The translations under genes and the position numbers were made by a program. From assembly GCF_007164525.1 (NCBI RefSeq), contig NZ_AP019791.1, positions 2,901,501 to 2,965,500 on the forward strand: a stretch of 64,000 nt of DNA, written 5' to 3'. Positions 1-64,000 of the stretch are shown here, piece after piece (the stretch's first letter is position 1; the number at the start of each line of letters is the position of its first letter). This DNA is from Rubrobacter xylanophilus. Its GTDB lineage: Bacteria; Actinomycetota; Rubrobacteria; Rubrobacterales; Rubrobacteraceae. The notes below the pieces were generated by a model. That model was not told where the DNA came from and made no database searches. It saw nothing but the letters and a program-made list of their open reading frames with translations.

Positions 1-400
1 CCGGCGGGGCGCTGCGCAGCCGGTTTATCTCCTCAGGGGTGGCCATGCCGGGCATCCCGCCCGTGTGCCCCATCCAGGACATGGGCCGCTCCGTCCCGGT
101 GAGGGGGAGCCCCCAGGCGGCGAGCCAGCCGTGCATCTGACCGATCTGGGCCTGCTGGGTGAGCACGATGTCCGTGGCGAGGGTGCGGAGGGCGGGATCG
201 CGGGTCCTGTCCCGCACGATGCCGGCCATCTCCACGGCCTGGGCGTGATGCACGGACATGTCGCGGGCGAACCCGGCCTCGACAGAGCCCTCCCCGGGCG
301 GTCGCTCCCGCAGGTAAAGGACGAAGGCGAGGGCGGCGAGCGCCAGCGCCAGTGCGGTCACCGCCGGGGGCGCGAGCCCCTCCCGGGAAAACCGCTTCAC
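1..400 (-). CDS. DUF305 family protein (3' end outside the window)
   Basis: Predicted exported or membrane-anchored protein of the DUF305 family, a ferritin-like four-helix fold often linked to copper or other metal stress; its biochemical role is unknown. The GTG start at 400 overlaps the stop of the upstream DUF3105 gene as GTGA (397-400), which fixes the start. Residues 1-10 are basic, followed by a hydrophobic segment to about residue 30 that fits a signal anchor. The family signature is visible as MSVHHAQAVEMA, followed by helical sequence with an MHGWLAAWG motif. Met- and His-containing stretches near the C-terminus (MSWMGHTGG) suggest metal contact, which is inference. The reading frame is still open at the window edge, so the C-terminus is missing. 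Confidence 0.8.
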   Translation of the reverse strand, partial: MKRFSREGLAPPAVTALALALAALAFVLYLRERPPGEGSVEAGFARDMSVHHAQAVEMAGIVRDRTRDPALRTLATDIVLTQQAQIGQMHGWLAAWGLPLTGTERPMSWMGHTGGMPGMATPEEINRLRSAPP

Positions 401-975
401 GAGGGCTCCCCGACGCCCCCGGTGCAGACGGCCCCGGGCTCCGGGGTCTGCGGTCCCTGCCGGTAGGCCCGGACGAACTGCTCGAGGCGCTCGTCGTTTG
501 CGGAGTCCAGCCGGAGCTGCTTGCCCCACGCCGAGGCGACGACCGGCGCGGGAAGCTCCGGGTAGGGGCTCACGAGGATGTAGGTCTGGCTCTGGGCGAG
601 CTCCCTGAGCCGCTCCACCTGCTCGCGGGGCAGGTCGGGGCGGTACGTGATCCAGACGGCCCCGTGCTCCAGCGAGTGGACGGCGTTCTCTTCCCGGACC
701 GGCTCGTCGTAGAAGCCGCAGTTCTGCCAGACGGGGCTGTGCACCCCGCCGGCCGGAGGGGTCTGCTCGTAGTCCACGTCGCCCTGCGCGTGCCGGTTGC
801 CGGGGCCCACGTCGTAGCTTCTTACCCCCGCGATGTCCCCGCCGCCGCGCCGGCTGTCGAGGACGGCGAAGACCGCGAAGGCCACGATGAGCGCCAGCAC
901 TATCCCCCCGGCGACCAGGTACACCACGTTCGTGCCTCCCCGGCTTCTCCGGGGTTCCCTGCGAATCTTGCTCAC
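397..975 (-). CDS. DUF3105 membrane-anchored protein
   Basis: Protein of 192 residues with a basic N-terminus (SKIRREPRRSRGG), one membrane helix (about residues 15-37) and an extracytoplasmic DUF3105 domain. The diagnostic segment is HSPVWQNCGFYDEPV followed by NAVHSLEHGAVWITYRP. The conserved His and Cys residues hint at metal or redox chemistry, but no activity is established for the family. I chose GTG at 975 because the frame upstream lacks coding character and the basic-plus-helix start is typical. DUF3105 and DUF305 genes occur together in many actinobacteria, and here they overlap by 4 bp, so co-translation is likely. Confidence 0.82.
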   Translation of the reverse strand: MSKIRREPRRSRGGTNVVYLVAGGIVLALIVAFAVFAVLDSRRGGGDIAGVRSYDVGPGNRHAQGDVDYEQTPPAGGVHSPVWQNCGFYDEPVREENAVHSLEHGAVWITYRPDLPREQVERLRELAQSQTYILVSPYPELPAPVVASAWGKQLRLDSANDERLEQFVRAYRQGPQTPEPGAVCTGGVGEPS

Positions 976-1063
976 GCTTCCGAAAACCTCTTTGCCGTAT
1001 ACGTTCCCGCCGCAGGGAATGCTAGCACGGCTGCGCCGGAGAGGGGCGGTGAACCGTGCCACC

Positions 1064-1453
1064 CTACAGCGCGCGGGCGAGGAGGAGCGCCGCGAGCCCG
1101 AGCAGTAAGAGCCAGAGCCCGGCCACCACAACGACCCCGCCCCACGCGGCGGGACGGACCCTGCCGGGGTTCTCCATGGCCTTCTTGCGGCACTCCTCCA
1201 GGACGTGCGGGGGGATCATGCGAATCGCCAGCGCCACCCCCAGGGGGACGAGGAGGAGATCGTCCAGGTGCCCGAGCACCGGGATGGCGTCCGGGATGAG
1301 GTCGATGGGGCTCAGAGCGTAGGCCACGACGAGGGCGACGAAGAGCCGGGCGTGCAGGGGGGTGCGGGGGTCGCGGTAGGCGAGGTAGAGGGCGTGGACC
1401 TCGGCCTTCGTCCGGCGGGCCCAGCCCCTCAGCCTCCCGAACGCGGCGCTCAT
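1064..1453 (-). CDS. DUF1232 (YkvA-like) membrane protein
   Basis: Small protein of 129 residues. The DUF1232 core lies at about residues 25-70 and carries the diagnostic segment [22 protein letters not shown]. It is followed by an amphipathic or membrane stretch and a C-terminal hydrophobic helix (about residues 107-127). DUF1232 proteins are membrane-associated and of unknown function. The ATG at 1453 overlaps the stop of the upstream UPF0060 gene as ATGA, which supports the start and a two-gene operon. Confidence 0.82.
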
Positions 1454-1791
1454 CCCGCTCCCCGCTCCGGGGCGACCATGACGAGCACCCCGGTAAGGGC
1501 GATCAAGGCCCCCGCCACGTCGTAGCGGTCGGGGCGGAAGCCGTCCACCAGCACCCCCCATAACAGCGACATGGCGATGAAGATCCCACCGTACGCGGCG
1601 TAGACCCGGCCGAACTCGGAGATGGGCTGCAGGGCGGCGACGACGCCGTAGAGGAAGAGGACGGCGCCGCCGAGGATGGCCAGCCAGAGGGGCCACTCCT
1701 CCCGCAGCCAGCCCCATACCAGATAGCCGCCCCCGATCTCACAGAGCCCGGCGAGCGTGAAGAGGAGCATGATAACTGCCAGCCTGTCCAC
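1450..1791 (-). CDS. ynfA: UPF0060 (YnfA-like) four-helix membrane protein
   Basis: Protein of 113 residues with four predicted membrane helices, homologous to YnfA/UPF0060, a family related to small multidrug resistance transporters. Family features are [14 protein letters not shown] in helix 1 to loop 1 and the segments [12 protein letters not shown] and WGVLVDG. Substrates are not established for most members. A GTG at 1797 is possible, but GTG at 1791 has GGAGG five bases upstream and is preferred. It lies downstream of zntA on the same strand and could extend the metal-resistance transcript, although a hairpin separates them. Confidence 0.85.
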
Positions 1792-1821
1792 GAGCACCTC
1801 CCTCTTGCGTCACGTCTGCAC

Positions 1822-1827
1822 AGTATA
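1822..1827 (-). promoter_or_regulatory. Possible -10 box for the UPF0060-DUF1232 pair
   Basis: On the minus strand TATACT lies about 30 bases upstream of the UPF0060 start, just after the hairpin that follows zntA. I see no convincing -35 box, so this is a weak call resting on one hexamer in otherwise GC-rich DNA. Confidence 0.3.
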
Positions 1828-1858
1828 TGAGAGCCGCATGGCGGCACCCGTCCCGCCC

Positions 1859-1889
1859 GGAGCGCCGCTTCGGGGGCGAGGGGCGCTCC
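1859..1889 (-). terminator. Possible hairpin terminator after zntA
   Basis: GGAGCGCC (1859-1866) and GGCGCTCC (1882-1889) form a perfect 8-bp stem with a 15-nt loop, starting 2 bp past the zntA stop codon. There is no T tract, as is common for actinobacterial hairpins, so termination strength is uncertain. Confidence 0.4.
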
Positions 1890-1890
1890 T

Positions 1891-4035
1891 TCAGGGCCTC
1901 CGCCGGCCGGAGAAGAGCCTCAGGCCGTTGAGGGTGACGCCGATGGAGGTGCCCATGTCCGCGAGCACCGCGAGCCACAGGGTAACGAACCCGAAGGGGG
2001 CCAGCGCCACGAAGAGGCCCTTTATGAGGATGGAGGCGAAGATGTTCTGTTTTATGGTTCTTTCGGCCGCCCGGGAGAGCCGCACCGCTCCGGCGAGGCT
2101 CCGGAGGTCGTCCCGCATGAGGGCGACGTCCGCGACCTCCAGCGCGACGTCGCTCCCCGCCGCGCCCATGGCGAAGCCCACGGTTGCCGCGGCGAGGGCG
2201 GGGGCGTCGTTGACCCCGTCTCCGGCCATCCCCGCCGCGCCGCGCCGCTCCACGTGCTCGCGCACCGCCGCGACCTTCTCCTCGGGCAGCAGGCGCGCCC
2301 GGTAGTCGATGTCCAGGAGGTCCGCGACCCTCCTCGCCGGGGCCTCGGCGTCGCCGGTGAGCATCACGATCTCCTCCACCCCCGCCTCCCGGAGGGCGCG
2401 GATGGCCTCCGGCGCCTCGGGCCGCACGGCGTCGGCGAGCCCGAAAACGGCGACCGGACCCTCCCCGTCTCCGAGGACGACCGGGGTCTCGCCCATCCGC
2501 TCCACCTCCCGCAGCGCAGGGCCCGCCGCCTCCAGCGGGATGCCCCGCTCGGCGAAGAGCGCCGGGCTGCCGACGAGGTACCGGCGCCCCCGGACCTCGC
2601 CCTCCGCCCCCCGCCCCGGTATGGAGCGGAAGCCCGCTACCTCCGGCAGCTCGCGCTCCCCGGCGGCGGAGAGGATGGCGTGGGCCAGCGGGTGCTCCGA
2701 GCGCCGCTCGAGCGCCGCCGCGAGCACGACGGCCTCCTCCCGGTCTCCTGCGAGGGCCACGACCCGCTCCAACACCGGCCGCCCCTCGGTGAGGGTCCCG
2801 GTCTTGTCCAGGAGGAGGGCCCTGAGGTTCCCGGCGGCCTCGAGCGCCTCCCCGCCCTTCACGAGCACGCCGCGCCGGGCGGCGGCCCCGATCCCGGAGA
2901 CGATCGTCACGGGGGTGGAGATCACCAGCGAGCACGGGCAGGCGACGACGAGGAGAGCCAGCCCCCGATAGAACCACGTCCCGAAGTCTCCCCCCAAAAG
3001 CGGCGGTACCGCCGCCACCGCGAACGCCCCGGCGACCACCAGCGGGGTGTAGACCCGCGCGAACCGGTCCACGAACCGCTCGGCCGGGGCTTTGCCGGCC
3101 TGCGCCTCCTCGACCAGGCGGGAGATCCGCTGCAGCGTCGAGTCCTCGGCCCGCCGGACGGCCCGGACGAGCACCGCCCCGGCCCCGTTGAGGCTCCCGG
3201 AGAGGACGGCGCCGCCAGGGCCCTTCTCGACCGGTGCGCTCTCCCCGGTGACGGGCGACTCGTCCACGGTCGTGCGGCCCTCGAGCACCTCCCCGTCGAC
3301 CGCGAACCGCTCCCCGGGCCGGACGACCAGAACCTCCCCGACCGCCACCTCCCCGGCGGGCACCCGGAGCTCCATACCGCCCCGCAGGACGGTAACCTCC
3401 TCCGGGACGAGCCGCGCGAGCGCCCGCACCGCCCCCCGCGTCCTCTCGACCGCGTAGACCTGCAGCGCGCCGCCCGCCGCGAACAGCACCACCACGAGCG
3501 CCGCCTCGCCCCACGCCCCGATCCCGACAGCCCCCACGACGGCCGTGCTCATGAGCACGTTCATGTCCATGTGCCGGGACCTGAGCGCTGCGAACGCGGC
3601 CCGGAAGATGGGGACCCCGCCCGCCGCGATCGCCGCCGCGTACAGGGAGATCCATGCCACCCCCGGGCCGCCCGCGAGCTGCAGCGCCGCCCCCGCCGCG
3701 AAGAGCAGCGCCGCCACCCCCGTGAGAACCACCCGCCTCTCCCGCCACAGAGGCTCCCGTTCCTCCCGCCGGGGCACGGCCACCCCGTAGCCCGCCTCCC
3801 GTACCGCCCCCTCCAGCGCCTCGCGGCTCACCGAAGCCTCGTGCTCGGCCTCCAGCCGCCCCGCCGCGAAGCTCACCGTCGCCCGGTAGACCCCCGGAAG
3901 CCGCCCCACGCTCCGCTCCACGCTCGCCGCACACGCCGCACAATCCATCCCCTCCACCCGCAGCACCGTGCGCCGCGCCCCAGCGGGTACGGAGACCCCT
4001 CCCCCGCCCAGAACCGGAAGCTCCCTCCGGCCCAC
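1891..4035 (-). CDS. zntA: P1B-type heavy-metal ATPase (Zn/Cd/Pb efflux)
   Basis: Metal-exporting P-type ATPase of 714 residues in the plasma membrane. It has an N-terminal heavy-metal-associated domain (about residues 23-85) with the metal site MDCAAC (Cys32, Cys35). The membrane metal motif CPC is at residues 366-368, and the phosphorylated aspartate is Asp410 in DKTGTLT. A TGES actuator motif, an SEHPLAHA nucleotide-site motif and GDGVNDAP follow. CPC plus a single HMA domain beside CDF transporters and ArsR sensors indicates P1B-2 specificity (Zn, Cd, Pb) rather than copper; this is inferred from context. A 22-bp palindrome that fits an ArsR/SmtB operator lies 38 bp upstream of the start. 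Confidence 0.93.
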   Translation of the reverse strand: MGRRELPVLGGGGVSVPAGARRTVLRVEGMDCAACAASVERSVGRLPGVYRATVSFAAGRLEAEHEASVSREALEGAVREAGYGVAVPRREEREPLWRERRVVLTGVAALLFAAGAALQLAGGPGVAWISLYAAAIAAGGVPIFRAAFAALRSRHMDMNVLMSTAVVGAVGIGAWGEAALVVVLFAAGGALQVYAVERTRGAVRALARLVPEEVTVLRGGMELRVPAGEVAVGEVLVVRPGERFAVDGEVLEGRTTVDESPVTGESAPVEKGPGGAVLSGSLNGAGAVLVRAVRRAEDSTLQRISRLVEEAQAGKAPAERFVDRFARVYTPLVVAGAFAVAAVPPLLGGDFGTWFYRGLALLVVACPCSLVISTPVTIVSGIGAAARRGVLVKGGEALEAAGNLRALLLDKTGTLTEGRPVLERVVALAGDREEAVVLAAALERRSEHPLAHAILSAAGERELPEVAGFRSIPGRGAEGEVRGRRYLVGSPALFAERGIPLEAAGPALREVERMGETPVVLGDGEGPVAVFGLADAVRPEAPEAIRALREAGVEEIVMLTGDAEAPARRVADLLDIDYRARLLPEEKVAAVREHVERRGAAGMAGDGVNDAPALAAATVGFAMGAAGSDVALEVADVALMRDDLRSLAGAVRLSRAAERTIKQNIFASILIKGLFVALAPFGFVTLWLAVLADMGTSIGVTLNGLRLFSGRRRP

Positions 4036-4072
4036 CGGCCTACCTGCTTCGAAGGATGTTCCTACGAACGCT

Positions 4073-4094
4073 CATATGAGCATTCTATCATATG
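4073..4094 (-). promoter_or_regulatory. Putative ArsR/SmtB-type operator upstream of zntA
   Basis: CATATGA (4073-4079) and TCATATG (4088-4094) form a perfect 7-8-7 inverted repeat. Within it, GCTCATATGAGC (4070-4081) is itself a perfect 12-bp palindrome. The right half overlaps the stop codon of the upstream CDF gene. The TATGA/TCATA half-sites resemble those bound by zinc-sensing SmtB/CzrA repressors, and a CzrA-like gene lies 1 kb away. Binding is inference. Confidence 0.65.
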
Positions 4095-5026
4095 TTGTGG
4101 TGGGGTTTTCTCTTTGTATCGAGGGGGAGGAAGCGGGTGCCGTGGGTGGCGTGGTCGCCGGCGTGGTCCACCTGGAGGGTGGTATGGGAGATACCGTACT
4201 CTTCGCGGAGCAGGCGTTCGAGTTCGCGGCGCTTGGCGTGGCAGTCTTCGCCGGCTGAGACCAGGACGTGGGCAGAGAGGGCGGGGAAGCCCGAGGTGAT
4301 GGTCCAGACGTGGAGGTCGTGCACCTCGGCGACGCCGGTGGTGGAGGCCATACGGCGGCCTATTTCGGCGGGGTCTACACCCTGGGGGGCGGCTTCGAGG
4401 AGGATGTTCACCGAGTCGCGCAGCAGCCGCCAGGAGGAGGCCAGGATCAGGAGCCCTATGAGGACGCTGATGAGGGGGTCGGCCGGGTACCAACCGGTGA
4501 GCAGGATGATGAGGCCGGAGACCAGCACCCCGAAGGAGCCGAGCAGGTCGGCCAGCACGTGCCGGAGGGCGCCCTGCAGGTTGAGGCTCTCCGAGCCGGG
4601 GCGCATGAGCACCCAGGCGGCGGCCGCGTTGACCGCGAGGCCGGCTACGGCCACGGCGGCGACCCAGCCGCCCATGACCTGCGGAGGCTCCTGGAGCCTG
4701 CGGTAGGCCTCGTAGAAGATCCAGAGGGATATCGCGACGAGGGTCACGCCGTTGAAGAGGGCCGCCAGGATCTCCGCCCGCTTGTACCCGAAGCTCCGCT
4801 CGGGGGTCGGGGGCCTGGACGAGAGCCAGAGCGCGAACAGCGCAAGCCCCAGCGAGAGGTTGTCCGAGAGCATGTGCGCCGCGTCGGCGAGCAGCGCCAG
4901 CGACCCGGTGAGAAGCCCACCCACCACCTCCGCAACCGTGTAGGAGGCCGTGATCGCCAGCGCCACCGCCAGCGAACGCCGGTCGGCCTCCCGCCCGTGA
5001 CCCGCATGTTCATTTGCATGAGTCAT
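4088..5026 (-). CDS. czcD: Cation diffusion facilitator (Zn2+/H+ antiporter)
   Basis: CDF-family efflux transporter of 312 residues with six membrane helices followed by a cytosolic metal-binding domain. The helix 2 and helix 5 metal sites are visible as ADAAHMLSDN (HxxxD) and RHVLADLLGS (HxxxD), the HD-HD arrangement of zinc-type CDF proteins. The N-terminus is His-containing (HANEHAGHG). The C-terminal domain contains VHDLHVWTITSG, the usual signature of the ferredoxin-like dimerisation domain. The ATG at 5026 follows a CTCATATGA palindrome shared with the zntA control region, so both are probably derepressed by the same ArsR protein. Confidence 0.92.
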   Translation of the reverse strand: MTHANEHAGHGREADRRSLAVALAITASYTVAEVVGGLLTGSLALLADAAHMLSDNLSLGLALFALWLSSRPPTPERSFGYKRAEILAALFNGVTLVAISLWIFYEAYRRLQEPPQVMGGWVAAVAVAGLAVNAAAAWVLMRPGSESLNLQGALRHVLADLLGSFGVLVSGLIILLTGWYPADPLISVLIGLLILASSWRLLRDSVNILLEAAPQGVDPAEIGRRMASTTGVAEVHDLHVWTITSGFPALSAHVLVSAGEDCHAKRRELERLLREEYGISHTTLQVDHAGDHATHGTRFLPLDTKRKPHHNI

Positions 5027-5027
5027 C

Positions 5028-5037
5028 GCTCATATGA
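5028..5037 (-). promoter_or_regulatory. Half or compact copy of the zinc-efflux operator
   Basis: GCTCATATGA at 5028-5037, 1 bp upstream of the CDF start codon, is identical in sequence and orientation to 4070-4079 upstream of zntA. A repressor bound here would overlap the translation start region. The regulator is probably the ArsR protein encoded at 5067-5447. Confidence 0.5.
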
Positions 5038-5066
5038 TATCCGAGACGGGGGGTATGGGGCAAGGG

Positions 5067-5447
5067 TCAGGCGTGGCGGACGTGCTGGAGGGAGAGGTCG
5101 AGGAGGCGGCGGACGTGGTCGTCGGCGAGGGTGTAGTAGGCCATCTTGCCCTCGCGGCGGTAGGTGACCAGGTTGGCGTTACGGAGGGTCCGGAGCTGGT
5201 GGGAGACGGCGGACTGGCTGAGGCCGAGGACGGCCTGCAGGTCGCAGACGCACAGTTCGCGGTCGGCGAGGGCGCACAGGATCCGCATGCGGGTGGGGTC
5301 GCCGACGGCCTTCAGGAGTTCGCTAGCGCCCCGGATCTCCTCTGGCTCCGGCATGGCGGAGAGGGCTTCGGAGACTTGCTGCGGGTGTATGCCGGTCTCC
5401 TCGCAGGTGGAGAGGCGTTCGGTCTGTCTGGTGTCGCTGCTCATCAC
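5067..5447 (-). CDS. ArsR/SmtB-family metal sensor with both alpha3N and alpha5 sites
   Basis: Winged-helix repressor of 126 residues. It carries the alpha3 motif ELCVCDL (Cys66, Cys68) plus N-terminal Cys15 and His21, as in CadC-like alpha3N sites. It also has a complete alpha5 zinc site, Asp109-x-His111 with His122 and His125, the same spacing as CzrA. Dual-site sensors such as ZiaR and SmtB relatives respond mainly to Zn2+ or Cd2+. The recognition helix reads SQSAVSHQLRTLRNANLV. The gene starts 6 bp after the second CDF gene, so it is probably its operon partner, and it is the best candidate repressor for the CATATGA sites. Metal preference is inferred. Confidence 0.9.
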   Translation of the reverse strand: MMSSDTRQTERLSTCEETGIHPQQVSEALSAMPEPEEIRGASELLKAVGDPTRMRILCALADRELCVCDLQAVLGLSQSAVSHQLRTLRNANLVTYRREGKMAYYTLADDHVRRLLDLSLQHVRHA

Positions 5448-5453
5448 GAAGGA

Positions 5454-6344
5454 TTATACGGTGTGGGGGACGGGTTCGAGCAGCACCCTCTCCAGGCGGG
5501 GGAGACGCTTGCGGGCGGCGGTCGCGAGGCGCTCCGAGAGCTCGCCGATCCGTTCGGCGCTCAGCTCCGGGGGCACCCGGGCCCGCACCTCGGCGTGGAG
5601 GGAGTGCCCGATCCAGCGCGCCCGCACCTCCTCGACCTGCAGGATCTCCGGCATCCCGGAGGCGACCTCCTCCAGCGCTTCGACCGTCCCGGGCTCCACG
5701 GCGTCCATCAGCCGCCGCCAGACCGTCCTGGCCGAGTCCCGGACGATGAGCAGGATGACGGCCGTGATCCCGAGCCCCACCACGGGGTCCACGGCCGGGT
5801 ACCCGAGCCACGCGCCCGCCGCGCCCGCGAGCACCGCGAGCGAGGTGAGCCCGTCGGTGCGGGCGTGCTGGCCGTCGGCGATGAGCGCGGCGCTGCCGAT
5901 CCTGCGTCCCGTCGAGATGCGCAGGCGGGCCACCAGCTCGTTGCCCGCGAAGCCGGTCACGGCGGCGAGAGCCACCCACCCGGTTCCCCGCACCCCCGAG
6001 CCCTCCAGAAGCTTCGTCGCCGACTCGTAGCCGGAGACGGCCGCGCTGAGCAGGATGACCCCGACTATCGCGGCGCCGGCCAGATCCTCGGCCCGCCCGT
6101 AGCCGTAGGTGTAGGAGCGGCTGGCGGCCCTCCGGGAGAGGGCGAAGGCCAGCCACAGCGGAAGGGCGGTGAGGGCGTCGCCGAAGTTGTGCGCGGTGTC
6201 CGCCAGGAGCGCCGCGGAGCCGGAGAGGAGGGCCACCGCGAGCTGGAAGGCTGCGGTGAGCGCGAGGACGGCGAGGGAGAGCTTGACCGCCCGGATGCCC
6301 TCGGCGCTCGCCCCGTGGTCCACGGGGGCGTGGTGGTGCCTCAC
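5454..6344 (-). CDS. Second cation diffusion facilitator transporter
   Basis: CDF transporter of 296 residues, clearly divergent from the one at 4088-5026. The N-terminus is His-rich (RHHHAPVDHG). Helix 2 contains LADTAHNFGDAL (HxxxD) and helix 5 contains DGQHARTDGL (HxxxD), consistent with zinc or related divalent metal export. The cytosolic C-terminal domain lacks the HDLHVW motif of the first paralogue and ends with ERVLLEPVPHTV. The GTG start at 6344 overlaps the trmO stop by 4 bp, placing it in the operon that begins with the ArsR gene at 7673. Confidence 0.87.
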   Translation of the reverse strand: MRHHHAPVDHGASAEGIRAVKLSLAVLALTAAFQLAVALLSGSAALLADTAHNFGDALTALPLWLAFALSRRAASRSYTYGYGRAEDLAGAAIVGVILLSAAVSGYESATKLLEGSGVRGTGWVALAAVTGFAGNELVARLRISTGRRIGSAALIADGQHARTDGLTSLAVLAGAAGAWLGYPAVDPVVGLGITAVILLIVRDSARTVWRRLMDAVEPGTVEALEEVASGMPEILQVEEVRARWIGHSLHAEVRARVPPELSAERIGELSERLATAARKRLPRLERVLLEPVPHTV

Positions 6345-6763
6345 GGTCCGTCCCGCCGGCAGGGATGCGAGGGGTCTGCGGCCACGTGCGGCTTGATGTC
6401 CAGGATCGGGGTGCCGTCCAGCATGTCCAGGCCCCGCACCCGGACGGAGCCTCCCTCGACCCCGAGCACCTCCAGCACCGAGACGCCCACCGGGTTGGGG
6501 CGCAGAGGGGAGCAGGTGCTGAAGACCCCCACCGGTCCCTCGCGGTGCGGGGGCGTCTGCCGCAGGTGTCCGGGTTCGAAGGGCGGGCTCTGGTGGAAGT
6601 GGAAGACCACCAGGATGCTCTCCCCGGTCCGGATGTCCCGCAGCCCCTCCGCGTACTCCGGGAGCACCTCCAGCACCCCCTCCACGTCGGAGGAGGTCCA
6701 GCTGCGGGGAACCCGGCCTGGACGGGTCCGCACGTAGCCGATGGGGGAGAACTTCGCGCTCAT
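6341..6763 (-). CDS. trmO: TrmO/TsaA-type tRNA m6t6A37 methyltransferase
   Basis: Protein of 140 residues matching the TsaA-like beta-barrel family, whose characterised members methylate N6-threonylcarbamoyladenosine at position 37 of tRNA using SAM. Motifs seen are FSPIGYVRTRPG at the N-terminus, FSTCSPLRPNPVGVS in the centre and GTPILDIKPHV near the end. It is shorter than E. coli TrmO (about 235 residues), with no extra C-terminal domain, which is normal for short TsaA proteins. The ATG at 6763 overlaps the upstream GNAT stop as ATGA. Its place between a metal sensor and a metal transporter is unexpected and may reflect co-transcription rather than shared function. Confidence 0.85.
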   Translation of the reverse strand: MSAKFSPIGYVRTRPGRVPRSWTSSDVEGVLEVLPEYAEGLRDIRTGESILVVFHFHQSPPFEPGHLRQTPPHREGPVGVFSTCSPLRPNPVGVSVLEVLGVEGGSVRVRGLDMLDGTPILDIKPHVAADPSHPCRRDGP

Positions 6764-7275
6764 CGTGCTCCGACCGCCGCGCGCCGCCGGAGGAAGGCCC
6801 CGCGGGAGACGGCGTAGCGCACCTCGTCGGAGCCTTCCTCGCGCAGCCCCATCCCCAGCCGCTCCATCATCCCGCGCCAGGCCCGGTTCTCCGGCCGGGT
6901 CGCGGTCCACACCTCCTCTATCCCGAGCTCCTCGAAGCCGTAGCGGAGCACCTCCCGGCAGGCTTCAGGGGCGAGCCCCTTGCACCAGTGGTCTTTGTGC
7001 AGGGCGTAAGAGAGGACGATCCGCCCCTCCCGCCGCTCGAGCCCGCAGTGGCCGATGAGCCGGCCGTCCTCGCGGAGGATCATGGCGAGCTGACCCAGGC
7101 CCTCCCGGTAACCTCGCAGCCACCTCTCGAGCGCCGCCTCCACCGCGGCGGCTTCCCGGCCCCCGTCGCACATGAAGCCCCGGGTCTCCTCCTCGGCGGC
7201 TATCCGGACGAGTGCCGGGAGATCCTTCCTCGCAAACGGACGCAGCAGCAGCCGACGGGTCCTGAGCTCCCTCAA
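6760..7275 (-). CDS. GNAT N-acetyltransferase (RimJ/RimL type)
   Basis: Acetyl-CoA-dependent acetyltransferase of 171 residues. The start is typical of the RimJ/RimL/SpeG branch (LRTRRLLLRPFARKDLPAL), and the end of the fold shows ATRPENRAWRGMMERLGM, the usual beta-alpha segment near the CoA site. The substrate cannot be deduced. A TTG at 7275 is chosen because it overlaps the ArsR stop as TTGA and has a GGAGG-rich region just upstream. The gene overlaps trmO downstream. Confidence 0.8.
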   Translation of the reverse strand: MRELRTRRLLLRPFARKDLPALVRIAAEEETRGFMCDGGREAAAVEAALERWLRGYREGLGQLAMILREDGRLIGHCGLERREGRIVLSYALHKDHWCKGLAPEACREVLRYGFEELGIEEVWTATRPENRAWRGMMERLGMGLREEGSDEVRYAVSRGAFLRRRAAVGAR

Positions 7276-7673
7276 GAAGACCAGCCCTCCTCCTCTCTCC
7301 GAGATGCGGCGCCGAGCCGGGCGTGGTCCACGTGGTAGAGCGCCTCCCGCAGTAAGACCCCGAGATGGTCGTCGGCGAGCGAGTAGAAGCGCCTCCGACC
7401 CTCCCTCCGGCACCGGACCAGACCGAGATCCCTGAGCACCCGCAGCTGGTGGCTGGTCGCCGAAGGACGCATCCCGACCGCCTTGGCGAGCTCCCCAGCG
7501 GAGAGCTCCCCACGCTCCAGAAGCGCAAAGAGCGCCCGCAGCCGCGTCGGGCTCGCCAGCGCCCCCATGAGCCCCGCAACCCGCTCGTCCACCCCCGGCA
7601 GAGGCCCCCCGCCCAGCACGTCCCGCGGCTCCAGCAGGCGCTCCCCGGCCGGCGCATCCCTGAAGTGCGTCAT
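7272..7673 (-). CDS. ArsR/SmtB-family sensor with an alpha5-only zinc site
   Basis: Winged-helix repressor of 133 residues (ATG at 7673). The alpha5 metal site is intact, Asp101-x-His103 then His114 and His117, with spacing identical to CzrA and to the paralogue at 5067-5447. The alpha3 helix reads GELSAGEL with no cysteine, so the alpha3N site is absent. It should therefore be a pure alpha5 (Zn/Co type) sensor. It heads a tightly overlapping gene run (GNAT, trmO, CDF). A TTGAA-N6-TTCAA palindrome lies 21 bp upstream of its start, so it is probably autoregulated and separate from the second sensor. Confidence 0.9.
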   Translation of the reverse strand: MTHFRDAPAGERLLEPRDVLGGGPLPGVDERVAGLMGALASPTRLRALFALLERGELSAGELAKAVGMRPSATSHQLRVLRDLGLVRCRREGRRRFYSLADDHLGVLLREALYHVDHARLGAASRREEEGWSS

Positions 7674-7693
7674 GAAGATGATTTTATGAAAAA

Positions 7694-7709
7694 TTGAAGA
7701 AGTATTCAA
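7694..7709 (-). promoter_or_regulatory. TTGAA-N6-TTCAA operator candidate for the ArsR-GNAT-trmO-CDF operon
   Basis: TTGAA (7694-7698) and TTCAA (7705-7709) are perfect inverted arms in an A/T-rich island of otherwise very GC-rich DNA, directly upstream of an ArsR gene. The site overlaps the stop of the methyltransferase gene. It differs from the CATATGA sites, suggesting the two sensors have different targets. Confidence 0.5.
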
Positions 7710-8329
7710 TCGTTTTCGGGGGGCACGAACCGGGCGTAGTAGCCGGTTCGTGGTCCGAGGCGGCCCTCGTAGCGCAGGCCGGCGGCCTCGGCGCGGGAGA
7801 GGAGGGTTCGGAGGGGGACCATGTGGGGGTCTGGGAGGAGTTCGCCGACGACGAGTCGGCCGCCGGGTTTGAGGACGCGGTGGAGTTCGCGCAGGGCGCG
7901 GTCCTGGTCGGGGATCTCCCCGAGGGTTGCGACGAGGTAGGCGGCGTCGAAGGAGTGGTCGGGGTAGGGGAGGCTTTGGGCGTCGCCGCGGGTGGGGGTG
8001 ATGTTGTGGATGTTCTTTGCGGCCGCGCGGCGGGTGGTGTGGTCGATCATCTTCTGCTGGAGGTCCAGGACGTGCAGGGTGCCGCCGGGGGAGATCCAGC
8101 GTGCGGTGTGGAGGGCGTAGTAGCCGGTGCCTGGGCCGACCTCCAGGATACGTTCGCCGGGGGAGGGGGAGAGGGTGCGGCGCAGCCGGTTGCGGGTGAG
8201 GAGGGGGCGGGGGAGGCTCACGGCGAGCCGGTAGCGGTAGGGGCAGGCGGCGGGATGGCGGCGGGCGCGGAGGGTGTAGAGGAAGGCGGCCGCGAGCAGG
8301 GCGGCGGGGATCAGGGTTCGCTTGCGCAC
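7706..8329 (-). CDS. Class I SAM-dependent methyltransferase (UbiE-like), membrane-anchored
   Basis: Protein of 207 residues with an N-terminal basic-hydrophobic segment (RKRTLIPAALLAAAFLYTLRARR) that looks like a membrane anchor, then a Rossmann methyltransferase domain. The SAM motif I is ILEVGPGTGYY, motif II is LHVLDLQQKMI, and HRVLKPGGRLVVGE is the post-II signature of the UbiE/Methyltransf_11 group. The substrate is unknown. GTG at 8329 is used as start. It lies 16 bp downstream of the htrA gene and may be co-transcribed with it. Confidence 0.78.
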   Translation of the reverse strand: MRKRTLIPAALLAAAFLYTLRARRHPAACPYRYRLAVSLPRPLLTRNRLRRTLSPSPGERILEVGPGTGYYALHTARWISPGGTLHVLDLQQKMIDHTTRRAAAKNIHNITPTRGDAQSLPYPDHSFDAAYLVATLGEIPDQDRALRELHRVLKPGGRLVVGELLPDPHMVPLRTLLSRAEAAGLRYEGRLGPRTGYYARFVPPEND

Positions 8330-8345
8330 CGGATTTCCCTCTCTG

Positions 8346-9425
8346 CTAGGGGCGTTCGCCGAGGGTCACGTCGAGGGTGCGGCGCTCGCCGTTGCGGACC
8401 ACCGTCACGCTCACCTCGTCGCCCGGTTGGTAGTCCCTGAGGGCCGAGTAGAGGTCGCCGGAGCTGCGGATCTGTGTGTCGTCCAGCGCCACGATGATAT
8501 CGCCGCGGCGCAGGCCTGCCTCGTCGGCCGGCGTTCCCCGCTCCACCTGGGCCACCAGGGCGCCCGAGGTCACCTCCAGCCCGTAGAGCTCCGCCTCCTG
8601 GCGGGTCAGGTCCACCGGGACGATCCCCAGGAACGGCTCCCGCACCTCGCCGGTCTCTATGAGCTGGTCGGCCACCGAGGTCGCCACCGAGGCCGGGATG
8701 GCAAAACCGATGCTCTCCGCCCCCGTCTGGGGGGGCAGGTAGGCGACGTTTATCCCGATGATCTCGCTGGAGCGGTTCGCCAGGGCGCCGCCCGAGGAGC
8801 CCGGCGAGATCGCGGCGTCCGTCTGGATCAGGCCGGTCAGCGAGGGGATCTGGACTCCCCCGGTGAACCGGGCGGGGATCTCGCGGTCCAGCCCGCTGAC
8901 CACGCCGGCGGTGACCGTGGACTCGAAGCCCGAGGGGCTGCCGATGGCCACCGCGAGCTGGCCCACGATGGGCTCGGCGTCGCTGAAGGTGGCGGCGGGG
9001 AGGTCGTCCCGGTTCACCTTGACGACGGCGATGTCCGTGCGGGGGTCGGAGCCCACCACCCGGCCGCGCTCGGTGGAGCCGTCGGCGAAGGCCACGTTCA
9101 CCTCGTCGGCGCCCTCCACCACGTGGTTGTTGGTGATGATGTAGCCGTCCTTGCGGTAGATGACGCCGCTGCCCACCCCGCTCTGGCTCTCCGGGCCGAA
9201 GGGGGTGAGCTGGATCTCCTGGGTGTTCACCTGCACCACGCTGGGCTCCACCTTCGCCGCCACCTGCGCCACCGGCTCGTCCTGCGGGATGTTTTGGGTC
9301 GCCTGCGCCGGGCTCTGACCGGTCTGCCGCTGGCCTTCGTCTTCCGAGCAGGCCCCGGCCAGCAGGGCGGCGAAGAGCATCGCCGCGGCCGCGGCGACGG
9401 CCGCTGTCCTGGATCTCACGATCAT
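8346..9425 (-). CDS. htrA: HtrA/DegP-like serine protease with PDZ domain, lipoprotein
   Basis: Envelope quality-control protease of 359 residues. A signal peptide ends in the lipobox LLAGAC, with Cys26 as predicted lipid attachment site. The trypsin-like domain carries His101 (NNHVV), Asp131 (RTDIAVV) and Ser211 (PGSSGGAL), followed by one PDZ domain at about residues 262-355 containing RRGDIIVALD. Family members degrade or refold damaged exported proteins. The ATG at 9425 has AGGAGG 9-14 bases upstream. It is divergent from a small HATPase-like gene. Confidence 0.92.
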   Translation of the reverse strand: MIVRSRTAAVAAAAAMLFAALLAGACSEDEGQRQTGQSPAQATQNIPQDEPVAQVAAKVEPSVVQVNTQEIQLTPFGPESQSGVGSGVIYRKDGYIITNNHVVEGADEVNVAFADGSTERGRVVGSDPRTDIAVVKVNRDDLPAATFSDAEPIVGQLAVAIGSPSGFESTVTAGVVSGLDREIPARFTGGVQIPSLTGLIQTDAAISPGSSGGALANRSSEIIGINVAYLPPQTGAESIGFAIPASVATSVADQLIETGEVREPFLGIVPVDLTRQEAELYGLEVTSGALVAQVERGTPADEAGLRRGDIIVALDDTQIRSSGDLYSALRDYQPGDEVSVTVVRNGERRTLDVTLGERP

Positions 9426-9512
9426 CTTCCGGGCACCTCCTGCCGCGCCTCCAACTCGAACAAACTTCTATACGGGCGTGAACCGCGCCGGTTTCCGTTG
9501 TACCCTCGGGAG

Positions 9513-9857
9513 GTGGCCGGAGAAACCGGGACGGAGCGCGTGCCCGCCGAGCTGGCCCGGGCCGGGGAGGCCCGGCACTACATCACCTGGCTCGGCGGCG
9601 CCGCCGGTCTGCGCGGGGAGGATCTGCACGGGCTCGCGGTCGCCGCCGAGGCCGTCCTCACCGACGTGCTGCTCGCCTCCGATGGGGGGACCATGGAGAT
9701 CTCGGCCCGCAGCGAGGGCGGGCTGCTGAGGATAGAGATCTCCCACCCCTCGGCGGGGGGCCGGGTGCGCAACCTCGAGGCGGTGCTGGAGCGCTTTCTC
9801 GACGGGCACGAGCTCTCCCCCGGAAGGAGCGTCCTCGTGAAGCGGCTTCCCGCCTAG
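9513..9857 (+). CDS. Small HATPase/RsbW-like protein, probably degenerate
   Basis: Protein of about 114 residues resembling the anti-sigma-factor kinase fold: an RHYITWLGGAAGL start, an LHGLAVAAEAVLTDVLLAS helix where the ATP N-box should be, then EISARSEGGLLRIEISHPS strands. The asparagine of the N-box (normally ELVxNAxxH) is not seen, and the G1 motif is not clear, so ATP binding is doubtful. The end (GHELSPGRSVLVKRLPA) fits the last strand of the fold. The start is uncertain: GTG 9513 lacks a well-spaced ribosome site, and GTG 9540 is an alternative. The stop overlaps the convergent gene by CTAG. Confidence 0.5.
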   Translation: MAGETGTERVPAELARAGEARHYITWLGGAAGLRGEDLHGLAVAAEAVLTDVLLASDGGTMEISARSEGGLLRIEISHPSAGGRVRNLEAVLERFLDGHELSPGRSVLVKRLPA

Positions 9858-10132
9858 GAGGAGAGGGCCCGCAGCCGCTCCTTCACCCGCTCCTCCTCGT
9901 CGCGCAGGTGGCGGAAGACGTCCTGGGCGAAGCGCACGGCGTGCTCCTCGGGGAGGTTGATCCTGCGGTTTTTCAGGACGGAGTCGAGCTCCTTTATCGC
10001 CGCCTCGGCCATCCCTACCATCATCTCCGCCTGCTTGAGCATCTCCGCGCGCTCCTCCTCGGGGATGTCGGCGCCAAGGCGCAGGCGTTCCCGGTGCTCC
10101 TCCAGGTACCTTATGAAGTCCCTTATACCCAT
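9854..10132 (-). CDS. Small helical protein of unknown function
   Basis: Protein of 92 residues, rich in Glu, Arg and Ala and almost certainly all-helical, with no membrane segment or cysteine. It begins MGIRDFIRYLEEHRERLRLG and contains IPEEERAEMLKQAEMMVGMA. I do not recognise the family. Reading-frame composition and an ATG at 10132 preceded by TATAAT argue that it is real. It follows the DPOR-like B gene by 23 bp on the same strand but has its own promoter-like sequence. The stop overlaps the convergent small HATPase-like gene. Confidence 0.65.
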   Translation of the reverse strand: MGIRDFIRYLEEHRERLRLGADIPEEERAEMLKQAEMMVGMAEAAIKELDSVLKNRRINLPEEHAVRFAQDVFRHLRDEEERVKERLRALSS

Positions 10133-10144
10133 CGCCAGCCCGGC

Positions 10145-10150
10145 ATTATA
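10145..10150 (-). promoter_or_regulatory. TATAAT -10 box for the 92-residue gene
   Basis: Perfect TATAAT on the minus strand 12 bp upstream of the ATG at 10132, which would give a near-leaderless transcript. Leaderless mRNAs are common in actinobacteria. It lies between the stop of the DPOR-like B gene and the next start. Confidence 0.5.
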
Positions 10151-10155
10151 TCCCC

Positions 10156-11598
10156 TCAGAAGCGGGACTCCAGGAAGATCCCGCGGGTCACCTCCGGCGA
10201 GCCCAGCTCCCGGGCCCGCTGCTCGGCCAGCCGCCGGGCCCGCCCCCGCAGGAACACCGGCACCCCGGCCAGCTCCTCCAGCGCCTCCTCGGTCCAGGAG
10301 ATCTCCGGCGGCCCGGGCTCCTCCGGCGGCTCCTCCACCTGCCGGAGGGCCCCATCCAGCGCGTCGGCCAGCACGCTGGAGCCCGCGTACCCCATCAGCG
10401 GCCGCGGAGCGAAGGACCGCTCGCCCGCGGGCGGGCAGAAGGGCAGAAACGGTATCCCCAACGACCCGGCGACCTCCTCCTCCAGCTCGGTGCCCACCAG
10501 CAGGTCCGGGGCGGAGCGCTCGATCCTCCGGTCCACCTCCTCCGGGTCGTCGGCGGCGAAGGCCGCGTCGGTGAAGGTGCTGGCGTGGAACAGGAAGTCC
10601 CGTTCCAGGTGGGTCATGTAGGTGCCGCAGCCGGCCACCCTGAGCCCCACCTCGCGCGAGAGAGCGTACCCCAGCCCCAGCGCGTAGGTGAAGTCCCCGA
10701 AGATGAACACGCTCCTGTCCTCGAAGACCTCCGGCGGGGCCAGCCGGGCGTACCAGGGCAGCTTCGCCGTGCGCGAGAGCTCGCCCCAGATCGCCTGCCG
10801 CACCGTCCGGGCCTCCACCTCGCAGACCCTGGCCGCCGCCCGCAACGCCGCCCCGGTCCCGGACGTCCCGATCATGGGGGTGGTGACCCGCGGGATGCCG
10901 AACTCGTCCTGCAGGTAGAGGGTAGCGGACTCCGCCACCTCCCGGTAGAGGACGACGTTCACCCAGGCCCGGGTGAGGCGGGAGAGCTCCTCCTCCCCGG
11001 CCCCCAGCGGCACCCGGGCGTTGACCCCTATCCCTATCAGGCCCAGGAGCCGCTCCGCCTCGGCGTACTCGGCCTCGGCGTCCCTGCCGAGCGCCGGCGG
11101 CCCGAAGAGGTTCGCGGTGGGCTCGGCGGTGCGGGGCTGGGGGACGGCGTGGGCCCGGATTACGTCCTCGAGCGCGAGCTCCGTCGCCTCCGTCTCGGCC
11201 ATCCCCGGCACCTGCCAGCCGCAGGGGATGAAGTGCGGGCCCCGGCCCGTCTCGGGGTGCGGGGGCAGCGTGAGCTCCCCGGGGGGTTCCTCGCCCGAGA
11301 GCAGGGCCGCCTCCGAGCGGGCGAGGAGGAGGGTCCGGGCCTCCGGGTTGCGCCCGGCGGCCCGGAGCAGGTCCCGCTGCAGGTCGCCCGGGGCCCGGGT
11401 GTCGTCCGGGCGCCGCCACATCGGGCTCAGCGTCAGCGGAGCCGGGGAGCCGTCGCGCCTGCGGTCGGCGTGGAAGAAGGGGAAGTAGTTCTCCCCCGGC
11501 AGGGCGCGCAGCACCGCGTGGGCCTCCCGCAGGCTCGCCGCCAGGTGCAGGATGCCGTGTCCGGACGGGCCCTCGTAGACCCCCCGCAGCAGCCTCAT
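10156..11598 (-). CDS. DPOR/nitrogenase-like subunit B (BchB/ChlB homologue) with altered cluster ligand
   Basis: Protein of 480 residues aligning by eye along the length of BchB/ChlB, the B subunit of dark-operative protochlorophyllide reductase. Matching landmarks are VYEGP at the start, NLFGPPALG, GIGVNARVPLGAG, SVFIFGDFTYALGLG, DLLVGTELEEEVAGSLGIP and the C-terminal domain EELAGVPVFLRGRARRLAEQ. The position of DPOR Asp36, which ligates the shared 4Fe-4S cluster, is Glu36 here (ALPGENY against APQGDTY). A conserved Cys motif of BchB (SSCTAEL) reads RSEAALL at residues 94-100. The ATG at 11598 overlaps the N-gene stop as ATGA. The substrate is unknown; a true protochlorophyllide reductase is unlikely without these ligands. 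Confidence 0.8.
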   Translation of the reverse strand: MRLLRGVYEGPSGHGILHLAASLREAHAVLRALPGENYFPFFHADRRRDGSPAPLTLSPMWRRPDDTRAPGDLQRDLLRAAGRNPEARTLLLARSEAALLSGEEPPGELTLPPHPETGRGPHFIPCGWQVPGMAETEATELALEDVIRAHAVPQPRTAEPTANLFGPPALGRDAEAEYAEAERLLGLIGIGVNARVPLGAGEEELSRLTRAWVNVVLYREVAESATLYLQDEFGIPRVTTPMIGTSGTGAALRAAARVCEVEARTVRQAIWGELSRTAKLPWYARLAPPEVFEDRSVFIFGDFTYALGLGYALSREVGLRVAGCGTYMTHLERDFLFHASTFTDAAFAADDPEEVDRRIERSAPDLLVGTELEEEVAGSLGIPFLPFCPPAGERSFAPRPLMGYAGSSVLADALDGALRQVEEPPEEPGPPEISWTEEALEELAGVPVFLRGRARRLAEQRARELGSPEVTRGIFLESRF

Positions 11599-12938
11599 AG
11601 GTTGGTCGCGGAGTCCAGCGCCTCGGCCCGGTCGAGGGCGCGGACCAGAAACTCCAGCACCCTGCGGGCTCCCCCGTAGCCGTGCACCCCGAGCCGCAGG
11701 AAGTCCCGCGAGCAGCGGCACAGCTGCCCCCGCGCCACCAGCGCCGCGTAGAGGCCCGGGCTGGCCACCACCAGATCGGGGCGCGAGCGCTCTATCCGCT
11801 CCAGCTGGCCCCTCCAGTCCGGCGACTCCACCACGTCCACGTCCGGCCCGAGCGCCCGCAGCTCCTCCGAGAGCAGTCGCCGGTCCAGCCGCGGGACCCC
11901 GACCTCCAGCACCACCGCCCCGGCATCGGCCAGAAAGCGGGCCAGCGGCACCTCCAGCCCCGTGTCCCCGGCGAAGAAGATCCTCTTGCCCCGGATGCGG
12001 TTGCGCAGCGGCTGCAGCTCCTGCCAGACGGCCCGCGCCCGCCCCAGCTCGCTGGCGGTGGACCCGGCGACCCCCGCCACCTCCTGGATGAAGCGGGCCG
12101 TGCCGTCCACCCCGATGGGGCACAGCGTCCGGATCGCCTCGGCCCCGCGCCGCTCCGCGGCCTCGAGCGCCGCCCCGAGGTTGGGGTCCAGCGCGGCGAC
12201 CAGCGTCCCCTCGCCCACGGGCGGAAGTTCCCACACTCCACCCGCCGGGACCGTTCCGGCCACCTCGACCCCGTCGCGGGCCAGCTCGGAGGCCACCTCC
12301 CGCCCGGAGCCGGGGGAGTGGACCGCTCCGAGCAGCGCCACCGGCCGCCGCAGCGGCACTCGGCGCTCCTCCCCGCCCGTCCGGCCCAGCAGACCGGCCA
12401 GCAGACCCCCGCCGCCCTTGGCCGCGCCCTCCTCCCTGGGCGCCGGCACGCCGGAGGCCCCCTCGGGGCACAGCCCGAGGAGCTCCGCCAGCGTCCGGTC
12501 CTCCAGGTCCGTGGCCAGCACCCCGGGCGCCGGGTAGGGCTCGTCCGGGTCCACCGCGAGCACCGGCAGCTCCAGACGCCGGGCGGCGAGCCGGGCCTCG
12601 AACCCGGCGTCCACCCCCAGCCGGCGCGCCGACCGGCCGGCCACCAGGAGCACCGCCTCCAGGCCCCTGAAGCCCGCCGCGGCCTCCACGGTGCCGGAGG
12701 CGACCCGCCCCTGCTCCGGAGGGTCTTCCGGGTCGAGCAGGAGCGAGAGGACCCGCGGGCTGCGCGGCGGCGGGAAGGTTCCCGGTGCAGGAGGCGGCGG
12801 GACGCACCGCAGCAGGTGGGCCTCCGATCGGGTCCCGGCGACCACCACCAGGAGCCCGGGCAGTCGCTCCGCCAGACCCCCCGCGGCGCCGAGCGGGGGG
12901 AGCACGTCCGGAACGCCAGACTCGTTGAGTATGGTCAA
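11595..12938 (-). CDS. DPOR/nitrogenase-like subunit N (BchN/ChlN homologue) lacking cluster cysteines
   Basis: Protein of 447 residues similar to BchN/ChlN. Recognisable segments are LLVVVAGTRSEAHLL (BchN: VGTRTCAHLL), GEGTLVAALDPNLGAALEAA, GKRIFFAGDTGLEVPLARFL and ERIERSRPDLVVASPGL. The three cysteines that bind the NB cluster in BchN (26, 51 and 112 in Rhodobacter) appear absent: no Cys precedes residue 45, position 51 is Glu39, and the third motif reads LLVAGRSARRLG. About 30 residues rich in Gly and Glu (near 165-190) look like an insertion. The TTG at 12938 is preceded by GGAGGGGG. The gene overlaps its B partner; no L (Fe-protein) gene is in the window. Confidence 0.75.
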   Translation of the reverse strand: MTILNESGVPDVLPPLGAAGGLAERLPGLLVVVAGTRSEAHLLRCVPPPPAPGTFPPPRSPRVLSLLLDPEDPPEQGRVASGTVEAAAGFRGLEAVLLVAGRSARRLGVDAGFEARLAARRLELPVLAVDPDEPYPAPGVLATDLEDRTLAELLGLCPEGASGVPAPREEGAAKGGGGLLAGLLGRTGGEERRVPLRRPVALLGAVHSPGSGREVASELARDGVEVAGTVPAGGVWELPPVGEGTLVAALDPNLGAALEAAERRGAEAIRTLCPIGVDGTARFIQEVAGVAGSTASELGRARAVWQELQPLRNRIRGKRIFFAGDTGLEVPLARFLADAGAVVLEVGVPRLDRRLLSEELRALGPDVDVVESPDWRGQLERIERSRPDLVVASPGLYAALVARGQLCRCSRDFLRLGVHGYGGARRVLEFLVRALDRAEALDSATNL

Positions 12939-12999
12939 GCAGACCCCCTCCGGAGGACCCCCGTGGCCGGCATGTTCCCCTCTCGCACCCCGAGCGCCA

Positions 13000-13710
13000 C
13001 TAGTTTAAGCCGTGCAGGGCGTCGAGCGCCAGCTCCACCATGCCGTCCACCGCCGAGCGCAGATCCTCGTCGCTGATCCTGACGACCTCCTCGCCGATGG
13101 TGTCCGAGACCGTCAGCAGGCAGCCGGCCCGCACCCCGCGCATGGCGGCTATGGTGAAGATGGCCGCCGCCTCCATCTCCACCGCCAGCACCCCCAGCCG
13201 GCCCCAGAGCCCGGCCGGGTCCTCCACCGGATCGTAGAAGAGGTCGGAGCTGACCACCGGACCCACGAAGACCCGGCGCCCGGAGCGCTCGGCGGCGTGG
13301 TGGGCGGCGTGCACGATGTCGAAGTGGGCCGCCGGGGCGTAGGGGAGGCCGCGGGTGAGGGAGGAGACGGTGCCGTCCTGCGGTGCGGCGGCGGTGGCGA
13401 CGACGAGGTCGCCGAGGCGCAGCTCCCGGTGGTAGCCGCCGCAGGTCCCCACCCGCACGAGGTTGCGGGCCCCGAGCTGGATGAGCTCCTCCACCACGAT
13501 CGCGGCGCTCGGACAGCCCATCCCGGTGGCCTGCACCGAGACCGGCTTCCCCCGGTAGGAGCCGGTGTAGCCGAGCATGCCGCGCTCCCGGGTGACCAGG
13601 CGCGGGTTCTCGAAGAAGGTCCTGGCTATGTACTCCGCCCGCAGCGGGTCCCCCGGGAGCAGGACGCTCTCGGCGAAGTCTCCGGGCTCCGCACGTACGT
13701 GTACCGGCAT
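13000..13710 (-). CDS. deoD: Purine-nucleoside phosphorylase, DeoD type
   Basis: Cytosolic hexameric-type phosphorylase of 236 residues that cleaves purine (deoxy)ribonucleosides with phosphate to base and (deoxy)ribose-1-phosphate. NP-I family motifs are VLLPGDPLRAEYIA (phosphate site), GMGCPSAAIVVEEL, RVGTCGGY and the substrate site VLAVEMEAAAIF. The active-site aspartate is in TVSDTIGEE. The ATG at 13710 has AGAGGAGG upstream. It is the last of three deo-type genes in this minus-strand run. Confidence 0.93.
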   Translation of the reverse strand: MPVHVRAEPGDFAESVLLPGDPLRAEYIARTFFENPRLVTRERGMLGYTGSYRGKPVSVQATGMGCPSAAIVVEELIQLGARNLVRVGTCGGYHRELRLGDLVVATAAAPQDGTVSSLTRGLPYAPAAHFDIVHAAHHAAERSGRRVFVGPVVSSDLFYDPVEDPAGLWGRLGVLAVEMEAAAIFTIAAMRGVRAGCLLTVSDTIGEEVVRISDEDLRSAVDGMVELALDALHGLN

Positions 13711-13767
13711 ACTGGCGTACCTCCTCTGGTCGTCCTGCCCGGCGGCGTACCCCGCCGGCCTGCTCGC

Positions 13768-15033
13768 TCAGAGGCTATCCAGAATAGCAGGGGGCGGGGG
13801 CACGGGCTTGGGGGAGAGGACGAGCGCCCCGGAGACGAGCCCGGCGGCCCGCCCGACCTCCCGGCCCCCGTAGAGCCGGGCGACCGGCTGGCCCTCCTCG
13901 ACCCGGTCCCCGAGGTCGACCAGGAGCTCCACCCCGGCCCCGGGGTCGACCGGGTCGCCCTTCTTCTGTCGTCCGGCCCCGAGCAGCAGGGCCGCTCTGC
14001 CCACCCCGAGCGCGTCGAAGCGCTCGACGTAGCCCTCTCCCGGCGAGGGGACCTCGCGCACCTCGGAGGAGAGCGGGAGGTCGGCGAGGGAGTCCGGGTC
14101 GCCGCCCTGGGCCCGCACGAAGCGCACGAAGAGCTCGTAGGCGGCCCCGCTCGCGAGCGCCCGCCCGACGGCCCTCTCCGGCTCCGAGACCCCCTTGAGC
14201 TCCAGCAGCCGGACGGCGACGGAGCGGGCCACCTCCCCAAGATCCCGCGGCGCCTCCTCCCCCCGCAGGAAGCGGAGGCTCTCCCGGACCTCCAGGGCGT
14301 TGCCCACGGCCCGGCCCAGGGGGCGGCTCATGTCCGAGATCATGGCCGCCGCCCGGACGCCGAGGTCTTCGCTGAGCCGGATCAGCAGCCGGGCCAGCTC
14401 CCGGGCCTCCTCCGGGGTGCGCATGAAGGCCCCGGAGCCGCACTTGACGTCGTAGAGGAGGTGCCCGGCGCCGGTGGCCGCCTTTTTGGAGACGATGGAC
14501 GACCCGATGAGCGGCAGCGAGTCCACCGTGCCGGTGGCGTCCCTGAGGGCGTAGATGGCCCTGTCGGCCGGGGCAAGCTCCCCGGCTTCGGCGATGGCCA
14601 GCCCGACCTCCTCGACCTGCCGCCGGAAGCGCTCCTCGGTGAGCGAGCAGCTGAAGCCGGGGATGGACTCCAGCTTGTCTATGGTCCCGCCGGTGATCCC
14701 CAGGCCTCGCCCGGAGAGCTTGGCCACCGGCGCCCCGCAGGCTGCGGCGAGCGGGAGGGCGGTGAGGCTGACCTTGTCCCCGACGCCCCCTGTGGAGTGC
14801 TTGTCCACGCACCCCGGGAAGGAGTAGCGTTTCCCGGAGTCCGCCATCGCCCGGGTCAGGGCCAGGGTCTCCTCGTAGCCCATTCCCCGGATGAAGACGG
14901 CCATGAGCAGGGCGGACATCTGGTAGTCCGGGATCCGTCCGGCGGTGTATCCCTCGACCACCGAGCGGATGAGGGACTCCGGCAGCTCCCCGCCCCGCTT
15001 CTTTATCTCTATGGCCTCCAGGACGTCGCTCAC
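13768..15033 (-). CDS. deoA: Pyrimidine-nucleoside (thymidine) phosphorylase
   Basis: Protein of 421 residues of the NP-II family, cleaving thymidine, deoxyuridine or uridine to base and pentose-1-phosphate. Motifs are an N-terminal helical domain (YQMSALLMAVFIRGM), the phosphate-binding loop DKHSTGGVGDKVSL, KLSGRGLGITGGTIDKLE and a C-terminal barrel-sandwich domain. Whether it prefers thymidine or is the broader Pdp type cannot be told here. The GTG at 15033 overlaps the peptidase stop as GTGA. Deoxyribose-1-phosphate made here is the substrate of the DeoB encoded upstream. Confidence 0.93.
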   Translation of the reverse strand: MSDVLEAIEIKKRGGELPESLIRSVVEGYTAGRIPDYQMSALLMAVFIRGMGYEETLALTRAMADSGKRYSFPGCVDKHSTGGVGDKVSLTALPLAAACGAPVAKLSGRGLGITGGTIDKLESIPGFSCSLTEERFRRQVEEVGLAIAEAGELAPADRAIYALRDATGTVDSLPLIGSSIVSKKAATGAGHLLYDVKCGSGAFMRTPEEARELARLLIRLSEDLGVRAAAMISDMSRPLGRAVGNALEVRESLRFLRGEEAPRDLGEVARSVAVRLLELKGVSEPERAVGRALASGAAYELFVRFVRAQGGDPDSLADLPLSSEVREVPSPGEGYVERFDALGVGRAALLLGAGRQKKGDPVDPGAGVELLVDLGDRVEEGQPVARLYGGREVGRAAGLVSGALVLSPKPVPPPPAILDSL

Positions 15034-16964
15034 GGGGCGTCTCCTTCCCTCGGGAGGTTGGTGATCTCGACCGGCTCCACCGGGTCCGGCAGCGGGATGC
15101 GCAAAACGCGCGAGTAGAAGTGGAGCTCGGCCTCCAGGGCCCGCCGCAGCGACCGTTCCCTCCGGAACCCGTGACCCTCGCCCTCGAACTCCAAGAGGGC
15201 CACGGGGACGCCCCCGTCCCGCAGCCTTTCGTACAGCAACCGCGACTGTTCCGGGGGGACGACCTCGTCCTCGAGCCCCTGGAAGAGGATGAGGGGCGAG
15301 CGGATCTCCCCCGCCCTATGGAGGGGGGAGCGCTCCCGGTAGAGATCGGCCCGCTCCGGATAGGGCCCGACGAGCCCCTCCAGATACCGCGACTCGAACC
15401 TGTGGGTCTTCCTGACGAACGCCTCGAGGTCCGAGGGTCCGAAGTAGCTCGCGCCGGCGGCGAACTCCCCCCGGGAGGCCAGCGCGGCGAGCGCCGTGTA
15501 CCCCCCGGCGCTCCAGCCCCGGATGATGAGGCGCTCCTCATCCGCCTCGCCGGCTGCGGCCGCGTGCCGGGCCGCGGCGGCGCAATCCTCGACCTCCGCC
15601 ACCCCCCACCGGCCCCGCAGCCGCTCTCTGTAGGCCCGCCCGAAGCCGGTGCTCCCGGCGTAGTTCACGTCCAGCACCGCGAAGCCCCGGCTGGTCCAGT
15701 ACTGCACCTCGGGGCTGAAGTGCGGGCGGGCGGCCCCGGTGGGTCCCCCGTGGGCCTGCACCAAAAGCGGCGGGCGCTCCCCCGGCGGTCCGGTGAAGGC
15801 GGCGTTGGCGGGCCGGTAGAGAAAGGCGTGCACCCGGGCGCCGTCCCCGGAGGGGACCTCCACCACCTCGGGGACGGAGAGGTAGCCGGGCTCGACCTCC
15901 GGCCCCGCCGGACGGTAGACCTCCTCCGGACCGCTCCCGGGGAGCTCCAGCCGCACCACCCGCGGCGGTCCGTCGAAGGTGGCCCCGACGAAGGCTCCCT
16001 CGCCGTTCTCGGCCCTCACCTGGGAGACGTGGGTGAAGGGGCTCTCGAGCGGGGAGATCCTGCGGTCCGCGACGTTCACGACGGCGAGCCTCCAGACCCC
16101 CCGGCGGGTGTAGGCGCACAGGATCGCGTTCTCCCCCGCGAAGGCGTAGGTGGAGAGCCCGAAGGCCCACTGTGGGACCCCGAACTCCGCCTTCATCGGG
16201 CAGACGGGCTCCGCCCGGCCGTAGGGTGAGAGCCGGTAGAGGTTCCACCAGCCGGCCCGGTCGGAGACGAAGTAGAGCAGGCCCCGCGGCGACCACTCGG
16301 GCTGGAGGACGGACTCGGAGGGGCCGCCGGCGACCCTCCGTGCCCCGGCGGGCCTCCCCGCGGCGTCCAGCTCCGCCGTCCACAGCCAGGTGCCGTCCCA
16401 GGGCATGTTGGGAAGGTCCCAGGAGAGCCAGGCCAGGCGTGAGCCGTCGGGGGAGAGGCGCGGGGAGGCGAGGAAGTCCGGGCCGGAGAAGAGCACCTCC
16501 GGCGGGTGACGGCCGTCGAGCGGGACGGCGACTATCTCGTCGCGCGGCCCGTCGCCGGAGTGGTCCTCCCGGACGCAGATCACCCGCTCCCTCTCCGCGT
16601 CGAGGCGCAGGTCGGCGTAGCGGGCTCCGGCGGGCGGGGTGATGGGCCGGGGCACGCCCCCGTCGAGCCGGTAGAGCCTGCCGTCTTCGAGGTTGGAGAA
16701 GACCACCGTCTCCCCGAGAGCGGCGAAGGCCCCGCCCCCGTACCCGTGGGTCCGGCTGCGGACGTCGAAGGGGGGCGGGGAGAGCTCCCGCACCCGCCCG
16801 TCGGGGGCGCGGCTGAGGAGCACGCTCCGCCCGCCCTCTTCCGGGCGGGACTCGGTCCAGTAGAGGACGCCCTCGGAGAGGGAGAGCTCCTCTATGCCGG
16901 CGCCCGCGGTCGCCGGGAGCGGGCTCTTCCAGGAGCCGTAGGGTGCCGTGCGCATAGGGTTCAT
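15030..16964 (-). CDS. S9 family prolyl oligopeptidase
   Basis: Serine peptidase of 644 residues, with a beta-propeller-type N-terminal domain (to about residue 370, with LSPDGSRLAWLSWD repeats) and a C-terminal alpha/beta hydrolase domain. The catalytic triad can be read as Ser485 (GWSAGGY), Asp566 (GLEDEV) and His598 (GEGHGF); HGGP at 405-408 is the usual oxyanion segment. No signal peptide, so probably cytosolic. Closest to the acylaminoacyl/dipeptidyl peptidase branch; cleavage specificity cannot be assigned. It sits inside the nucleoside-catabolism run without an obvious functional link. Confidence 0.9.
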   Translation of the reverse strand: MNPMRTAPYGSWKSPLPATAGAGIEELSLSEGVLYWTESRPEEGGRSVLLSRAPDGRVRELSPPPFDVRSRTHGYGGGAFAALGETVVFSNLEDGRLYRLDGGVPRPITPPAGARYADLRLDAERERVICVREDHSGDGPRDEIVAVPLDGRHPPEVLFSGPDFLASPRLSPDGSRLAWLSWDLPNMPWDGTWLWTAELDAAGRPAGARRVAGGPSESVLQPEWSPRGLLYFVSDRAGWWNLYRLSPYGRAEPVCPMKAEFGVPQWAFGLSTYAFAGENAILCAYTRRGVWRLAVVNVADRRISPLESPFTHVSQVRAENGEGAFVGATFDGPPRVVRLELPGSGPEEVYRPAGPEVEPGYLSVPEVVEVPSGDGARVHAFLYRPANAAFTGPPGERPPLLVQAHGGPTGAARPHFSPEVQYWTSRGFAVLDVNYAGSTGFGRAYRERLRGRWGVAEVEDCAAAARHAAAAGEADEERLIIRGWSAGGYTALAALASRGEFAAGASYFGPSDLEAFVRKTHRFESRYLEGLVGPYPERADLYRERSPLHRAGEIRSPLILFQGLEDEVVPPEQSRLLYERLRDGGVPVALLEFEGEGHGFRRERSLRRALEAELHFYSRVLRIPLPDPVEPVEITNLPREGDAP

Positions 16965-16998
16965 CTTATCCCAGCGGCGGGGCCCCTTCCCGCTCCCT

Positions 16999-18936
16999 TC
17001 AGCCGCCGACGTGGACGGCGGGGCGGCGCCGGATGTCCGGCTCGGCCTCCCGGAGCACCTCGCGGGTCACCGGGGCGGTGTCTCCCTCGCCCAGCAGCAG
17101 GTAGCGGAAGAGGTAGACGATGGGGTTGCCCTCGGTCCAGCCGAAGTAGCAGTGGGGCCTCTTGCCGGTGATGTCGCGCAGGTGGAGCAGGAGGGCGGCT
17201 ATGGCGTTGGGGACGGCGGGGCTGTGGGTCCGGAGGATCCGGTAGTCCCCGACCTCCACGCCCTGCACCTCCAGCACGTCGTAGAACTCCGAGGGGTCCT
17301 CGAGCTCCACCTCCAGGAACAGGATGGGAACCTCGGGGGGGATGTGGTGTATGGCCCGCTGCTCCCGCTCCTTGCGGGCGTACTCCAGCCGGATTCCGGC
17401 CCGCCGGCGGTGGGCGACGAGGTGGATCTCGTCGCCCGGAAGCTCCCGGAGGAACCTTTTGGCCTTCTCGTCCAGGACGATCCGTTCGGTCCGCAGCTCG
17501 GTGGAGCGGTAGACCCGGGAGACGAGCGAGACGGCGACCATCGCCACGATGAACCCGGTGGCGATCTTTATCCCGTCGGGCCTCGCGACGACGTTGGCCG
17601 CGAAGGCGTAGACGAGCACCGCGGTGACGAGCCCGAAGCCCGCCGCGGCGGCCCGGTGTCCCTGGCGACGTTCTGAGAGGGTGACCGCGAGGGCGGCGGA
17701 GGTCATCATCGCCAGAACCCCGGTGGCGTAGGCCCCGGCCTGGGCGTTCACGCTGGCCTCGAAGACCACCGTCATCGCCCCGGCGATGGCGGTGTAGACC
17801 AGGACCATCGGCCGGACCGCCCGGCCCCACTCCGGAGCCATCCCGTAGCGCGGCAGGTAGCGGGGGACGATGTTGATCAGGCCGGCCATCGCGGAGGCCC
17901 CGGCGAACCAGAGGATGAGGATGGTGGCCGCGTCGTAGGCGGTGCCGAAGGCGTCCCCAAGATAGCGGTGCGCCAGGTAGGCGAGTGCCCGGTCGCGGGC
18001 GGAGCCGCCCTCCTCGAACTCCTCGGGCGGGATGAGGACGGTGGTCACCAGGCTGCTGAGCACGAGGTAGAAGCTCATGATGAGGGCCGCCGTCGTGAGC
18101 AGCTTGCGGGTGTTGCGGATGCGGCCCGCAGGCCGTTCGGGGGCGTCTTCGGGGGCGCCGCGCACGAGCGGCATCATGCTCACCCCGGTCTCGAAGCCGG
18201 AGAGGCCGAGGGCGAGCTGGGGAAAGACGAGCAGCGAGACGGCGAGCACGGTCATGGGATCGCCGTAGCGGCTGAAGAGCACGCCCTCCCAGTCGGCGAG
18301 GAGCCCGGGATGGGTGGCGATCTCGTAGAGACCCACGCCGACGACGGCGAGGTTCACCAGTAGGAAGGCGGCGACGACCGCGATGGCCACCCCGATGGCC
18401 TCCCGGAAGCCCTTGAGGAAGATCCCGCCGAGCACGGCCAGAAGCACGAGGGTGACGAGCACCCCGTGGCCCTCCAGTCCCTGCGGGGCGTAGGGGTTCT
18501 CTACGATGTGGGCGGTGGCGTCGGCCGCGGAGAGGGTGATCGTCACGATCCAGGCCGTCGCCACGAACCCGAGGAGGCAAAGCACGAAGAGCTTGCCCGG
18601 CCAGAAGGAGAGCAGATCCTCGAGCATGGCGATGGAGCCCTGTCCGTGCGGGCTCTCGGCGGCGACCCTCCGATAGACGGGGAGCATCCCGAAGAGGGTG
18701 AGCGCCACGATGAACAGCGTGGCGATGGGGGAGAGGACCCCGGCGGCGATGATGGCGATGCCGGGGATGTAGCCGAGGGTGGAGAAATAGTCCACCCCGG
18801 TGAGGCAGACCACCTGCCACCAGGGATGCTTACGCGCCCGGCTCTCAGGGGTCTCGGGGCCTTCGACCTGCTCTATGCGGTCCTCGAGCAGCCAGTCCCT
18901 GAGGCGGTGACCCCTGCGTTTTTCGAGCACGGCCAT
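16999..18936 (-). CDS. APC-superfamily permease with C-terminal cytosolic domain
   Basis: Membrane protein of 645 residues. About 12 membrane helices occupy residues 40-480, beginning [25 protein letters not shown], an amino acid/polyamine/cation permease-type first helix. Helix 6-like sequence is [21 protein letters not shown] hydrophilic C-terminal region of about 150 residues follows and may be regulatory. The substrate is unknown: amino acid, potassium and nucleobase transport are all possible within the superfamily. Its position between deoB (9 bp upstream) and other nucleoside genes makes a nucleoside or base substrate tempting, but that is only context. Confidence 0.75.
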
Positions 18937-18945
18937 GGGATTGAG

Positions 18946-20115
18946 CTATATCCAGCTCTCCCCCGGCAGCCCTCCGCGGTCCGCGCCGAGCCAGGCGGCG
19001 GCGGTGGCCCCGACGTCGGCGAAGGTCTCCCGTATCCCCAGGGGACGCGGTTCCCCGCCGCCCACCGAGAGCAGCGGCACCCGCTCTCGGGTGTGGTCGG
19101 TGCCCCTGAAGGTGGGGTCGTTGCCGTGGTCGGCGGTGACGATGAGGAGGTCTTCCTCACCCAGAGCGCCGAGCAGCTCTGGGAGGCGCCCGTCGAACCG
19201 TTCGAGGTTCTGCGCCATCCCCTCCGGGTCCCGCCGGTGGCCGTACTTGGCGTCGAAGTCGACCAGGTTGGCGAAGACGAGGCCGCTCTTCATGCTCCCG
19301 AGTGCCTCGAGCGCCGCGTCGAGCTTGGCCGCGTCGTCGGGCTTTCCGGGCAGGTGGCGGGTGATCCCCCGGCCGTCGAAGATGTCGTGGACCTTGCCGA
19401 CGGCGACGACCTCCATCCCCGCGCGCTCCACCCGGTCCAGGTAGGTCTCGCCGAAGGGCTCGATGCCGTAGTCGTGGCGGTTCTCGTTCTCCCGCTCGTA
19501 GGAGCCGGGCTCTCCGTGGTAGGGGCGGGCGATGACACGCTCGACCAGTATCTTCCCCTCGCCGATGAGCATCCGGTGGGCCTTCTCGCAGGCGTCGTAG
19601 AGCTCCTGGAGCGGGATGATGCCGGTGTGGGCGGCGACCTGGAAGACGGAGTCGGCGGAGGTGTAGACGATCCAGGCGCCCGTCCGCTCCTGTTCGGGAC
19701 CGAGCTCCTCTATTATCTGCGTGCCGGAGGCGGGGCGGTTGCCGATGACCCTCCTGCCGGTCTCCCGCTCGAAGCGGCTTATGATCTCCTCTGGGAAACC
19801 CTCGGGGTAGGTGGGGAGCGGCTCCTCCAGCACGAGCCCCATCATCTCCCAGTGTCCGGCGAGCGTGGCCTTGGCCGCCGAGCGCTCGGTCATGAGCCCC
19901 CAGGAGGCGGCCGGGGAGCGGGTCGGGGGCACTCCTTCCAGCCGGAGGATGTTGCCGAGCCCGAGCCTCTGCAGGTTGGGCAGCTCGAGCCCGCCGACGG
20001 CCGCCGCGGTGTTGGCGAGGGTGTTGGCCCCCTCGTCGCCGAAGGCCGCGGCGTCCGGGGCTTCTCCCGCCCCGACCCCGTCGAGCACCACCACGACCGC
20101 CCGGCGCTCTTTCAT
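18946..20115 (-). CDS. deoB: Phosphopentomutase
   Basis: Alkaline-phosphatase-superfamily enzyme of 389 residues converting (deoxy)ribose-1-phosphate to the 5-phosphate. Metal-site motifs are VVVLDGVGAGEAPDA at the N-terminus, the phosphorylated threonine region DEGANTLANTA, and the second metal site LLIVTADHGNDPT with GTDHTRERVPLL. The ATG at 20115 is preceded by GAGGAGA. With DeoA and DeoD downstream it completes nucleoside salvage to pentose-5-phosphate. The DeoC aldolase is not in the window. Confidence 0.95.
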   Translation of the reverse strand: MKERRAVVVVLDGVGAGEAPDAAAFGDEGANTLANTAAAVGGLELPNLQRLGLGNILRLEGVPPTRSPAASWGLMTERSAAKATLAGHWEMMGLVLEEPLPTYPEGFPEEIISRFERETGRRVIGNRPASGTQIIEELGPEQERTGAWIVYTSADSVFQVAAHTGIIPLQELYDACEKAHRMLIGEGKILVERVIARPYHGEPGSYERENENRHDYGIEPFGETYLDRVERAGMEVVAVGKVHDIFDGRGITRHLPGKPDDAAKLDAALEALGSMKSGLVFANLVDFDAKYGHRRDPEGMAQNLERFDGRLPELLGALGEEDLLIVTADHGNDPTFRGTDHTRERVPLLSVGGGEPRPLGIRETFADVGATAAAWLGADRGGLPGESWI

Positions 20116-20191
20116 GGTGAGCCTGCTCTCCTCACGGCTCCCTAATGTTACCGCCCGGCGGGCGCCGCCGCTCTCTTATAGAATCTGCGCC

Positions 20192-20683
20192 ATGGCTCTC
20201 GAAGATGCCGCCGCCGGGGTGGAGGTGCGCGAGGCGGAGGTCTCGGACGCGGGGGAGATCCACGCCCTGATGTGCGAGCTGGCCCGGGTGGTGGGGGACA
20301 GTCCACCCTCCCGGCAGGCCGTCGCTCGGAGGTTGCGGGAGCTTCTGGAGGAGCCGCGCGCCGGGGTGATGGTGGCCGAGAGCGGGGGCTCTGTGGTGGG
20401 GGCGGTGAGCTACTGGATCAAGCCGGATCTGGCCCACGGCGACACGGTGGTGGAGGTGCCCACCCTGGTGGTGAGGGAGGGGCTGCGGCGCGAGGGGATC
20501 GGCCGCCGCCTGATGGAGGGCGTCCGCCGCCGGGGCACGGAACGTGGCGCGGCGCTGGTGGAGCTGGTGACGACCCCCGCGAACGTGGCGGCCCGCGAGT
20601 TCTACCGCTCCCTGGGGTTCGTGGAGACGGACCACATCGTGCTGGAGTTCGTGGGCCAGCTGGAGGAGCCGCCCCCCTCCTAG
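20192..20683 (+). CDS. GNAT N-acetyltransferase
   Basis: Protein of 163 residues with the full GNAT fold: VEVREAEVSDAGEIHALM at the start, the acetyl-CoA loop VREGLRREGIGRRLMEG (a Q/RxxGxG/A motif) and the C-terminal NVAAREFYRSLGFVETDH. The substrate is unknown. The ATG at 20192 has no clear ribosome site but lies 8 bases after TATAGAAT, consistent with a leaderless transcript. Its stop overlaps that of the convergent Yip1-like gene by CTAG. Confidence 0.87.
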   Translation: MALEDAAAGVEVREAEVSDAGEIHALMCELARVVGDSPPSRQAVARRLRELLEEPRAGVMVAESGGSVVGAVSYWIKPDLAHGDTVVEVPTLVVREGLRREGIGRRLMEGVRRRGTERGAALVELVTTPANVAAREFYRSLGFVETDHIVLEFVGQLEEPPPS

Positions 20684-21216
20684 CCTCCCCCGGCGAAGAA
20701 GGCGGCCAGAAGCCCCGCCGCGAGCGCGGCGCCCACGGGCAGGGTTCTGCGCGCGGGGAGCTCGCGCACCACCGCGAGCCCGACCGGGATCAGGACCGCC
20801 ACCACGCAGACCCCGACCACCCATCGCACCCCGGGAACCGCCGCGAGCGGCGAAAAGAGGCCAAGGGGGTAGGCGGCGGTCCGCCAGGTGACCACGTACC
20901 CGTACCTCCCGCCCCACGTCCCCAGGTGGAAGACCGCCGCCAGCACCAGCGAGAGCGGCAGCGGCGCGAGTAGCGCCACAAGGGCCGGGTAGGGGCCCTG
21001 GAACAGAAGCCACAGGACGGCCGCCGGAACCCCCGAGAAGGCGAGAAAGAGCGCCGGGGCGCGGGGATCGGAGACCCTCGGGAGCACCTCGAAGAAAGCC
21101 ACCGGATGGGCCAGGAGCCTCCCCAGCAGCCGCAGGTAGCTGAGGAAGGGCCGGCTGACGTCCCACTCGCTGGCCCCGCCCCGGATGGTGTCCCGCGTGT
21201 ACCCCCGCTTGGCCAC
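20680..21216 (-). CDS. Yip1-domain membrane protein
   Basis: Protein of 178 residues with about five hydrophobic segments and a Yip1-like layout: FLSYLRLLGRLLAHPVAFFEVLPR, AVLWLLFQGPYPALVALLAP, and FHLGTWGGRYGYVVTWRTAAYP, the conserved family segment. Bacterial Yip1 proteins are of unknown function. GTG at 21216 follows the pdxY stop by 3 bp, so the two genes are co-transcribed. Confidence 0.72.
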   Translation of the reverse strand: MAKRGYTRDTIRGGASEWDVSRPFLSYLRLLGRLLAHPVAFFEVLPRVSDPRAPALFLAFSGVPAAVLWLLFQGPYPALVALLAPLPLSLVLAAVFHLGTWGGRYGYVVTWRTAAYPLGLFSPLAAVPGVRWVVGVCVVAVLIPVGLAVVRELPARRTLPVGAALAAGLLAAFFAGGG

Positions 21217-21219
21217 CGC

Positions 21220-22101
21220 TCAGGATACCCGCCGGGCCGGAAAGCGCACGGGCGGCGACACCAGGCTCTCCTGAGCCGCGACGAGCTGTATCTCCCGGGT
21301 CCCGCGCCGGAAGGTCTTCTCGAGCACCGCGTGGACGGAGGAGGCGGTGAGCGAGAGCGCCTCCTCCACCCCCCGCCCCAGCAGCAGGTGCCCCAGAAAG
21401 AGCGCCGCGGTGGCGTCCCCCGCCCCGTTGACCTCCAGGGGGAGCAGCGGGGTCCCCACCAGCCACGCTCCCTCCCGGGTGGCGGCGAGCATCTCTATCC
21501 GACCCTCCCCGGCGTCCCGGCGCCGGAGGCTGGTGACGAGCACCGTGCCGGGACCGAGCCCCATCACCGCCTCCGCCGCCGCGAGCGCGTCCCCGAGCGT
21601 CCGCGCCGCCGCCCCCGCCAGATACTCCAGCTCGAACTGGTTGGGGGTCACCACGTCCGCCGCGGGTACCGCCCGCTCCCGCATGAACTCCGGGATTCCC
21701 GGCCGCACGAAGAAACCCCGCCCCTCGTCCCCCATCACCGGGTCGCAGCAGAAGAGCGCCCGCGGGTTGGCCTCCCGTACCCTTCCCACCGCCCCCAGGA
21801 TGACCTCGCCCAACGAGACGTCGCCCATGTACCCGCTGAGGACCGCATCACACGCCCCCAGAACTCCGCGTTCCCCGATCCCCCGCAGCACCTCCTCCAC
21901 ATCCCCCGCCGCCAGCACCGGACCCCGCCACTCCCCATAGCCCGTGTGGTTGCTGAAGTGGACCGTGTTGACCGGCCAGACCTCGATCCCCAGCCGCTGC
22001 AGCGGAAAGACGGCTGCGCTGTTGCCCACGTGCCCGTAGGCCACCGAGGACTGGATGGAGAGGATGTTCAGCCCACCCGCCCGACTCACGCCGTCGATCA
22101 T
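21220..22101 (-). CDS. pdxY: Pyridoxal/pyridoxamine kinase
   Basis: Ribokinase-fold enzyme of 293 residues that phosphorylates pyridoxal (vitamin B6 salvage). Motifs are [23 protein letters not shown] at the N-terminus, [28 protein letters not shown] and the ATP/catalytic site [13 protein letters not shown] with the catalytic aspartate in GAGD. PdxY rather than ThiD is favoured by the VAYGHVGN motif. ATG at 22101 is used; the upstream in-frame extension runs into the palindromic control region and is not coding-like. Confidence 0.92.
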
Positions 22102-22128
22102 AGCAGCTTCCCGCAACCCCCGGAAAAC

Positions 22129-22155
22129 TTGCCCTGGCAATACTTGCCCCGGCAA
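22129..22155. promoter_or_regulatory. Two tandem TTGCC-N2-GGCAA palindromes
   Basis: TTGCCCTGGCAA (22129-22140) and TTGCCCCGGCAA (22144-22155) are perfect 12-bp palindromes in their arms, spaced 15 bp start to start, between pdxY and the MarR gene. The likeliest reader is the MarR protein itself. Confidence 0.6.
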
Positions 22156-22198
22156 ATAGTTTGTGATATCTTTGCTCGGTCAAATGTTTCAAACTATT
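22155..22198. promoter_or_regulatory. 9-bp inverted repeat flanking the MarR promoter region
   Basis: AATAGTTTG (22155-22163) and CAAACTATT (22190-22198) are perfect inverted arms 26 bp apart, with TTTG-N6-CAAA (22171-22184) nested inside. The stretch is A/T-rich against its surroundings and ends 25 bp before the MarR ATG, so it probably contains the promoter and an operator. Confidence 0.55.
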
Positions 22199-22222
22199 AC
22201 GAACAGGGAGAATTTTCGGCTG

Positions 22223-22675
22223 ATGAACGGGACGGGCGAGCGGGACCGGTTGCGGGAGGCTGCGGAGGAGGTGAGCCCGGTACTGGGGCCGGTAGCGCTG
22301 GTCTTCAAGCGGATGCTGGGGGCTTTCGAGCGGGACGTGGGGATAAGCCCGCCCAAGTACTTCATGCTGCACGTGGTGGCGCGTGAGGAAGGGGTGAGCC
22401 AGGGGGATGTGGGGCGGGTCTTTGGGGTGGATCCGTCGCGGATCACGCGTCTGGCCAAGGTGCTGGAGGGGGAGGGTCTCATAGAGCGTTACCGGGACGT
22501 CGGGGACAACCGGGTGGTCCGGCTGCGGCTCACTCCGGAGGGGCGTCGGGTCTTCGAGGAGGCTGCCGGGCGCAGGGAGGACTTCGAGAGACGGGTCGCC
22601 CGGGCGCTCGACGAGGAAGAGCTGGAGGAGCTGCGCCGGATGCTCGGGGCTCTTGCGGGGGTGCTCGAGGGATGA
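22223..22675 (+). CDS. MarR-family transcriptional regulator
   Basis: Winged-helix regulator of 150 residues. The DNA-binding region is EGVSQGDVGRVFGVDPSRITRLAKVLEGEGLIERYRDVGDNRVVRLRLTP with the usual wing motif (D-x-R-x-x-x-x-x-L-T). It overlaps the MFS efflux gene by 4 bp (ATGA), the classic arrangement of a repressor cotranscribed with the pump it controls. ATG at 22223 is preceded by AGGGAGA at 12 bases; an in-frame start upstream would lie within the inverted repeat. The ligand is unknown. Confidence 0.9.
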   Translation: MNGTGERDRLREAAEEVSPVLGPVALVFKRMLGAFERDVGISPPKYFMLHVVAREEGVSQGDVGRVFGVDPSRITRLAKVLEGEGLIERYRDVGDNRVVRLRLTPEGRRVFEEAAGRREDFERRVARALDEEELEELRRMLGALAGVLEG

Positions 22676-24525
22676 GTCTGGCCGGGAGGCTCGGCCCCCG
22701 GGAGGGGGTATCCGGGCACAAAAACATCATCTTCATCGGGGTGGCGCTCGGGATGCTCTCCGCCGCGGCGGCGCAGACCATCGTCTCCCCGGCGATGCCG
22801 CGCATCGTGGCGGAGCTCGGCGGGATGAACCACTACAGCTGGGTGGCCACTGCGGCGCTGCTCGCCTCGGCCGTCACCGTCCCGGTGGTCGGCAAGCTCT
22901 CCGACATGTACGGTCGGCGGGGCTTCTTCATCTGGGGGCTCGTGTTGTTCATGGTCGGTTCGGCGCTCTCTGGGGCGGCGCAGGGCTTCTGGTGGCTCGT
23001 GGCCGCACGGGCGGTGCAGGGGCTTGGGATGGGGACCATCATGCCGCTCGCCCAGACCATCATCGGGGACATCATAAGCCCCCGGGAGCGGGGCCGGTAC
23101 GTCGGGTATCTGGGGGCCGTCTTCGGGGTGGCCTCCATCACCGGGCCGCTGGTGGGCGGTTGGATCACGGACAACTTCTCCTGGCGGTGGCTCTTCTACG
23201 TCAACCTGCCGCTCGGGGTGGCGGCGCTGGCGTTCATCGTGGCCTATCTGCACCTGCCGCACACCCCGCGGCGGCACGCCGTGGACTACGTCGGCTTCGT
23301 GACGCTGGCGGTGGGTCTATCGGCGGTGTTGCTCGCCACCTCCTGGGGTGGGACCGAGTATCCTTGGGGTTCGTGGCAGATCATCGGTCTCTACGGCTTC
23401 GGGGCCGTGGTGCTCGCCGGCTTTCTCGTCAACGAGTACTACGCCGAGGAGCCGGTACTACCCTTGAGGCTCTGGAAGAGCAGCGTCTTCACCTTCTCCA
23501 ACATCGCCAACCTCGGCATCTCCATGGGCATGTTCGGTGCCATCTACTACATTCCCGTCTTCGCCCAGGGGGTGCTCGGGGTCAGCGTCACCAACTCGGG
23601 GGCCATAACGCTTCCGCTCATGCTCGCCGCGCTGCCCGTCAGCGTGCTGGTGGGGCGCATGATCACGCGCACCGGCCGCTACAAGGTCTTCCTGCTGGCC
23701 GGGGTGGCGGTGATGTGGGTGGGGTATCTGATCCTGAGCAACCTGGACTACGACTCCACCCAGGCCGAGCTCACGCTGGCGATGGTCGTGGTGGGGCTCG
23801 GGCTCGGCGCGGTCATGCAGACCTTCACGCTCGTGGTGCAGAACGCCGTCACCCGGGAGGATCTCGGTGTCGCCACCGCCGCAACCCAGTTCACCCGCTC
23901 CACCGGGGCCACCGTGGGGATCGCCGTCTTCGGGACCATCATGACCAACCGGATGCAGACCGAGATCCCGGCTCACCTGCCCCCGGTTGCCCGCCAGCAC
24001 TCCGCCGCCCTCTTCGGGGACTCCGGAGGGGGCGTGGGGGCGGTGCTCGACCCCTCCTCGCTCTCTCACCTGCCGGACCCGGTCGTCGCCGGGATCCAGC
24101 AGGGCCTCGCGGCGGCGATGCACCCGGTGTTCCTGGCGGGGCTGCCAGTGCTCGCCGTGGCCTTCGTCGCCACCCTCCTGGTAAAGGAGCTGCCGCTGCG
24201 CACCGTGGCCTTCGCGGACATGGACCGGCCGGCGTCCGGCGGGACGCGGGGAGGCGATGAGATGCGGCGGCTGCTGCTCTCCGGGGTCGCGCTGGACTAC
24301 GTGGCCCGGAGGATAGAGACCGCCAACGGCGACGTCCCGCACCTGCTGCGGGCGGCGGCGTCCCTGGTCGGGCCGGACGGCGGGCTCTCGGAGAGGGAGC
24401 GCGCGCTGCGGGCCAGCCGGGAGGTGATCCGTCCGACCGCCCGGCTGCTCGTGGCCGTCTCCCTGCTCCAGCGCCGCTCGGCCGGGACGTCGGTTGACGG
24501 AAGAGACCAGAGAGGAGGTGTCTAG
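22672..24525 (+). CDS. MFS drug:H+ antiporter, DHA2 (14-helix) family
   Basis: Efflux pump of 617 residues with about 14 membrane helices. Motif A is GKLSDMYGRRGFF, motif C is GPLVGGWITDNFSWRWLFYVNLP, and the helix-1 DHA2 signature is SAAAAQTIVSPAMPRIVAELGG. A hydrophilic C-terminal tail of about 100 residues is longer than usual and ends in a helical domain of unknown role. Regulated by the overlapping MarR gene, by inference. Typical substrates are hydrophobic drugs or dyes. Confidence 0.9.
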   Translation: MSLAGRLGPREGVSGHKNIIFIGVALGMLSAAAAQTIVSPAMPRIVAELGGMNHYSWVATAALLASAVTVPVVGKLSDMYGRRGFFIWGLVLFMVGSALSGAAQGFWWLVAARAVQGLGMGTIMPLAQTIIGDIISPRERGRYVGYLGAVFGVASITGPLVGGWITDNFSWRWLFYVNLPLGVAALAFIVAYLHLPHTPRRHAVDYVGFVTLAVGLSAVLLATSWGGTEYPWGSWQIIGLYGFGAVVLAGFLVNEYYAEEPVLPLRLWKSSVFTFSNIANLGISMGMFGAIYYIPVFAQGVLGVSVTNSGAITLPLMLAALPVSVLVGRMITRTGRYKVFLLAGVAVMWVGYLILSNLDYDSTQAELTLAMVVVGLGLGAVMQTFTLVVQNAVTREDLGVATAATQFTRSTGATVGIAVFGTIMTNRMQTEIPAHLPPVARQHSAALFGDSGGGVGAVLDPSSLSHLPDPVVAGIQQGLAAAMHPVFLAGLPVLAVAFVATLLVKELPLRTVAFADMDRPASGGTRGGDEMRRLLLSGVALDYVARRIETANGDVPHLLRAAASLVGPDGGLSERERALRASREVIRPTARLLVAVSLLQRRSAGTSVDGRDQRGGV

Positions 24526-24531
24526 AAGAGC

Positions 24532-24918
24532 ATGGCGAAGTACGTGGTCGGCGCCTTCGGGGCGCTGCTCGGGGCGTTCGCGGGCGTCTGGCTGATGGTC
24601 GCGCCCTTCGCCCTCGCCTACCAGCCCGAGGGGGCGGAGTGGTCTGATCCCACCCTCACCGACTTCTGGACGGGGGTCGCGCTGATCCTGGTCTCGGCCG
24701 TGGGGCTCGTCGCCTACTCTCTGGGGCTCATGGAGGAGCTGCGCGCCCGCGGCGTCCTCCCCCGCCGGCGGAGCGCACAGGCGATGGCCGCCCCGGCGCC
24801 GCAGGGCGCCCCGGACGAGCTCGAACGGGCTCTCATGCCCCTCCTCGGGGCCATGCTCAAGGACATGCAGGAACAGCAGAACAGGTCGGCCCGTCAGGAG
24901 GGGGGTGATCGCCGGTGA
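24532..24918 (+). CDS. Small two-helix membrane protein (SPW-like), first of a pair
   Basis: Protein of 128 residues with two membrane helices (about 5-30 and 47-68) and a hydrophilic tail ending in a helical region (ELERALMPLLGAMLKDMQEQQ). The first helix reads GAFAGVWLMVAPFALAYQ and is followed by SDPTLTDFWTGVAL, closely matching the next gene's GVWLFVAPFVVDYQ and SDATLNDMWSGAVL; both resemble the SPW repeat. Function unknown. It begins 6 bp after the MFS gene and may belong to its operon. Confidence 0.65.
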   Translation: MAKYVVGAFGALLGAFAGVWLMVAPFALAYQPEGAEWSDPTLTDFWTGVALILVSAVGLVAYSLGLMEELRARGVLPRRRSAQAMAAPAPQGAPDELERALMPLLGAMLKDMQEQQNRSARQEGGDRR

Positions 24919-25154
24919 GGGGCGCCGCGCGCGTGGGGGTCGCCTCCACGGTCCTCACCCTGCTCGTTGGGGTGTGGCTGTTCGTCGCCCCCTTCGTCGT
25001 AGACTACCAGGATCGCTGGAGGACCCTCTCCGACGCCACCCTCAACGACATGTGGAGCGGGGCCGTCCTCGCGGTCCTCGCGGCCCTCACCCTCCTCGCG
25101 GTCGCCTGTCTCGCCCTGCGCGACGCCGTGCGCCGGGAGCGGGATGGGGGCTGA
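24915..25154 (+). CDS. Small two-helix membrane protein (SPW-like), second of the pair
   Basis: Protein of 79 residues with two membrane helices and almost nothing else. It is a shortened paralogue of the preceding gene, without its C-terminal tail. GTG at 24915 overlaps the upstream stop as GTGA, so the two are co-translated and may form a heteromer. Function unknown. Confidence 0.65.
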   Translation: MRGAARVGVASTVLTLLVGVWLFVAPFVVDYQDRWRTLSDATLNDMWSGAVLAVLAALTLLAVACLALRDAVRRERDGG

Positions 25155-25179
25155 GGGGCTGGGCATCCCCCGCCGGAAA

Positions 25180-25553
25180 GGCCTCGGGCTGGAGTACAAG
25201 TGGGGGCGCTCCTGGCCTCAATAACGGCGGCTCGCTCATCGTCGCCCTGCCGGCGCTTTTGCGGGAGCTGCACACCGGGCTCTTCATCCTGGTGTGGGTG
25301 CTGCTCGTCTACCTGCTCGCTCAGACCGCGCTCACCCTCGTCGCCGGCCGGGTCCGACGTGGTCGGCCGCAAGCTGCTCTACGTCGGGGGGGGGGGGGCG
25401 CGCTCTTCACGGTCGTCAGCCTGCTGGGCCGGGTTCGCCGGCGGCGTCGGGCAGCTCATCGTTACTCGGGCGCTGGGAATAAACACGATGATGGCCGCCG
25501 CGAGCCTCTTGGGGCGGTCTTCTCGGCGCTGCGGCGGCAGGTTCGCCGGATAA
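25180..25553 (+). pseudogene. Probable frameshifted small membrane-protein gene
   Basis: The 517 bp between the SPW-like pair and acnA hold no intact gene. In one frame, about 25228-25346 reads SLIVALPALLRELHTGLFI then VWVLLVYLLAQTALTLVAG, a good membrane helix. In the next frame, about 25350-25385 continues SDVVGRKLLYVG, and around 25430-25515 it reads [26 protein letters not shown]. Joining these pieces needs at least two frame changes, one at a 13-G tract. It is either a decayed membrane protein or a gene misread at the homopolymer. I do not recognise the family. Confidence 0.45.
25386..25398 (+). repeat. Homopolymer of 13 G
   Basis: An uninterrupted run of 13 G residues inside the probable broken membrane-protein gene. 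Runs of this length slip during replication and are also hard to sequence. Gain or loss of bases here would change the downstream frame. Confidence 0.9.
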
Positions 25554-25571
25554 ACGCGGGGCGGGCGCTGG

Positions 25572-25577
25572 TATACT
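25572..25577 (+). promoter_or_regulatory. Possible -10 box for acnA
   Basis: TATACT 95 bp upstream of the acnA start, in a leader that also contains CCTCCCC-N7-GGGGC (a weak hairpin) and ends in a purine-rich stretch (AGAGAGAAGAAAGAAGAGAG) before the ATG. No clear -35 is visible. Confidence 0.35.
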
Positions 25578-25671
25578 CGGGAGGGCGTGCGGCCGCAAAC
25601 ATGGGCGCCTCCCCGCGATAAGGGGCGAACGGAGCTGCAGGCAGAGAGAAGAAAGAAGAGAGGCAGGGATC

Positions 25672-28497
25672 ATGGCACAGGGTACGGAAGACGCTTTCGA
25701 TGCTCGCAGGGAGCTCCGGCTCCGCTCCGGGAGCGTGAGCTACTACAGCCTCCAGGAGCTCGACCGGAGCGTGGGGGGCGACATCTTCTCGCTGCCGTTC
25801 TCCATCCGGGTCATCCTCGAGTCGCTGCTCAGGAACTGTGGCGGCAGGTTCGTCTCCGGAGAGGACGTCGAGCGGCTCGCCTCCTGGCCCGACTCGGTGG
25901 GTGAGGAGCTGGCATATCTGCCCGCCCGGGTCATCATGCAGGACTTCACCGGGGTGCCGGCGGTGGTGGACCTTGCGGCCATGCGCAGCGCCATGGCGGC
26001 CATCGGAGGGGATCCGAAGAAGATCAACCCGCTCATCCCCGCCGACCTGGTCATCGACCACTCGGTGCAGGTGGACATGTTCGGCTCGGCCTACGCCCTG
26101 ATGTACAACGCCGAGCGGGAGTTCGAGCGCAACCGGGAGCGCTACGAGTTTCTGAAGTGGGGCCAGCAGGCCTTCGACAACTTCAGCGTGGTGCCCCCGG
26201 CCACCGGCATCGTGCACCAGGTGAACCTGGAGTACCTGGCCAGGGTGGTGCAGGAAAACGACGGGGTGGCCTTCCCGGACACCCTGGTCGGCACCGACAG
26301 CCACACCACGATGGTCAACGGGCTCGGGGTGCTCGGCTGGGGGGTCGGCGGGATCGAGGCCGAGGCGGTGATGCTCGGCCAGCCCTACTACATGCTGGTC
26401 CCCGAGGTCGTGGGCTTCAAGCTCACCGGCGCCCTGCGCGACGGGGTGACCGCCACGGACCTCGTGCTAACCGTCACCCAGATGCTCCGGCGGCACGGGG
26501 TGGTGGGGAAGTTCGTGGAGTTCTACGGCGAGGGACTCTCGCGGCTGAGCCTGCCCGACCGGGCGACCATAGCGAACATGGCCCCCGAGTACGGGGCGAC
26601 GGCGAGCTTCTTCCCGGTGGACGCCGAGACGCTCCGCTACCTGCGCGGCACGGGACGCGAGGAGGAGCTGGTGGAGCTCGTGGAGCGCTACAGCAAGGAA
26701 CAGGGGCTCTTCCGGACCGACGAGACGCCCGACCCGCGCTTCTCGGAGACGCTGGAGCTGGACATGTCGACGGTGGAGTCCAGCCTGGCGGGGCCGCGGC
26801 GTCCCCAGGACCGGGTTCTCCTGGGCGAGATGAAGAGCAGCTTCCGGCGGGCGCTCACCGGCACCTTCGAGAAGGAGCTGCCGCCGTACATGTACGAGGA
26901 GGAGTCCGCCGAGTCCTTCCCGGCGAGCGACCCGCCGGCGGACACCGCGGGGGTGACCGGTGAGGGGCGTCCCGACGCTCCCGAGGAGGAGGAGGCTCAG
27001 GAGGGCTCCTCGAGCGCTCCCGACGCCGAGGCCGAGGTGGAGCTCGACGGGGAGAAGGTCCGGCTGCGCCACGGCTCGGTGGTGATAGCGGCGATCACCA
27101 GCTGCACCAACACCTCCAACCCCTCGGTGATGGTGGGGGCCGGGCTTCTGGCGAAGAAGGCCGTGGAGCGGGGCCTCAGGGTCAAGCCGCACGTGAAGAC
27201 CAGCATGGCCCCGGGCTCCAAGGTGGTCACCGAGTACCTGCAGACCTCGGATCTCCTGCCCTACCTGGAGGAGCTGAACTTCCAGGTGGTGGGCTACGGC
27301 TGCACCACGTGCATCGGCAACTCCGGACCGCTGCCCGAGCCCGTGGAGCGGGCGGTGGAGGAGAACGACCTGGTGGTGGCGGCGGTCCTCTCGGGCAACC
27401 GCAACTTCGAGGGGAGGATCAACCCCTACGTCCGGGCGAACTACCTGGCCTCCCCGCCGCTGGTGGTGGCCTACGCCCTGGCCGGGACGGTGGACATCGA
27501 CCTCACGAAGGAGCCCCTCGGGCACGACCCGGAGGGCAACCCGGTCTACCTGCGGGACATCTGGCCCTCGCAGGAGGAGATCCGGGCCCAGATAGAGAGC
27601 GCCCTGGACCCGAACCTCTACCGGAAGCAGTACGCGAACGTCTACACCGGCAACGAGCAGTGGAACGAGGTGGAGGTGCCCTCGGGGGACCTCTACGAGT
27701 GGGACCCGGACTCCACCTACATCCAGGAGCCGGCGTTCTTCAAGGGGCTCTCGCCGGAGCCCGAGCCGCTGCGGGACATCACCGGGGCCCGGGTCCTGGT
27801 GAAGGTTGGCGACTCGCTGACCACCGACCACATCTCGCCCGCCGGCGCCATCCCGAAGGACAGCCCGGCGGGGCGCTACCTGATCTCGAAGGGGGTCGAG
27901 CCGAAGGACTTCAACTCCTACGGCTCGCGGCGCGGCAACCACGAGGTGATGGTCCGCGGCACCTTCGCGAACATCCGCCTCAGGAACCAGCTGGTCCCCG
28001 GCAGGGAGGGCGGCTACACGGTGCACCTGCCGGACGGCGAGGAGACCACCGTCTACGAGGCGGCCATGCGCTACAGGGAGGAGGGCGTGCCGCTCTTGGT
28101 CATCGGCGGCAAGGAGTACGGGACCGGCTCCTCCCGCGACTGGGCGGCGAAGGGTACCTTCCTGCTCGGGGTGAAGGCGGTGCTGGCCGAGAGCTTCGAG
28201 CGGATCCACCGCTCGAACCTGATCGGGATGGGCGTCCTGCCCCTGCAGTTCGCCGAAGGCGAGAGCGCGGGCTCCCTGGGCCTGACCGGTCGGGAGACCT
28301 ACGACGTGCTGGGCCTCGAAGATCTCACCCCGGGCAAGGAGCTCACGGTCCGGGCCACCTCCGACGACGGCGAGACGAAGGAGTTCAGGGTCCAGGCGCG
28401 GGTGGACTCGCCGGTGGAGGTGGAGTACCTCCGCAACGGCGGCATCCTGCAGACGGTGCTCAGGCAGCTCCTGAAGGAGGGGTCCTCCTCCTCTTGA
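25672..28497 (+). CDS. acnA: Aconitate hydratase A
   Basis: Cytosolic TCA-cycle enzyme of 941 residues interconverting citrate and isocitrate on a 4Fe-4S cluster. The cluster ligands can be read as Cys478 (TSCTNTSN), Cys544 and Cys547 ([11 protein letters not shown]). The swivelling C-terminal domain contains [26 protein letters not shown] and [16 protein letters not shown], all active-site segments. Between about residues 405 and 455 there is an acidic, Pro/Ser/Ala-rich stretch, longer than in typical AcnA, that looks like a flexible insertion. The ATG at 25672 follows GGCAGGG. Confidence 0.96.
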
Positions 28498-28501
28498 GGA
28501 C

Positions 28502-29485
28502 ATGCCCCACCGGGTCGTCGTAACCCGCAGGATCCCCGGGGCCGGTCTGGACCGCCTCGGGGATCTGCAGACCGTGGTGCTCGGGGAAGAACCCCCTTCC
28601 CGTGAGGACCTCCTCGCCGCCGCGCGCGGGGCTTCGGGCATCCTCTCCACCGTCACCGAGAGGATCGACGCGGAGGTCATGGACGCCGCCGGTCCCCCGC
28701 TGCGCGTCGTCGCGAACATGGCGGTGGGCTACGACAACGTGGACGTCGCCGCCGCGACCGCCCGGGGCGTGGTGGTCACCAACACCCCCGGCGTTCTGGA
28801 CGAGACCACCGCGGATACGGCCTTTTTGTTGCTGATGGCCGCCGCCCGGCGGCTGGGGGAGGCCGAGCGCCTGGTGCGCTCGGGTCGGTGGAGGGGCTGG
28901 GGGCCGGAGCAGCTCACGGGCCCCGACGTGTGGGGGAAGACGCTCGGGATAGTGGGCTTCGGCCGGATAGGACAGGCTGTGGCCCGACGTGCCCGGGGGT
29001 TCGGCATGCGCGTCCTCTACACCTCCCGCTCTCGCAGGGAGGAGGCCGAGCGCGAGCTCGGTGCCCGCAGGGTGGAGCTGGAGGAGCTTCTGCGCGAGAG
29101 CGACTTCGTCTCGCTACACGTTCCCCTCACCCCCGAGACCCGGCACCTGATCGGGGAGCGCGAACTCTCCCTGATGAAGCCCGCCGCTGTGCTGGTGAAC
29201 ACCGCCCGCGGGCCGGTGGTGGACGAGGCCGCTCTCGCCGCGGCCCTCGCGCGCGGCCGCATCTTCGCCGCCGGCCTCGACGTCTACGAGCGGGAGCCCG
29301 AAGTGCACCCCGCCCTGCTCGGGCTGGAGAACGTGGTCCTCGCCCCCCACATCGGAAGCGCCTCCATCGAGACCAGAAACAGGATGGCCGCGCTCGCCGC
29401 CGAGAACCTCCTCGCCGCCCTCTCCGGCCAGCGCCCCCCGAACCCGGTCAACCCGGAGGTCCTCGGCCGTCCCCCGCTTGACTAG
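28502..29485 (+). CDS. D-2-hydroxyacid dehydrogenase (glyoxylate/hydroxypyruvate reductase-like)
   Basis: NAD(P)-dependent enzyme of 327 residues. The catalytic domain contains [19 protein letters not shown], and the Rossmann motif is [14 protein letters not shown]. Catalytic residues are Arg in [13 protein letters not shown], the Glu of the EREPE region, and His in LAPHIGSAS. Residues after the Rossmann motif ([11 protein letters not shown]) include basic residues that favour NADPH, as in glyoxylate reductases. Begins 4 bp after acnA, so co-transcription is likely, perhaps linking it to the TCA/glyoxylate pool. Confidence 0.9.
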
Positions 29486-29563
29486 CCGGCCGGTGTGCGG
29501 CAGCCTCAACGGAGGTGTAGCCGGCGGTGCAGCCGGCCGAAGTTCCCTCTCTTCCGCCTGGGT

Positions 29564-29583
29564 GATATTGTATGGACGATATT
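29564..29583 (+). promoter_or_regulatory. GATATT direct repeat upstream of the GntR gene
   Basis: GATATT occurs at 29564-29569 and 29578-29583, in an A/T-rich island of an otherwise GC-rich 159-bp gap. The spacing of 14 bp and the place upstream of a GntR gene suggest promoter or autoregulatory elements; I cannot separate the two. The rest of the gap contains three GCCGGC repeats of no clear meaning. Confidence 0.3.
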
Positions 29584-29644
29584 ATGAGCGGGCCGGAGCC
29601 GTTCGGTTGGCCGTTCTTCTGGTTGAGGCGAAGGAGGCGCGAGA

Positions 29645-30376
29645 TTGGCCGGCATAGACACCGAGAGCCCCGTTCCCAAGTACTACCAGCTCAAGGAGAT
29701 CATCCGGGACATGATCGAGAAGGAGGAGCTGCGGGCTGGTCAGGCCATACCCTCGGAGCGGGAGTTCTGCGAGCGGTACGGTATAAGCCGGATGACCGCG
29801 CGCCAGGCGATCATGGAGCTGGTCAACGAGGGGCTGCTGTACCGGGAGCAGGGGCGGGGCACCTTCGTGGCGGAGAAGAAGCTCCAGCAGGAGGCGGCCC
29901 GGCTCACGAGCTTCACGCAGGACATGCGGGACCGGGGGATGCGTCCCTCCAGCCGGGTGCTGGAGCTGGAGATGGAGCCGGCGGGCCCGGTGGTGGCCCG
30001 GATGCTGGGGGTGGACCGGGGGATTAGGATCGTGCGCCTGCGGCGGGTGCGCGACGCCGACGGCGAGCCGATGGCGCTGGAGACCAGCCATCTGCTCTAC
30101 GAGGTTGCCAAAGACGTTCTCGACGTGGATCTCTCGAAACGTTCGCTCTACGAGGAGCTCGGGAAGGTGGGGGTCAGGATGTCGCGTGCCGAGCAGAGCT
30201 ACGAGGCGGGGCTGGTGAACGAGGCCGAGGCGGAACATCTCGGGGTGCCCGCGGGGAGCCCGGCGCTGCTCATCGAGAGGATTACCTTCGACCAGAATGA
30301 CCGGCCCTTCGAGTACGTAAAGAGCACCTACAGAGCCGACCGCTACCGGGTCACGACGGTGCTGTACCCGCAGTGA
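29645..30376 (+). CDS. GntR-family regulator with UTRA ligand domain (HutC/NagR type)
   Basis: Transcription factor of 243 residues. The N-terminal winged helix reads YYQLKEIIRDMIEKEELRAG then IPSEREFCERYGISRMTARQAIMELVNEGLL, and the UTRA domain runs from about residue 95 with ETSHLLYEVA and a terminal YRADRYRVTTVLYPQ. NagR/YvoA and FarR-like proteins share this layout and sense amino-sugar phosphates or fatty acids; the ligand here is not determined. The TTG at 29645 has AAGGAGG seven bases upstream, which decides the start. nagA is 30 kb away, so a NagR role is only a suggestion. Confidence 0.88.
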   Translation: MAGIDTESPVPKYYQLKEIIRDMIEKEELRAGQAIPSEREFCERYGISRMTARQAIMELVNEGLLYREQGRGTFVAEKKLQQEAARLTSFTQDMRDRGMRPSSRVLELEMEPAGPVVARMLGVDRGIRIVRLRRVRDADGEPMALETSHLLYEVAKDVLDVDLSKRSLYEELGKVGVRMSRAEQSYEAGLVNEAEAEHLGVPAGSPALLIERITFDQNDRPFEYVKSTYRADRYRVTTVLYPQ

Positions 30377-30464
30377 CGGATCGGGGATCGGCGTTCCGGA
30401 CGTTTCCGCGTTCGCGGTTTGCCGGGCACGCTGGTCGCTGAGTCTTCGAGAAGGAGGGGATGGT

Positions 30465-31256
30465 TTGAGCCACGCAGGGGAGAGGGTCGCCGTCGTCACA
30501 GGGGCGGCGCGCGGGATCGGCCGGAGGGTGGCGCTCGAGCTCGCCAGGAGGGGATATGCCGTCGCGGCCAACGACCTGACCCCTCCGGAGGAGACGCTCT
30601 GGGAGCTGCGCCGGGCCGGAGGCGAGGGGATCGCCCTGCCCGGCGACGTCTCCGACGAGGCGGCGGTGCGCGGGATGGTCCGGAGGGTCGAGGACGCCTT
30701 CGGACGGGTCGACGTGCTGGTGAACAACGCGGGGATCAGCCTCATCAAACCGGCCGAGGAGACCACCGCCGCCGAGTGGCGCCGCGTGATGGAGGTGAAC
30801 CTCACCGGCCCCTTCCTGATGTGTCGCCACTTCGGTTTTCTGATGCTCCGGCAGGGCTCCGGGAGCATCGTGAACGTGAGCTCGGTCGCCGGGCTGCTCG
30901 GGATCTCCGACCGGGCCGCCTACAACGCCAGCAAGCACGGGCTCATCGGCCTCACCCGGACGCTCGCGGCCGAGTGGGGCGGGCGCGGCGTGCGGGTGAA
31001 CGCCGTCTGTCCCGGGTGGGTGAAGACCGAGATGGACGAGGAGGATCAGGCCGGGGGAGGCTACACCGACGCGGACATCACCGGGCGCACCCCCATGGGG
31101 CGCTTCGCCGCCCCCGAGGACGTCGCCGCCGCCGTAGCCTTCCTCGCCGATCCCGGGCAGAGCGGCTACATAAACGGTCACGCCCTCTCGGTGGACGGCG
31201 GCTGGTACGCCGACGGCAGCTGGGAGAGCCTCCGCCGCAGAAAGCAGGCCCCTTGA
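30465..31256 (+). CDS. Short-chain dehydrogenase/reductase
   Basis: Classical SDR of 263 residues. The cofactor motif is VVTGAARGIGRR, the NNAG motif is LVNNAGIS, and catalytic residues lie in IVNVSSVAG (Ser) and AAYNASKHG (Tyr-x-x-x-Lys). AVAANDL after strand beta2 (acidic Asp) favours NAD over NADP. The C-terminus GHALSVDGGWYADG is the usual family end. TTG at 30465 follows GAAGGAGGGG. Substrate unknown; sequence style is FabG/3-hydroxyacyl-like. It lies 88 bp after the GntR gene and is its possible target. Confidence 0.88.
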   Translation: MSHAGERVAVVTGAARGIGRRVALELARRGYAVAANDLTPPEETLWELRRAGGEGIALPGDVSDEAAVRGMVRRVEDAFGRVDVLVNNAGISLIKPAEETTAAEWRRVMEVNLTGPFLMCRHFGFLMLRQGSGSIVNVSSVAGLLGISDRAAYNASKHGLIGLTRTLAAEWGGRGVRVNAVCPGWVKTEMDEEDQAGGGYTDADITGRTPMGRFAAPEDVAAAVAFLADPGQSGYINGHALSVDGGWYADGSWESLRRRKQAP

Positions 31257-31266
31257 GCCCCACCCT

Positions 31267-31295
31267 TTGACTTCCCGGCGGACCGCGGGTATCCT
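31267..31295 (+). promoter_or_regulatory. Sigma-70-like promoter of the cobalamin operon
   Basis: TTGACT (31267-31272), a 17-bp spacer and TATCCT (31290-31295) give a near-consensus housekeeping promoter. The transcript would start at about 31302, just before the first recognisable riboswitch elements, 11 bp after the SDR stop. Confidence 0.75.
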
Positions 31296-31301
31296 GCCCG
31301 C

Positions 31302-31505
31302 CGTACGGAAGTGGGCGAGGGGACAGGAAGCCGGTGAGAATCCGGCACGGTCCCGCCACTGTGACCGGGGAGCGACCCCCACGGAGCGAAGGCCACTGTC
31401 GTCTCTGGGCGATGGGAAGGCCGGGGGGAGCGGAGATCCGGGAGTCAGGATACTGGCCTCTCGCCGGCAGTAAACCCCGACGCGGGGCGAGGACCCCGAA
31501 GGAGG
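31302..31505 (+). ncRNA. Cobalamin (AdoCbl) riboswitch
   Basis: A B12 aptamer is recognisable from the conserved core GAAGCCGGTGAGAATCCGGC then ACGGTCCCGCCACTGTGA (about 31327-31364), and the B12 box AGTCAGGATACTGGCC (31443-31458). Downstream, CGGGG at 31483-31487 can pair either with CCCCG at 31475-31479 or with CCCCG at 31494-31498. The second hairpin abuts the ribosome site GAAGGAGG (31498-31505) of cbtB. That gives two exclusive structures, consistent with B12-dependent translational (or coupled) repression of the whole operon. Confidence 0.93.
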
Positions 31506-31513
31506 TTGCACAT

Positions 31514-31720
31514 ATGGTGGAGGAGACCACCGGGCGCAGCGGCGGGTTACCGGCCTGGGGCTGGCCGGCGCTGGTGCTTCTCTTGCTGGTTTTCTTCCTG
31601 GCCATGTCGGCCAGCGGAGACCTGCTCGCGCCGTACCTCGGGCGGCTCGCCGGGGCCACCGACTACCTGCACGAGTTCGCCCACGACGGCCGGCATCTCC
31701 TCGGCGTCCCCTGTCACTAG
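31514..31720 (+). CDS. cbtB: Cobalt transporter subunit CbtB
   Basis: Membrane protein of 68 residues with one helix (about 18-38) and the CbtB C-terminal metal motif: HEFAHDGRHLLGVPCH, with several His and a terminal Cys-His that probably bind cobalt. CbtA/CbtB are predicted cobalt uptake systems found under B12 riboswitches. The ATG at 31514 is preceded by GAAGGAGG, the site the riboswitch would mask. It is the first gene of the operon. Confidence 0.92.
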   Translation: MVEETTGRSGGLPAWGWPALVLLLLVFFLAMSASGDLLAPYLGRLAGATDYLHEFAHDGRHLLGVPCH

Positions 31721-31730
31721 GAGGCGCGGG

Positions 31731-32459
31731 GTGACAGCCATGTTTCTGGGCCGGGGCCTTCTCGCCGGGCTGCTCGCCGGGCTGCTCGCCGGCGCTTTCG
31801 CCTTCGCCTTCGGGGAGCCCGCCGTGGATCGGGCGATAGAGCTCGAGCGGCTCTCCTCCGCCGGTCACCCGCACGCCCACGGCGGGGACGGGGAGCTCTT
31901 CGGGCGCACCGCGCAGAGGGTCGGGTTGTTCTTCGCCACCGGGGTCTTTGGGGTGACCGTGGGGGGCATCTTCGGGCTGGTCTACGCCCTTCTGCGGGGA
32001 TACCTGCGGGCCGGGGACGAGTGGGGCAGGAGCCTCACCCTCGCCGCGGCGGGTTTTCTGGCGGTCTTCCTCATTCCGTTCGTCAAGTACCCGGCGAACC
32101 CGCCGACGGTCGGGGATCCGGAGACCATCGGGGCGAGGACGGCCGCGTACTACGCGATGGTGGGCATCTCGCTCCTGGTCGTCTTCCTCGGGTGGATGGC
32201 GGCCCGGAGGCTCCGGGAACGCGGGGTGAGCGCCCCGGTCCGGCAGGTGCTCGTCGTCGCGGGTTGCGCCGCCGCGGTGGGGGTGGCGTTCGCGCTGCTC
32301 CCGGGCTCTCCCGACCCCGGAGGATTCCCGGCGGGGTTGCTCTGGGAGTTTCGCCTCTCCGCGTTCGGGACGCAGGCCGTTTTCTGGGCGGCCCTGGGGG
32401 CCATCTTCGGCCTGATCGGCGAGCGGAGGGCGAGGGAGACCGGGCGGTCGGCGGCTTGA
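31731..32459 (+). CDS. cbtA: Cobalt transporter subunit CbtA
   Basis: Membrane protein of 242 residues with about five or six helices. The start GRGLLAGLLAGLLAGAFAFAFGEPAVDRAI is characteristic of CbtA. A His-containing loop (SAGHPHAHGGDGE, near residues 43-55) lies between helices 1 and 2 and may bind metal, and FVKYPANPPTVGDPETI is a conserved family loop. The GTG at 31731 has GAGG six bases upstream and is preferred over ATG at 31740. It forms the predicted transporter with CbtB. Confidence 0.9.
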   Translation: MTAMFLGRGLLAGLLAGLLAGAFAFAFGEPAVDRAIELERLSSAGHPHAHGGDGELFGRTAQRVGLFFATGVFGVTVGGIFGLVYALLRGYLRAGDEWGRSLTLAAAGFLAVFLIPFVKYPANPPTVGDPETIGARTAAYYAMVGISLLVVFLGWMAARRLRERGVSAPVRQVLVVAGCAAAVGVAFALLPGSPDPGGFPAGLLWEFRLSAFGTQAVFWAALGAIFGLIGERRARETGRSAA

Positions 32460-33961
32460 GGGGCTCGGTGCTCGTCTGCGGGACCCACTCCGACGCGGGG
32501 AAGAGCGTCGTGGTCGCCGGGTTGTGTCGCTGGCTCGCCCGCGAGGGGGTGAGGGTCGCCCCGTTCAAGGCCCAGAACATGGCGCTCAACTCCTTCGTCA
32601 CCCGGGAGGGGGCCGAGATCGGGCGCGCCCAGGCCGCCCAGGCCGCCGCCGCCCGCGTCGAGCCGGAGGCCGCCATGAACCCCGTGCTGCTCAAGCCCTC
32701 CTCCGGAGGGAGCACCCAGGTCGTGGTGCTCGGAAAGCCCCACGCGGTAGCCTCCGCCCGGAGCTACCAGCGCATGAAGCCCGGGCTCCTGCCGATGGTG
32801 CTGGAGGCTCTCTGGGACCTCAGGCGGCGCTTCGAGGTCGTGGTCTGCGAGGGGGCCGGAAGCCCCGCCGAGATAAACCTGCGCGAGAACGACCTCGCCA
32901 ACATGGGGCTCGCCCGAGCCGCGGGTCTGCCGGTCGTCCTCGTCGGGGACATAGACCGGGGCGGGCTCTTCGCGAGCCTCTACGGCACGCTGGCCCTGCT
33001 CTCTTCGGGGGACCGGAGGCTCGTGCGCGGGTTCGTCGTCAACAAGTTCCGGGGGGATCCGGTGGTCCTCGCCCCGGGCCTCGCGGAGCTCAGCCGCCGC
33101 ACCGGCCGGCCCTTTCTCGGGACGCTGCCCTACGCGCCCGGGGTGGGGATCGACGGGGAGGACTCGCTCGCGCTGCGGGAGGCCGGCGTCGGGGCTGCCA
33201 GCGGGGAGGTGCTGCGGGTCGCGGTGGTCCGGCTGGGGAGGATGAGCAACTTCACGGACTTCGACCCGCTCCTCTGCGAGCCGCGGGTCGCGCTGCGCTT
33301 CACCCGTTCGGCGGCGGAGGTGCTCGCCGCGGACCTCGCGATCGTCCCGGGGACCAAGGCCACCGTGGAGGATCTCGGCGGCCTGCGGGGGGCGGGGCTC
33401 GACGAGGCCCTCGCCGCCCGCGCCCGTCGGGGGCTCCCGACCCTCGGGATCTGCGGTGGATACCAGATGCTGGGGCGCAGGATATCGGACGGCGTGGAGG
33501 GGGAGGTGCCGGAGGCGGAGGGGCTCGGGCTGCTCCCGGTGGAGACGGTCTTCGAGCCGGAGAAGGTTCTGGCCCGGCCCGCGGGGGTCGCCCCCGGCTT
33601 CGGCGGGGTCGAAGTCTGCGGGTACGAGATCCACCACGGCCGCACCACCAGGCTCGGCGGGGAGCCGCTCTTCGCCGGGGAGGGCTTCGAGGAGGGCTGC
33701 CGCGTGGGGGCGGTCCTCGGAACCTCCTGGCACGGCGTCCTCGAGTGCGACGGCTTCCGCCGGGCGCTGCTGCGCTGGGTGGCGGAGGTGCGCGGGTTGG
33801 ACGGCTGGGAGCCCGGAGAGTTCTCCTTCCCCGCCGTGCGGGAGGAGCGCTTGGAGCGCCTGGGGGACCTCGTCGCCGAGAACCTCGACCGCGAGGCCCT
33901 GCTGCGCATCCTGGAGGAGGCCGGAGAAAGGGAGGAGGCCGGTGTCCCCTACCCCTCCTGA
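32456..33961 (+). CDS. cobQ: Cobyric acid synthase
   Basis: Glutamine-dependent amidotransferase of 501 residues that amidates positions b, d, e and g of adenosylcobyrinic a,c-diamide. The N-terminal ATPase domain has the P-loop-like VCGTHSDAGKSVVVAG, then VAPFKAQNMALNSFVT and VVCEGAGSPAEINLRENDLANMG, all typical. The C-terminal class I glutaminase domain has its nucleophile in LGICGGYQMLG and His in GTSWHGVLE. TTG at 32456 overlaps the cbtA stop as TTGA. Confidence 0.95.
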   Translation: MRGSVLVCGTHSDAGKSVVVAGLCRWLAREGVRVAPFKAQNMALNSFVTREGAEIGRAQAAQAAAARVEPEAAMNPVLLKPSSGGSTQVVVLGKPHAVASARSYQRMKPGLLPMVLEALWDLRRRFEVVVCEGAGSPAEINLRENDLANMGLARAAGLPVVLVGDIDRGGLFASLYGTLALLSSGDRRLVRGFVVNKFRGDPVVLAPGLAELSRRTGRPFLGTLPYAPGVGIDGEDSLALREAGVGAASGEVLRVAVVRLGRMSNFTDFDPLLCEPRVALRFTRSAAEVLAADLAIVPGTKATVEDLGGLRGAGLDEALAARARRGLPTLGICGGYQMLGRRISDGVEGEVPEAEGLGLLPVETVFEPEKVLARPAGVAPGFGGVEVCGYEIHHGRTTRLGGEPLFAGEGFEEGCRVGAVLGTSWHGVLECDGFRRALLRWVAEVRGLDGWEPGEFSFPAVREERLERLGDLVAENLDREALLRILEEAGEREEAGVPYPS

Positions 33962-36900
33962 GAAGATCCTCTTCCTGACCACCGCGGACACCGAGATCCT
34001 GGCCGCCTCCCGCGCCGTCCGCGCCCTTCCCGAGGGCTTCCCGGAGGTGCTGTGCGCGAACCCCTCCAGGATGGAGGATCCGGCGGAGCTCGAGCGGCTG
34101 CTCGACGGGGCGGGGGCCGTCGTCGTGCGGCTTCTCGGGGGGCGCAGGGCCTGGCCCGAAGGCTTCGAGGTGCTGCGCGCCCGGTGCCGGAGCCTCGGTA
34201 TCCCGCTGCTCGCCATGGGCGGGGAGTCCGTGCCCGACGCCGAGCTCATCGCCCTCTCCACCGCCCCCAGGGGCGCGGTCACCCAGGCCTTCGAGTACCT
34301 GCGGCACGGTGGGGTGAAGAACACCGGGAACCTCCTCCGCTTCGTCGCCGACACCCTCCTCATGGGAGGGTACGGCTTCGACCCCCCGGAGGCCGTGCCG
34401 GGGGCCGGGGTCTACCGGCCGGAGGGGCTCCCCCGCCTCCCCGGTGCGCCCACCGTCGGGGTGGTCTTCTACCGGGCGCACCTCCTCTCCGGGAACACCG
34501 CCTTCGTGGACGAGCTCTGCCGGGCCCTCGCGCGGGCCGGGGCCAACCCCCTTCCCGTCTACTGCTACTCCCTGCGGGGCGAGGGGGAGAGGGCGGCGCT
34601 CCGCCTGCTCGAGGGGCGGGTCGATGCGCTCGTGGTCACCGTGCTCGCCAGCGGGGGATCCGGGGCCGCCGACGCCGTGCGGGAGGGGCTTCCCGAGGAC
34701 TGGCTCGAGTGGGAGGCCCCGGCGCTGGAGAGGCTCGCCGTCCCGGTGGTGCAGGGGATCTGCGCGACCACCTCCCGGGAGGTCTGGGAGGGCTCCGCGG
34801 CCGGGCTCTCTCCGCTCGACGTGGCCTGGCAGGTGGCCATCCCCGAGTTCGACGGCCGCATCATCTCCGTCCCCTTCTCCTTCAAGGAGGTTCTCGAGGA
34901 TGGCTCCCCCGTCGGCGCGCCGCTCACCGTCTACCGGGCCGACCCGGAGAGGACCCGGAGGGTCGCCGGCCTCGCCGCCCGGCTCGCCCGGCTGCGGCGC
35001 AAGCCCAACGACCAGAAAAAGCTCGCCATCCTCCTCTCCAACTATCCCACCAAGCACTCCCGGGTGGGCAACGCCGTCGGGCTCGACACCCCGGAGAGCG
35101 CCGTGCGACTGCTCCGGCGGCTCTCCGAGGCCGGCTACCGGGTTGAAGGAGCTCCGGAGAGCGGGGACGCCCTGATCCACGCGCTCGTATCCGCCGGCGG
35201 CCACGACCAGGAGTTCCTGACCCGGGAGCAGCTGCAAGACGCCACCGGCAGGGTGGAGGCCTCCCGCTACGCCGGGTGGTTCCGGCGGCTCCCGGAGAAG
35301 CTGCGGCGGGAGGTCGAGGAGCACTGGGGCCCTCCGCCCGGGGAGCTGTACGTGGAGGACGGGAGCATCTCCATAGCCGGGCTCCGTTTCGGCAACGTCT
35401 TCGTCGGCATCCAGCCGCCCCGCGGCTTCGGGGAGAACCCCGTCGCAATCTACCACGACCCGGACCTTCCGCCCTCCCACCACTACCTGGCCTGCTACAG
35501 GTGGCTGGACGAGGAGTTCGGGGCCGACGCCATCATCCATCTCGGCAAGCATGGGACCCTCGAGTGGCTCCCGGGCAAGTCGCTCGGGCTCTCCCCCGGC
35601 TGCGCCCCGGACGCCGTCCTCGGCGACGTGCCCCTCCTCTACCCCTTCGTGGTCAACGATCCCGGCGAGGGGACCCAGGCCAAGCGGCGGGCCCACGCGG
35701 TCATCGTCGACCACCTCATCCCCCCGATGACCCGCGCCGAGACCTACGGCGGTCTGGCCCGGCTGGAGGAGCTGCTGGACGAGTACTACCAGGTGGAGAC
35801 CCTCGACCCGGCCAAGCTCCCCGCCATAGAGCAGAGGATCTGGGAGACGCTGCGCGAGATAGAGCTGCACCGGGACCTCGGGGTCGAGGAGAAGCCGGAG
35901 GAGTTCGCAGACTTCCTGAACCACGTGGACGGCTACCTCTGCGAGATAAAGGATCTGCCCATCCGTGGCGGGCTGCACGTGCTCGGCGAGCCCCCGCGGG
36001 GTGAGGCCCTGCGGCACCTCACCGCCCAGATAATGCGCCTCGGGGCCGGGGAGGTGCCGGGGCTGCGCCGGGCGTTGGCCGCAGCCTTCGGTCTGGACGA
36101 GGGGGAGCTCGCGGCGGCCGGTGGCGCCCGGATCGGGGCGCCGGAGGCCCTCACGGCGCGCTTCCCGGGGCCCTCCGCCACCGCCTCGGACCTCCTGGAC
36201 CGGCTGGAGGACGCCCAGCAGGCCCTCCTCGCCGCGCTGGAGAGGCGCGGGTGGGACCCGGAGGCCTCCGGGGAAGTGTGCCGGGAGGTGCTGGGCTTCG
36301 CGGATGGGGGCGTCGTCCGCGCGCTCCGCTTCGCCGCCGGGGAGGTCGTCCCCCGGCTCCTCGCCGTCCCGCGGGAGATGGAGAGCCTCCTCGATGGCCT
36401 CTCGGGACGCCACGTTCCCGCGGGCCCCTCCGGCTCGCCCACCCGCGGCCAGCTCAACGTCCTCCCCACCGGGCGCAACTTCTACTCGGTGGACCCGCGG
36501 GCCATCCCCTCCAGGCTCTCGTGGGAGGTAGGGCAGAGACTCGCACGGGATCTTTTGGAGCGGCATCTGCGGGAGGAGGGCCGCTACCCGGAGACCGTCG
36601 GGATCGTCGTCTGGGGCACCGCGGCGATGCGCACCCGGGGAGATGACGTGGCCGAGATCCTGGCCCTGCTCGGGATCCGGCCCGTGTGGGACGGGGATTC
36701 GTTGCGGGTGACGGGCCTCGAGCCCATCCCGCTGGAGGAGCTCGGGCGGCCCCGCGTCGACGTGACCGTCAGGATAAGCGGCTTCTTCCGGGACGCCTTC
36801 CCGAACCTCGTCTCTCTGCTCGACGACGCCTTCCGGACCGTGGCGGAGCTGGAGGAGCCCACAGAGATGAACTTCGTGCGAAAGCACGTCCTGGAGGAAC

Positions 36901-37658
36901 TCTCCGGGGGGGCCGACCGGCGGAGGGCCACCCTGCGCGTCTTCGGCTCCAAACCCGGCACCTACGGGGCCGGGCTCCTCCCGCTCATCGACGCCCGCAA
37001 CTGGAGGAGCGACGAGGACCTCGCCGAGGTCTACGCCGTCTGGGGCGGCTACGCCTACGGGAGGGGGCTCGGCGGAGTGGAGGCCCGCCGGGAGCTCGAG
37101 GCCAACCTCCGGCGCGCCGAGGTCGCGGTCAAGAACGTGGACAACCGGGAGCACGACATCTTCGACTCCGACGACTACTTCCAGTATCACGGCGGCATGA
37201 TCGCCGCCGTCCGGGCCCTCACGGGGCGCAACCCGAAGAGCTACATCGGCGACTCCGCCGACCCCGCGAGGGTGAGGACCCGCGACCTCTCCGAGGAGGC
37301 CAGGCGGGTCTTCCGCGGCCGGGTGGCGAACCCGAAGTGGATCCGGGCCATGATGCGCCACGGCTACAAGGGGGCCTTCGAGCTCTCGGCGACCGTGGAC
37401 TACCTCTTCGGCTACGACGCCACCGCCGGCGTGGTGGAGGACTGGATGTATCGCGACGTCACCAGAAGCTACCTGCTCGACGAGGAGGTAAGGCGTTTCA
37501 TGCAGCGTTTTAACCCCTGGGCGCTCAGGGCCATCGGCGAGCGGCTGCTGGAGGCCGCCGGACGCGGCCTCTGGGAGAGCCCCGACCCGCATCTGCTGGA
37601 GGAGATAAAGCAGATCTACCTGCACACCGAGGGGCTTCTCGAGGAGGACGGCGGATGA
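33942..37658 (+). CDS. cobN: Cobaltochelatase subunit CobN
   Basis: Very large chelatase subunit of 1238 residues, homologous to CobN and the BchH/ChlH magnesium chelatase subunit; it binds the tetrapyrrole and inserts metal with AAA+ partner subunits. Landmarks are GGESVPDAELIALS, YLRHGGVKNTGNLLRFVADTLL, HLGKHGTLEWLPGKSLGLSP (a hallmark), YPFVVNDPGEGTQAKRRAHA, and MMRHGYKGAFELSATVDYLFGYDATA. Length is close to Pseudomonas CobN. Position in a B12 operon argues for cobalt over magnesium. GTG at 33942 has GGGAGGAGG upstream and lies 20 bp inside the cobQ 3' end. Confidence 0.95.
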   Translation: MSPTPPEKILFLTTADTEILAASRAVRALPEGFPEVLCANPSRMEDPAELERLLDGAGAVVVRLLGGRRAWPEGFEVLRARCRSLGIPLLAMGGESVPDAELIALSTAPRGAVTQAFEYLRHGGVKNTGNLLRFVADTLLMGGYGFDPPEAVPGAGVYRPEGLPRLPGAPTVGVVFYRAHLLSGNTAFVDELCRALARAGANPLPVYCYSLRGEGERAALRLLEGRVDALVVTVLASGGSGAADAVREGLPEDWLEWEAPALERLAVPVVQGICATTSREVWEGSAAGLSPLDVAWQVAIPEFDGRIISVPFSFKEVLEDGSPVGAPLTVYRADPERTRRVAGLAARLARLRRKPNDQKKLAILLSNYPTKHSRVGNAVGLDTPESAVRLLRRLSEAGYRVEGAPESGDALIHALVSAGGHDQEFLTREQLQDATGRVEASRYAGWFRRLPEKLRREVEEHWGPPPGELYVEDGSISIAGLRFGNVFVGIQPPRGFGENPVAIYHDPDLPPSHHYLACYRWLDEEFGADAIIHLGKHGTLEWLPGKSLGLSPGCAPDAVLGDVPLLYPFVVNDPGEGTQAKRRAHAVIVDHLIPPMTRAETYGGLARLEELLDEYYQVETLDPAKLPAIEQRIWETLREIELHRDLGVEEKPEEFADFLNHVDGYLCEIKDLPIRGGLHVLGEPPRGEALRHLTAQIMRLGAGEVPGLRRALAAAFGLDEGELAAAGGARIGAPEALTARFPGPSATASDLLDRLEDAQQALLAALERRGWDPEASGEVCREVLGFADGGVVRALRFAAGEVVPRLLAVPREMESLLDGLSGRHVPAGPSGSPTRGQLNVLPTGRNFYSVDPRAIPSRLSWEVGQRLARDLLERHLREEGRYPETVGIVVWGTAAMRTRGDDVAEILALLGIRPVWDGDSLRVTGLEPIPLEELGRPRVDVTVRISGFFRDAFPNLVSLLDDAFRTVAELEEPTEMNFVRKHVLEELSGGADRRRATLRVFGSKPGTYGAGLLPLIDARNWRSDEDLAEVYAVWGGYAYGRGLGGVEARRELEANLRRAEVAVKNVDNREHDIFDSDDYFQYHGGMIAAVRALTGRNPKSYIGDSADPARVRTRDLSEEARRVFRGRVANPKWIRAMMRHGYKGAFELSATVDYLFGYDATAGVVEDWMYRDVTRSYLLDEEVRRFMQRFNPWALRAIGERLLEAAGRGLWESPDPHLLEEIKQIYLHTEGLLEEDGG

Positions 37659-39517
37659 GCCCCTATCCGTTCAGCGCGATCGTCGGGCAGGAGGAGCTCA
37701 AGCTCGCCCTGCTTCTGAACGCCGTCTCGCCGGAGGTGGGGGGCGTCCTGATCCGGGGGGAGAAGGGCACCGCGAAGTCCACCGCCGCCCGGGCCCTGGC
37801 GGCACTCCTTCCTCCCATCAGGGTCGTCTCCGGATGCCCTTTCTCCTGCGATCCCGCCTCCCCCAACCCGGAGTGCCCGGCCGGACCCCACCCTCCCGAC
37901 GCTCCCTCCGGGGAGCGCCCGGTGCGGCTGGTCGAGCTTCCGGTCGGGGCCTCCACCGACCGCCTGACCGGGACGCTGGACCTCGAGAAGGTCCTCACCG
38001 AAGGAGAGCGGGCCTTCGAGCCCGGCGTACTCGCCGCCGCCCACCGCGGCATCCTCTACGTGGACGAGGTGAACCTGCTGCCCGATCACCTGGTGGACGT
38101 GCTGCTCGACGCGGCGGCGATGGGGACCAACCACGTCGAGCGGGAGGGGGTGAGCGTGAGCCACCCGTCGCGCTTCGTCCTCGTCGGCACGATGAACCCG
38201 GAGGAGGGAGAGCTGCGGCCGCAGCTCCTGGACCGCTTCGGGCTCTCGGTGGAGGTCGCGGGGAGCCCCGAGCCCGAAGAGCGGGCCGAGGTGGTGGGCC
38301 GCCGCCTGAGCTACGAGGCCGACCCGGAGGGTTTCGCCGCGCTCTGGGAGGAGGAGGAGAGGGAGCTCTCCCGCCGCATCCTGGAGGCCAGGGAGCTGCT
38401 CCCCTCCGTCCGGCTCCCCGGCGCGATGCTCCGCAGGATCTCCGGTGTGTGCTCCGGCCTCGGGGTGGACGGGCTGCGCGGCGACATCGTGACCGCCAAG
38501 GCCGCCCGCGCCCTCGCCGCCTGGGAGCTTCGGGGGGAGGTCTCCGAAGAGGACGTCCGGCGGGCCGCCCTCCTGGCCCTCCCGCACCGCCGCCGGCGCG
38601 CCCCCTTCGAGCAGCCGGGTCTTGAGCCCGAGGAGCTGGACGCCCTCCTCTCCTCCGGAGACGGCGGTCCGGATACGGATCCCCCGGGGGGCGGGGAGGA
38701 GCCCGACGCGAACCGCACCGGCTCCGGGGAGCACCGGTTCTCCTCCGCCGGGAGCTTCGACCCGGCCGGGATAGAGGCCCCGGCGCGGGGCCGCGGGGGG
38801 GAGCCGGGACGCCGCAGCCGCGCCGTCGGGGAGCACGGGCATCCGGTGGGCGCCCGGGAGGCCGCCGGGGAGGTCTCCGACCTCGCGCCCGCCGCCACCG
38901 TTCGGGCCGCCGCCCCGCACCAGGCCGGGCGCGGGCGGGAGGGCCCCGGGCTCGTGCTGCGCCCGGAGGATCTGCGCCGCAGGGTGCGCGAGGGAAGGGA
39001 AGGGAACCTGCTGGTCCTGGTGGTCGACTCCAGCGGCTCCATGGCCGCCCGCAGCCGGATGTCCGCGGTGAAGGGGGCCGTGCGCGCGCTGCTCGAGGAC
39101 GCCTACCGGCGCCGCGACCGGGTGGCCGTGATCTCCTTCCGGGGCCAGGAGGCCCGGCTGCTCCTGCCGCCCTCCTCCGGGGTGGAGCTCGCCGCCGCCC
39201 GGCTGGAGGAGCTCCCCACCGGAGGGCGCACCCCGCTCGCCGCCGGGCTCGAGCTCGCGGCGGAGACCATCCTGCGGGAGCAGGGCCGCGGAGAGGGGCG
39301 CCGCCCGCTGCTCGTTGTCCTCACCGACGGGCGCGCCACCGCCGGGGGCGACCCGCTCGCGGCCGCCCGGCGGCTGCGGGAACAGGGGGTCCCCGCGGTG
39401 GTCGTGGACACCGAGGTCGGTTTCGTCCGGCTGGGGCTCGCCGGAGAGCTCGCCGGGGCGCTCGGTGCCCGGTGTGTGCGTTTGGAGGAGCTCGCCGGGG
39501 AGAGGAGGAGCGCGTGA
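37655..39517 (+). CDS. Fused ChlI/ChlD-type AAA+ chelatase subunit
   Basis: Protein of 620 residues combining both motor subunits of a class I-type chelatase. The N-terminal AAA+ domain has Walker A GEKGTAKS (35-42), Walker B ILYVDEVNLLPDHLVDVLLDA and VLVGTMNPEEGELRPQLLDRFG. A low-complexity acidic/Pro-Gly linker (about 325-420) follows, then a von Willebrand A domain with the MIDAS DSSGS at 458-462 and LTDGRAT. It overlaps cobN by 4 bp, so it is the likely ATPase partner of CobN in place of separate CobS and CobT proteins. Confidence 0.92.
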   Translation: MSPYPFSAIVGQEELKLALLLNAVSPEVGGVLIRGEKGTAKSTAARALAALLPPIRVVSGCPFSCDPASPNPECPAGPHPPDAPSGERPVRLVELPVGASTDRLTGTLDLEKVLTEGERAFEPGVLAAAHRGILYVDEVNLLPDHLVDVLLDAAAMGTNHVEREGVSVSHPSRFVLVGTMNPEEGELRPQLLDRFGLSVEVAGSPEPEERAEVVGRRLSYEADPEGFAALWEEEERELSRRILEARELLPSVRLPGAMLRRISGVCSGLGVDGLRGDIVTAKAARALAAWELRGEVSEEDVRRAALLALPHRRRRAPFEQPGLEPEELDALLSSGDGGPDTDPPGGGEEPDANRTGSGEHRFSSAGSFDPAGIEAPARGRGGEPGRRSRAVGEHGHPVGAREAAGEVSDLAPAATVRAAAPHQAGRGREGPGLVLRPEDLRRRVREGREGNLLVLVVDSSGSMAARSRMSAVKGAVRALLEDAYRRRDRVAVISFRGQEARLLLPPSSGVELAAARLEELPTGGRTPLAAGLELAAETILREQGRGEGRRPLLVVLTDGRATAGGDPLAAARRLREQGVPAVVVDTEVGFVRLGLAGELAGALGARCVRLEELAGERRSA

Positions 39518-40089
39518 GCCCTGAGGGGAGGGCGCCGCGGGAGGAGCGGCTCAGGCGGCGCTCCCGGCGCGACCGGCCGCTCCTCGTGGTCAACACCGGT
39601 GAGGGCAAGGGGAAGAGCACCGCCGCCTTCGGCATCATGCTGCGCGGCTGGGCCCGCGGCTACCGCATCGGGGTCTACCAGTTCGTCAAGAGCGGCAAGT
39701 GGAGGGTTGGGGAGCAGCGGGCGGCCGAGGCCCTGGGGAACATCGACTGGTTCAAGATGGGCGACGGCTGGACCTGGACCGTAGAGGATATCGAGCACTC
39801 GGCGGACCTGGCCCGCGAGGGCTGGGAGGAGGTCAAGCGGCGCCTCGCCGACGAGACCTACGACATGCTCATCCTGGACGAGTTCACCTACCCCATGAGG
39901 TACGGCTGGGTGGACACGGAGGAGGTCGTCGAGGTGCTGAAGGGGAGGCCCGGCTTTCAGCACGTGATCGTCACGGGACGCGGCGCCCCGCCGGAGCTCG
40001 TCGAGGCGGCGGACCTCGTGACCGAGATGCGCAAGGTCAAGCACCCCTTCGACGAAGGGTACAAGGGACAGAAGGGGATAGAGTGGTAG
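39514..40089 (+). CDS. cobO: Cob(I)yrinic acid a,c-diamide adenosyltransferase
   Basis: CobA/CobO-type ATP:corrinoid adenosyltransferase of 191 residues that adds the 5'-deoxyadenosyl ligand to cobalt. P-loop VNTGEGKGKSTAAFG, then GYRIGVYQFVKSGKW, DMLILDEFTYPMRYGWV (Walker B-like) and VIVTGRGAPPELVEAADLVTEM define the family. GTG at 39514 overlaps the chelatase stop as GTGA. In CobA-type enzymes cobalt must first be reduced to Co(I); no dedicated reductase is seen unless the ferredoxin at 46945 contributes. Confidence 0.95.
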   Translation: MSPEGRAPREERLRRRSRRDRPLLVVNTGEGKGKSTAAFGIMLRGWARGYRIGVYQFVKSGKWRVGEQRAAEALGNIDWFKMGDGWTWTVEDIEHSADLAREGWEEVKRRLADETYDMLILDEFTYPMRYGWVDTEEVVEVLKGRPGFQHVIVTGRGAPPELVEAADLVTEMRKVKHPFDEGYKGQKGIEW

Positions 40090-41429
40090 AGATCCCACGC
40101 TTCGTCGTCGCCGGGACCCACTCCGGGGTCGGGAAGACCACCGTCTCCTCGGGGATAATGGCCGCGCTCGCCGCGAGGGGTTTCCGGGTGGCCCCCTTCA
40201 AGGTCGGACCGGACTTCATAGACCCCTCCTACCACGCCCTCGCCGCCGGACGCCCCGGGCGCAACCTGGATCCCTTCCTCTGCGGCGAGGACCTCATCGG
40301 GCCGCTCTTCTCCCACGGCGCGCGGGGGGCGGACGTCGCCGTGATAGAGGGGGTGATGGGCCTCTTCGACGGCAAAAGCGGCGGCGGGGACTTCGCCTCG
40401 ACCGCCCACGTGGCGAGGCTGCTGGGGGCACCGGTGCTTCTGGTCGTCGACGCTTCGGCCATGGCCCGCTCGGCGGCGGCGGTGGTGCACGGATACGCGA
40501 GCTTCGACCCGCGGGTGAGGGTGGGCGGTGTGATACTGAACCGCGTCGGCTCGGAGGCCCACGAGCGGATGTTGCGGGAGGCGGTCGAGCCCCTGGGCGT
40601 TCCCGTCTTGGGTGTCCTGCGCCGCGACGCCGGGCTCGCCGCCCCGGAGCGCCACCTGGGGCTGATCCCGGCCGCCGAGCGCCGGCGGGAGGCGCAGAGG
40701 ACGCTCTCCCGGCTCGGGGCGTCCGTCGCGCGGGGCATAGATCTGGAGGGGATTTTGCGTCTCGCCCGCTCCGCCGGGCCGCTGGAGGCGGAGCCCTGGA
40801 GCCCGGAGGCCCCGGAGCCCGTCCCGGGCGTGCGGGTCGCGGTCGCCTCCGGTCCGGCCTTCAGCTTCCTCTACCGGGAGAACCTGGAGCTGCTGCGCGG
40901 GGCGGGGGCGGAGGTTCTCTTCTTCGACCCCGCAGCGGACGAGGGGCTCCCCGAAGGGGCGGACGCGCTCTACCTGGGCGGCGGGTTCCCGGAGGCCTAC
41001 GCCGCGGAGCTCTCGGAGAACCGGCCCCTGAGGGAGGCGGTGCGCCGCTTCGCCGCGGAGGAGAGGCCGGTGGTCGCCGAGTGCGGGGGACTCCTGTACC
41101 TGGTGCGCAGCCTGGACGGGAGGGAGATGTGCGGGGTACTGGACGCCGGGGCCCGGATGACGGACCGGCTCACGCTGGGCTACCGGGAGGCGCGGGCCCT
41201 GACGGCCTCGCTGCTCGCCGGGGCCGGTGAGGAGGTGCGGGGCCACGAGTTCCACTACTCCGTGGTTGAGCCCCCGGCCGGGGAGAGCCCGGCGTGGGAT
41301 CTCGCGGGGAGAGGGCCGGAGGGGTTCGTCGCCGGCGGGGTGCACGCGAGCTACCTGCACCTCCACTGGGCGGCCCGTCCGGAGATGCCGCGCCGCCTGG
41401 TGCGGGTTGCGGCGGGGGTGCGGGCGTGA
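40083..41429 (+). CDS. cobB: Cobyrinic acid a,c-diamide synthase
   Basis: Amidotransferase of 448 residues (CobB/CbiA) amidating the a and c side chains. The ATP domain begins FVVAGTHSGVGKTTVSSGIMAAL and includes FKVGPDFIDPSYH and VIEGVMGLFDG. The C-terminal glutaminase domain has its Cys in VVAECGGLLYL and terminal His in GGVHASYLHLHW. In CobB the substrate is hydrogenobyrinic acid (late-cobalt route), in CbiA cobyrinic acid (early-cobalt route); sequence alone does not separate them. GTG at 40083 overlaps cobO by 7 bp. Confidence 0.95.
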   Translation: MVEIPRFVVAGTHSGVGKTTVSSGIMAALAARGFRVAPFKVGPDFIDPSYHALAAGRPGRNLDPFLCGEDLIGPLFSHGARGADVAVIEGVMGLFDGKSGGGDFASTAHVARLLGAPVLLVVDASAMARSAAAVVHGYASFDPRVRVGGVILNRVGSEAHERMLREAVEPLGVPVLGVLRRDAGLAAPERHLGLIPAAERRREAQRTLSRLGASVARGIDLEGILRLARSAGPLEAEPWSPEAPEPVPGVRVAVASGPAFSFLYRENLELLRGAGAEVLFFDPAADEGLPEGADALYLGGGFPEAYAAELSENRPLREAVRRFAAEERPVVAECGGLLYLVRSLDGREMCGVLDAGARMTDRLTLGYREARALTASLLAGAGEEVRGHEFHYSVVEPPAGESPAWDLAGRGPEGFVAGGVHASYLHLHWAARPEMPRRLVRVAAGVRA

Positions 41430-42142
41430 GCGGGGTGCTCGTCGGGGTCGGTGTGGGACCGGGGGACCCGGAGCTCCTGACGCTCGCCGGTCTGCGCGCC
41501 CTGCGGGAGGCAGATGCGGTCTTCGTCCCGGTGGGGGATGCGGGAGAGAGGGGCCGGGCGGAGGCGGTGGTGCGGGCGCATCTGGGGGCGGGGCGGGTGA
41601 GGCGGCTCGTCTTCGCCCTCTCCGGCGATGCGGCCGCGCTCGAGCGCAACCGGAGAAGAGCCGCCCGGGAGGTGGCGGAGCACCTGCGGCGGGGGGAGCG
41701 TTGCGCCTTCGCCACCCTCGGGGACCCCAACGTCTACTCCACCTTCACCCATCTCGCGCGGGCGGTGAGGGAGGAGGTGCCGGACGTGGAGGTGCGTACG
41801 GTGCCCGGGATCACGGCGATGCAGGATCTGGCCTCCCGCAGCGGCACGGTGCTGCTGGAGGGGAGGGACCGGCTGGCGCTCCTCCCGCTCACGGCGGGGG
41901 AGGAGGCGCTCGGGGCGGCCCTCGGGGACTTCGAGACCGTGGTCTGCTACAAGGGTGGCGGCCGGATGGCGGAGGTGCTGCGGGTGGCAGAGGAGGCCGG
42001 ACGGCTGGGGGGCGCGGTCTACGGCGCCCGGCTCGGGGTGGAGGGAGAGGAGATCCTGCCCGCGCGGGAGGTGCGCGGCCGGGAGGCCCCTTATCTCTCG
42101 ACGGTGATCTTCCCCCGCAGGGAAGGAGAGCCCCGTGGGTAG
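41426..42142 (+). CDS. cobI: Precorrin-2 / cobalt-factor-2 C20-methyltransferase
   Basis: SAM-dependent corrin methyltransferase of 238 residues (CobI/CbiL). Tetrapyrrole methylase motifs are GVGVGPGDPELLTLAGLRAL at the N-terminus, FATLGDPNVYSTFTHLA and VRTVPGITAMQDLASRSG. GTG at 41426 overlaps cobB as GTGA. With CbiX in the same operon the likely substrate is cobalt-factor II. Confidence 0.93.
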   Translation: MSGVLVGVGVGPGDPELLTLAGLRALREADAVFVPVGDAGERGRAEAVVRAHLGAGRVRRLVFALSGDAAALERNRRRAAREVAEHLRRGERCAFATLGDPNVYSTFTHLARAVREEVPDVEVRTVPGITAMQDLASRSGTVLLEGRDRLALLPLTAGEEALGAALGDFETVVCYKGGGRMAEVLRVAEEAGRLGGAVYGARLGVEGEEILPAREVRGREAPYLSTVIFPRREGEPRG

Positions 42143-42908
42143 GGTGTGGTTCATCGGGGCGGGGCCGGGGGCGCCGGACCTGCTGACGCTGCGGGGGGCG
42201 CGCCTCATCTCCGAGGCGGACGTCGTGGTCTGGGCCAGGAGCCTGGTGCACGAGGGCGTTCTGGAGCACGCCCGGGAGGGGGCCGAGGTGATCGAATCGT
42301 CCTCCCTCCCGCTGGAGGGGGTGCGCGAGGTCTACGAGCGGGCCGCCGCCGAGAACCTCAAGGTCGCCCGCATCCACTCCGGGGATCCGAGCCTCTACGG
42401 GGCCCTGATGGAGCAGATAGAGCTCTGCGAGGAACTCGGGCTCGGGTGGGAGATCGTGCCGGGCGTCTCCTCGCTCGGGGCCGCGGCCGCGGCGCTGGGG
42501 AGGGAGCTTACGGTCCCGGAGGTCTCCCAGTCGGTGATCCTGACCCGCCGGGCGGTGCGCACCCCGATGCCGGAGAACGAGAGCATACCGCGCTTCGCGG
42601 CCCACGGGACGACGATGGCCATCTTCCTCTCCGCCGCCCGCCCGCGCGTTCTGCAGGAGGAGCTGCTCGCGGGCGGTTACCCGCCGGAGACCCCCTGCGC
42701 GGTGGTCTACCGGGCGAGCTGGCCCGACGAGCGTATCCTGGAGTGTCCCCTGCGGGAGCTCGCAGAGCGCATCCGGAGGGCGGGGATAAAGCGGCAGGCT
42801 CTGATCCTGGTGGGACCGGCCCTCGCGGCGGGCGGCCGGCGTTCCCGCCTCTACAGCCCGGACTTCTCGCACATGTTCCGCCGGGCGGAGGGGGAGGATG
42901 GCACCTGA
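42135..42908 (+). CDS. cobM: Precorrin-4 / cobalt-precorrin-4 C11-methyltransferase
   Basis: Tetrapyrrole methylase of 257 residues (CobM/CbiF). It begins VWFIGAGPGAPDLLTLRGARLI, has ARIHSGDPSLYGALMEQIE and a conserved EIVPGVSSLGAAAAALGREL, and later RRAVRTPMPENE, the CobM-specific segment. GTG at 42135 lies within the cobI end (8-bp overlap). Confidence 0.94.
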   Translation: MGRVWFIGAGPGAPDLLTLRGARLISEADVVVWARSLVHEGVLEHAREGAEVIESSSLPLEGVREVYERAAAENLKVARIHSGDPSLYGALMEQIELCEELGLGWEIVPGVSSLGAAAAALGRELTVPEVSQSVILTRRAVRTPMPENESIPRFAAHGTTMAIFLSAARPRVLQEELLAGGYPPETPCAVVYRASWPDERILECPLRELAERIRRAGIKRQALILVGPALAAGGRRSRLYSPDFSHMFRRAEGEDGT

Positions 42909-44067
42909 GAGGAAGAGGCTCAGAGAACCCTCCATGCCCCCGAGCATGGCCCGGGTCAGGGGCGGGAAGCTCAGGACCGGCTGGACCACCGGCACCTGCG
43001 CCGCGGCGGCGGCGAAGGCCGCGGCGCGGGCCCTCGTGACCGGGGAGGTGCAGGAGCGGGTGGAGGTGAGGCTCCCCAAGAAAGGCGAGGAGCGGCGGGT
43101 CGGGTTCGAGGTCGAGCGGTGCGAGCTGGGGGAGGGGTGGGCCGAGGCCGTGGTTGTCAAGGATGCCGGGGACGACCCGGACGTTACCCACGGGGCGCAC
43201 CTCACCGCCCGGGTCTCGTGGCGGGAGGAGCCGGGGGTGGAGCTGGACCGCGGGGAGGGGGTGGGGGTGGTCACGAAGCCGGGGCTGGGGCTTCCCGTCG
43301 GGGCCCCGGCCATAAACCCCGTGCCGCGGCGCATGATCCTCTACTCTCTCAGAGAGGCGCTCGATCCGGAGGAGCGGGGGGTGCGGGTGGTCATCAGCGT
43401 CCCCGGCGGGGAGGAGATGGCGCGGAAGACCACCAACCCCCGGCTGGGGATCGTCGGCGGGATCTCCATCCTGGGGACCACCGGGATCGTGCGCCCCTTC
43501 TCCACCGCCGCCTGGGCGGCGAGCGTGATCCAGGCCATAGACGTAATGGCCGCCCAGGGCGGCGACACCTTCGTGCTCTCCACCGGCGGGCTCACCGAGC
43601 GGGCGGCGATGCGCCTCCTGCCGCAGCTGGAGGAGGTCTGCTTTATCGAGGTGGGGGACTTCACCGGCAGGGCGGTCCGGCACGCCGCCGGAAGGGGCCT
43701 CCGGCGCGGTTTCTTCGTGGGGATGGCGGGGAAGCTCGCCAAGCTGGCCTCCGGGGTGATGATGACCCACTGGACCCGCTCGCGGGTGGACACGGAGCTG
43801 CTCGCGCGGATCACCCGCGAGGCCGGGGGGGACGCGCGCCTCGCCGGGGAAGTGCGGCGGGCCAACAGCGCCCGCCACGCCTACGAGCTGTGGCGGGAGG
43901 CCGGGCTCTCGGGGGCCCCGGACCTGCTCTGTGCCCGGGTGGCGGAGAACCTGCGCGAGCACGCCGGAGGTACTCTGGAGATGCACGCGATCATGGTGGA
44001 CTTCGACACTTTAGAGCCGGTGGGATCTAGCCCGGGCGCGCTGGAGCTCACGGCGTGGAGGGGATGA
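42898..44067 (+). CDS. cbiD: Cobalt-precorrin-5B C1-methyltransferase
   Basis: CbiD of 389 residues, the methyltransferase specific to the anaerobic (early-cobalt) pathway; its aerobic counterpart CobF is absent here. Family features are LRTGWTTGTCAAAAAKAAA near residue 26, DDPDVTHGAHL, GLPVGAPAINPVPRRMI and FVGMAGKLAKLASGVMMTHW. The first 24 residues are an unconserved basic extension, so ATG at 42952 could also serve as start. It overlaps cobM by 11 bp. Confidence 0.94.
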   Translation: MAPERKRLREPSMPPSMARVRGGKLRTGWTTGTCAAAAAKAAARALVTGEVQERVEVRLPKKGEERRVGFEVERCELGEGWAEAVVVKDAGDDPDVTHGAHLTARVSWREEPGVELDRGEGVGVVTKPGLGLPVGAPAINPVPRRMILYSLREALDPEERGVRVVISVPGGEEMARKTTNPRLGIVGGISILGTTGIVRPFSTAAWAASVIQAIDVMAAQGGDTFVLSTGGLTERAAMRLLPQLEEVCFIEVGDFTGRAVRHAAGRGLRRGFFVGMAGKLAKLASGVMMTHWTRSRVDTELLARITREAGGDARLAGEVRRANSARHAYELWREAGLSGAPDLLCARVAENLREHAGGTLEMHAIMVDFDTLEPVGSSPGALELTAWRG

Positions 44068-45266
44068 GCGGGATCTCGATCATAGGGCTCGACGGGAGGC
44101 CGCTCTCCCCGGAGGCCGAGCGGCTCCTGGCGGACGCCGCGCTCGTTGCCGGCGGGAGGCGGCACCTGCGGGCGCTAGGAGTGGAGGGCGAACGCGCGGT
44201 CGCGCTGGAGGGCGACCTCTCCGCGGCGCTCGAGCGAATAGCCCGTGAGGACGGTCCGGTGGCGGTGCTCGCCTCCGGGGACCCGGGCTTCTTCGGGATC
44301 GTGAGGCTCCTCGCGGAGCGCTTCGGGCGGGGGAGACTGCGGGTGTTGCCCGGAACCTCCTCGGTGGCGCTCGCCTTCGCCCGGGCCTCCCTCCCCTGGG
44401 ACGACGCCCTGGTGGTCAGCGCCCACGGCCGCGATCCCCGCCGGGCGGTGAACGCCTGCCGGGCCCACCCCAAGGTTGCGGTCCTGACCTCCCCGGGCTT
44501 CGGCCCGGCGGAGCTGGCCCGGGAGCTTGCGGGGTGGGGGAAGACCCTCTTCGTCGCCGAGCGGCTCGGAGAGCCGGACGAGCGCTGCTTTTCCGGGAGC
44601 GCCGGGGAGGTCGCTGCGGGGGAATGGAGGGAGCCCAACGTGGTGCTCGCGGTGGACGAGGAGCGCGCCGTGGGACCCAGGGGCTGGGCCTCCTGCGGGC
44701 TCGGGAGCCCAGGCCGGTGGGCGCTCCCTGAGGGGGAGTTCGAACACCGCTCGGGCATGATCACCAAGCCCGAAGTCCGGGCCCTGGTTCTCGCCCGCCT
44801 CGGCCCCGGTCTGGGGGACCTGGTGTGGGACGTGGGGGCGGGGAGCGGCTCGGTCGCTGTCGAGTGCGCCCGGCTCGGGGCCGCGGCGGTGGCCGTGGAG
44901 CGCGACCCGGAGAGCTGTCGGCGCATCCGGCGCAACGCCGCCCGCCACGGAGTCCGCCTCTGGGTGGTGGAGGGAGAGGCCCCGGAGGCTCTGCGTGGCC
45001 TCCCCGAGCCGGACGCGGTCTTCGTGGGCGGTTCGGGAGGGGGGCTTGGGGAGATCCTGCGCCTGTGCGCCGCCCGGGCCCGCCGCTGCGTGGTGGCGAG
45101 CCTCGTGGGGCTGGAGCGGGTGGTCCCGGCTGAGGAGACCCTGGAGGGCTGCGGCCTCCGGACGGAGACGGCGATGCTGCAGGCCTCGCGGGTGAAGGGG
45201 GTCGGGGGGCTGCACCGGCTTGCGCCTGAGAGCCCGGTCTTCGTGGTCGTGGGGGTGAGGCGGTGA
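44064..45266 (+). CDS. cobL: Bifunctional precorrin-6Y methyltransferase/decarboxylase (CbiE-CbiT fusion)
   Basis: Protein of 400 residues. The N-terminal half (to about 195) is the CbiE-type C5-methyltransferase with VAVLASGDPGFFGIVRLLAERFG and LPGTSSVALAFARA. The C-terminal half (from about 230) is the CbiT-type C15-methyltransferase/decarboxylase with the SAM motif LVWDVGAGSGSVAVECARLG. The fused form is typical of CobL in aerobic producers and of many actinobacteria. ATG at 44064 overlaps cbiD as ATGA. Confidence 0.94.
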   Translation: MSGISIIGLDGRPLSPEAERLLADAALVAGGRRHLRALGVEGERAVALEGDLSAALERIAREDGPVAVLASGDPGFFGIVRLLAERFGRGRLRVLPGTSSVALAFARASLPWDDALVVSAHGRDPRRAVNACRAHPKVAVLTSPGFGPAELARELAGWGKTLFVAERLGEPDERCFSGSAGEVAAGEWREPNVVLAVDEERAVGPRGWASCGLGSPGRWALPEGEFEHRSGMITKPEVRALVLARLGPGLGDLVWDVGAGSGSVAVECARLGAAAVAVERDPESCRRIRRNAARHGVRLWVVEGEAPEALRGLPEPDAVFVGGSGGGLGEILRLCAARARRCVVASLVGLERVVPAEETLEGCGLRTETAMLQASRVKGVGGLHRLAPESPVFVVVGVRR

Positions 45267-46948
45267 TCGGGCTCGTCGCGGCCACGGAGAACGGGCGGCG
45301 GCGGGCCCGGCGCCTGTCCCGCCTCTGGCCCGGGGCTCGCCTCTACGAGGGGGGACCGCGGGAGGCCGTCCGGCGGGCGTGGGGCGAGTGCGAGGGGCTC
45401 GTGCTCTTCATGGCCTCGGGGGCCGCGGTGCGCCTCGTCGCGCCGCTCCTCGGGGACAAGCGGCGTGATCCCGGGGTGGTCTGCGTGGACGACGCCGGGC
45501 GGTACGCCGTCTCCCTCTGCGGCGGCCACGGGGGAGGGGCGAACGCGCTCGCCCGCAGGGTTGCCGGAGCGCTGGGGGCGGAGCCCGTGATCACGACGGC
45601 GAGCGACGCCCTCGGGCTGCCCGCGCTCGACTCCTTCGGGGAGCATCTGGGCTTCAGGGTGGAGGAGGGCTCCGACCTCGCCGCGGTGGGGGCCGCGCTC
45701 GTCGGCGGTCGGACGGTGCGCCTCGTCTCCGACGTGCGCTGGCCGCTGGGGCCGCTCCCGGAGAACGTGGTGTGCTCGGAGGAGATGGAGCCGCCCCTGA
45801 TCTTCATCTCCGACCGTCTCTCGGAGGTGCCCCGTCCCGCCGCGGTCTATCGCCCGCCCTCGCTAGTTGCCGGGGTGGGTTGCAGCCGCGGAGCGGGGGC
45901 CGGGGAGATCCTGGAGCTCCTCCGGGCGGCCCTCCGCGACGGCGGGCTCTCGGAGGCGAGTTTGTGTTCTATGGCCAGTGTGGAGGCCAAGCGCGGGGAG
46001 GAGGGGCTGCTCGGCGCGGCGGAGGAGCTGGGGGTGCCGGTGCGCTTCTTCCCGGCCGGAGAGCTCGTCCGCCAGCCCGCCCCGAACCCTTCGCGCGCGG
46101 TCGAGCGGGCCGTCGGCACCCCGAGTGTGGCGGAGGCGGCGGTGCTCGCCTGCGGGGCTGCGCTCCTCGTGGAGAAGCGCCGTTCAAAGAACGCAACCGT
46201 CGCGGTGGGGCGGCTCCCGGTGCGCGGCAGGCTGTACATCGTCGGCCTTGGGCCGGGGGAGGAGGCGCTGGTCCCGCCGCTCGCCCGGGAGGCGCTCTCC
46301 CGCGCCGGGCTGGTCGTCGGCCTGAAGAGCTACGTGGAGCGTATCCGGCACCTGCTGCGGCCGGGGACCCGGATCCTCACCCCGCCCCTCGGCGAGGAGG
46401 CAGAACGCGCCCGGATCGCGCTCGAGGAGGCCCGGGCGGGGGGGAGCGCCGCGCTGGTGAGCGGGGGGGACGCCGGGATATACGGCATGGCCTCCCCGGC
46501 GCTGGAGCTCGCCGGGGAGGAGGTCGAGGTCGAGGTCGTCCCCGGGATAACCGCCGCCCAGGCGGCCGCGGCCCTGCTCGGGGCCCCGCTCGGCCATGAC
46601 CACTGCGCGATAAGCCTCTCCGATCTGCTCACCCCCTGGGAGGTCATCGAGCGGCGGCTGCGGGCGGCGGCCGAGGGGGATTTCGTGGTCTCGCTGTACA
46701 ATCCCCGCTCCAGGGGCCGCACCTGGCAGCTGGAGAAGGCCCGGCGCATCCTGCTGGAGCGCCGCTCCCCCGGGACGCCGGTGGGCGTGGTCCGCAACGC
46801 CTTCCGTCCCGGGCAGGAGGTTGTCCTCACCGACCTCGGCTCCCTCCGCCCCGAGGAGGCGGACATGAACACGATCCTCATCGTGGGCAGCTCCCGCACC
46901 CGGCTCCAGGCCGGGCGGATGGTCACCCCCAGGGGGTACGCCGGATGA
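45263..46948 (+). CDS. cobJ: CbiG-CobJ fusion: cobalt-precorrin-5A hydrolase plus precorrin-3B C17-methyltransferase
   Basis: Protein of 561 residues. Residues 1 to about 300 are CbiG (opening of the delta-lactone, anaerobic pathway): VLFMASGAAVRLVAPLLGDKRRDPGVVCVDDAGRY and VAGVGCSRGAGAGEI. From about residue 325 it is CobJ/CbiH, the ring-contracting C17-methyltransferase: LYIVGLGPGEEALVPPLA, ALVSGGDAGIYGMASPALE, VPGITAAQAAAALLGAPLGHD and FVVSLYNPRSRGR. The two steps are consecutive apart from C11 methylation, so fusion is reasonable. GTG at 45263 overlaps cobL. A ferredoxin gene follows with 4-bp overlap. Confidence 0.95.
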   Translation: MIGLVAATENGRRRARRLSRLWPGARLYEGGPREAVRRAWGECEGLVLFMASGAAVRLVAPLLGDKRRDPGVVCVDDAGRYAVSLCGGHGGGANALARRVAGALGAEPVITTASDALGLPALDSFGEHLGFRVEEGSDLAAVGAALVGGRTVRLVSDVRWPLGPLPENVVCSEEMEPPLIFISDRLSEVPRPAAVYRPPSLVAGVGCSRGAGAGEILELLRAALRDGGLSEASLCSMASVEAKRGEEGLLGAAEELGVPVRFFPAGELVRQPAPNPSRAVERAVGTPSVAEAAVLACGAALLVEKRRSKNATVAVGRLPVRGRLYIVGLGPGEEALVPPLAREALSRAGLVVGLKSYVERIRHLLRPGTRILTPPLGEEAERARIALEEARAGGSAALVSGGDAGIYGMASPALELAGEEVEVEVVPGITAAQAAAALLGAPLGHDHCAISLSDLLTPWEVIERRLRAAAEGDFVVSLYNPRSRGRTWQLEKARRILLERRSPGTPVGVVRNAFRPGQEVVLTDLGSLRPEEADMNTILIVGSSRTRLQAGRMVTPRGYAG

Positions 46949-47151
46949 GGGTCTTCGCGGTGACGGGGGACTGCGCGGGCTGCGGCGCCTGTCTCAGGAC
47001 GTGTCCGGAGCGGGCGATCCGACCGGCACCCCGGGGGAGCCCCGCGCCCCTCGTGGTGCTCGAGGACCGCTGCACCGGGTGTGCCGAGTGCGCCGAGGTC
47101 TGCCCGGTCGTCGCCTGCGTGCAGGTGGAAGAAGGGGAGGAGCGGGATTGA
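46945..47151 (+). CDS. Two-cluster 4Fe-4S ferredoxin within the cobalamin operon
   Basis: Protein of 68 residues with two complete cluster motifs: Cys10, 13, 16, 20 and Cys43, 46, 49, 53, the bacterial 2[4Fe-4S] pattern; an extra Cys58 follows. It is cytosolic and overlaps both neighbours. In Bacillus megaterium, CbiH60 carries a C-terminal 4Fe-4S domain; here a separate ferredoxin follows directly after the CobJ/CbiH domain and may do the same job. It might instead supply electrons for Co(II) to Co(I) or for precorrin-6A reduction. The role is inferred from position. Confidence 0.9.
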   Translation: MRVFAVTGDCAGCGACLRTCPERAIRPAPRGSPAPLVVLEDRCTGCAECAEVCPVVACVQVEEGEERD

Positions 47152-47744
47152 GGAGGATCCACCCCATAGAGGCCGAGAGCTACCGCATCCTGCGCTCCCT
47201 GGTGGATCTCTCCCATCTGGGCCCCCTCTCCCGGGCGGTGGCCGAGCGGGTCATCCACGCCTCCGCCGACCCGGAGTACGCCCGGACGCTGATCCTGGAC
47301 GAGGCGGCGCTGGAGGGCGGGCTGCGGGCCCTCCGGCGGGGCGCCCCGCTGGTCGCCGACGTCGGGATGGTCGCGGCGGGCGTCACGGCGCGGGAGGCGC
47401 TCTGCTTCGTCGCCGACCCGCGGGCCGCGCGCCTCGCCGCAGAGCTCGGGATCACCCGCTCCGCCGCCGGTATCCGGCTCGCTGCGCGGGAGGTGGGGGA
47501 GGGGGCTGTCTGGATGGTGGGCGGCGCACCCACCGCCCTCTCGGAGCTCCTGCGCCTGCGGGTGGAGCCCGCGCTCGTGGTCGGGCTTCCGGTGGGGTTC
47601 GTGGGGGCGGCGGAGGTCAAGGCACGTCTGGCAGAGAGCGGGCTTCCCGCGGTGACCAACCGGGGTCCCAAGGGGGGATCCGCGGTCGCCGCTGCTGCAG
47701 TGAACGCCCTGATCTACTACGGGGAGGATGGAGATGAAACCTGA
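47148..47744 (+). CDS. cobH: Precorrin-8X methylmutase
   Basis: CobH/CbiC of 198 residues, moving the methyl group from C11 to C12 to give hydrogenobyrinic or cobyrinic acid. Family signatures are IHPIEAESYRILRSLVDLS, RVIHASADPEYA (with the catalytic His), VADVGMVAAGV and GLPVGFVGAAEVKARLAES. TTG at 47148 overlaps the ferredoxin stop as TTGA. The enzyme needs no cofactor. Confidence 0.95.
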   Translation: MRRIHPIEAESYRILRSLVDLSHLGPLSRAVAERVIHASADPEYARTLILDEAALEGGLRALRRGAPLVADVGMVAAGVTAREALCFVADPRAARLAAELGITRSAAGIRLAAREVGEGAVWMVGGAPTALSELLRLRVEPALVVGLPVGFVGAAEVKARLAESGLPAVTNRGPKGGSAVAAAAVNALIYYGEDGDET

Positions 47745-48627
47745 GGGCTCGGACGTTGGGCTTCTCGTCGTTGGGCACGGTAGCCGCGATCCTCGGGCGG
47801 CCGGGGAGTTCCGGCGGCTGGTCGGCGCGGTCCGGGAGCGGGCCCCGGGTCTGGCCGTGGAGGGCGGGTTCATCGAGCTCTCGCCCCCGCCGGTCTCGGA
47901 GGCCGTCCGGTCGCTCGTGGAGGGCGGGGTCCGCAGCATCGCCGCCGTGCCCCTGATGCTGCTCGCCGCCGGGCACGCCAAGGACGACATCCCCGCCACC
48001 CTGGTGCGCGAGCGGCTCACCCATCCCGGCCTCTCCTTCCGCTACGGCCGGGCGCTCGGGATCCGGCCGGAACTGCTCGAGCTGGTGGACGAGCGGATCC
48101 GCGCCGCCGTTCCCGAAGGGGAGCGGGAGGAGACCGCCGTCCTCCTCGTGGGCCGCGGCTCCTCCGACCCGGACGCCAACTCGGACCTCGCCAAGGTGGC
48201 CCGGCTCTTCTACGAGGGGCGTCCCTACCCGCTGGTGGAACACGCCTTCGTGAGCCTCACGCCCCCGGACGTACCCACCGCCCTCGAGAAGCTGCGCCGC
48301 CTGGGCTTCCACCGGGTGGCGGTCTTCTCCTACTTCCTCTTCACCGGGGTGCTGGAGGAGCGGATCCGGCACCAGAGCGCATCCTTCGCCGCGGAACACC
48401 CGGGGTTTGGGGTCTCCTATGCCGGCTACTTCGGCCCCGAGGCCCGCGTCGCAGACCTCGTCCTGGAGCGCTACCGGGAAGCCCTGCGGGGAGACATCCG
48501 GATGAACTGCGACGTCTGCGTCCACCGGGTGGCCCTGCCGGGTTTCGAGGAGAAGGTCGGCGCCCCCGCGACCCCCCACTACCACCCCGACGAGCCGGGG
48601 CATCACCACCATGGGCACCACCACTGA
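47728..48627 (+). CDS. cbiX: Sirohydrochlorin cobaltochelatase, long form with MXCXXC motif
   Basis: Early cobalt chelatase of 299 residues with two tandem chelatase-like halves: LLVVGHGSRDPRAAGEFRRL (His17 of the metal site) and LLVGRGSSDPDANSDLAKVA. The C-terminal extension has M259-N-C261-D-V-C264, the MXCXXC motif shown to hold a 4Fe-4S centre in B. megaterium CbiX-long. It ends in a His-rich tail (HYHPDEPGHHHHGHHH) that may store or deliver cobalt. Its presence indicates cobalt insertion at the sirohydrochlorin (factor II) stage, the anaerobic route. Overlaps cobH by 17 bp. Confidence 0.94.
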   Translation: MEMKPEGSDVGLLVVGHGSRDPRAAGEFRRLVGAVRERAPGLAVEGGFIELSPPPVSEAVRSLVEGGVRSIAAVPLMLLAAGHAKDDIPATLVRERLTHPGLSFRYGRALGIRPELLELVDERIRAAVPEGEREETAVLLVGRGSSDPDANSDLAKVARLFYEGRPYPLVEHAFVSLTPPDVPTALEKLRRLGFHRVAVFSYFLFTGVLEERIRHQSASFAAEHPGFGVSYAGYFGPEARVADLVLERYREALRGDIRMNCDVCVHRVALPGFEEKVGAPATPHYHPDEPGHHHHGHHH

Positions 48628-49696
48628 GGAGATGTCCCCGGAGGAGCGCCTGCGGGGGCTCGCGCGCGGCGTCCTCCCTCCCGACGCCGCCGCCTCGGAG
48701 ACGGCCCGTAGGCGACACCTGCGCCTGACCAAGCCCCCGGGCTCCCTGGGGGGACTGGAGGAGCTCGGGATACGCCTCGCGGGGATGGCGGGAGCCTGCC
48801 CTCCGCCGGTTCCGGGGCGCCCGGCGGTCCTCGTCGCCGCCGGGGACCACGGGGTGCTCGGCCGGGGGGTCTCCCCCTGGCCGCAGGAGGTGACCGCCGA
48901 GATGGTCCGCAACTTCTGCCGCGGCGGGGCGGCGGTGAACGCCCTCGCCGCCACGGTGGGAGCAAGGGTGCTGGTGCTTGACGTTGGGGTCGCCGCCGGG
49001 ACCGAGCCCCACCCGCTGCTTCGGAAGGCGAGGGTGCGCCCCGGCACCGCCGACCTCTCGCGCGGGGCGGCGATGGACCGGCGGGAGGCTGCCCGGGCGG
49101 CCCTGGCCGGGGCGGAGGCCGCGGAGGAGCTGGTGCGGGAGGGGACCGACCTTCTGGTGACGGGGGACATGGGTATCGGGAACACCACCCCCGCCGCCTG
49201 TCTCGTCGCCGCCTTCACCGGTCGCCCGGCCGCGGAGGTGACCGGCCGGGGCACCGGAATAGACGACGCGACGCTCGCCCTCAAGGTGCGGGTGGTGGAG
49301 GAGGCCCTGGCCCTCCACGGTCCGAACCCGGAGGATCCTCTGGGGACGCTCGCCGCCGTGGGCGGTCTGGAGCACGCGGCGCTCGCCGGGGCCATCCTGT
49401 ACTGCGCCGCCCGCCGCGTCCCGGTGGTGCTGGACGGCATCTCCTCCTGCGCCGCCGCCCTCGCCGCGGCCGCTCTGTCCCCGCCCTCCTCCGGCTACAT
49501 GGTCGCCGGACACCTCTCCGCCGAGCCGGGGGCCGCGGTCGCCCTGAAGGCGCTCGGACTGAAGCCCCTGCTCGACCTGGGGATGCGCCTGGGAGAGGGG
49601 ACCGGAGGCCTCCTCGCGGTCCCGCTGGTGCGGGCCGCGGCCCGCGTCCTCTCGGAGATGGCCACCTTCGAGGAGGCCGGGGTGAGCGAGGGATGA
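48611..49696 (+). CDS. cobT: Nicotinate-nucleotide:dimethylbenzimidazole phosphoribosyltransferase
   Basis: Protein of 361 residues that activates the lower-ligand base to alpha-ribazole phosphate. Motifs are LTKPPGSLGGLEELGIRLAGM, VLVAAGDHGVLGRGVSPWPQEVTAEMV, TGDMGIGNTTPAACL and, near the end, VLDGISSCAAALAA; the catalytic glutamate is probably in the GLKPLLDLGMRLGEGTG segment. ATG at 48611 lies inside the 3' end of cbiX (17-bp overlap). No BluB or other base-synthesis gene is seen. Confidence 0.95.
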   Translation: MGTTTEEMSPEERLRGLARGVLPPDAAASETARRRHLRLTKPPGSLGGLEELGIRLAGMAGACPPPVPGRPAVLVAAGDHGVLGRGVSPWPQEVTAEMVRNFCRGGAAVNALAATVGARVLVLDVGVAAGTEPHPLLRKARVRPGTADLSRGAAMDRREAARAALAGAEAAEELVREGTDLLVTGDMGIGNTTPAACLVAAFTGRPAAEVTGRGTGIDDATLALKVRVVEEALALHGPNPEDPLGTLAAVGGLEHAALAGAILYCAARRVPVVLDGISSCAAALAAAALSPPSSGYMVAGHLSAEPGAAVALKALGLKPLLDLGMRLGEGTGGLLAVPLVRAAARVLSEMATFEEAGVSEG

Positions 49697-50463
49697 GGAT
49701 GCTGGAGGACTTCGCCCGCGCCCTGGGGTTCCTCACGGTGCTCCCCCTCCCGTGCTCCCCGCGGGATGAGTCGGGCTCCTTCGGCCGTTCCTTCGGCTGG
49801 TTCCCGGCGGTGGGGCTGCTGCTGGGCGCGCTCCTCGGCGGGGGCGCGCTCGCGGCGGGCGCCGTCCTCCCCCCGCCGGTCTCGGCGGCGCTCGTCGTGG
49901 CGCTGTGGGTGCTCTTGACCGGCGGGCTGCACCTGGACGGGCTGATGGACACCTGCGACGGGCTCTTCGCCGCGAAGAGCCCGCGGGAGCGGCTCGAGAT
50001 CATGTCGGATACTCACCCGGGAGCCTTCGGGGTGCTGGGGGCGGTCTGCGTGCTCCTGGTGAAGTACGGGGCGCTCCTCTCGCTGCTGCGGACAGACGCG
50101 TTGCTCCTCCTCGCCGGGCTTCTCTTCGCTCCGGTGCTCGGGAGGTGGACGATGGCCGCGGCGGCGATCCTCCTGCCCTACGCGCGGCACGGGGAGAGCC
50201 TCGGGGGGCGCTTCCGGCGCGGAGCCGGACGGGCGCAGCTCGCCCTCGCCTCGGGCTGGATGCTCGCGGTCTTCGCCGCCCTCGCCCCGGTGCAGGGGGT
50301 GCGGACGGTCGCGGCGCTCGCTGCGGGGCTCACCCTCGCCGGTGCCCTCGTCGTCCTCGCGCTCCGCAGGCTCTCCGGGCTCACCGGGGACGTCTACGGG
50401 GGCTTGGGGGAGCTCGCAGAGGCCGGCGCTTTGGCCGCGTTCGTTGCGGGGTGCTGCCGGTGA
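49693..50463 (+). CDS. cobS: Adenosylcobinamide-GDP ribazoletransferase (cobalamin synthase)
   Basis: Integral membrane enzyme of 256 residues joining alpha-ribazole to adenosylcobinamide-GDP. Family sequence is FARALGFLTVLPLP at the N-terminus, the catalytic acidic region GGLHLDGLMDTCDGLFAAKSPRERLEIMSD THPGAFG (read in two parts) and GLTGDVYGGLGELAEAG. Several membrane helices are predicted. ATG at 49693 overlaps cobT by 4 bp (ATGA). Confidence 0.93.
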   Translation: MRMLEDFARALGFLTVLPLPCSPRDESGSFGRSFGWFPAVGLLLGALLGGGALAAGAVLPPPVSAALVVALWVLLTGGLHLDGLMDTCDGLFAAKSPRERLEIMSDTHPGAFGVLGAVCVLLVKYGALLSLLRTDALLLLAGLLFAPVLGRWTMAAAAILLPYARHGESLGGRFRRGAGRAQLALASGWMLAVFAALAPVQGVRTVAALAAGLTLAGALVVLALRRLSGLTGDVYGGLGELAEAGALAAFVAGCCR

Positions 50464-51362
50464 GGCCCGACCCGCGGGTGCTCCTCGCCGCCCTGGCCCT
50501 GGACCTCGCCCTTGGCGAGCCCCCGGAGCGGGTGCATCCCGTGGTCTGGACCGGGCGTCTCGTCTCCCTCCTGGAGCGCCGGGCGCCCTCCGGGCGCCGG
50601 GTGGAGCTTCTGTGGGGAGCGCTGCTCGCCGCCGCGGCGGCGCTCGTGCCGGCGCTCTCTGCTCTTGTGGCGCTGCGGCTCCCTCTCCCGCGTCTTATCT
50701 TCGAGGCGTACCTGCTCAAGTGCTGCCTCTCTTGGCGGGCTCTGGAGGAGGCCGCCCTCGGGGTGGTCCGGCCGCTCGAGGCCGGCCGTCTCGGGGAGGC
50801 GCGGGAGGCGCTGCGCTCTCTGGTGAGCCGCGACCGCTCCGGGCTCGACGAGTCCCTCGTGGCTGCCGCCGCGGTGGAGTCGCTCGCCGAAAACCTCGGC
50901 GACGGCCTCGTCGCCCCGCTCCTGTTCTACGCCGCGGGGGGGCTTCCGGCCGCGGCGCTCCACCGGGGGGTGAACACGGCGGACGCGATGGTCGGCTACC
51001 GGGGCCGCCACGAGTACCTGGGGAAGGCCTCGGCCCGGCTGGACGACCTTCTGAACCTCCTGCCCGCCCGGCTCTCCGCCCTGCTGATCGCCGCGGCCTC
51101 CGGAAGGCGGGCCGGAACGGCGCTGGCGGCCGCGCTCCGGGAGCACCGGAAGACCGCGAGCCCCAACGCCGGCTGGCCGATGGCGGCCGCCGCGGGGGCC
51201 CTGGGGCTCGTGCTGCGCAAACCGGGCCACTACGAGGTAGGCGCCGGACGCGAGCCGGAGAGCCGGGATATCCGGCGGGCGATCTCGCTGTGCCGCCGCG
51301 CCGCCGCGCTCGCAGCGCTCGGGGCCGTCCTTCTCTGCCGCTCCCGGGAGGTGGGGCGGTGA
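50460..51362 (+). CDS. cbiB: Adenosylcobinamide-phosphate synthase
   Basis: Membrane enzyme of 300 residues (CbiB/CobD) attaching aminopropanol phosphate to adenosylcobyric acid. Motifs are LALDLALGEPPERVHPVVW at the N-terminus, LVSRDRSGLDESLVAAAAVESLAEN, APLLFYAAGGLPAAALHRGVNTADAMVGYR and ASPNAGWPMAAAAGALG, all strongly conserved. GTG at 50460 overlaps cobS as GTGA. Confidence 0.94.
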   Translation: MRPDPRVLLAALALDLALGEPPERVHPVVWTGRLVSLLERRAPSGRRVELLWGALLAAAAALVPALSALVALRLPLPRLIFEAYLLKCCLSWRALEEAALGVVRPLEAGRLGEAREALRSLVSRDRSGLDESLVAAAAVESLAENLGDGLVAPLLFYAAGGLPAAALHRGVNTADAMVGYRGRHEYLGKASARLDDLLNLLPARLSALLIAAASGRRAGTALAAALREHRKTASPNAGWPMAAAAGALGLVLRKPGHYEVGAGREPESRDIRRAISLCRRAAALAALGAVLLCRSREVGR

Positions 51363-52474
51363 GGGTGCGGCCGAACCCGCCCTTCGAGGGCATCTCCCCG
51401 GTGGCCCACGGCGCCCTGGACCCCGGCGAGCTCGAGCGGTTGGGCGTGGATCCCGCGGAGGTGGTGGACTTCAGCGCCAGCATCAATCCCTACGGCCCGG
51501 CCCCGGCCGTGCTGGAGGCCGCCCGGCGGACGGACGTCTCCGGGTACCCGGATCGGGAGTGTCTCGGGCTGCGGCGGGCGCTCTCGGAGCACCTGGGGGT
51601 CGGTCTATCCTGGATAGCCCCCGGCAACGGCTCCGCCGAGCTCATAGACCTCCTCGCTCGCGCCTATCTATCTCCTGACGACGCTTCTCTCGTGGTGGGG
51701 CCGACCTTCGGCGAGTACGGGCGGGCCTGCCGGCTGTGCGGAGCGCGGGTGCTGCGGTGGGACCGGGAGGTCGGGGGCGCCGGGGGGGTCTCGCTGGACC
51801 TGGACGGTCTGCTCGAGGCCGTGCTGCGGGAGAGGCCCAGGATGGTGTGGCTGTGCAACCCCAACAACCCGACCGGCGACCTGCTCTCCGGGCGCGAGGT
51901 CCGGCGCCTGCTCCGGGTGGTGGAGGAGGCCGGGGGGCTTCTGGTGGTGGACGAGGCCTACCGGGAGCTGGTGCTCCGCGGGGAGCCCGACGACCTGACC
52001 GGGCTCCTTCTGGAGGGGAGGGGCCTGATCCTGCTGCGCTCGATGACCAAGGCCCACGCGCTGGCCGGCCTGCGGCTTGGTTACGCGCTCGCCCCTCCGG
52101 AGGTGGTACGGGCGCTTGCGGTCGCCCGCCCGCCGTGGAGCGTGAGCGCCCCGGCGCAGGCGGCGGGGATCGCCGCGCTCTCTCCCGGAGCCCGCAGGCA
52201 CCTCTCCCGCTGCAAGCGCCTCCTGGCCCGGGACGCGGAGCTCCTCACGGCCGGGCTCGCCCGGCTGGGGCTCACCACCGTGCCCGGGGTGGCCAACTTT
52301 CTGCTGGTCGAGGTCGGCGACGGCGGGAGGGTGCGGGAGGCTCTCCTGCGGCGGAACCTGCAGGTGCGCGACTGCGCCTCCTTCGGGCTCCCCGCCCATA
52401 TCCGCGTCGCCGTCCGGCTCCCGGAGGAGAACGCCCGCCTTCTCGCCGCCCTGGAGGAGGTGGTGCCGCTTTGA
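51359..52474 (+). CDS. cobD: L-threonine-O-3-phosphate decarboxylase
   Basis: PLP-dependent aminotransferase-fold enzyme of 371 residues (Salmonella CobD; CobC in Pseudomonas naming) producing aminopropanol phosphate. Features are FSASINPYGPAP, YPDRECLGLRRALSEHLG, GNGSAELIDLLARAY, WLCNPNNPTGDLL, VVDEAYRELV and the PLP lysine in RSMTKAHALAGLRLGY. GTG at 51359 overlaps cbiB. Its product feeds the CbiB step encoded just upstream. Confidence 0.92.
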   Translation: MRVRPNPPFEGISPVAHGALDPGELERLGVDPAEVVDFSASINPYGPAPAVLEAARRTDVSGYPDRECLGLRRALSEHLGVGLSWIAPGNGSAELIDLLARAYLSPDDASLVVGPTFGEYGRACRLCGARVLRWDREVGGAGGVSLDLDGLLEAVLRERPRMVWLCNPNNPTGDLLSGREVRRLLRVVEEAGGLLVVDEAYRELVLRGEPDDLTGLLLEGRGLILLRSMTKAHALAGLRLGYALAPPEVVRALAVARPPWSVSAPAQAAGIAALSPGARRHLSRCKRLLARDAELLTAGLARLGLTTVPGVANFLLVEVGDGGRVREALLRRNLQVRDCASFGLPAHIRVAVRLPEENARLLAALEEVVPL

Positions 52475-53082
52475 GGCTGCTCCTCGTCCGGCACGCCCCG
52501 GCCGGCTGGCCGCAGGAGCCCCGCTACCGGGGCTGGAGCGACGCTCCTTTGGGGGAGGAGGGGCTGCGGGCGGCGCGCCTCCTCGCCCGCAGGGTGGCCG
52601 AAGAAGCTCCGGATGCCGTCTACGCCAGCGATCTCTCGCGAGCCTCCGGAACGGCCCGCGAGGTCTCCTCCCGGCTCGGGGTGCCCCTGCATCTGCGCGG
52701 GGGGCTGCGGGAGATGGCCTTCGGGGAGTGGGAGGGCCTCTCGCACCGCGAGGTCCTGGGCCGCGATCCGGAGCGCTACCGGCGCTGGCTCGTGGATCCC
52801 TTCGGTACCGCCCCGCCGGGCGGGGAGAGCGCCGCCGCGTGCCTCGCGCGGGCGTGGGAGGTGCTGGAGGAGATCCGGGAGAGCCTTCCCGCAGGCTCCT
52901 CCGCCGTGGTAGTCTCGCACGGGGGGACGCTCCGGCTCCTCCTGTGCCGGCTACTCGGGATGCCGCCTGCGAACCACTTCCGGCTGCGCCTGGATTACTG
53001 CGGGATCACCACGGTGGACTGGGAATCCGAGCCGGTGCTCTCCGGTCTGAACGACCTCTCCCACCTGAGGTGCGCCCGGTGA
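52471..53082 (+). CDS. cobC: Alpha-ribazole phosphatase-like histidine phosphatase
   Basis: Phosphoglycerate-mutase-fold phosphatase of 203 residues. The catalytic histidine is in LLLVRHAPAG, the second histidine in VVVSHGGTLRLLLCRLLGM, and YASDLSRASGTARE and LREMAFGEWEGLSHREV are typical of CobC/GpmB-type enzymes. In this operon the likely substrate is alpha-ribazole-5'-phosphate or adenosylcobalamin-phosphate. TTG at 52471 overlaps cobD as TTGA. Confidence 0.9.
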   Translation: MRLLLVRHAPAGWPQEPRYRGWSDAPLGEEGLRAARLLARRVAEEAPDAVYASDLSRASGTAREVSSRLGVPLHLRGGLREMAFGEWEGLSHREVLGRDPERYRRWLVDPFGTAPPGGESAAACLARAWEVLEEIRESLPAGSSAVVVSHGGTLRLLLCRLLGMPPANHFRLRLDYCGITTVDWESEPVLSGLNDLSHLRCAR

Positions 53083-53642
53083 GCGGGGAACTGGTCTTCG
53101 TTACCGGCGGGGCCCGCAGCGGGAAGAGCCGCCACGCCGAGACCCTCGCCGCCGCGCTCGGGAACCGGGTGCTCTACGTGGCCACCGCGGAGGCGGCGGA
53201 CGACGAGATGCGGCGCAGGATAGAGGAGCACCGGCGCCGCAGGCCCCCCGCCTGGGAGACGCTCGAGGTCCGCCGCGGCGTCGGAAGCCGCCTGTGGGCG
53301 CTGGGTGGAGCCCCGCCGGTCGTCCTGCTCGACTGCCTGAGCCTCCTGGTCTCCAACGCGCTCCTGGACGAGGCCGCCCGCCGCGGCGAGGGGCCGGGGC
53401 TCGAGGATGCGGCCGCGCGTGCGGTGGAGCAGGAGCTCTCCGACCTCCTCGACTGGCACGAGGGAACCGGTCGGCACCTCGTCGTCGTCTCCAACGAGGT
53501 CGGCTGGGGGGTGGTGCCCCCCAGCCGGCTGGGAAGGATCTACCGGGACCTCCTGGGAAGCGCCAACCAGCGGATCGCCGCCCGCGCGCGGAGGGCGGTG
53601 CTCATGGTCGCCGGCCTGCCGCTGGAGTTGAAGCGCACCTAG
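53079..53642 (+). CDS. cobU: Adenosylcobinamide kinase / guanylyltransferase
   Basis: CobU/CobP of 187 residues, phosphorylating adenosylcobinamide and transferring GMP. P-loop is FVTGGARSGKSRHAE; LYVATAEAADDEMRRRIEEHRRRRP contains the conserved region with the guanylylated His (EEHRRRR); VLLDCLSLLVSN and VVVSNEVGWGVVP complete the set. Last gene of the riboswitch operon; its TAG overlaps the convergent regulator stop by CTAG, leaving no room for an intergenic terminator. Confidence 0.95.
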   Translation: MSGELVFVTGGARSGKSRHAETLAAALGNRVLYVATAEAADDEMRRRIEEHRRRRPPAWETLEVRRGVGSRLWALGGAPPVVLLDCLSLLVSNALLDEAARRGEGPGLEDAAARAVEQELSDLLDWHEGTGRHLVVVSNEVGWGVVPPSRLGRIYRDLLGSANQRIAARARRAVLMVAGLPLELKRT

Positions 53643-54322
53643 TCCGTCTCGACGAACATCGACCGGGCGAGCGGCGCCCCCAGCGTGTGGGCGTTTCCCT
53701 CCTCGTCCTCCACCGCGATGACGCCGTCCAGCTTCCGGGTCTCGGTGACCCGCAGCCTCCGGCCGGGCACGAGACCCCGCTCCCCGAAGTACTCGAGCAC
53801 CTCGGGGCTGCTCTGGTCGACCCGTGAGATCCTCACCCGCTCCCCGGCCGCCGCCTCGGCCAGCGGCCGCGCCTCCTGCCGCTCCATCGTGCCGTCCGGA
53901 GCGGGGATGGGATCGCCGTGCGGATCGCGCCCGGGATGCCCCAGATACTCCGCCAGCCGCTCGGTGAAGACGTCCGAGACCGCATGCTCCAGCCGCTCCG
54001 CTTCCTCGTGCACCTCCTGCCAGGAATACCCCAGGTGCTCCAGCAGGAACGTCTCGATCAGGCGGTGCTTCCTGACCAGCCGCAACGCCTCCCGGTAGCC
54101 CCGCTCCGTCAGCGAAGCCCCCCGGTAGCGCTCGTAGCGCACGAAGCCCATCTCCTGCAGCCGCCCCAGCATGTTGGTCACCGAAGCCGGAGCTACCGAG
54201 AGATGCTCCGAGATCTCCTTCGTGGAAACCGAACCTCCCCTCCCCACGGACCAGATCGCCTTCAGGTAATCCTCCGTGGAGACCGAGAGCCTCCCGCCAC
54301 CCTCTGAAACGACTCCAGACAT
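53639..54322 (-). CDS. mntR: DtxR/MntR-family metal-dependent repressor
   Basis: Regulator of 227 residues. The winged helix has STEDYLKAIWSVGRGGSVSTKEISEHLSVAPASVTNMLGRLQEMGFV; the dimerisation/metal domain has HRLIETFLLEHLGYSW with EVHEEAERLEHAVSD (Glu and His ligands), GHPGRDPHGDPIP, and a C-terminal FeoA/SH3-like domain. Such proteins repress transport genes when loaded with Mn2+ or Fe2+. The divergent Nramp gene and a palindrome in the shared promoter favour manganese. ATG at 54322 is used; a TTG lies 6 bp upstream. MntR versus IdeR identity is inferred from context. Confidence 0.88.
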   Translation of the reverse strand: MSGVVSEGGGRLSVSTEDYLKAIWSVGRGGSVSTKEISEHLSVAPASVTNMLGRLQEMGFVRYERYRGASLTERGYREALRLVRKHRLIETFLLEHLGYSWQEVHEEAERLEHAVSDVFTERLAEYLGHPGRDPHGDPIPAPDGTMERQEARPLAEAAAGERVRISRVDQSSPEVLEYFGERGLVPGRRLRVTETRKLDGVIAVEDEEGNAHTLGAPLARSMFVETD

Positions 54323-54411
54323 CTTCAAGTGTTTATCTTAGCACAGAAGGAATTTTAGCTGTCGCAAATCATGATCGGCGAACGAATTGATACATGTTTT
54401 CGTGTATACTG

Positions 54412-54426
54412 GCTAAATAATTTAGC
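54412..54426. promoter_or_regulatory. GCTAAAT-A-ATTTAGC operator candidate for the MntR-like repressor
   Basis: A perfect 15-bp palindrome with one central base lies 37 bp before the Nramp start, just downstream of a TATACT -10-like box (54405-54410). An overlapping TTTAG-N6-CTAAA pair (54421-54436) extends it. A third TTTAG copy (54354-54358) lies closer to the repressor gene. The TTTAGx/xCTAAA half-sites fit DtxR-family operators. Confidence 0.65.
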
Positions 54427-54462
54427 TATAACTAAAAAGTGGGAGGCATAAGCGAGGATTCT

Positions 54463-55713
54463 ATGGCTGGTGCGGCGCGGGCGGTTCTTGAGGGCAGGAG
54501 GCGGGGGCTGAGGCGGGTATGGCCGTTTCTGGGGCCGGCGTTTGTGGCGGCGGTGGCGTATGTGGATCCCGGGAACTTCGCGACCAACATCTCTGCCGGG
54601 GCCCGGTTTGGCTACATGCTTTTGTGGGTGATCCTGGCTTCGAACCTGATGGCCATGTTCATACAGGCGATGTCGGCGAAGCTGGGCATTGCCACGGGGA
54701 AGAACCTGCCCGAGCTCTGTCGGGCGCACTTTCCGTGGTCCGTCAACGTTCTGCTGTGGATACAGGCTGAGGTAGTCGCCATGGCGACCGATCTGGCGGA
54801 GTTCATTGGGGCGGCGCTGGCGCTGAACCTGCTCTTCGGCGTTCCGCTCCTTCCCGCCGGTTTGCTGACCGGGGTGGTGGCGTTCGGGATACTCGCGCTA
54901 CAGAGGCGGGGCTTCAGGCCGCTTGAGGCGGTGATCACCGCCATGGTCGGCGTGATCGTCGCCGCCTTCGTCTTCCAGATGTTCTACGCCGAGCCCGAGG
55001 GGACCCGGATCCTGTCCGGGTTGTTCACCCCGCGGTTCGCGGGCCCCGAGAGCGTACTGCTGGCGACCGGGATACTCGGAGCCACGGTCATGCCGCACGT
55101 CATATATCTGCACTCGGCCCTCACCCAGAGGCGCATTAGGGGCAGGACCGAGGAAGAGAAGCGCAGGATCTTCCGCTTCGAGGTCGTCGACGTGATCATC
55201 GCCATGGGTCTGGCCGGCGCCATCAACGGGAGCATGCTCGTCATGGCCGCTGCTCTCTTCCACGAGAACGGCCTCATCCGGGTTGCCGACATTGACCAGG
55301 CCTTCGAGCAACTGCGCGTTCTCGTGGGCGACGATGCGTCCCTGCTCTTCGGGGTGGCCCTCCTGGCCAGCGGGCTCTCCAGCTCCTCCGTCGGCACCAT
55401 GAGCGGTCAGGTCGTCATGCAGGGTTTCATAAACCGCCGGATCCCCCTCTTCCTGCGACGCGCGATCACGATGGCTCCGGCCTTGATCGTCATCTCCGCC
55501 GGCGTCAGCCCCAGCCGCGCGCTGGTCGTGAGCCAGGTGATCCTCTCGTTCGGTATCCCCTTCGCCCTGATACCGCTCCTCCTCTTCTGTAGTAACCGTC
55601 GTGTCATGGGCTCCCTGGTCAACCACCACCCGACTACCGCCCTGGCCGCCGGGGTGATCGCGCTCGTCGTGATGCTGAATGCCCTGCTCCTCTACCAAAC
55701 CTTTCTAACATAG
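54463..55713 (+). CDS. mntH: Nramp-family Mn2+/Fe2+ transporter
   Basis: Proton-coupled divalent metal importer of 416 residues with about 11 membrane helices. The helix-1 metal site is AVAYVDPGNFATNISAG (Asp-Pro-Gly-Asn), and the helix-6 metal/proton site is ATVMPHVIYLHSA (Met-Pro-His). The Met in helix 6 excludes alkaline earth metals. The ATG at 54463 is preceded by GCGAGG at seven bases; a GTG at 54439 would extend it by eight residues with no ribosome site. The gene is divergent from, and probably repressed by, the DtxR-family gene. Codon use is less GC-rich at the 5' end. Confidence 0.95.
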   Translation: MAGAARAVLEGRRRGLRRVWPFLGPAFVAAVAYVDPGNFATNISAGARFGYMLLWVILASNLMAMFIQAMSAKLGIATGKNLPELCRAHFPWSVNVLLWIQAEVVAMATDLAEFIGAALALNLLFGVPLLPAGLLTGVVAFGILALQRRGFRPLEAVITAMVGVIVAAFVFQMFYAEPEGTRILSGLFTPRFAGPESVLLATGILGATVMPHVIYLHSALTQRRIRGRTEEEKRRIFRFEVVDVIIAMGLAGAINGSMLVMAAALFHENGLIRVADIDQAFEQLRVLVGDDASLLFGVALLASGLSSSSVGTMSGQVVMQGFINRRIPLFLRRAITMAPALIVISAGVSPSRALVVSQVILSFGIPFALIPLLLFCSNRRVMGSLVNHHPTTALAAGVIALVVMLNALLLYQTFLT

Positions 55714-55744
55714 AAAAGAATAATCAGGCAACGCTAAAAAATGT

Positions 55745-55772
55745 TTGAAGATGGGCGAATTTATGTTATTAG
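55745..55772 (+). promoter_or_regulatory. Possible promoter of the ZIP transporter gene
   Basis: TTGAAG (55745-55750), a 16-bp spacer and TATTAG (55767-55772) lie 50 bp upstream of the ZIP start, in an A/T-rich gap of 109 bp after mntH. No operator palindrome like that of mntH is visible. Confidence 0.35.
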
Positions 55773-55822
55773 TAGGAGCATGAGGAGGGAGGAATGATCC
55801 GGGCGAGAGGAGGCGGGTCGCT

Positions 55823-56635
55823 GTGGTAGTGGAGTTGTTCGTCGGGCTTCCCGCCGTTTTGCAGGCGCTCTTGGGGACGCTGTTCACCTGGGGGATGACC
55901 GCGGCCGGGGCTGCGCTGGTCTTTCTGACCAAGAAGGTTCCCCGCAGGCTCCTGGACTCCATGCTGGGGTTTGCGGCGGGCGTCATGATCGCGGCCAGCT
56001 TCTGGTCGCTGCTCGCCCCGGCGATTGAGCTCTCCGCCCGCGGGCCGCTGCCGGAGTGGTTCCCTCCGCTGCTGGGCTTTCTGGCCGGGGGCGTCTTCCT
56101 GCGGCTCGTGGATCGCCTGCTGCCGCACCTGCATCCCGGCCTCCCCATGTCCGACGCGGAGGGGATAGAGACCAGCTGGCGTCGCAGCGTCCTGCTCATC
56201 CTGGCCATAACCCTGCACAACATCCCCGAGGGGCTCGCCATCGGGGTGGCCTTCGGGGCCGTGGCCGCCGGCATCCCCGAAGCCTCGCTCGGGGCGGCCG
56301 TGGCCCTCGCCATCGGCATCGGCCTCCAGAACTTCCCCGAGGGAACCGCCGTCTCCATGCCCCTCCGCCGCGAGGGATTCTCCCGCTCCCGCTCCTTCTT
56401 CTGGGGCCAGCTCTCCGCCGTCGTCGAACCCGTCGCCGCCGTCGTCGGTGCCGCCGCCGTCGTCCTCGTCCAGCCCCTCCTGCCCTACGCCCTCGCCTTC
56501 GCCGCAGGCGCCATGATCTTCGTCGTCGCCGAAGAACTCATCCCCGAAGCCAAGCGCGGAAGCCCCGATATCGCCGCCATAGCCCTCATGGTAGGCTTCG
56601 CCGTCATGATGACCCTCGACGTCGCCCTCGGCTGA
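55823..56635 (+). CDS. ZIP-family divalent metal transporter (GufA type)
   Basis: Importer of 270 residues with eight membrane helices. The metal path motifs are [15 protein letters not shown] in helix 4 and [14 protein letters not shown] in helix 5, with EELIPEA in helix 7. A cytosolic His/Asp-containing loop ([15 protein letters not shown]) connects helices 3 and 4. Zinc is the usual substrate, though Mn and Fe also occur. GTG at 55823 follows GAGAGGAGG. It lies downstream of mntH with its own promoter-like sequence. Confidence 0.93.
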
Positions 56636-56749
56636 ACTCTAAAAGTATTAAATTTTGTTAAATTAGGGTTTCGGGATAGAAACAAGATAATTCCTGCAAA
56701 TCCTGCGTTTTTCTTCTTTTACTTGTCTTGTATGCTATTTGATCGTCTT

Positions 56750-56855
56750 GCGTGGGGAAGGAAGGTTAAGTTAGATTAGGCGCGTCAGGAGGGGGGATCT
56801 CCTTCGAGTGGTCCCCTTTGGGCGAATTACATAGGGCGCGAAGGAGTTCGAGCTG
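56750..56855 (+). promoter_or_regulatory. Structured leader that can mask the ribosome site of the cell-wall gene
   Basis: The 220-bp gap 56636-56855 is A/T-rich at its 5' end, with an extended -10-like TGTATGCTAT near 56731, then GC-rich. CTCCTTC (56799-56805) is perfectly complementary to GAAGGAG (56840-56846), the ribosome site of the next gene. Between them GGTCCCCTTTGGGCGAATT resembles conserved pieces of the ydaO/c-di-AMP riboswitch, which often precedes cell-wall hydrolase genes. The match is partial, so I call only a structured leader with a possible c-di-AMP aptamer. Confidence 0.4.
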
Positions 56856-58427
56856 ATGTCTCGAAGGTTCATCGTCTTGTTGTTGGCATGTTTGCTGGCC
56901 GCCGGGGCTTTCGTGCTGCCGGCTGGGGCGCAGACCACGGACGAGGTTCGGAAGAAACGGGCGGAGGTGGCCCAGGTGGAGGCCCGGCTGGCGCAGCTAC
57001 AGACCGAGGTTGCGGCCGCCTATCAGGGGTACGAGCGGGCGGTTGGCGAGGTCGAGGCGCTCAACCGGCGGATAGACGCAACTTCCGAGGATCTCATCAC
57101 CGCCGAGCGGGAGCTGGCCGAGGCCCGGAGCGCTCTGGAGGCGCAGGCGGCCCGGGTCTACACCAGCGGCAACGTGGGCTTCCTGGACGTACTGGTGGGG
57201 GTCGAGGACTTCTCCGAGTTCGCCACCCGGGTCGAGCTGTGGGTGCGGCTGCTGCAGGCCCAGCAGGAGAGGGTGGAGCAGGTCAAGGAGGTCCGCGCGG
57301 AGCTCGCTGCCAGGCAGCAGGCGCTTGAGGAGCAGCGTGAGCGGCGGATGGCCCTGGTGGAGCGGGCCGCCGAGCGCCGGGCCGAGGCCGTCCAGCTGGA
57401 AGCGCAGACCCGTGAGTACCTCACCTCGCTGAACGGGGAGTTGCAGGCGGCCATACAGGCGCGGGTGTTCGCCAAACAGGCCGCCCGGGAGCGGCAGGAG
57501 AGGATCCTGGCGGCCCGCCGCATGGAGCTGGTGGAGAGGATCCAGCGCCAGGCCGAGCTGGCGCAGCAGCGGGCCGCCGAGCAGCGGGAGGCGGCCGAGC
57601 GGGCCGCGGCGCAGCGGGCGGCCGCCCAGCGGGCTGCGGAGGAGGCGCAGCGCCGGGCCGAGCTGGCGCAGCAGCGGGCCGCCGAGCGAGCCGCCCGGGA
57701 GGAGGCGCAGCGCCAGGCCGAGCTGGCGCAGCAGCGGGCCGCCGAGCAGCAGCGCCAGGCCGAGCTGGCGCAGCAGCAGGCGGCGGCGGAGCAGGCCGCG
57801 GCGGAGCAGGCGCAGCAGCAGGCTGCGGCGGAGCGGGCCGCGGCGGAGCAGGCCGCCGAGCAGACCGTGCCGGTCGAGCAGGCCTCCTATGAGGCTCCGA
57901 CCGGGGTCCAGCAGCCGGTGCCGGAGGCTCAGCCGGCTGTCTCCGAGCCGCAGGATGCGCAGCAGGCGGGCCCGGTGCAGGAGGAGCAGGGCGGCGCCGG
58001 GCAGGACGCGGCCGGCGGCGGTACGCAGGGAGGCACCTCCAATCCGCCGTCCGGTGGCTCCGGGGGCGGCAACCCCGGTCTCTCCGGATACCCGACCAGC
58101 CATCCCAACTACCCCTGGCAGCCGCACGTGGCGCAGGTCGCCCACCACATCGAGCAGAAGTTCGGGGTCACCCCGACCAGCTATGCTGGTCACTCACCCT
58201 CTGGGGATCTGGCGATAGACTTCATGGTCGGCGGCAACTGCTCGCAGCTCGGCTGGGACGTCGCCAACTACATCGCGGCGAACGCGGACGCCTTCAAGGT
58301 CGACTACGTGATGTTCTGCGACAAGTTCTACTCCACCTTCCCCAACTGGAACGGCCCGGCCTACACCTGGGTCTACTGGGGCGACGGGGCGCACTACGAC
58401 CACGTCCACGTCTCCTTCAAGTCCTGA
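56856..58427 (+). CDS. Secreted coiled-coil protein with C-terminal M15-like domain
   Basis: Exported protein of 523 residues. The signal peptide spans about 1-25 (LLACLLAAGAFVLPAGAQ). A long coiled coil (30-345) follows, PcsB/CwlO-like at first and then an Ala/Gln/Glu/Arg-rich repeat built on AELAQQRAAE. A Pro/Gly-rich linker (345-410) leads to a C-terminal domain with HPNYPWQPHVAQVAHHIEQ, AGHSPSGDLAIDFMVGG and a terminal HYDHVHVSF. The H..D and HxH residues resemble the zinc site of LAS/M15 peptidoglycan peptidases, so cell-wall cleavage or binding is the likely role. Two Cys in this domain may form a disulphide. Confidence 0.8.
   Translation: MSRRFIVLLLACLLAAGAFVLPAGAQTTDEVRKKRAEVAQVEARLAQLQTEVAAAYQGYERAVGEVEALNRRIDATSEDLITAERELAEARSALEAQAARVYTSGNVGFLDVLVGVEDFSEFATRVELWVRLLQAQQERVEQVKEVRAELAARQQALEEQRERRMALVERAAERRAEAVQLEAQTREYLTSLNGELQAAIQARVFAKQAARERQERILAARRMELVERIQRQAELAQQRAAEQREAAERAAAQRAAAQRAAEEAQRRAELAQQRAAERAAREEAQRQAELAQQRAAEQQRQAELAQQQAAAEQAAAEQAQQQAAAERAAAEQAAEQTVPVEQASYEAPTGVQQPVPEAQPAVSEPQDAQQAGPVQEEQGGAGQDAAGGGTQGGTSNPPSGGSGGGNPGLSGYPTSHPNYPWQPHVAQVAHHIEQKFGVTPTSYAGHSPSGDLAIDFMVGGNCSQLGWDVANYIAANADAFKVDYVMFCDKFYSTFPNWNGPAYTWVYWGDGAHYDHVHVSFKS
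57552..57790 (+). repeat. In-frame repeats coding AELAQQRAAE
   Basis: A near-identical 22-30 bp unit beginning GCCGAGCTGGCGCAGCAG starts at 57552, 57657, 57717 and 57759. The spacings (105, 60, 42 bp) are all multiples of three, so length changes keep the frame. It encodes the coiled-coil repeat of the secreted protein. Confidence 0.85.
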
Positions 58428-58456
58428 CGGGAACAGGAGATGATCCGCCTGGCCTG

Positions 58457-58493
58457 CCGGGGGCCTGCCCGGAGTCTCCGGGCAGGCCCCCGG
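58457..58493. terminator. Perfect 16-bp GC-rich hairpin, probable terminator
   Basis: CCGGGGGCCTGCCCGG (58457-58472) and its exact complement (58478-58493) form a 16-bp stem with a 5-base loop, 30 bp after the stop of the secreted protein gene. No T tract follows. It is the strongest hairpin I found in the window and separates two transcription units. TATACT just after it (58499-58504) may be the -10 of the next gene. Confidence 0.7.
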
Positions 58494-58518
58494 CGGTATA
58501 TACTGCCTTCAGAGGGTC

Positions 58519-59868
58519 TTGAGCGGGCTCCGGCCATCCAGGGGAAGGGCCTCCGCGCTCGCGGTGTGGGCGTGGGTTCTCTACGACTTCTCCAACACCA
58601 TTTTCTCGGTCAGCATTTTGAGCTTCTTCTTCCCGGTCTGGCTCGGGGACGAGCTCGGGGCCGGAGCCGGGACGGTGAACGCCGCGGCGGCGCTCTCGGC
58701 GGCGCTCGTGCTCCTCACCGCCCCGGCGGTCGGGGCGGTCGCGGACCTCCGGCAGCGCCGGGTGCGGTATCTGGTCGTGCTGACCTTGCTGGCCTGCGTT
58801 CTCACCGCGGCGCTCGACGCCGCCGGCGGGGTCGTGGTCGCGGTCGCGCTGTTCGTCGCCGCGGACCTCGCCTACCAGTCGGCGCTGGTCTTCTACAACG
58901 CGCTCTTGCCGGTGGTTGCGGCGGGGCGGGGGGCGGGGAGGGTCAGCGGCTACGGGACCGCTGCGGGGTACGTGGGGTCCATCTTCGCCCTGCTCGTGCT
59001 CACCCTCTTCGTCACCCGCGGGGAGGAGGTGCGCGCCCTGCTCGGGCCTCTGGGGTGGTGGTTGGATCCGGGGCAGACCAGCTCCAACGCCTTCGTCCCC
59101 ACCGCCGTGCTCTATCTCCTCTTCAGCCTGCCCGCCTTCTTCCTGGTGCCCGATCCGCGGGTGCGCCGGCCGCGGCCGGGGGGGATCGGTCGGGCGTACC
59201 GGGACGTGATCTCCACGGTGCGGGGTATCCGCCGGTACCGGGGGATGGCCCCCTTCATCCTCTCCACCATCCTGTACACCGACGCGGCCAACACCGCCAT
59301 CTCCAACATGGCCCTCTACGGGAGAGAGGTCTTCGGGATGCAGAGCCAGGAGATCCGCAACCTACTGCTCTTCTCCACCCTCTTCGCCGTCGCCGGCTCC
59401 TTCGGCTGCGGTTTTCTCTCCGACCGGTGGGGGCCGCGCCGGGCGCTCATGGCGGTGCTCGTTCTCTGGCTCGCCGCCATCCTCCTGGCGGCCGGGGCCG
59501 TCTCCGCGTGGATGCTCTACTTGGCCGGGCCGCTCGTCGGGGTGGCGCTCGGGGGCACCTGGACCGCCGGGCGGCCCATGCTCGTCGCCCTCTCCCCGCC
59601 CGAGAAGCTCGGGGAGTTCTTCGGGATCTACTCCTTCGCCGGCAAGGTCTCCGCCGTGGCCGGGCCCGCGGTCACGGCGCTGCTGCTGTTCGGGCTCGGG
59701 GACCTCGGGTCGGCGGCCTACAGGATCTCCGTCGGCTCACTCGCCCTCGTCATGGTGCTGGCCATGCTGGTGCTCGCCCGCGTCCCGGACGTCCGGCCCG
59801 CCGGGGTGGTGGACAGGTACGCCCCCGAGGTTCTAGTCTCTAGGGAAAACGGAGAGGTGGTGCGCTGA
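58519..59868 (+). CDS. MFS transporter, UMF1/Atg22-like
   Basis: Membrane protein of 449 residues with 11-12 helices. The start AVWAWVLYDFSNTIFSVSILSFFFPVWLGDE is the UMF1 hallmark (W-x-x-YD-F-A/S-N). FLSDRWGPRRALM is the central loop motif. The TTG start at 58519 lies 14 bp after TATACT and lacks a strong ribosome site. Substrate unknown; Atg22 relatives export amino acids from vacuoles, but bacterial members are uncharacterised. The next gene, nagA, begins 2 bp after its stop, so an amino-sugar-related substrate is conceivable. Confidence 0.87.
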   Translation: MSGLRPSRGRASALAVWAWVLYDFSNTIFSVSILSFFFPVWLGDELGAGAGTVNAAAALSAALVLLTAPAVGAVADLRQRRVRYLVVLTLLACVLTAALDAAGGVVVAVALFVAADLAYQSALVFYNALLPVVAAGRGAGRVSGYGTAAGYVGSIFALLVLTLFVTRGEEVRALLGPLGWWLDPGQTSSNAFVPTAVLYLLFSLPAFFLVPDPRVRRPRPGGIGRAYRDVISTVRGIRRYRGMAPFILSTILYTDAANTAISNMALYGREVFGMQSQEIRNLLLFSTLFAVAGSFGCGFLSDRWGPRRALMAVLVLWLAAILLAAGAVSAWMLYLAGPLVGVALGGTWTAGRPMLVALSPPEKLGEFFGIYSFAGKVSAVAGPAVTALLLFGLGDLGSAAYRISVGSLALVMVLAMLVLARVPDVRPAGVVDRYAPEVLVSRENGEVVR

Positions 59869-59870
59869 CG

Positions 59871-61028
59871 GTGAGCCTAGTGGCGCTCAAAGGAAGGGTC
59901 GTCACCGACTACGAGGTCTGGGATGAGGGCTGCGTCCTGCTCGGGGACGGGGCCGTGCGCGAGGTCGGCCGCGACGCGAGCGTGGCGGAGGCCGCCGACG
60001 AGGTGCACGAGCTGGGGGACGCCCTGATCCTGCCGGGTTTCGTGGACCTGCAGGTCAACGGGGCCTTCGGCGTGGACGTCGCCGACCGGCCGGAGCTCCT
60101 CGGCGAGCTCTCGAGACGGCTGGTCTCCACCGGGACCACGGCCTACCTCCCCACCGTCATTACCTCGTCCCCGCAGACCTACGAGCGGGTGTTGCCCGAG
60201 ATCTCCGCCGGTATGGCCGGGCCCTTCGGGGCCCGATCCCTCGGGGTTCATCTGGAGGGCCCCTTCATAAGTCCCGGACGCCGGGGGGCCCACCCGGCCG
60301 AGCACGTCCGACCCCCGGATGCGGGATTCCTCGGCTGGCTGCTGGAGCTCGCTCCCGTGCGCATGATGACCGCCGCCCCCGAGCTCGAGGGCGCGGACGG
60401 GCTGATGGCGGCGGCCCGCGACCGGGGGGTCGTGGTCTCGCTCGGGCACTCCGACGCCCCCTTCGAGGTCGCCTACGCCGCCCTCGACCGCTACGCCGCC
60501 GGGGTCACCCACCTCTTCAACGCCATGAGCCCCCTCCACCATCGCGATCCCGGGCTCCCCGGCGCCGGCTTCGCCCATCCCCGGGCCGTGTGCGGCCTCA
60601 TCGCCGACGGCCGCCACGTCCACCCCGAGATGGTCGCCCTCGCCTTCCGGATGCTCGGTCCCGACCGCCTTTGCCTGGTCACCGACGCCATCTCCGCGGC
60701 CGGAATGGACGCCGGCGATTTCACCCTCGCCGGCCGCCGGGTGCGGCTGGAGGGCGGCGTCCCGCGGCTCGACGACGGGACCATAGCGGGGAGCGTCCTC
60801 ACCATGGAGCGGGCCTTCCAGAACATACTGGCCTTCACCGGCTGCACGATCCCCGAAGCCGCCCGCATGGCCGCCGCCACCCCCGCCCGGCTCGTAGGGG
60901 AGGGGAGGCGCAAGGGGCGGCTCAGCCCGGGCTACGACGCCGACGTCACCGTGCTGGCCCCCGACCTCTCCGTGGAGGCCGTGTGGGTCGGCGGCAGGCA
61001 GCTGTACTCAGCGGGAAAGGTGGTGTGA
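59871..61028 (+). CDS. nagA: N-acetylglucosamine-6-phosphate deacetylase
   Basis: Amidohydrolase of 385 residues converting GlcNAc-6-P to glucosamine-6-P and acetate in amino-sugar and peptidoglycan recycling. Motifs are LPGFVDLQVNGAFGVDVAD, LGVHLEGPFISPGRRGAHP (metal Glu), VSLGHSDA (metal His), THLFNAMSPLHHRDPG (metal His and substrate site), LIADGRHVHPEM and the catalytic Asp in LVTDAISAAG. GTG at 59871. NagB and a GlcNAc transporter are not nearby; only the UMF1-type MFS precedes it. Confidence 0.94.
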   Translation: MSLVALKGRVVTDYEVWDEGCVLLGDGAVREVGRDASVAEAADEVHELGDALILPGFVDLQVNGAFGVDVADRPELLGELSRRLVSTGTTAYLPTVITSSPQTYERVLPEISAGMAGPFGARSLGVHLEGPFISPGRRGAHPAEHVRPPDAGFLGWLLELAPVRMMTAAPELEGADGLMAAARDRGVVVSLGHSDAPFEVAYAALDRYAAGVTHLFNAMSPLHHRDPGLPGAGFAHPRAVCGLIADGRHVHPEMVALAFRMLGPDRLCLVTDAISAAGMDAGDFTLAGRRVRLEGGVPRLDDGTIAGSVLTMERAFQNILAFTGCTIPEAARMAAATPARLVGEGRRKGRLSPGYDADVTVLAPDLSVEAVWVGGRQLYSAGKVV

Positions 61029-61032
61029 GCGC

Positions 61033-61569
61033 ATGCAGAGATCCTTCGACGGCCTCGAGGTCGAAGTCGTCCGGGGCGACATAACGGACCAGCCGGACGT
61101 CGAGGCCATCGTCAACGCGGCCAACGCCGAGCTCATGCCCGGCGGGGGCGTGGCCGGGGCGATCCACCGGGCCGCCGGACCAGAACTCGCCGAAGAGTGC
61201 CGCCCGCTCGCCCCCATCCGGCCCGGACAGGCGGTGATCACCGGCGGACATCGTCTCCCGAACCGCCACGTGATCCACGTGCTCGGCCCGGTCTACGGGC
61301 AGGATCGGCCCGAGGAGAAACTCCTCGCCGACTGCTACCGCAACGCCCTGCGCCTGGCCGAGGAGAACGGCGTCTCCTCCGTTGCCTTCCCCGCCGTCTC
61401 CGCCGGAGCCTTCGGGTATCCCCTCGACGAGGCCGCCCGCGTCGCCGTCCGGACCGTCCGGGAGGAGGCTTCCCGGCTGCGCGGCGTCCGGCGGGTGCGG
61501 TTCGTGCTCTTCGGGGAGCGGGAGCTCGAGGCCTTCCGGCGGGCGCTGGAGGAGGCCGCCCGCGGCTGA
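61033..61569 (+). CDS. Macro-domain protein (O-acetyl-ADP-ribose deacetylase-like)
   Basis: Single macro domain of 178 residues. The start is LEVEVVRGDITDQPDVEAIVNAANAELMPGGGVAGAIHRAAG, which includes the conserved NAAN and GGGVAGAI loops, and SVAFPAVSAGAFGYPLDEAA is the second phosphate loop (SxGxFG). This pattern is that of MacroD/YmdB-type hydrolases acting on ADP-ribosyl groups or O-acetyl-ADP-ribose. ATG at 61033, 4 bp after nagA. The released acetyl or ADP-ribose substrate cannot be fixed. Confidence 0.92.
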   Translation: MQRSFDGLEVEVVRGDITDQPDVEAIVNAANAELMPGGGVAGAIHRAAGPELAEECRPLAPIRPGQAVITGGHRLPNRHVIHVLGPVYGQDRPEEKLLADCYRNALRLAEENGVSSVAFPAVSAGAFGYPLDEAARVAVRTVREEASRLRGVRRVRFVLFGERELEAFRRALEEAARG

Positions 61570-61593
61570 GGGCGTGCTAGAATCTAGCCTCGT

Positions 61594-62010
61594 ATGGCAC
61601 AGGCTCCGAGAAAAGTGCACCTCAGCGACGAGGAGTGGCGGGCGAAGCTCACGCCCGAGCAGTACCGGGTGACCCGCGAAGGAGGCACCGAGCCGGCCTT
61701 CACCGGCGAGTACTGGGACCATAAAGAGGAGGGTGTCTACCGCTGCGTCTGCTGCGGGACCCCGCTCTTCTCCTCCGAGACCAAGTACGACTCCGGCACC
61801 GGCTGGCCCAGCTTCTGGGCCCCGCTCGAAGAGGCCAACGTGGCCTACAGGGAGGACCGCAGCCTCCTCATGCGCCGCACCGAGGTGCTGTGCGCCGCCT
61901 GCGACGCCCATCTCGGGCACGTCTTCGACGACGGTCCCCCGCCCACCGGCCGCCGCTACTGCATGAACTCCGCGGCCCTGCGCTTCTCGCCGGGGCCCCC
62001 GCCGGGCTGA
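61594..62010 (+). CDS. msrB: Peptide methionine-R-sulfoxide reductase
   Basis: MsrB of 138 residues repairing methionine R-sulfoxide in proteins. Zinc ligands are Cys51 and Cys54 (YRCVCCG), with Cys100 and Cys103 (LCAACD). The substrate motif is GTGWPSFW and the catalytic cysteine is Cys123 in [12 protein letters not shown]. No resolving Cys near residue 65 is visible, so recycling may use another Cys. Preceded by a 24-bp gap with TAGAATCTAG; the two genes may have separate promoters. Confidence 0.95.
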
Positions 62011-62053
62011 GGGCGACGGAGGCCGCCCGCGGCCGTTATCATAGGGGGCCGGT

Positions 62054-63982
62054 ATGCCGCAGAGCTTGCGAACAGCAGCGCTGAGCCTTCTGGATCGCCG
62101 GGACTGGTTCTACCTGCTCTGGCTGCTCGTCCCGCTCGCGGCCTACACCCTGCTCTTGAGGCTGCTCGGACTCCGGCTGCAGGGAGAGGCCGGGGAGTTC
62201 TTCGGGACGCTGGGCCTTCTGCGCTCGGATTTCCTCTTCCTCGGGGGGTATGCGCTGCTCTCGGTGGGGCTGCTCGCCATATTCCGCCGGGGATGGGGCC
62301 GTTGGGCGGCGCTCGTGGTGCTGCACGCGAGCGCGGTGCTCGTGGTCGTGATCTCCACCAGCGCCTACCAGTACCTGAGTTCCACCGGGGCCACCCTCGA
62401 CTACAGCGTCGTCGCGTACTACCTGACCTCCTTCGGCGAGGCCACGGGGGCCATCTCCAGCGAGGCCCCGCTGTACATGTGGCTCATCCTCGCCGAGGCC
62501 GTCCTCTACGCGGCCTTCGGTCCCTGGGTCTTCACCAGGGCCTTTCTCGGGCCGCGGCGGAGGGCCGGGGGTAGCGCGTCTTCGCGGGGCGTAAGCCGCC
62601 GGAGGTTCATCGTCTCCGGGGTGGGGGCCGGGGCCGGGGTTCTCCTGCTGCGGGAGTCGCTGCTGCCGGAGGCCGCCCGGGGCCAGGGGACCTCCGTCTC
62701 CCGCTCGCCGGTCTCCAACCTCATAGCCACCCGCATAGAGGAGTCCAGGATGGACGCCGCCGCGGAGAGCGTCCGGGTTGCCAACACCCTGGGGGGCATC
62801 CGGCTCGAGCCCACCTTCCGCACCCGGAAGCGCCACGTCGCCCTCATACACCTGGAGTCCACCCGCGAGCGCTCCGTCACCCCGTACAACCGGGACATCG
62901 CGACGATGCCCCTGCTCGCCGGGCTCGCCCGGGACAACAGCCTGCTCGTCGAGTGGGCCTACACCACCACCCCGCATACCTCCAAGGCCATAACCTCGGT
63001 CAACACCGGCCTCTACCCCCACCCGGACACCGAGATCGTGGAGTCACGTCCCGGGGCCGTCCCCGCGCCCGGGATCGCCGCGCTGCTGGCCGAGCAGGGC
63101 TACCGGACCGCCTGGTTCCAGTCGGCCACCGAGAAGTTCGAGGATCGGGCCCGGCTCGTGGAGAACTTCGGCTACGGGCACTTCCAGGCCTACGAGGACA
63201 TGCGGACCGAGGGCTTCCAGCGGTCCAATTACCTGGGCTACGAGGACGACATCATGCTCGAGCCCAGCCGCCGCTGGCTCGAGGAGAACGCTTCTTCGCC
63301 CACCCTCGTCATGTACCTCGGGGTCACCCCGCACCACGAGTACCGGCCCGTGGACCGCTACGGGCGCCGCCGGTTCTCCGGGGAGAAGATGCTCGACCGC
63401 TACCTCAACAACGTCCGGTACGACGACTTCTGGGTCCGGAACATCATCCGGCAGTACAAGGAGCTCGGGCTCTACGAGGATACCATCTTCATCATCTACG
63501 GCGACCACGGTGAGGCCTTCGGGGAGCACGGGCTCAAGGGGCACGATCCGATCCCCTACGAGGAGGTCCTGCGGGTGCCCCTGATCATCCACGATCCGCA
63601 GGGCTTCGACGGCGGAGCGAGGATCGAAGGTCCTGTGCAGCTCATAGACTTCCCGCCGACCATCGTGGACCTGCTCGGCTTCCGGGTGACCGGTGGAGAG
63701 TACATCGGGCGCTCGCTGCTGCAACCGCCGGAGGAGCGCACCCTCCTCTTCAGCTGTCGGCCGGACGTAACGGCGATGGCCAGCATCCGCGGCTACGAGA
63801 AATACATCTACCACTACGGCAAGCGGCCCGAGGAGTTCTACGACCTCTCCCGCGACCCCACCGAGCAGAACGACCTCGCCTCTCGGGTGGGCAGGAGAGA
63901 GCTGCGGCGACGGCGGGAGGAGCTTCTGGAGTGGCACGCCCGGACCGCCGCGATCTTCGAGGAGCACCGGCGGCCGGCCTAG
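62054..63982 (+). CDS. Membrane-anchored LtaS-like sulfatase with internal twin-arginine motif
   Basis: Protein of 642 residues. Four membrane helices (about 18-40, 60-77, 85-104, 140-162) precede a second signal-like segment, SRRRFIVSG at 181-189 followed by a hydrophobic stretch to about 199, ending at AARGQG. The sulfatase-fold domain starts near residue 260: Glu268 (HLEST), nucleophile Thr309 (TTPHTSKA) and GDHGEAFGEHG near 485 match lipoteichoic-acid-synthase-type phosphoglycerol transferases, which use Thr instead of formylglycine. Likely acts outside the membrane on phospholipid or cell-wall polymers; the exact product is unknown. ATG at 62054 follows GGGGG. Confidence 0.87.
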   Translation: MPQSLRTAALSLLDRRDWFYLLWLLVPLAAYTLLLRLLGLRLQGEAGEFFGTLGLLRSDFLFLGGYALLSVGLLAIFRRGWGRWAALVVLHASAVLVVVISTSAYQYLSSTGATLDYSVVAYYLTSFGEATGAISSEAPLYMWLILAEAVLYAAFGPWVFTRAFLGPRRRAGGSASSRGVSRRRFIVSGVGAGAGVLLLRESLLPEAARGQGTSVSRSPVSNLIATRIEESRMDAAAESVRVANTLGGIRLEPTFRTRKRHVALIHLESTRERSVTPYNRDIATMPLLAGLARDNSLLVEWAYTTTPHTSKAITSVNTGLYPHPDTEIVESRPGAVPAPGIAALLAEQGYRTAWFQSATEKFEDRARLVENFGYGHFQAYEDMRTEGFQRSNYLGYEDDIMLEPSRRWLEENASSPTLVMYLGVTPHHEYRPVDRYGRRRFSGEKMLDRYLNNVRYDDFWVRNIIRQYKELGLYEDTIFIIYGDHGEAFGEHGLKGHDPIPYEEVLRVPLIIHDPQGFDGGARIEGPVQLIDFPPTIVDLLGFRVTGGEYIGRSLLQPPEERTLLFSCRPDVTAMASIRGYEKYIYHYGKRPEEFYDLSRDPTEQNDLASRVGRRELRRRREELLEWHARTAAIFEEHRRPA

Positions 63983-64000
63983 CCGGCGTCCCCGGAGGGG

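Follow-up and report, generated by a model that had tools for sequence, protein, structure and literature searches.

A BchN-BchB-like protein pair of Rubrobacterales without the cysteine ligands of the shared iron-sulfur cluster

In the known nitrogenase-superfamily proteins, iron-sulfur or related clusters form the core of the machinery and a NifH-type ATPase feeds them. The closest described system to the proteins considered here is DPOR, composed of BchN-BchB or ChlN-ChlB. In BchB, Asp274 is the proton donor (PMC12518044), and both this residue and His378 are important for binding Pchlide and for transferring protons (PMC12518044, PMC4157233). The protonation of His378 has a bearing on the transfer of electrons as well as protons, and the substrate propionate is flanked by Gly409-Leu410 (both PMC4157233). 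The presence of N and B homologues in Rubrobacter, with no phototrophy, was published by Gupta and Khadka in 2016, as related in papers that cite it, and the available text of a 2021 report on Rubrobacteria crust genomes states the same (PMC7901476); these genes are also treated as known, with no phototrophy, in PMC9561532, while PMC7203096 speculates that the enzyme might be a simplified dimer whose function is different. The genes are thus not new, as a sequence-only reading of this DNA had stated with a correct reference to the 2016 paper. The papers available for comparison, which did not include Gupta and Khadka 2016, nowhere mention the loss of the ligands, the acids fixed in their stead, the missing segment or the third gene described below.

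The window is the whole stretch of DNA that was analysed, 64,000 nucleotides at positions 2901501-2965500 of the single-contig 3.02-Mb genome of Rubrobacter xylanophilus, which holds no nitrogenase-component-1 proteins other than the pair described here. It holds overlapping homologues of BchN and BchB (N and B), for which the coordinates, strand and 4-bp overlap (ATGA) of the earlier reading were right, together with a third gene (X) and two upstream phosphorylase genes. The features are as follows.

13768..15033, minus strand: pyrimidine-nucleoside phosphorylase gene (pdp), upstream of deoD, conserved; identity from the translation
13000..13710, minus strand: deoD-type purine nucleoside phosphorylase gene, directly upstream of N, conserved; identity from the translation
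11595..12938, minus strand: N gene, BchN/ChlN homologue, 447 aa, TTG start
12897..12899, minus strand: N Pro14, column of cluster ligand Cys26 (R. capsulatus numbering)
12822..12824, minus strand: N Glu39, column of cluster ligand Cys51
12633..12635, minus strand: N Arg102, column of cluster ligand Cys112
10156..11598, minus strand: B gene, BchB/ChlB homologue, 480 aa, ATG start overlapping the N stop codon
11491..11493, minus strand: B Glu36, column of cluster ligand Asp36
11311..11313, minus strand: B Glu96, column of the conserved BchB Cys95
10735..10737, minus strand: B Pro288, column of the proton donor Asp274
10423..10425, minus strand: B Gly392, column of His378
10297..10362, minus strand: shortened B linker before the PCP_red domain
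10174..10296, minus strand: PCP_red C-terminal domain of B (PF08369, 47.3 bits)
9854..10132, minus strand: X, a strongly conserved 92-aa helical-looking protein, third gene of the unit

N scores below the cutoffs of both its NCBIfam models (197.6 bits against 420 for TIGR01279, and 186.7 against 324), and a single-sequence search aligns it only from residue ~190. B lies above the cutoff of NF002789 (524.7 bits, cutoff 509) and below that of TIGR01278 (247.9 bits, cutoff 490). The AlphaFold model of N (pLDDT 84.0) matches the BchN fold with a Z of 45.1 and 2.6 Å over 390 residues, and the model of B, of moderate confidence (pLDDT 73.5), matches BchB with a Z of 24.5 and 7.2 Å over 381 residues. 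The earlier statement that the backbone of both subunits is otherwise conserved goes too far: conservation is weak in the N-terminal third of N (the first ~140 residues), and ~40 residues are missing from the C-terminal part of B.

Because of this weak conservation, the register of the N alignment was checked independently. It is supported by a MAFFT alignment with three proteobacterial DPORs, by profile-profile alignment to three proteobacterial DPORs (probability 99.95 for N and 100 for B), and by a PDB profile search in which N and B align near end-to-end with T. elongatus ChlN and ChlB (213.7 and 272.2 bits, respectively). Structural superposition pairs N residue 7 with residue 19 of 3aek_A (R. 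capsulatus BchN), which places Pro14 on Cys26. Alignment and superposition with the DPOR structures thus uphold the ligand register that had been assigned by eye.

The four ligands C, C, C and D are all kept in the seven comparison proteins, namely two cyanobacterial and three proteobacterial DPORs and two other actinobacterial relatives. Pro14, Glu39 and Arg102 occupy the three cysteine places in N, which had been correctly read as free of Cys, and Cys is absent from all three columns in each of 30 Rubrobacterales orthologues. In the alignment of these 30, the Cys26 column holds Ser, Pro, Ala or His, the Cys51 column Glu or Asp without exception, and the Cys112 column Arg in 25 sequences and Leu, Trp or His in the others. 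The earliest Cys along N is Cys45; we rejected it as a rescue ligand, as it is not conserved and is replaced by Gln or Ser in most relatives. Alignment confirms Glu36 in B, and the Asp36 column is Glu in 33 of 33 B sequences. The earlier claim that all ligands have been lost stands for the three Cys, but strictly for these only: Glu is a conservative replacement for Asp36 and might still coordinate a metal. The column of BchB Cys95 is Glu or Asp in 33/33 sequences, so that acids are fixed at three of the five replaced positions. Judged from these alignments, the loss is order-wide in Rubrobacterales, with fixed REPLACEMENTS. It is not a sequencing slip and not due to chance, since it is common to the 30 N orthologues and 33 B sequences, which are related and hence do not count as independent events.

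The replacements extend beyond the cluster. The Asp274 column of B contains Pro, Val, Ser, Arg, Thr or Ala and never Asp, and that of His378 contains Ala, Gly, Val and others, with no His in the 33 B sequences. The columns of BchB segment W402-G409 are empty in all 33, and the linker after the conserved Asp400, counted from Asp to Trp, is 22-32 residues long in B versus 59-71 in three DPORs. The PCP_red domain that follows has been lost in one sublineage (L050/L051/L053/L066). Several residues are newly conserved. Arg94 of B is fixed and Arg31 is present in 32/33 B sequences, among numerous new conserved arginines in N and B alike. New conserved cysteines are N Cys407 (30/30), B Cys259 (33/33), B Cys388 (31/33) and B Cys126 (26/33), of which Cys407, Cys259 and Cys388 do not occur in the three DPORs used for comparison.

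B was found in 34 of 39 Rubrobacterales genomes, covering 13 of 13 genera, and X in exactly the same 34. The five genomes lacking N, B and X are fragmented MAGs in which the neighbouring deoD has no close match either, so this co-absence is not independent evidence and the co-occurrence is partly linkage; the pdp-deoD-N-B-X block may be universal in Rubrobacterales. Among 357 other actinobacterial genomes sampled, none contained X, and relatives of N and B were limited to L-N-B or nitrogenase-like sets in five genomes. A scan of genome contigs returned only Rubrobacter-type loci, and a scan of viral contigs with DPOR B gave no match.

The X protein starts MGIRDFI in nearly all genomes and has ~33 invariant positions across 13 diverse members, with no conserved Cys among them. 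X could be placed convincingly in no known family: the window protein matched no Pfam family over the curated cutoff, the matches obtained were weak and coiled-coil-like, and the best PDB match had an E of 0.024. The order deoD-N-B-X is found in each of the 31 loci that extend far enough to reveal it, with gaps usually <120 bp, and pdp lies upstream of deoD wherever the contig extends. In the window, the intervals between the block genes showed no terminator-like site on the coding strand, and deoD-N-B-X is likely to be one operon. X, the conserved operon and the conservation across the order are additions to what the sequence-only reading had described.

A function other than DPOR is strongly supported for N-B. 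We propose, with about even confidence, that N-B is a DPOR-derived, cluster-free complex that serves with X as a non-redox ligand-binding module or scaffold. The complex would probably still be an (NB)2 heterotetramer, and would have given up the [4Fe-4S] cluster and electron transfer, presumably along with any metal. The cluster place at the N-B interface would be taken by N Glu/Asp39, B Glu36, B Glu/Asp96, B Arg94, B Arg31 and usually N Arg102. From the residue types at these columns, the charged side chains would most simply form a buried network of ion pairs holding the interface together. The complex would act with X, which may bind it physically and which would come from the same transcription unit as the two nucleoside phosphorylases. 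Its role would be pseudoenzyme-type ligand binding or scaffolding in place of a BchL-driven reductase, with a ligand presumably held by the complex. As to that ligand, the operon context hints at nucleosides and could be incidental. A tetrapyrrole is possible from ancestry and is disfavoured by the missing segment W402-G409.

The earlier suggestion of a different, perhaps non-redox, function is thus well founded in its first part; the non-redox part fits best, but the carboxylate set and the new conserved Cys remain. A metal ion might be bound by the three carboxylates fixed at one site, which counts against the proposed complex, and the new conserved N Cys407 and B Cys259, Cys388 and Cys126 find no explanation in it.

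The carboxylates lead to the most probable of the alternatives, in which N Glu/Asp39, B Glu36 and B Glu/Asp96 have turned the old cluster site into a metal site (Mg, Mn, Fe or Zn), within an enzyme whose chemistry is a different one and may be hydrolytic or phosphate-related. Every orthologue has an acid at each of these three columns, a stricter conservation than that of Arg102, and the new conserved arginines and the nucleoside phosphorylase operon would suit an anionic or nucleotide-like ligand. However, the nearby B Arg94, B Arg31 and usually N Arg102 favour ion pairs, there is no conserved His at the site, and no known metal motif was recognised there. We regard a metal site as unlikely.

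The partners expected of a DPOR were searched for in the 39 Rubrobacterales genomes. No BchL/NifH was found, the best PF00142 matches being ParA/Soj/MinD-like. A BchL hidden among P-loop ATPases was considered and rejected: four family-spanning matches (G007, G008, G017 and G019) lack the VCGGF motif and score best as ParA partition ATPases. BchM, the methyltransferase that acts before DPOR in the bacteriochlorophyll pathway, exceeded the TIGR02021 cutoff in 0/39 genomes, in a test in which one of 14 control genomes passed. The pair also stays below the cutoffs of related enzymes: for chlorophyllide a reductase (BchXYZ), the BchY profile gave 31.6 of 425 bits and the BchZ profile 43.1 of 529 bits, and the nifD, nifK and nifE profiles, whose cutoffs begin at 427 bits, gave no more than 36.9 bits. 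BchH/I/D were rejected as chlorophyll evidence. The window chelatase is of the CobN type and belongs to a cobalamin cluster that occupies ~32-42 kb and also includes CobQ-, chelatase-ATPase- and CbiA-like genes, and so provides no evidence for chlorophyll; five B-carrying genomes (G002, G005 and G025-G027) have no CobN match.

These searches bear on a second alternative, an Fe-S cluster or redox centre located elsewhere, on the new Cys, and reduced by X or a ParA-type ATPase. Gupta and Khadka reportedly proposed in 2016 that a ParA/Soj/MinD protein replaces BchL, which would agree with this arrangement, as would the conservation of N Cys407, B Cys259 and B Cys388 and their absence from the three DPORs. 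Yet the conserved Cys are far apart in the sequence and form no CxxC-type motif, the ParA-type proteins lack the BchL motif, and X has no conserved Cys to offer. We consider a relocated redox centre doubtful.

The evolutionary record indicates that the pair is maintained. In trees, the Rubrobacterales N and B each split from all others with 100% support, on stems of ~1.1-1.3 substitutions per site, a length at which ancient divergence and fast change after loss of the old function are indistinguishable. The pattern is compatible with one loss followed by strong conservation of the replacements. Between closely related pairs, with one near-identical pair left out, dN/dS is 0.16-0.29 for N and 0.09-0.21 for B, which argues that function is maintained; both proteins have many invariant residues. 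In an older codon-usage study of radiation-resistant bacteria including R. xylanophilus, subunit B is among the predicted highly expressed genes (PMC4510606). A decaying relic of past photosynthesis might be expected from the loss of the ligands and W402-G409 and from the sublineage without PCP_red, but the dN/dS values, the presence in all 13 genera, the invariant residues and the predicted expression make this explanation very improbable.

The least probable explanation is the one given by automatic annotation, a genuine, if divergent, DPOR or another reductase of tetrapyrroles: B passes the NF002789 cutoff and the fold, gene order and PCP_red domain are kept, but N falls far below its own cutoff, the window chelatase belongs to a cobalamin operon, and DPOR chemistry is very unlikely since the three Cys ligands, Asp274, His378, W402-G409, BchL and BchM are all missing. 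The NCBIfam equivalog NF002789, which names B a DPOR subunit, is therefore a misleading annotation. B annotated as protochlorophyllide reductase becomes an apparent photosynthesis marker in genome surveys, one that PMC9561532 and, in its available text, PMC7901476 had to explain away.

In its broadest form, our preferred reading of a cluster-free N-B describes a nitrogenase-superfamily complex without metalloclusters or electron transfer, a non-redox N-B-X system found throughout Rubrobacterales and possibly linked to nucleoside or nucleotide metabolism; we put this forward tentatively, at somewhat less than even confidence. If true, the superfamily fold can serve a non-redox role and persist under purifying selection without its ligands, its electron donor and the substrate-side segment. 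Rubrobacter has also been claimed to retain chlorophyll synthesis at an ancestral stage; since no catalytic element is left, repurposing is favoured instead. X offers a concrete handle for finding the function of N-B.

Nitrogenase MoFe and FeFe proteins, NifEN and methylthio-alkane reductase have the superfamily fold in common with N (Z 26-30) and B (Z 17-20), but are metallocluster proteins working with a NifH-type reductase, and no such reductase was found in the Rubrobacterales genomes. The actinobacterial BchL-N-B set (L112, G223) belongs to the same phylum and has homologous N and B; it keeps the four cluster ligands and BchL, has Asn in the Asp274 and His378 columns, and adjoins two BchE-like radical-SAM genes. 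DPOR (2xdq, 3aek, 8vqh and 2ynm), of which the cyanobacterial 2xdq is the nearest solved structure by sequence profile, shares the folds, the adjacent N-B order, the PCP_red domain and ~25% identity. Relative to DPOR, the Rubrobacterales N has lost the three Cys ligands, while B has exchanged Asp36 for Glu and Cys95 for Glu or Asp and lacks Asp274, His378 and the segment W402-G409. Neither BchL nor BchM accompanies the Rubrobacterales pair, which instead is joined by the new third gene, X.

The C-terminal PCP_red domain (PF08369) is missing from B in one sublineage of the Rubrobacterales (loci L050, L051, L053 and L066). This sublineage includes G024, a near-complete genome in two contigs, and since the domain is absent even there, PCP_red is dispensable in this sublineage. 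The window proteins also carry new conserved cysteines, Cys407 in N and Cys126, Cys259 and Cys388 in B, for which the three DPORs compared have no counterpart.

In Rubrobacter marinus (genome G028, locus L056) tblastn recovers the N gene as two separate pieces, with the C-terminal half alone covered by an open frame, while the B gene is intact; the N gene thus appears to be interrupted, by a frameshift or a sequencing error. The metagenome-assembled genome G030 contains two distinct N-B loci (L058 and L059), each on its own contig, reflecting either a duplication or a mixed bin.

In the window, a probable origin of the BchH/BchI/BchD homologues reported for Rubrobacter is the following gene cluster:

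32400-42000, clustered cobalamin biosynthesis genes, among them CobQ, CobN, a ChlI/ChlD-like chelatase ATPase and CbiA-like genes.

Triads of L, N and B type were found at two further actinobacterial loci:

L112:4048-10632, complete BchL-N-B set in genome G223, from an actinobacterial family other than that of Rubrobacter.
L113:6074-9335, L-N-B-like triad in genome G043, also actinobacterial.

The L113 triad retains the three cysteines in N and the aspartate in B, and Gly occupies the Cys95 column of its B protein. Every cluster ligand is likewise retained in N and B of L112. Next to this set lie a pair of BchE-like B12/radical-SAM genes together with multihaem cytochromes; the 20-kb contig contains no photosystem genes. 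The L112 B protein has Asn in both the Asp274 and His378 columns, and this BchL-N-B set may therefore reduce a different tetrapyrrole.
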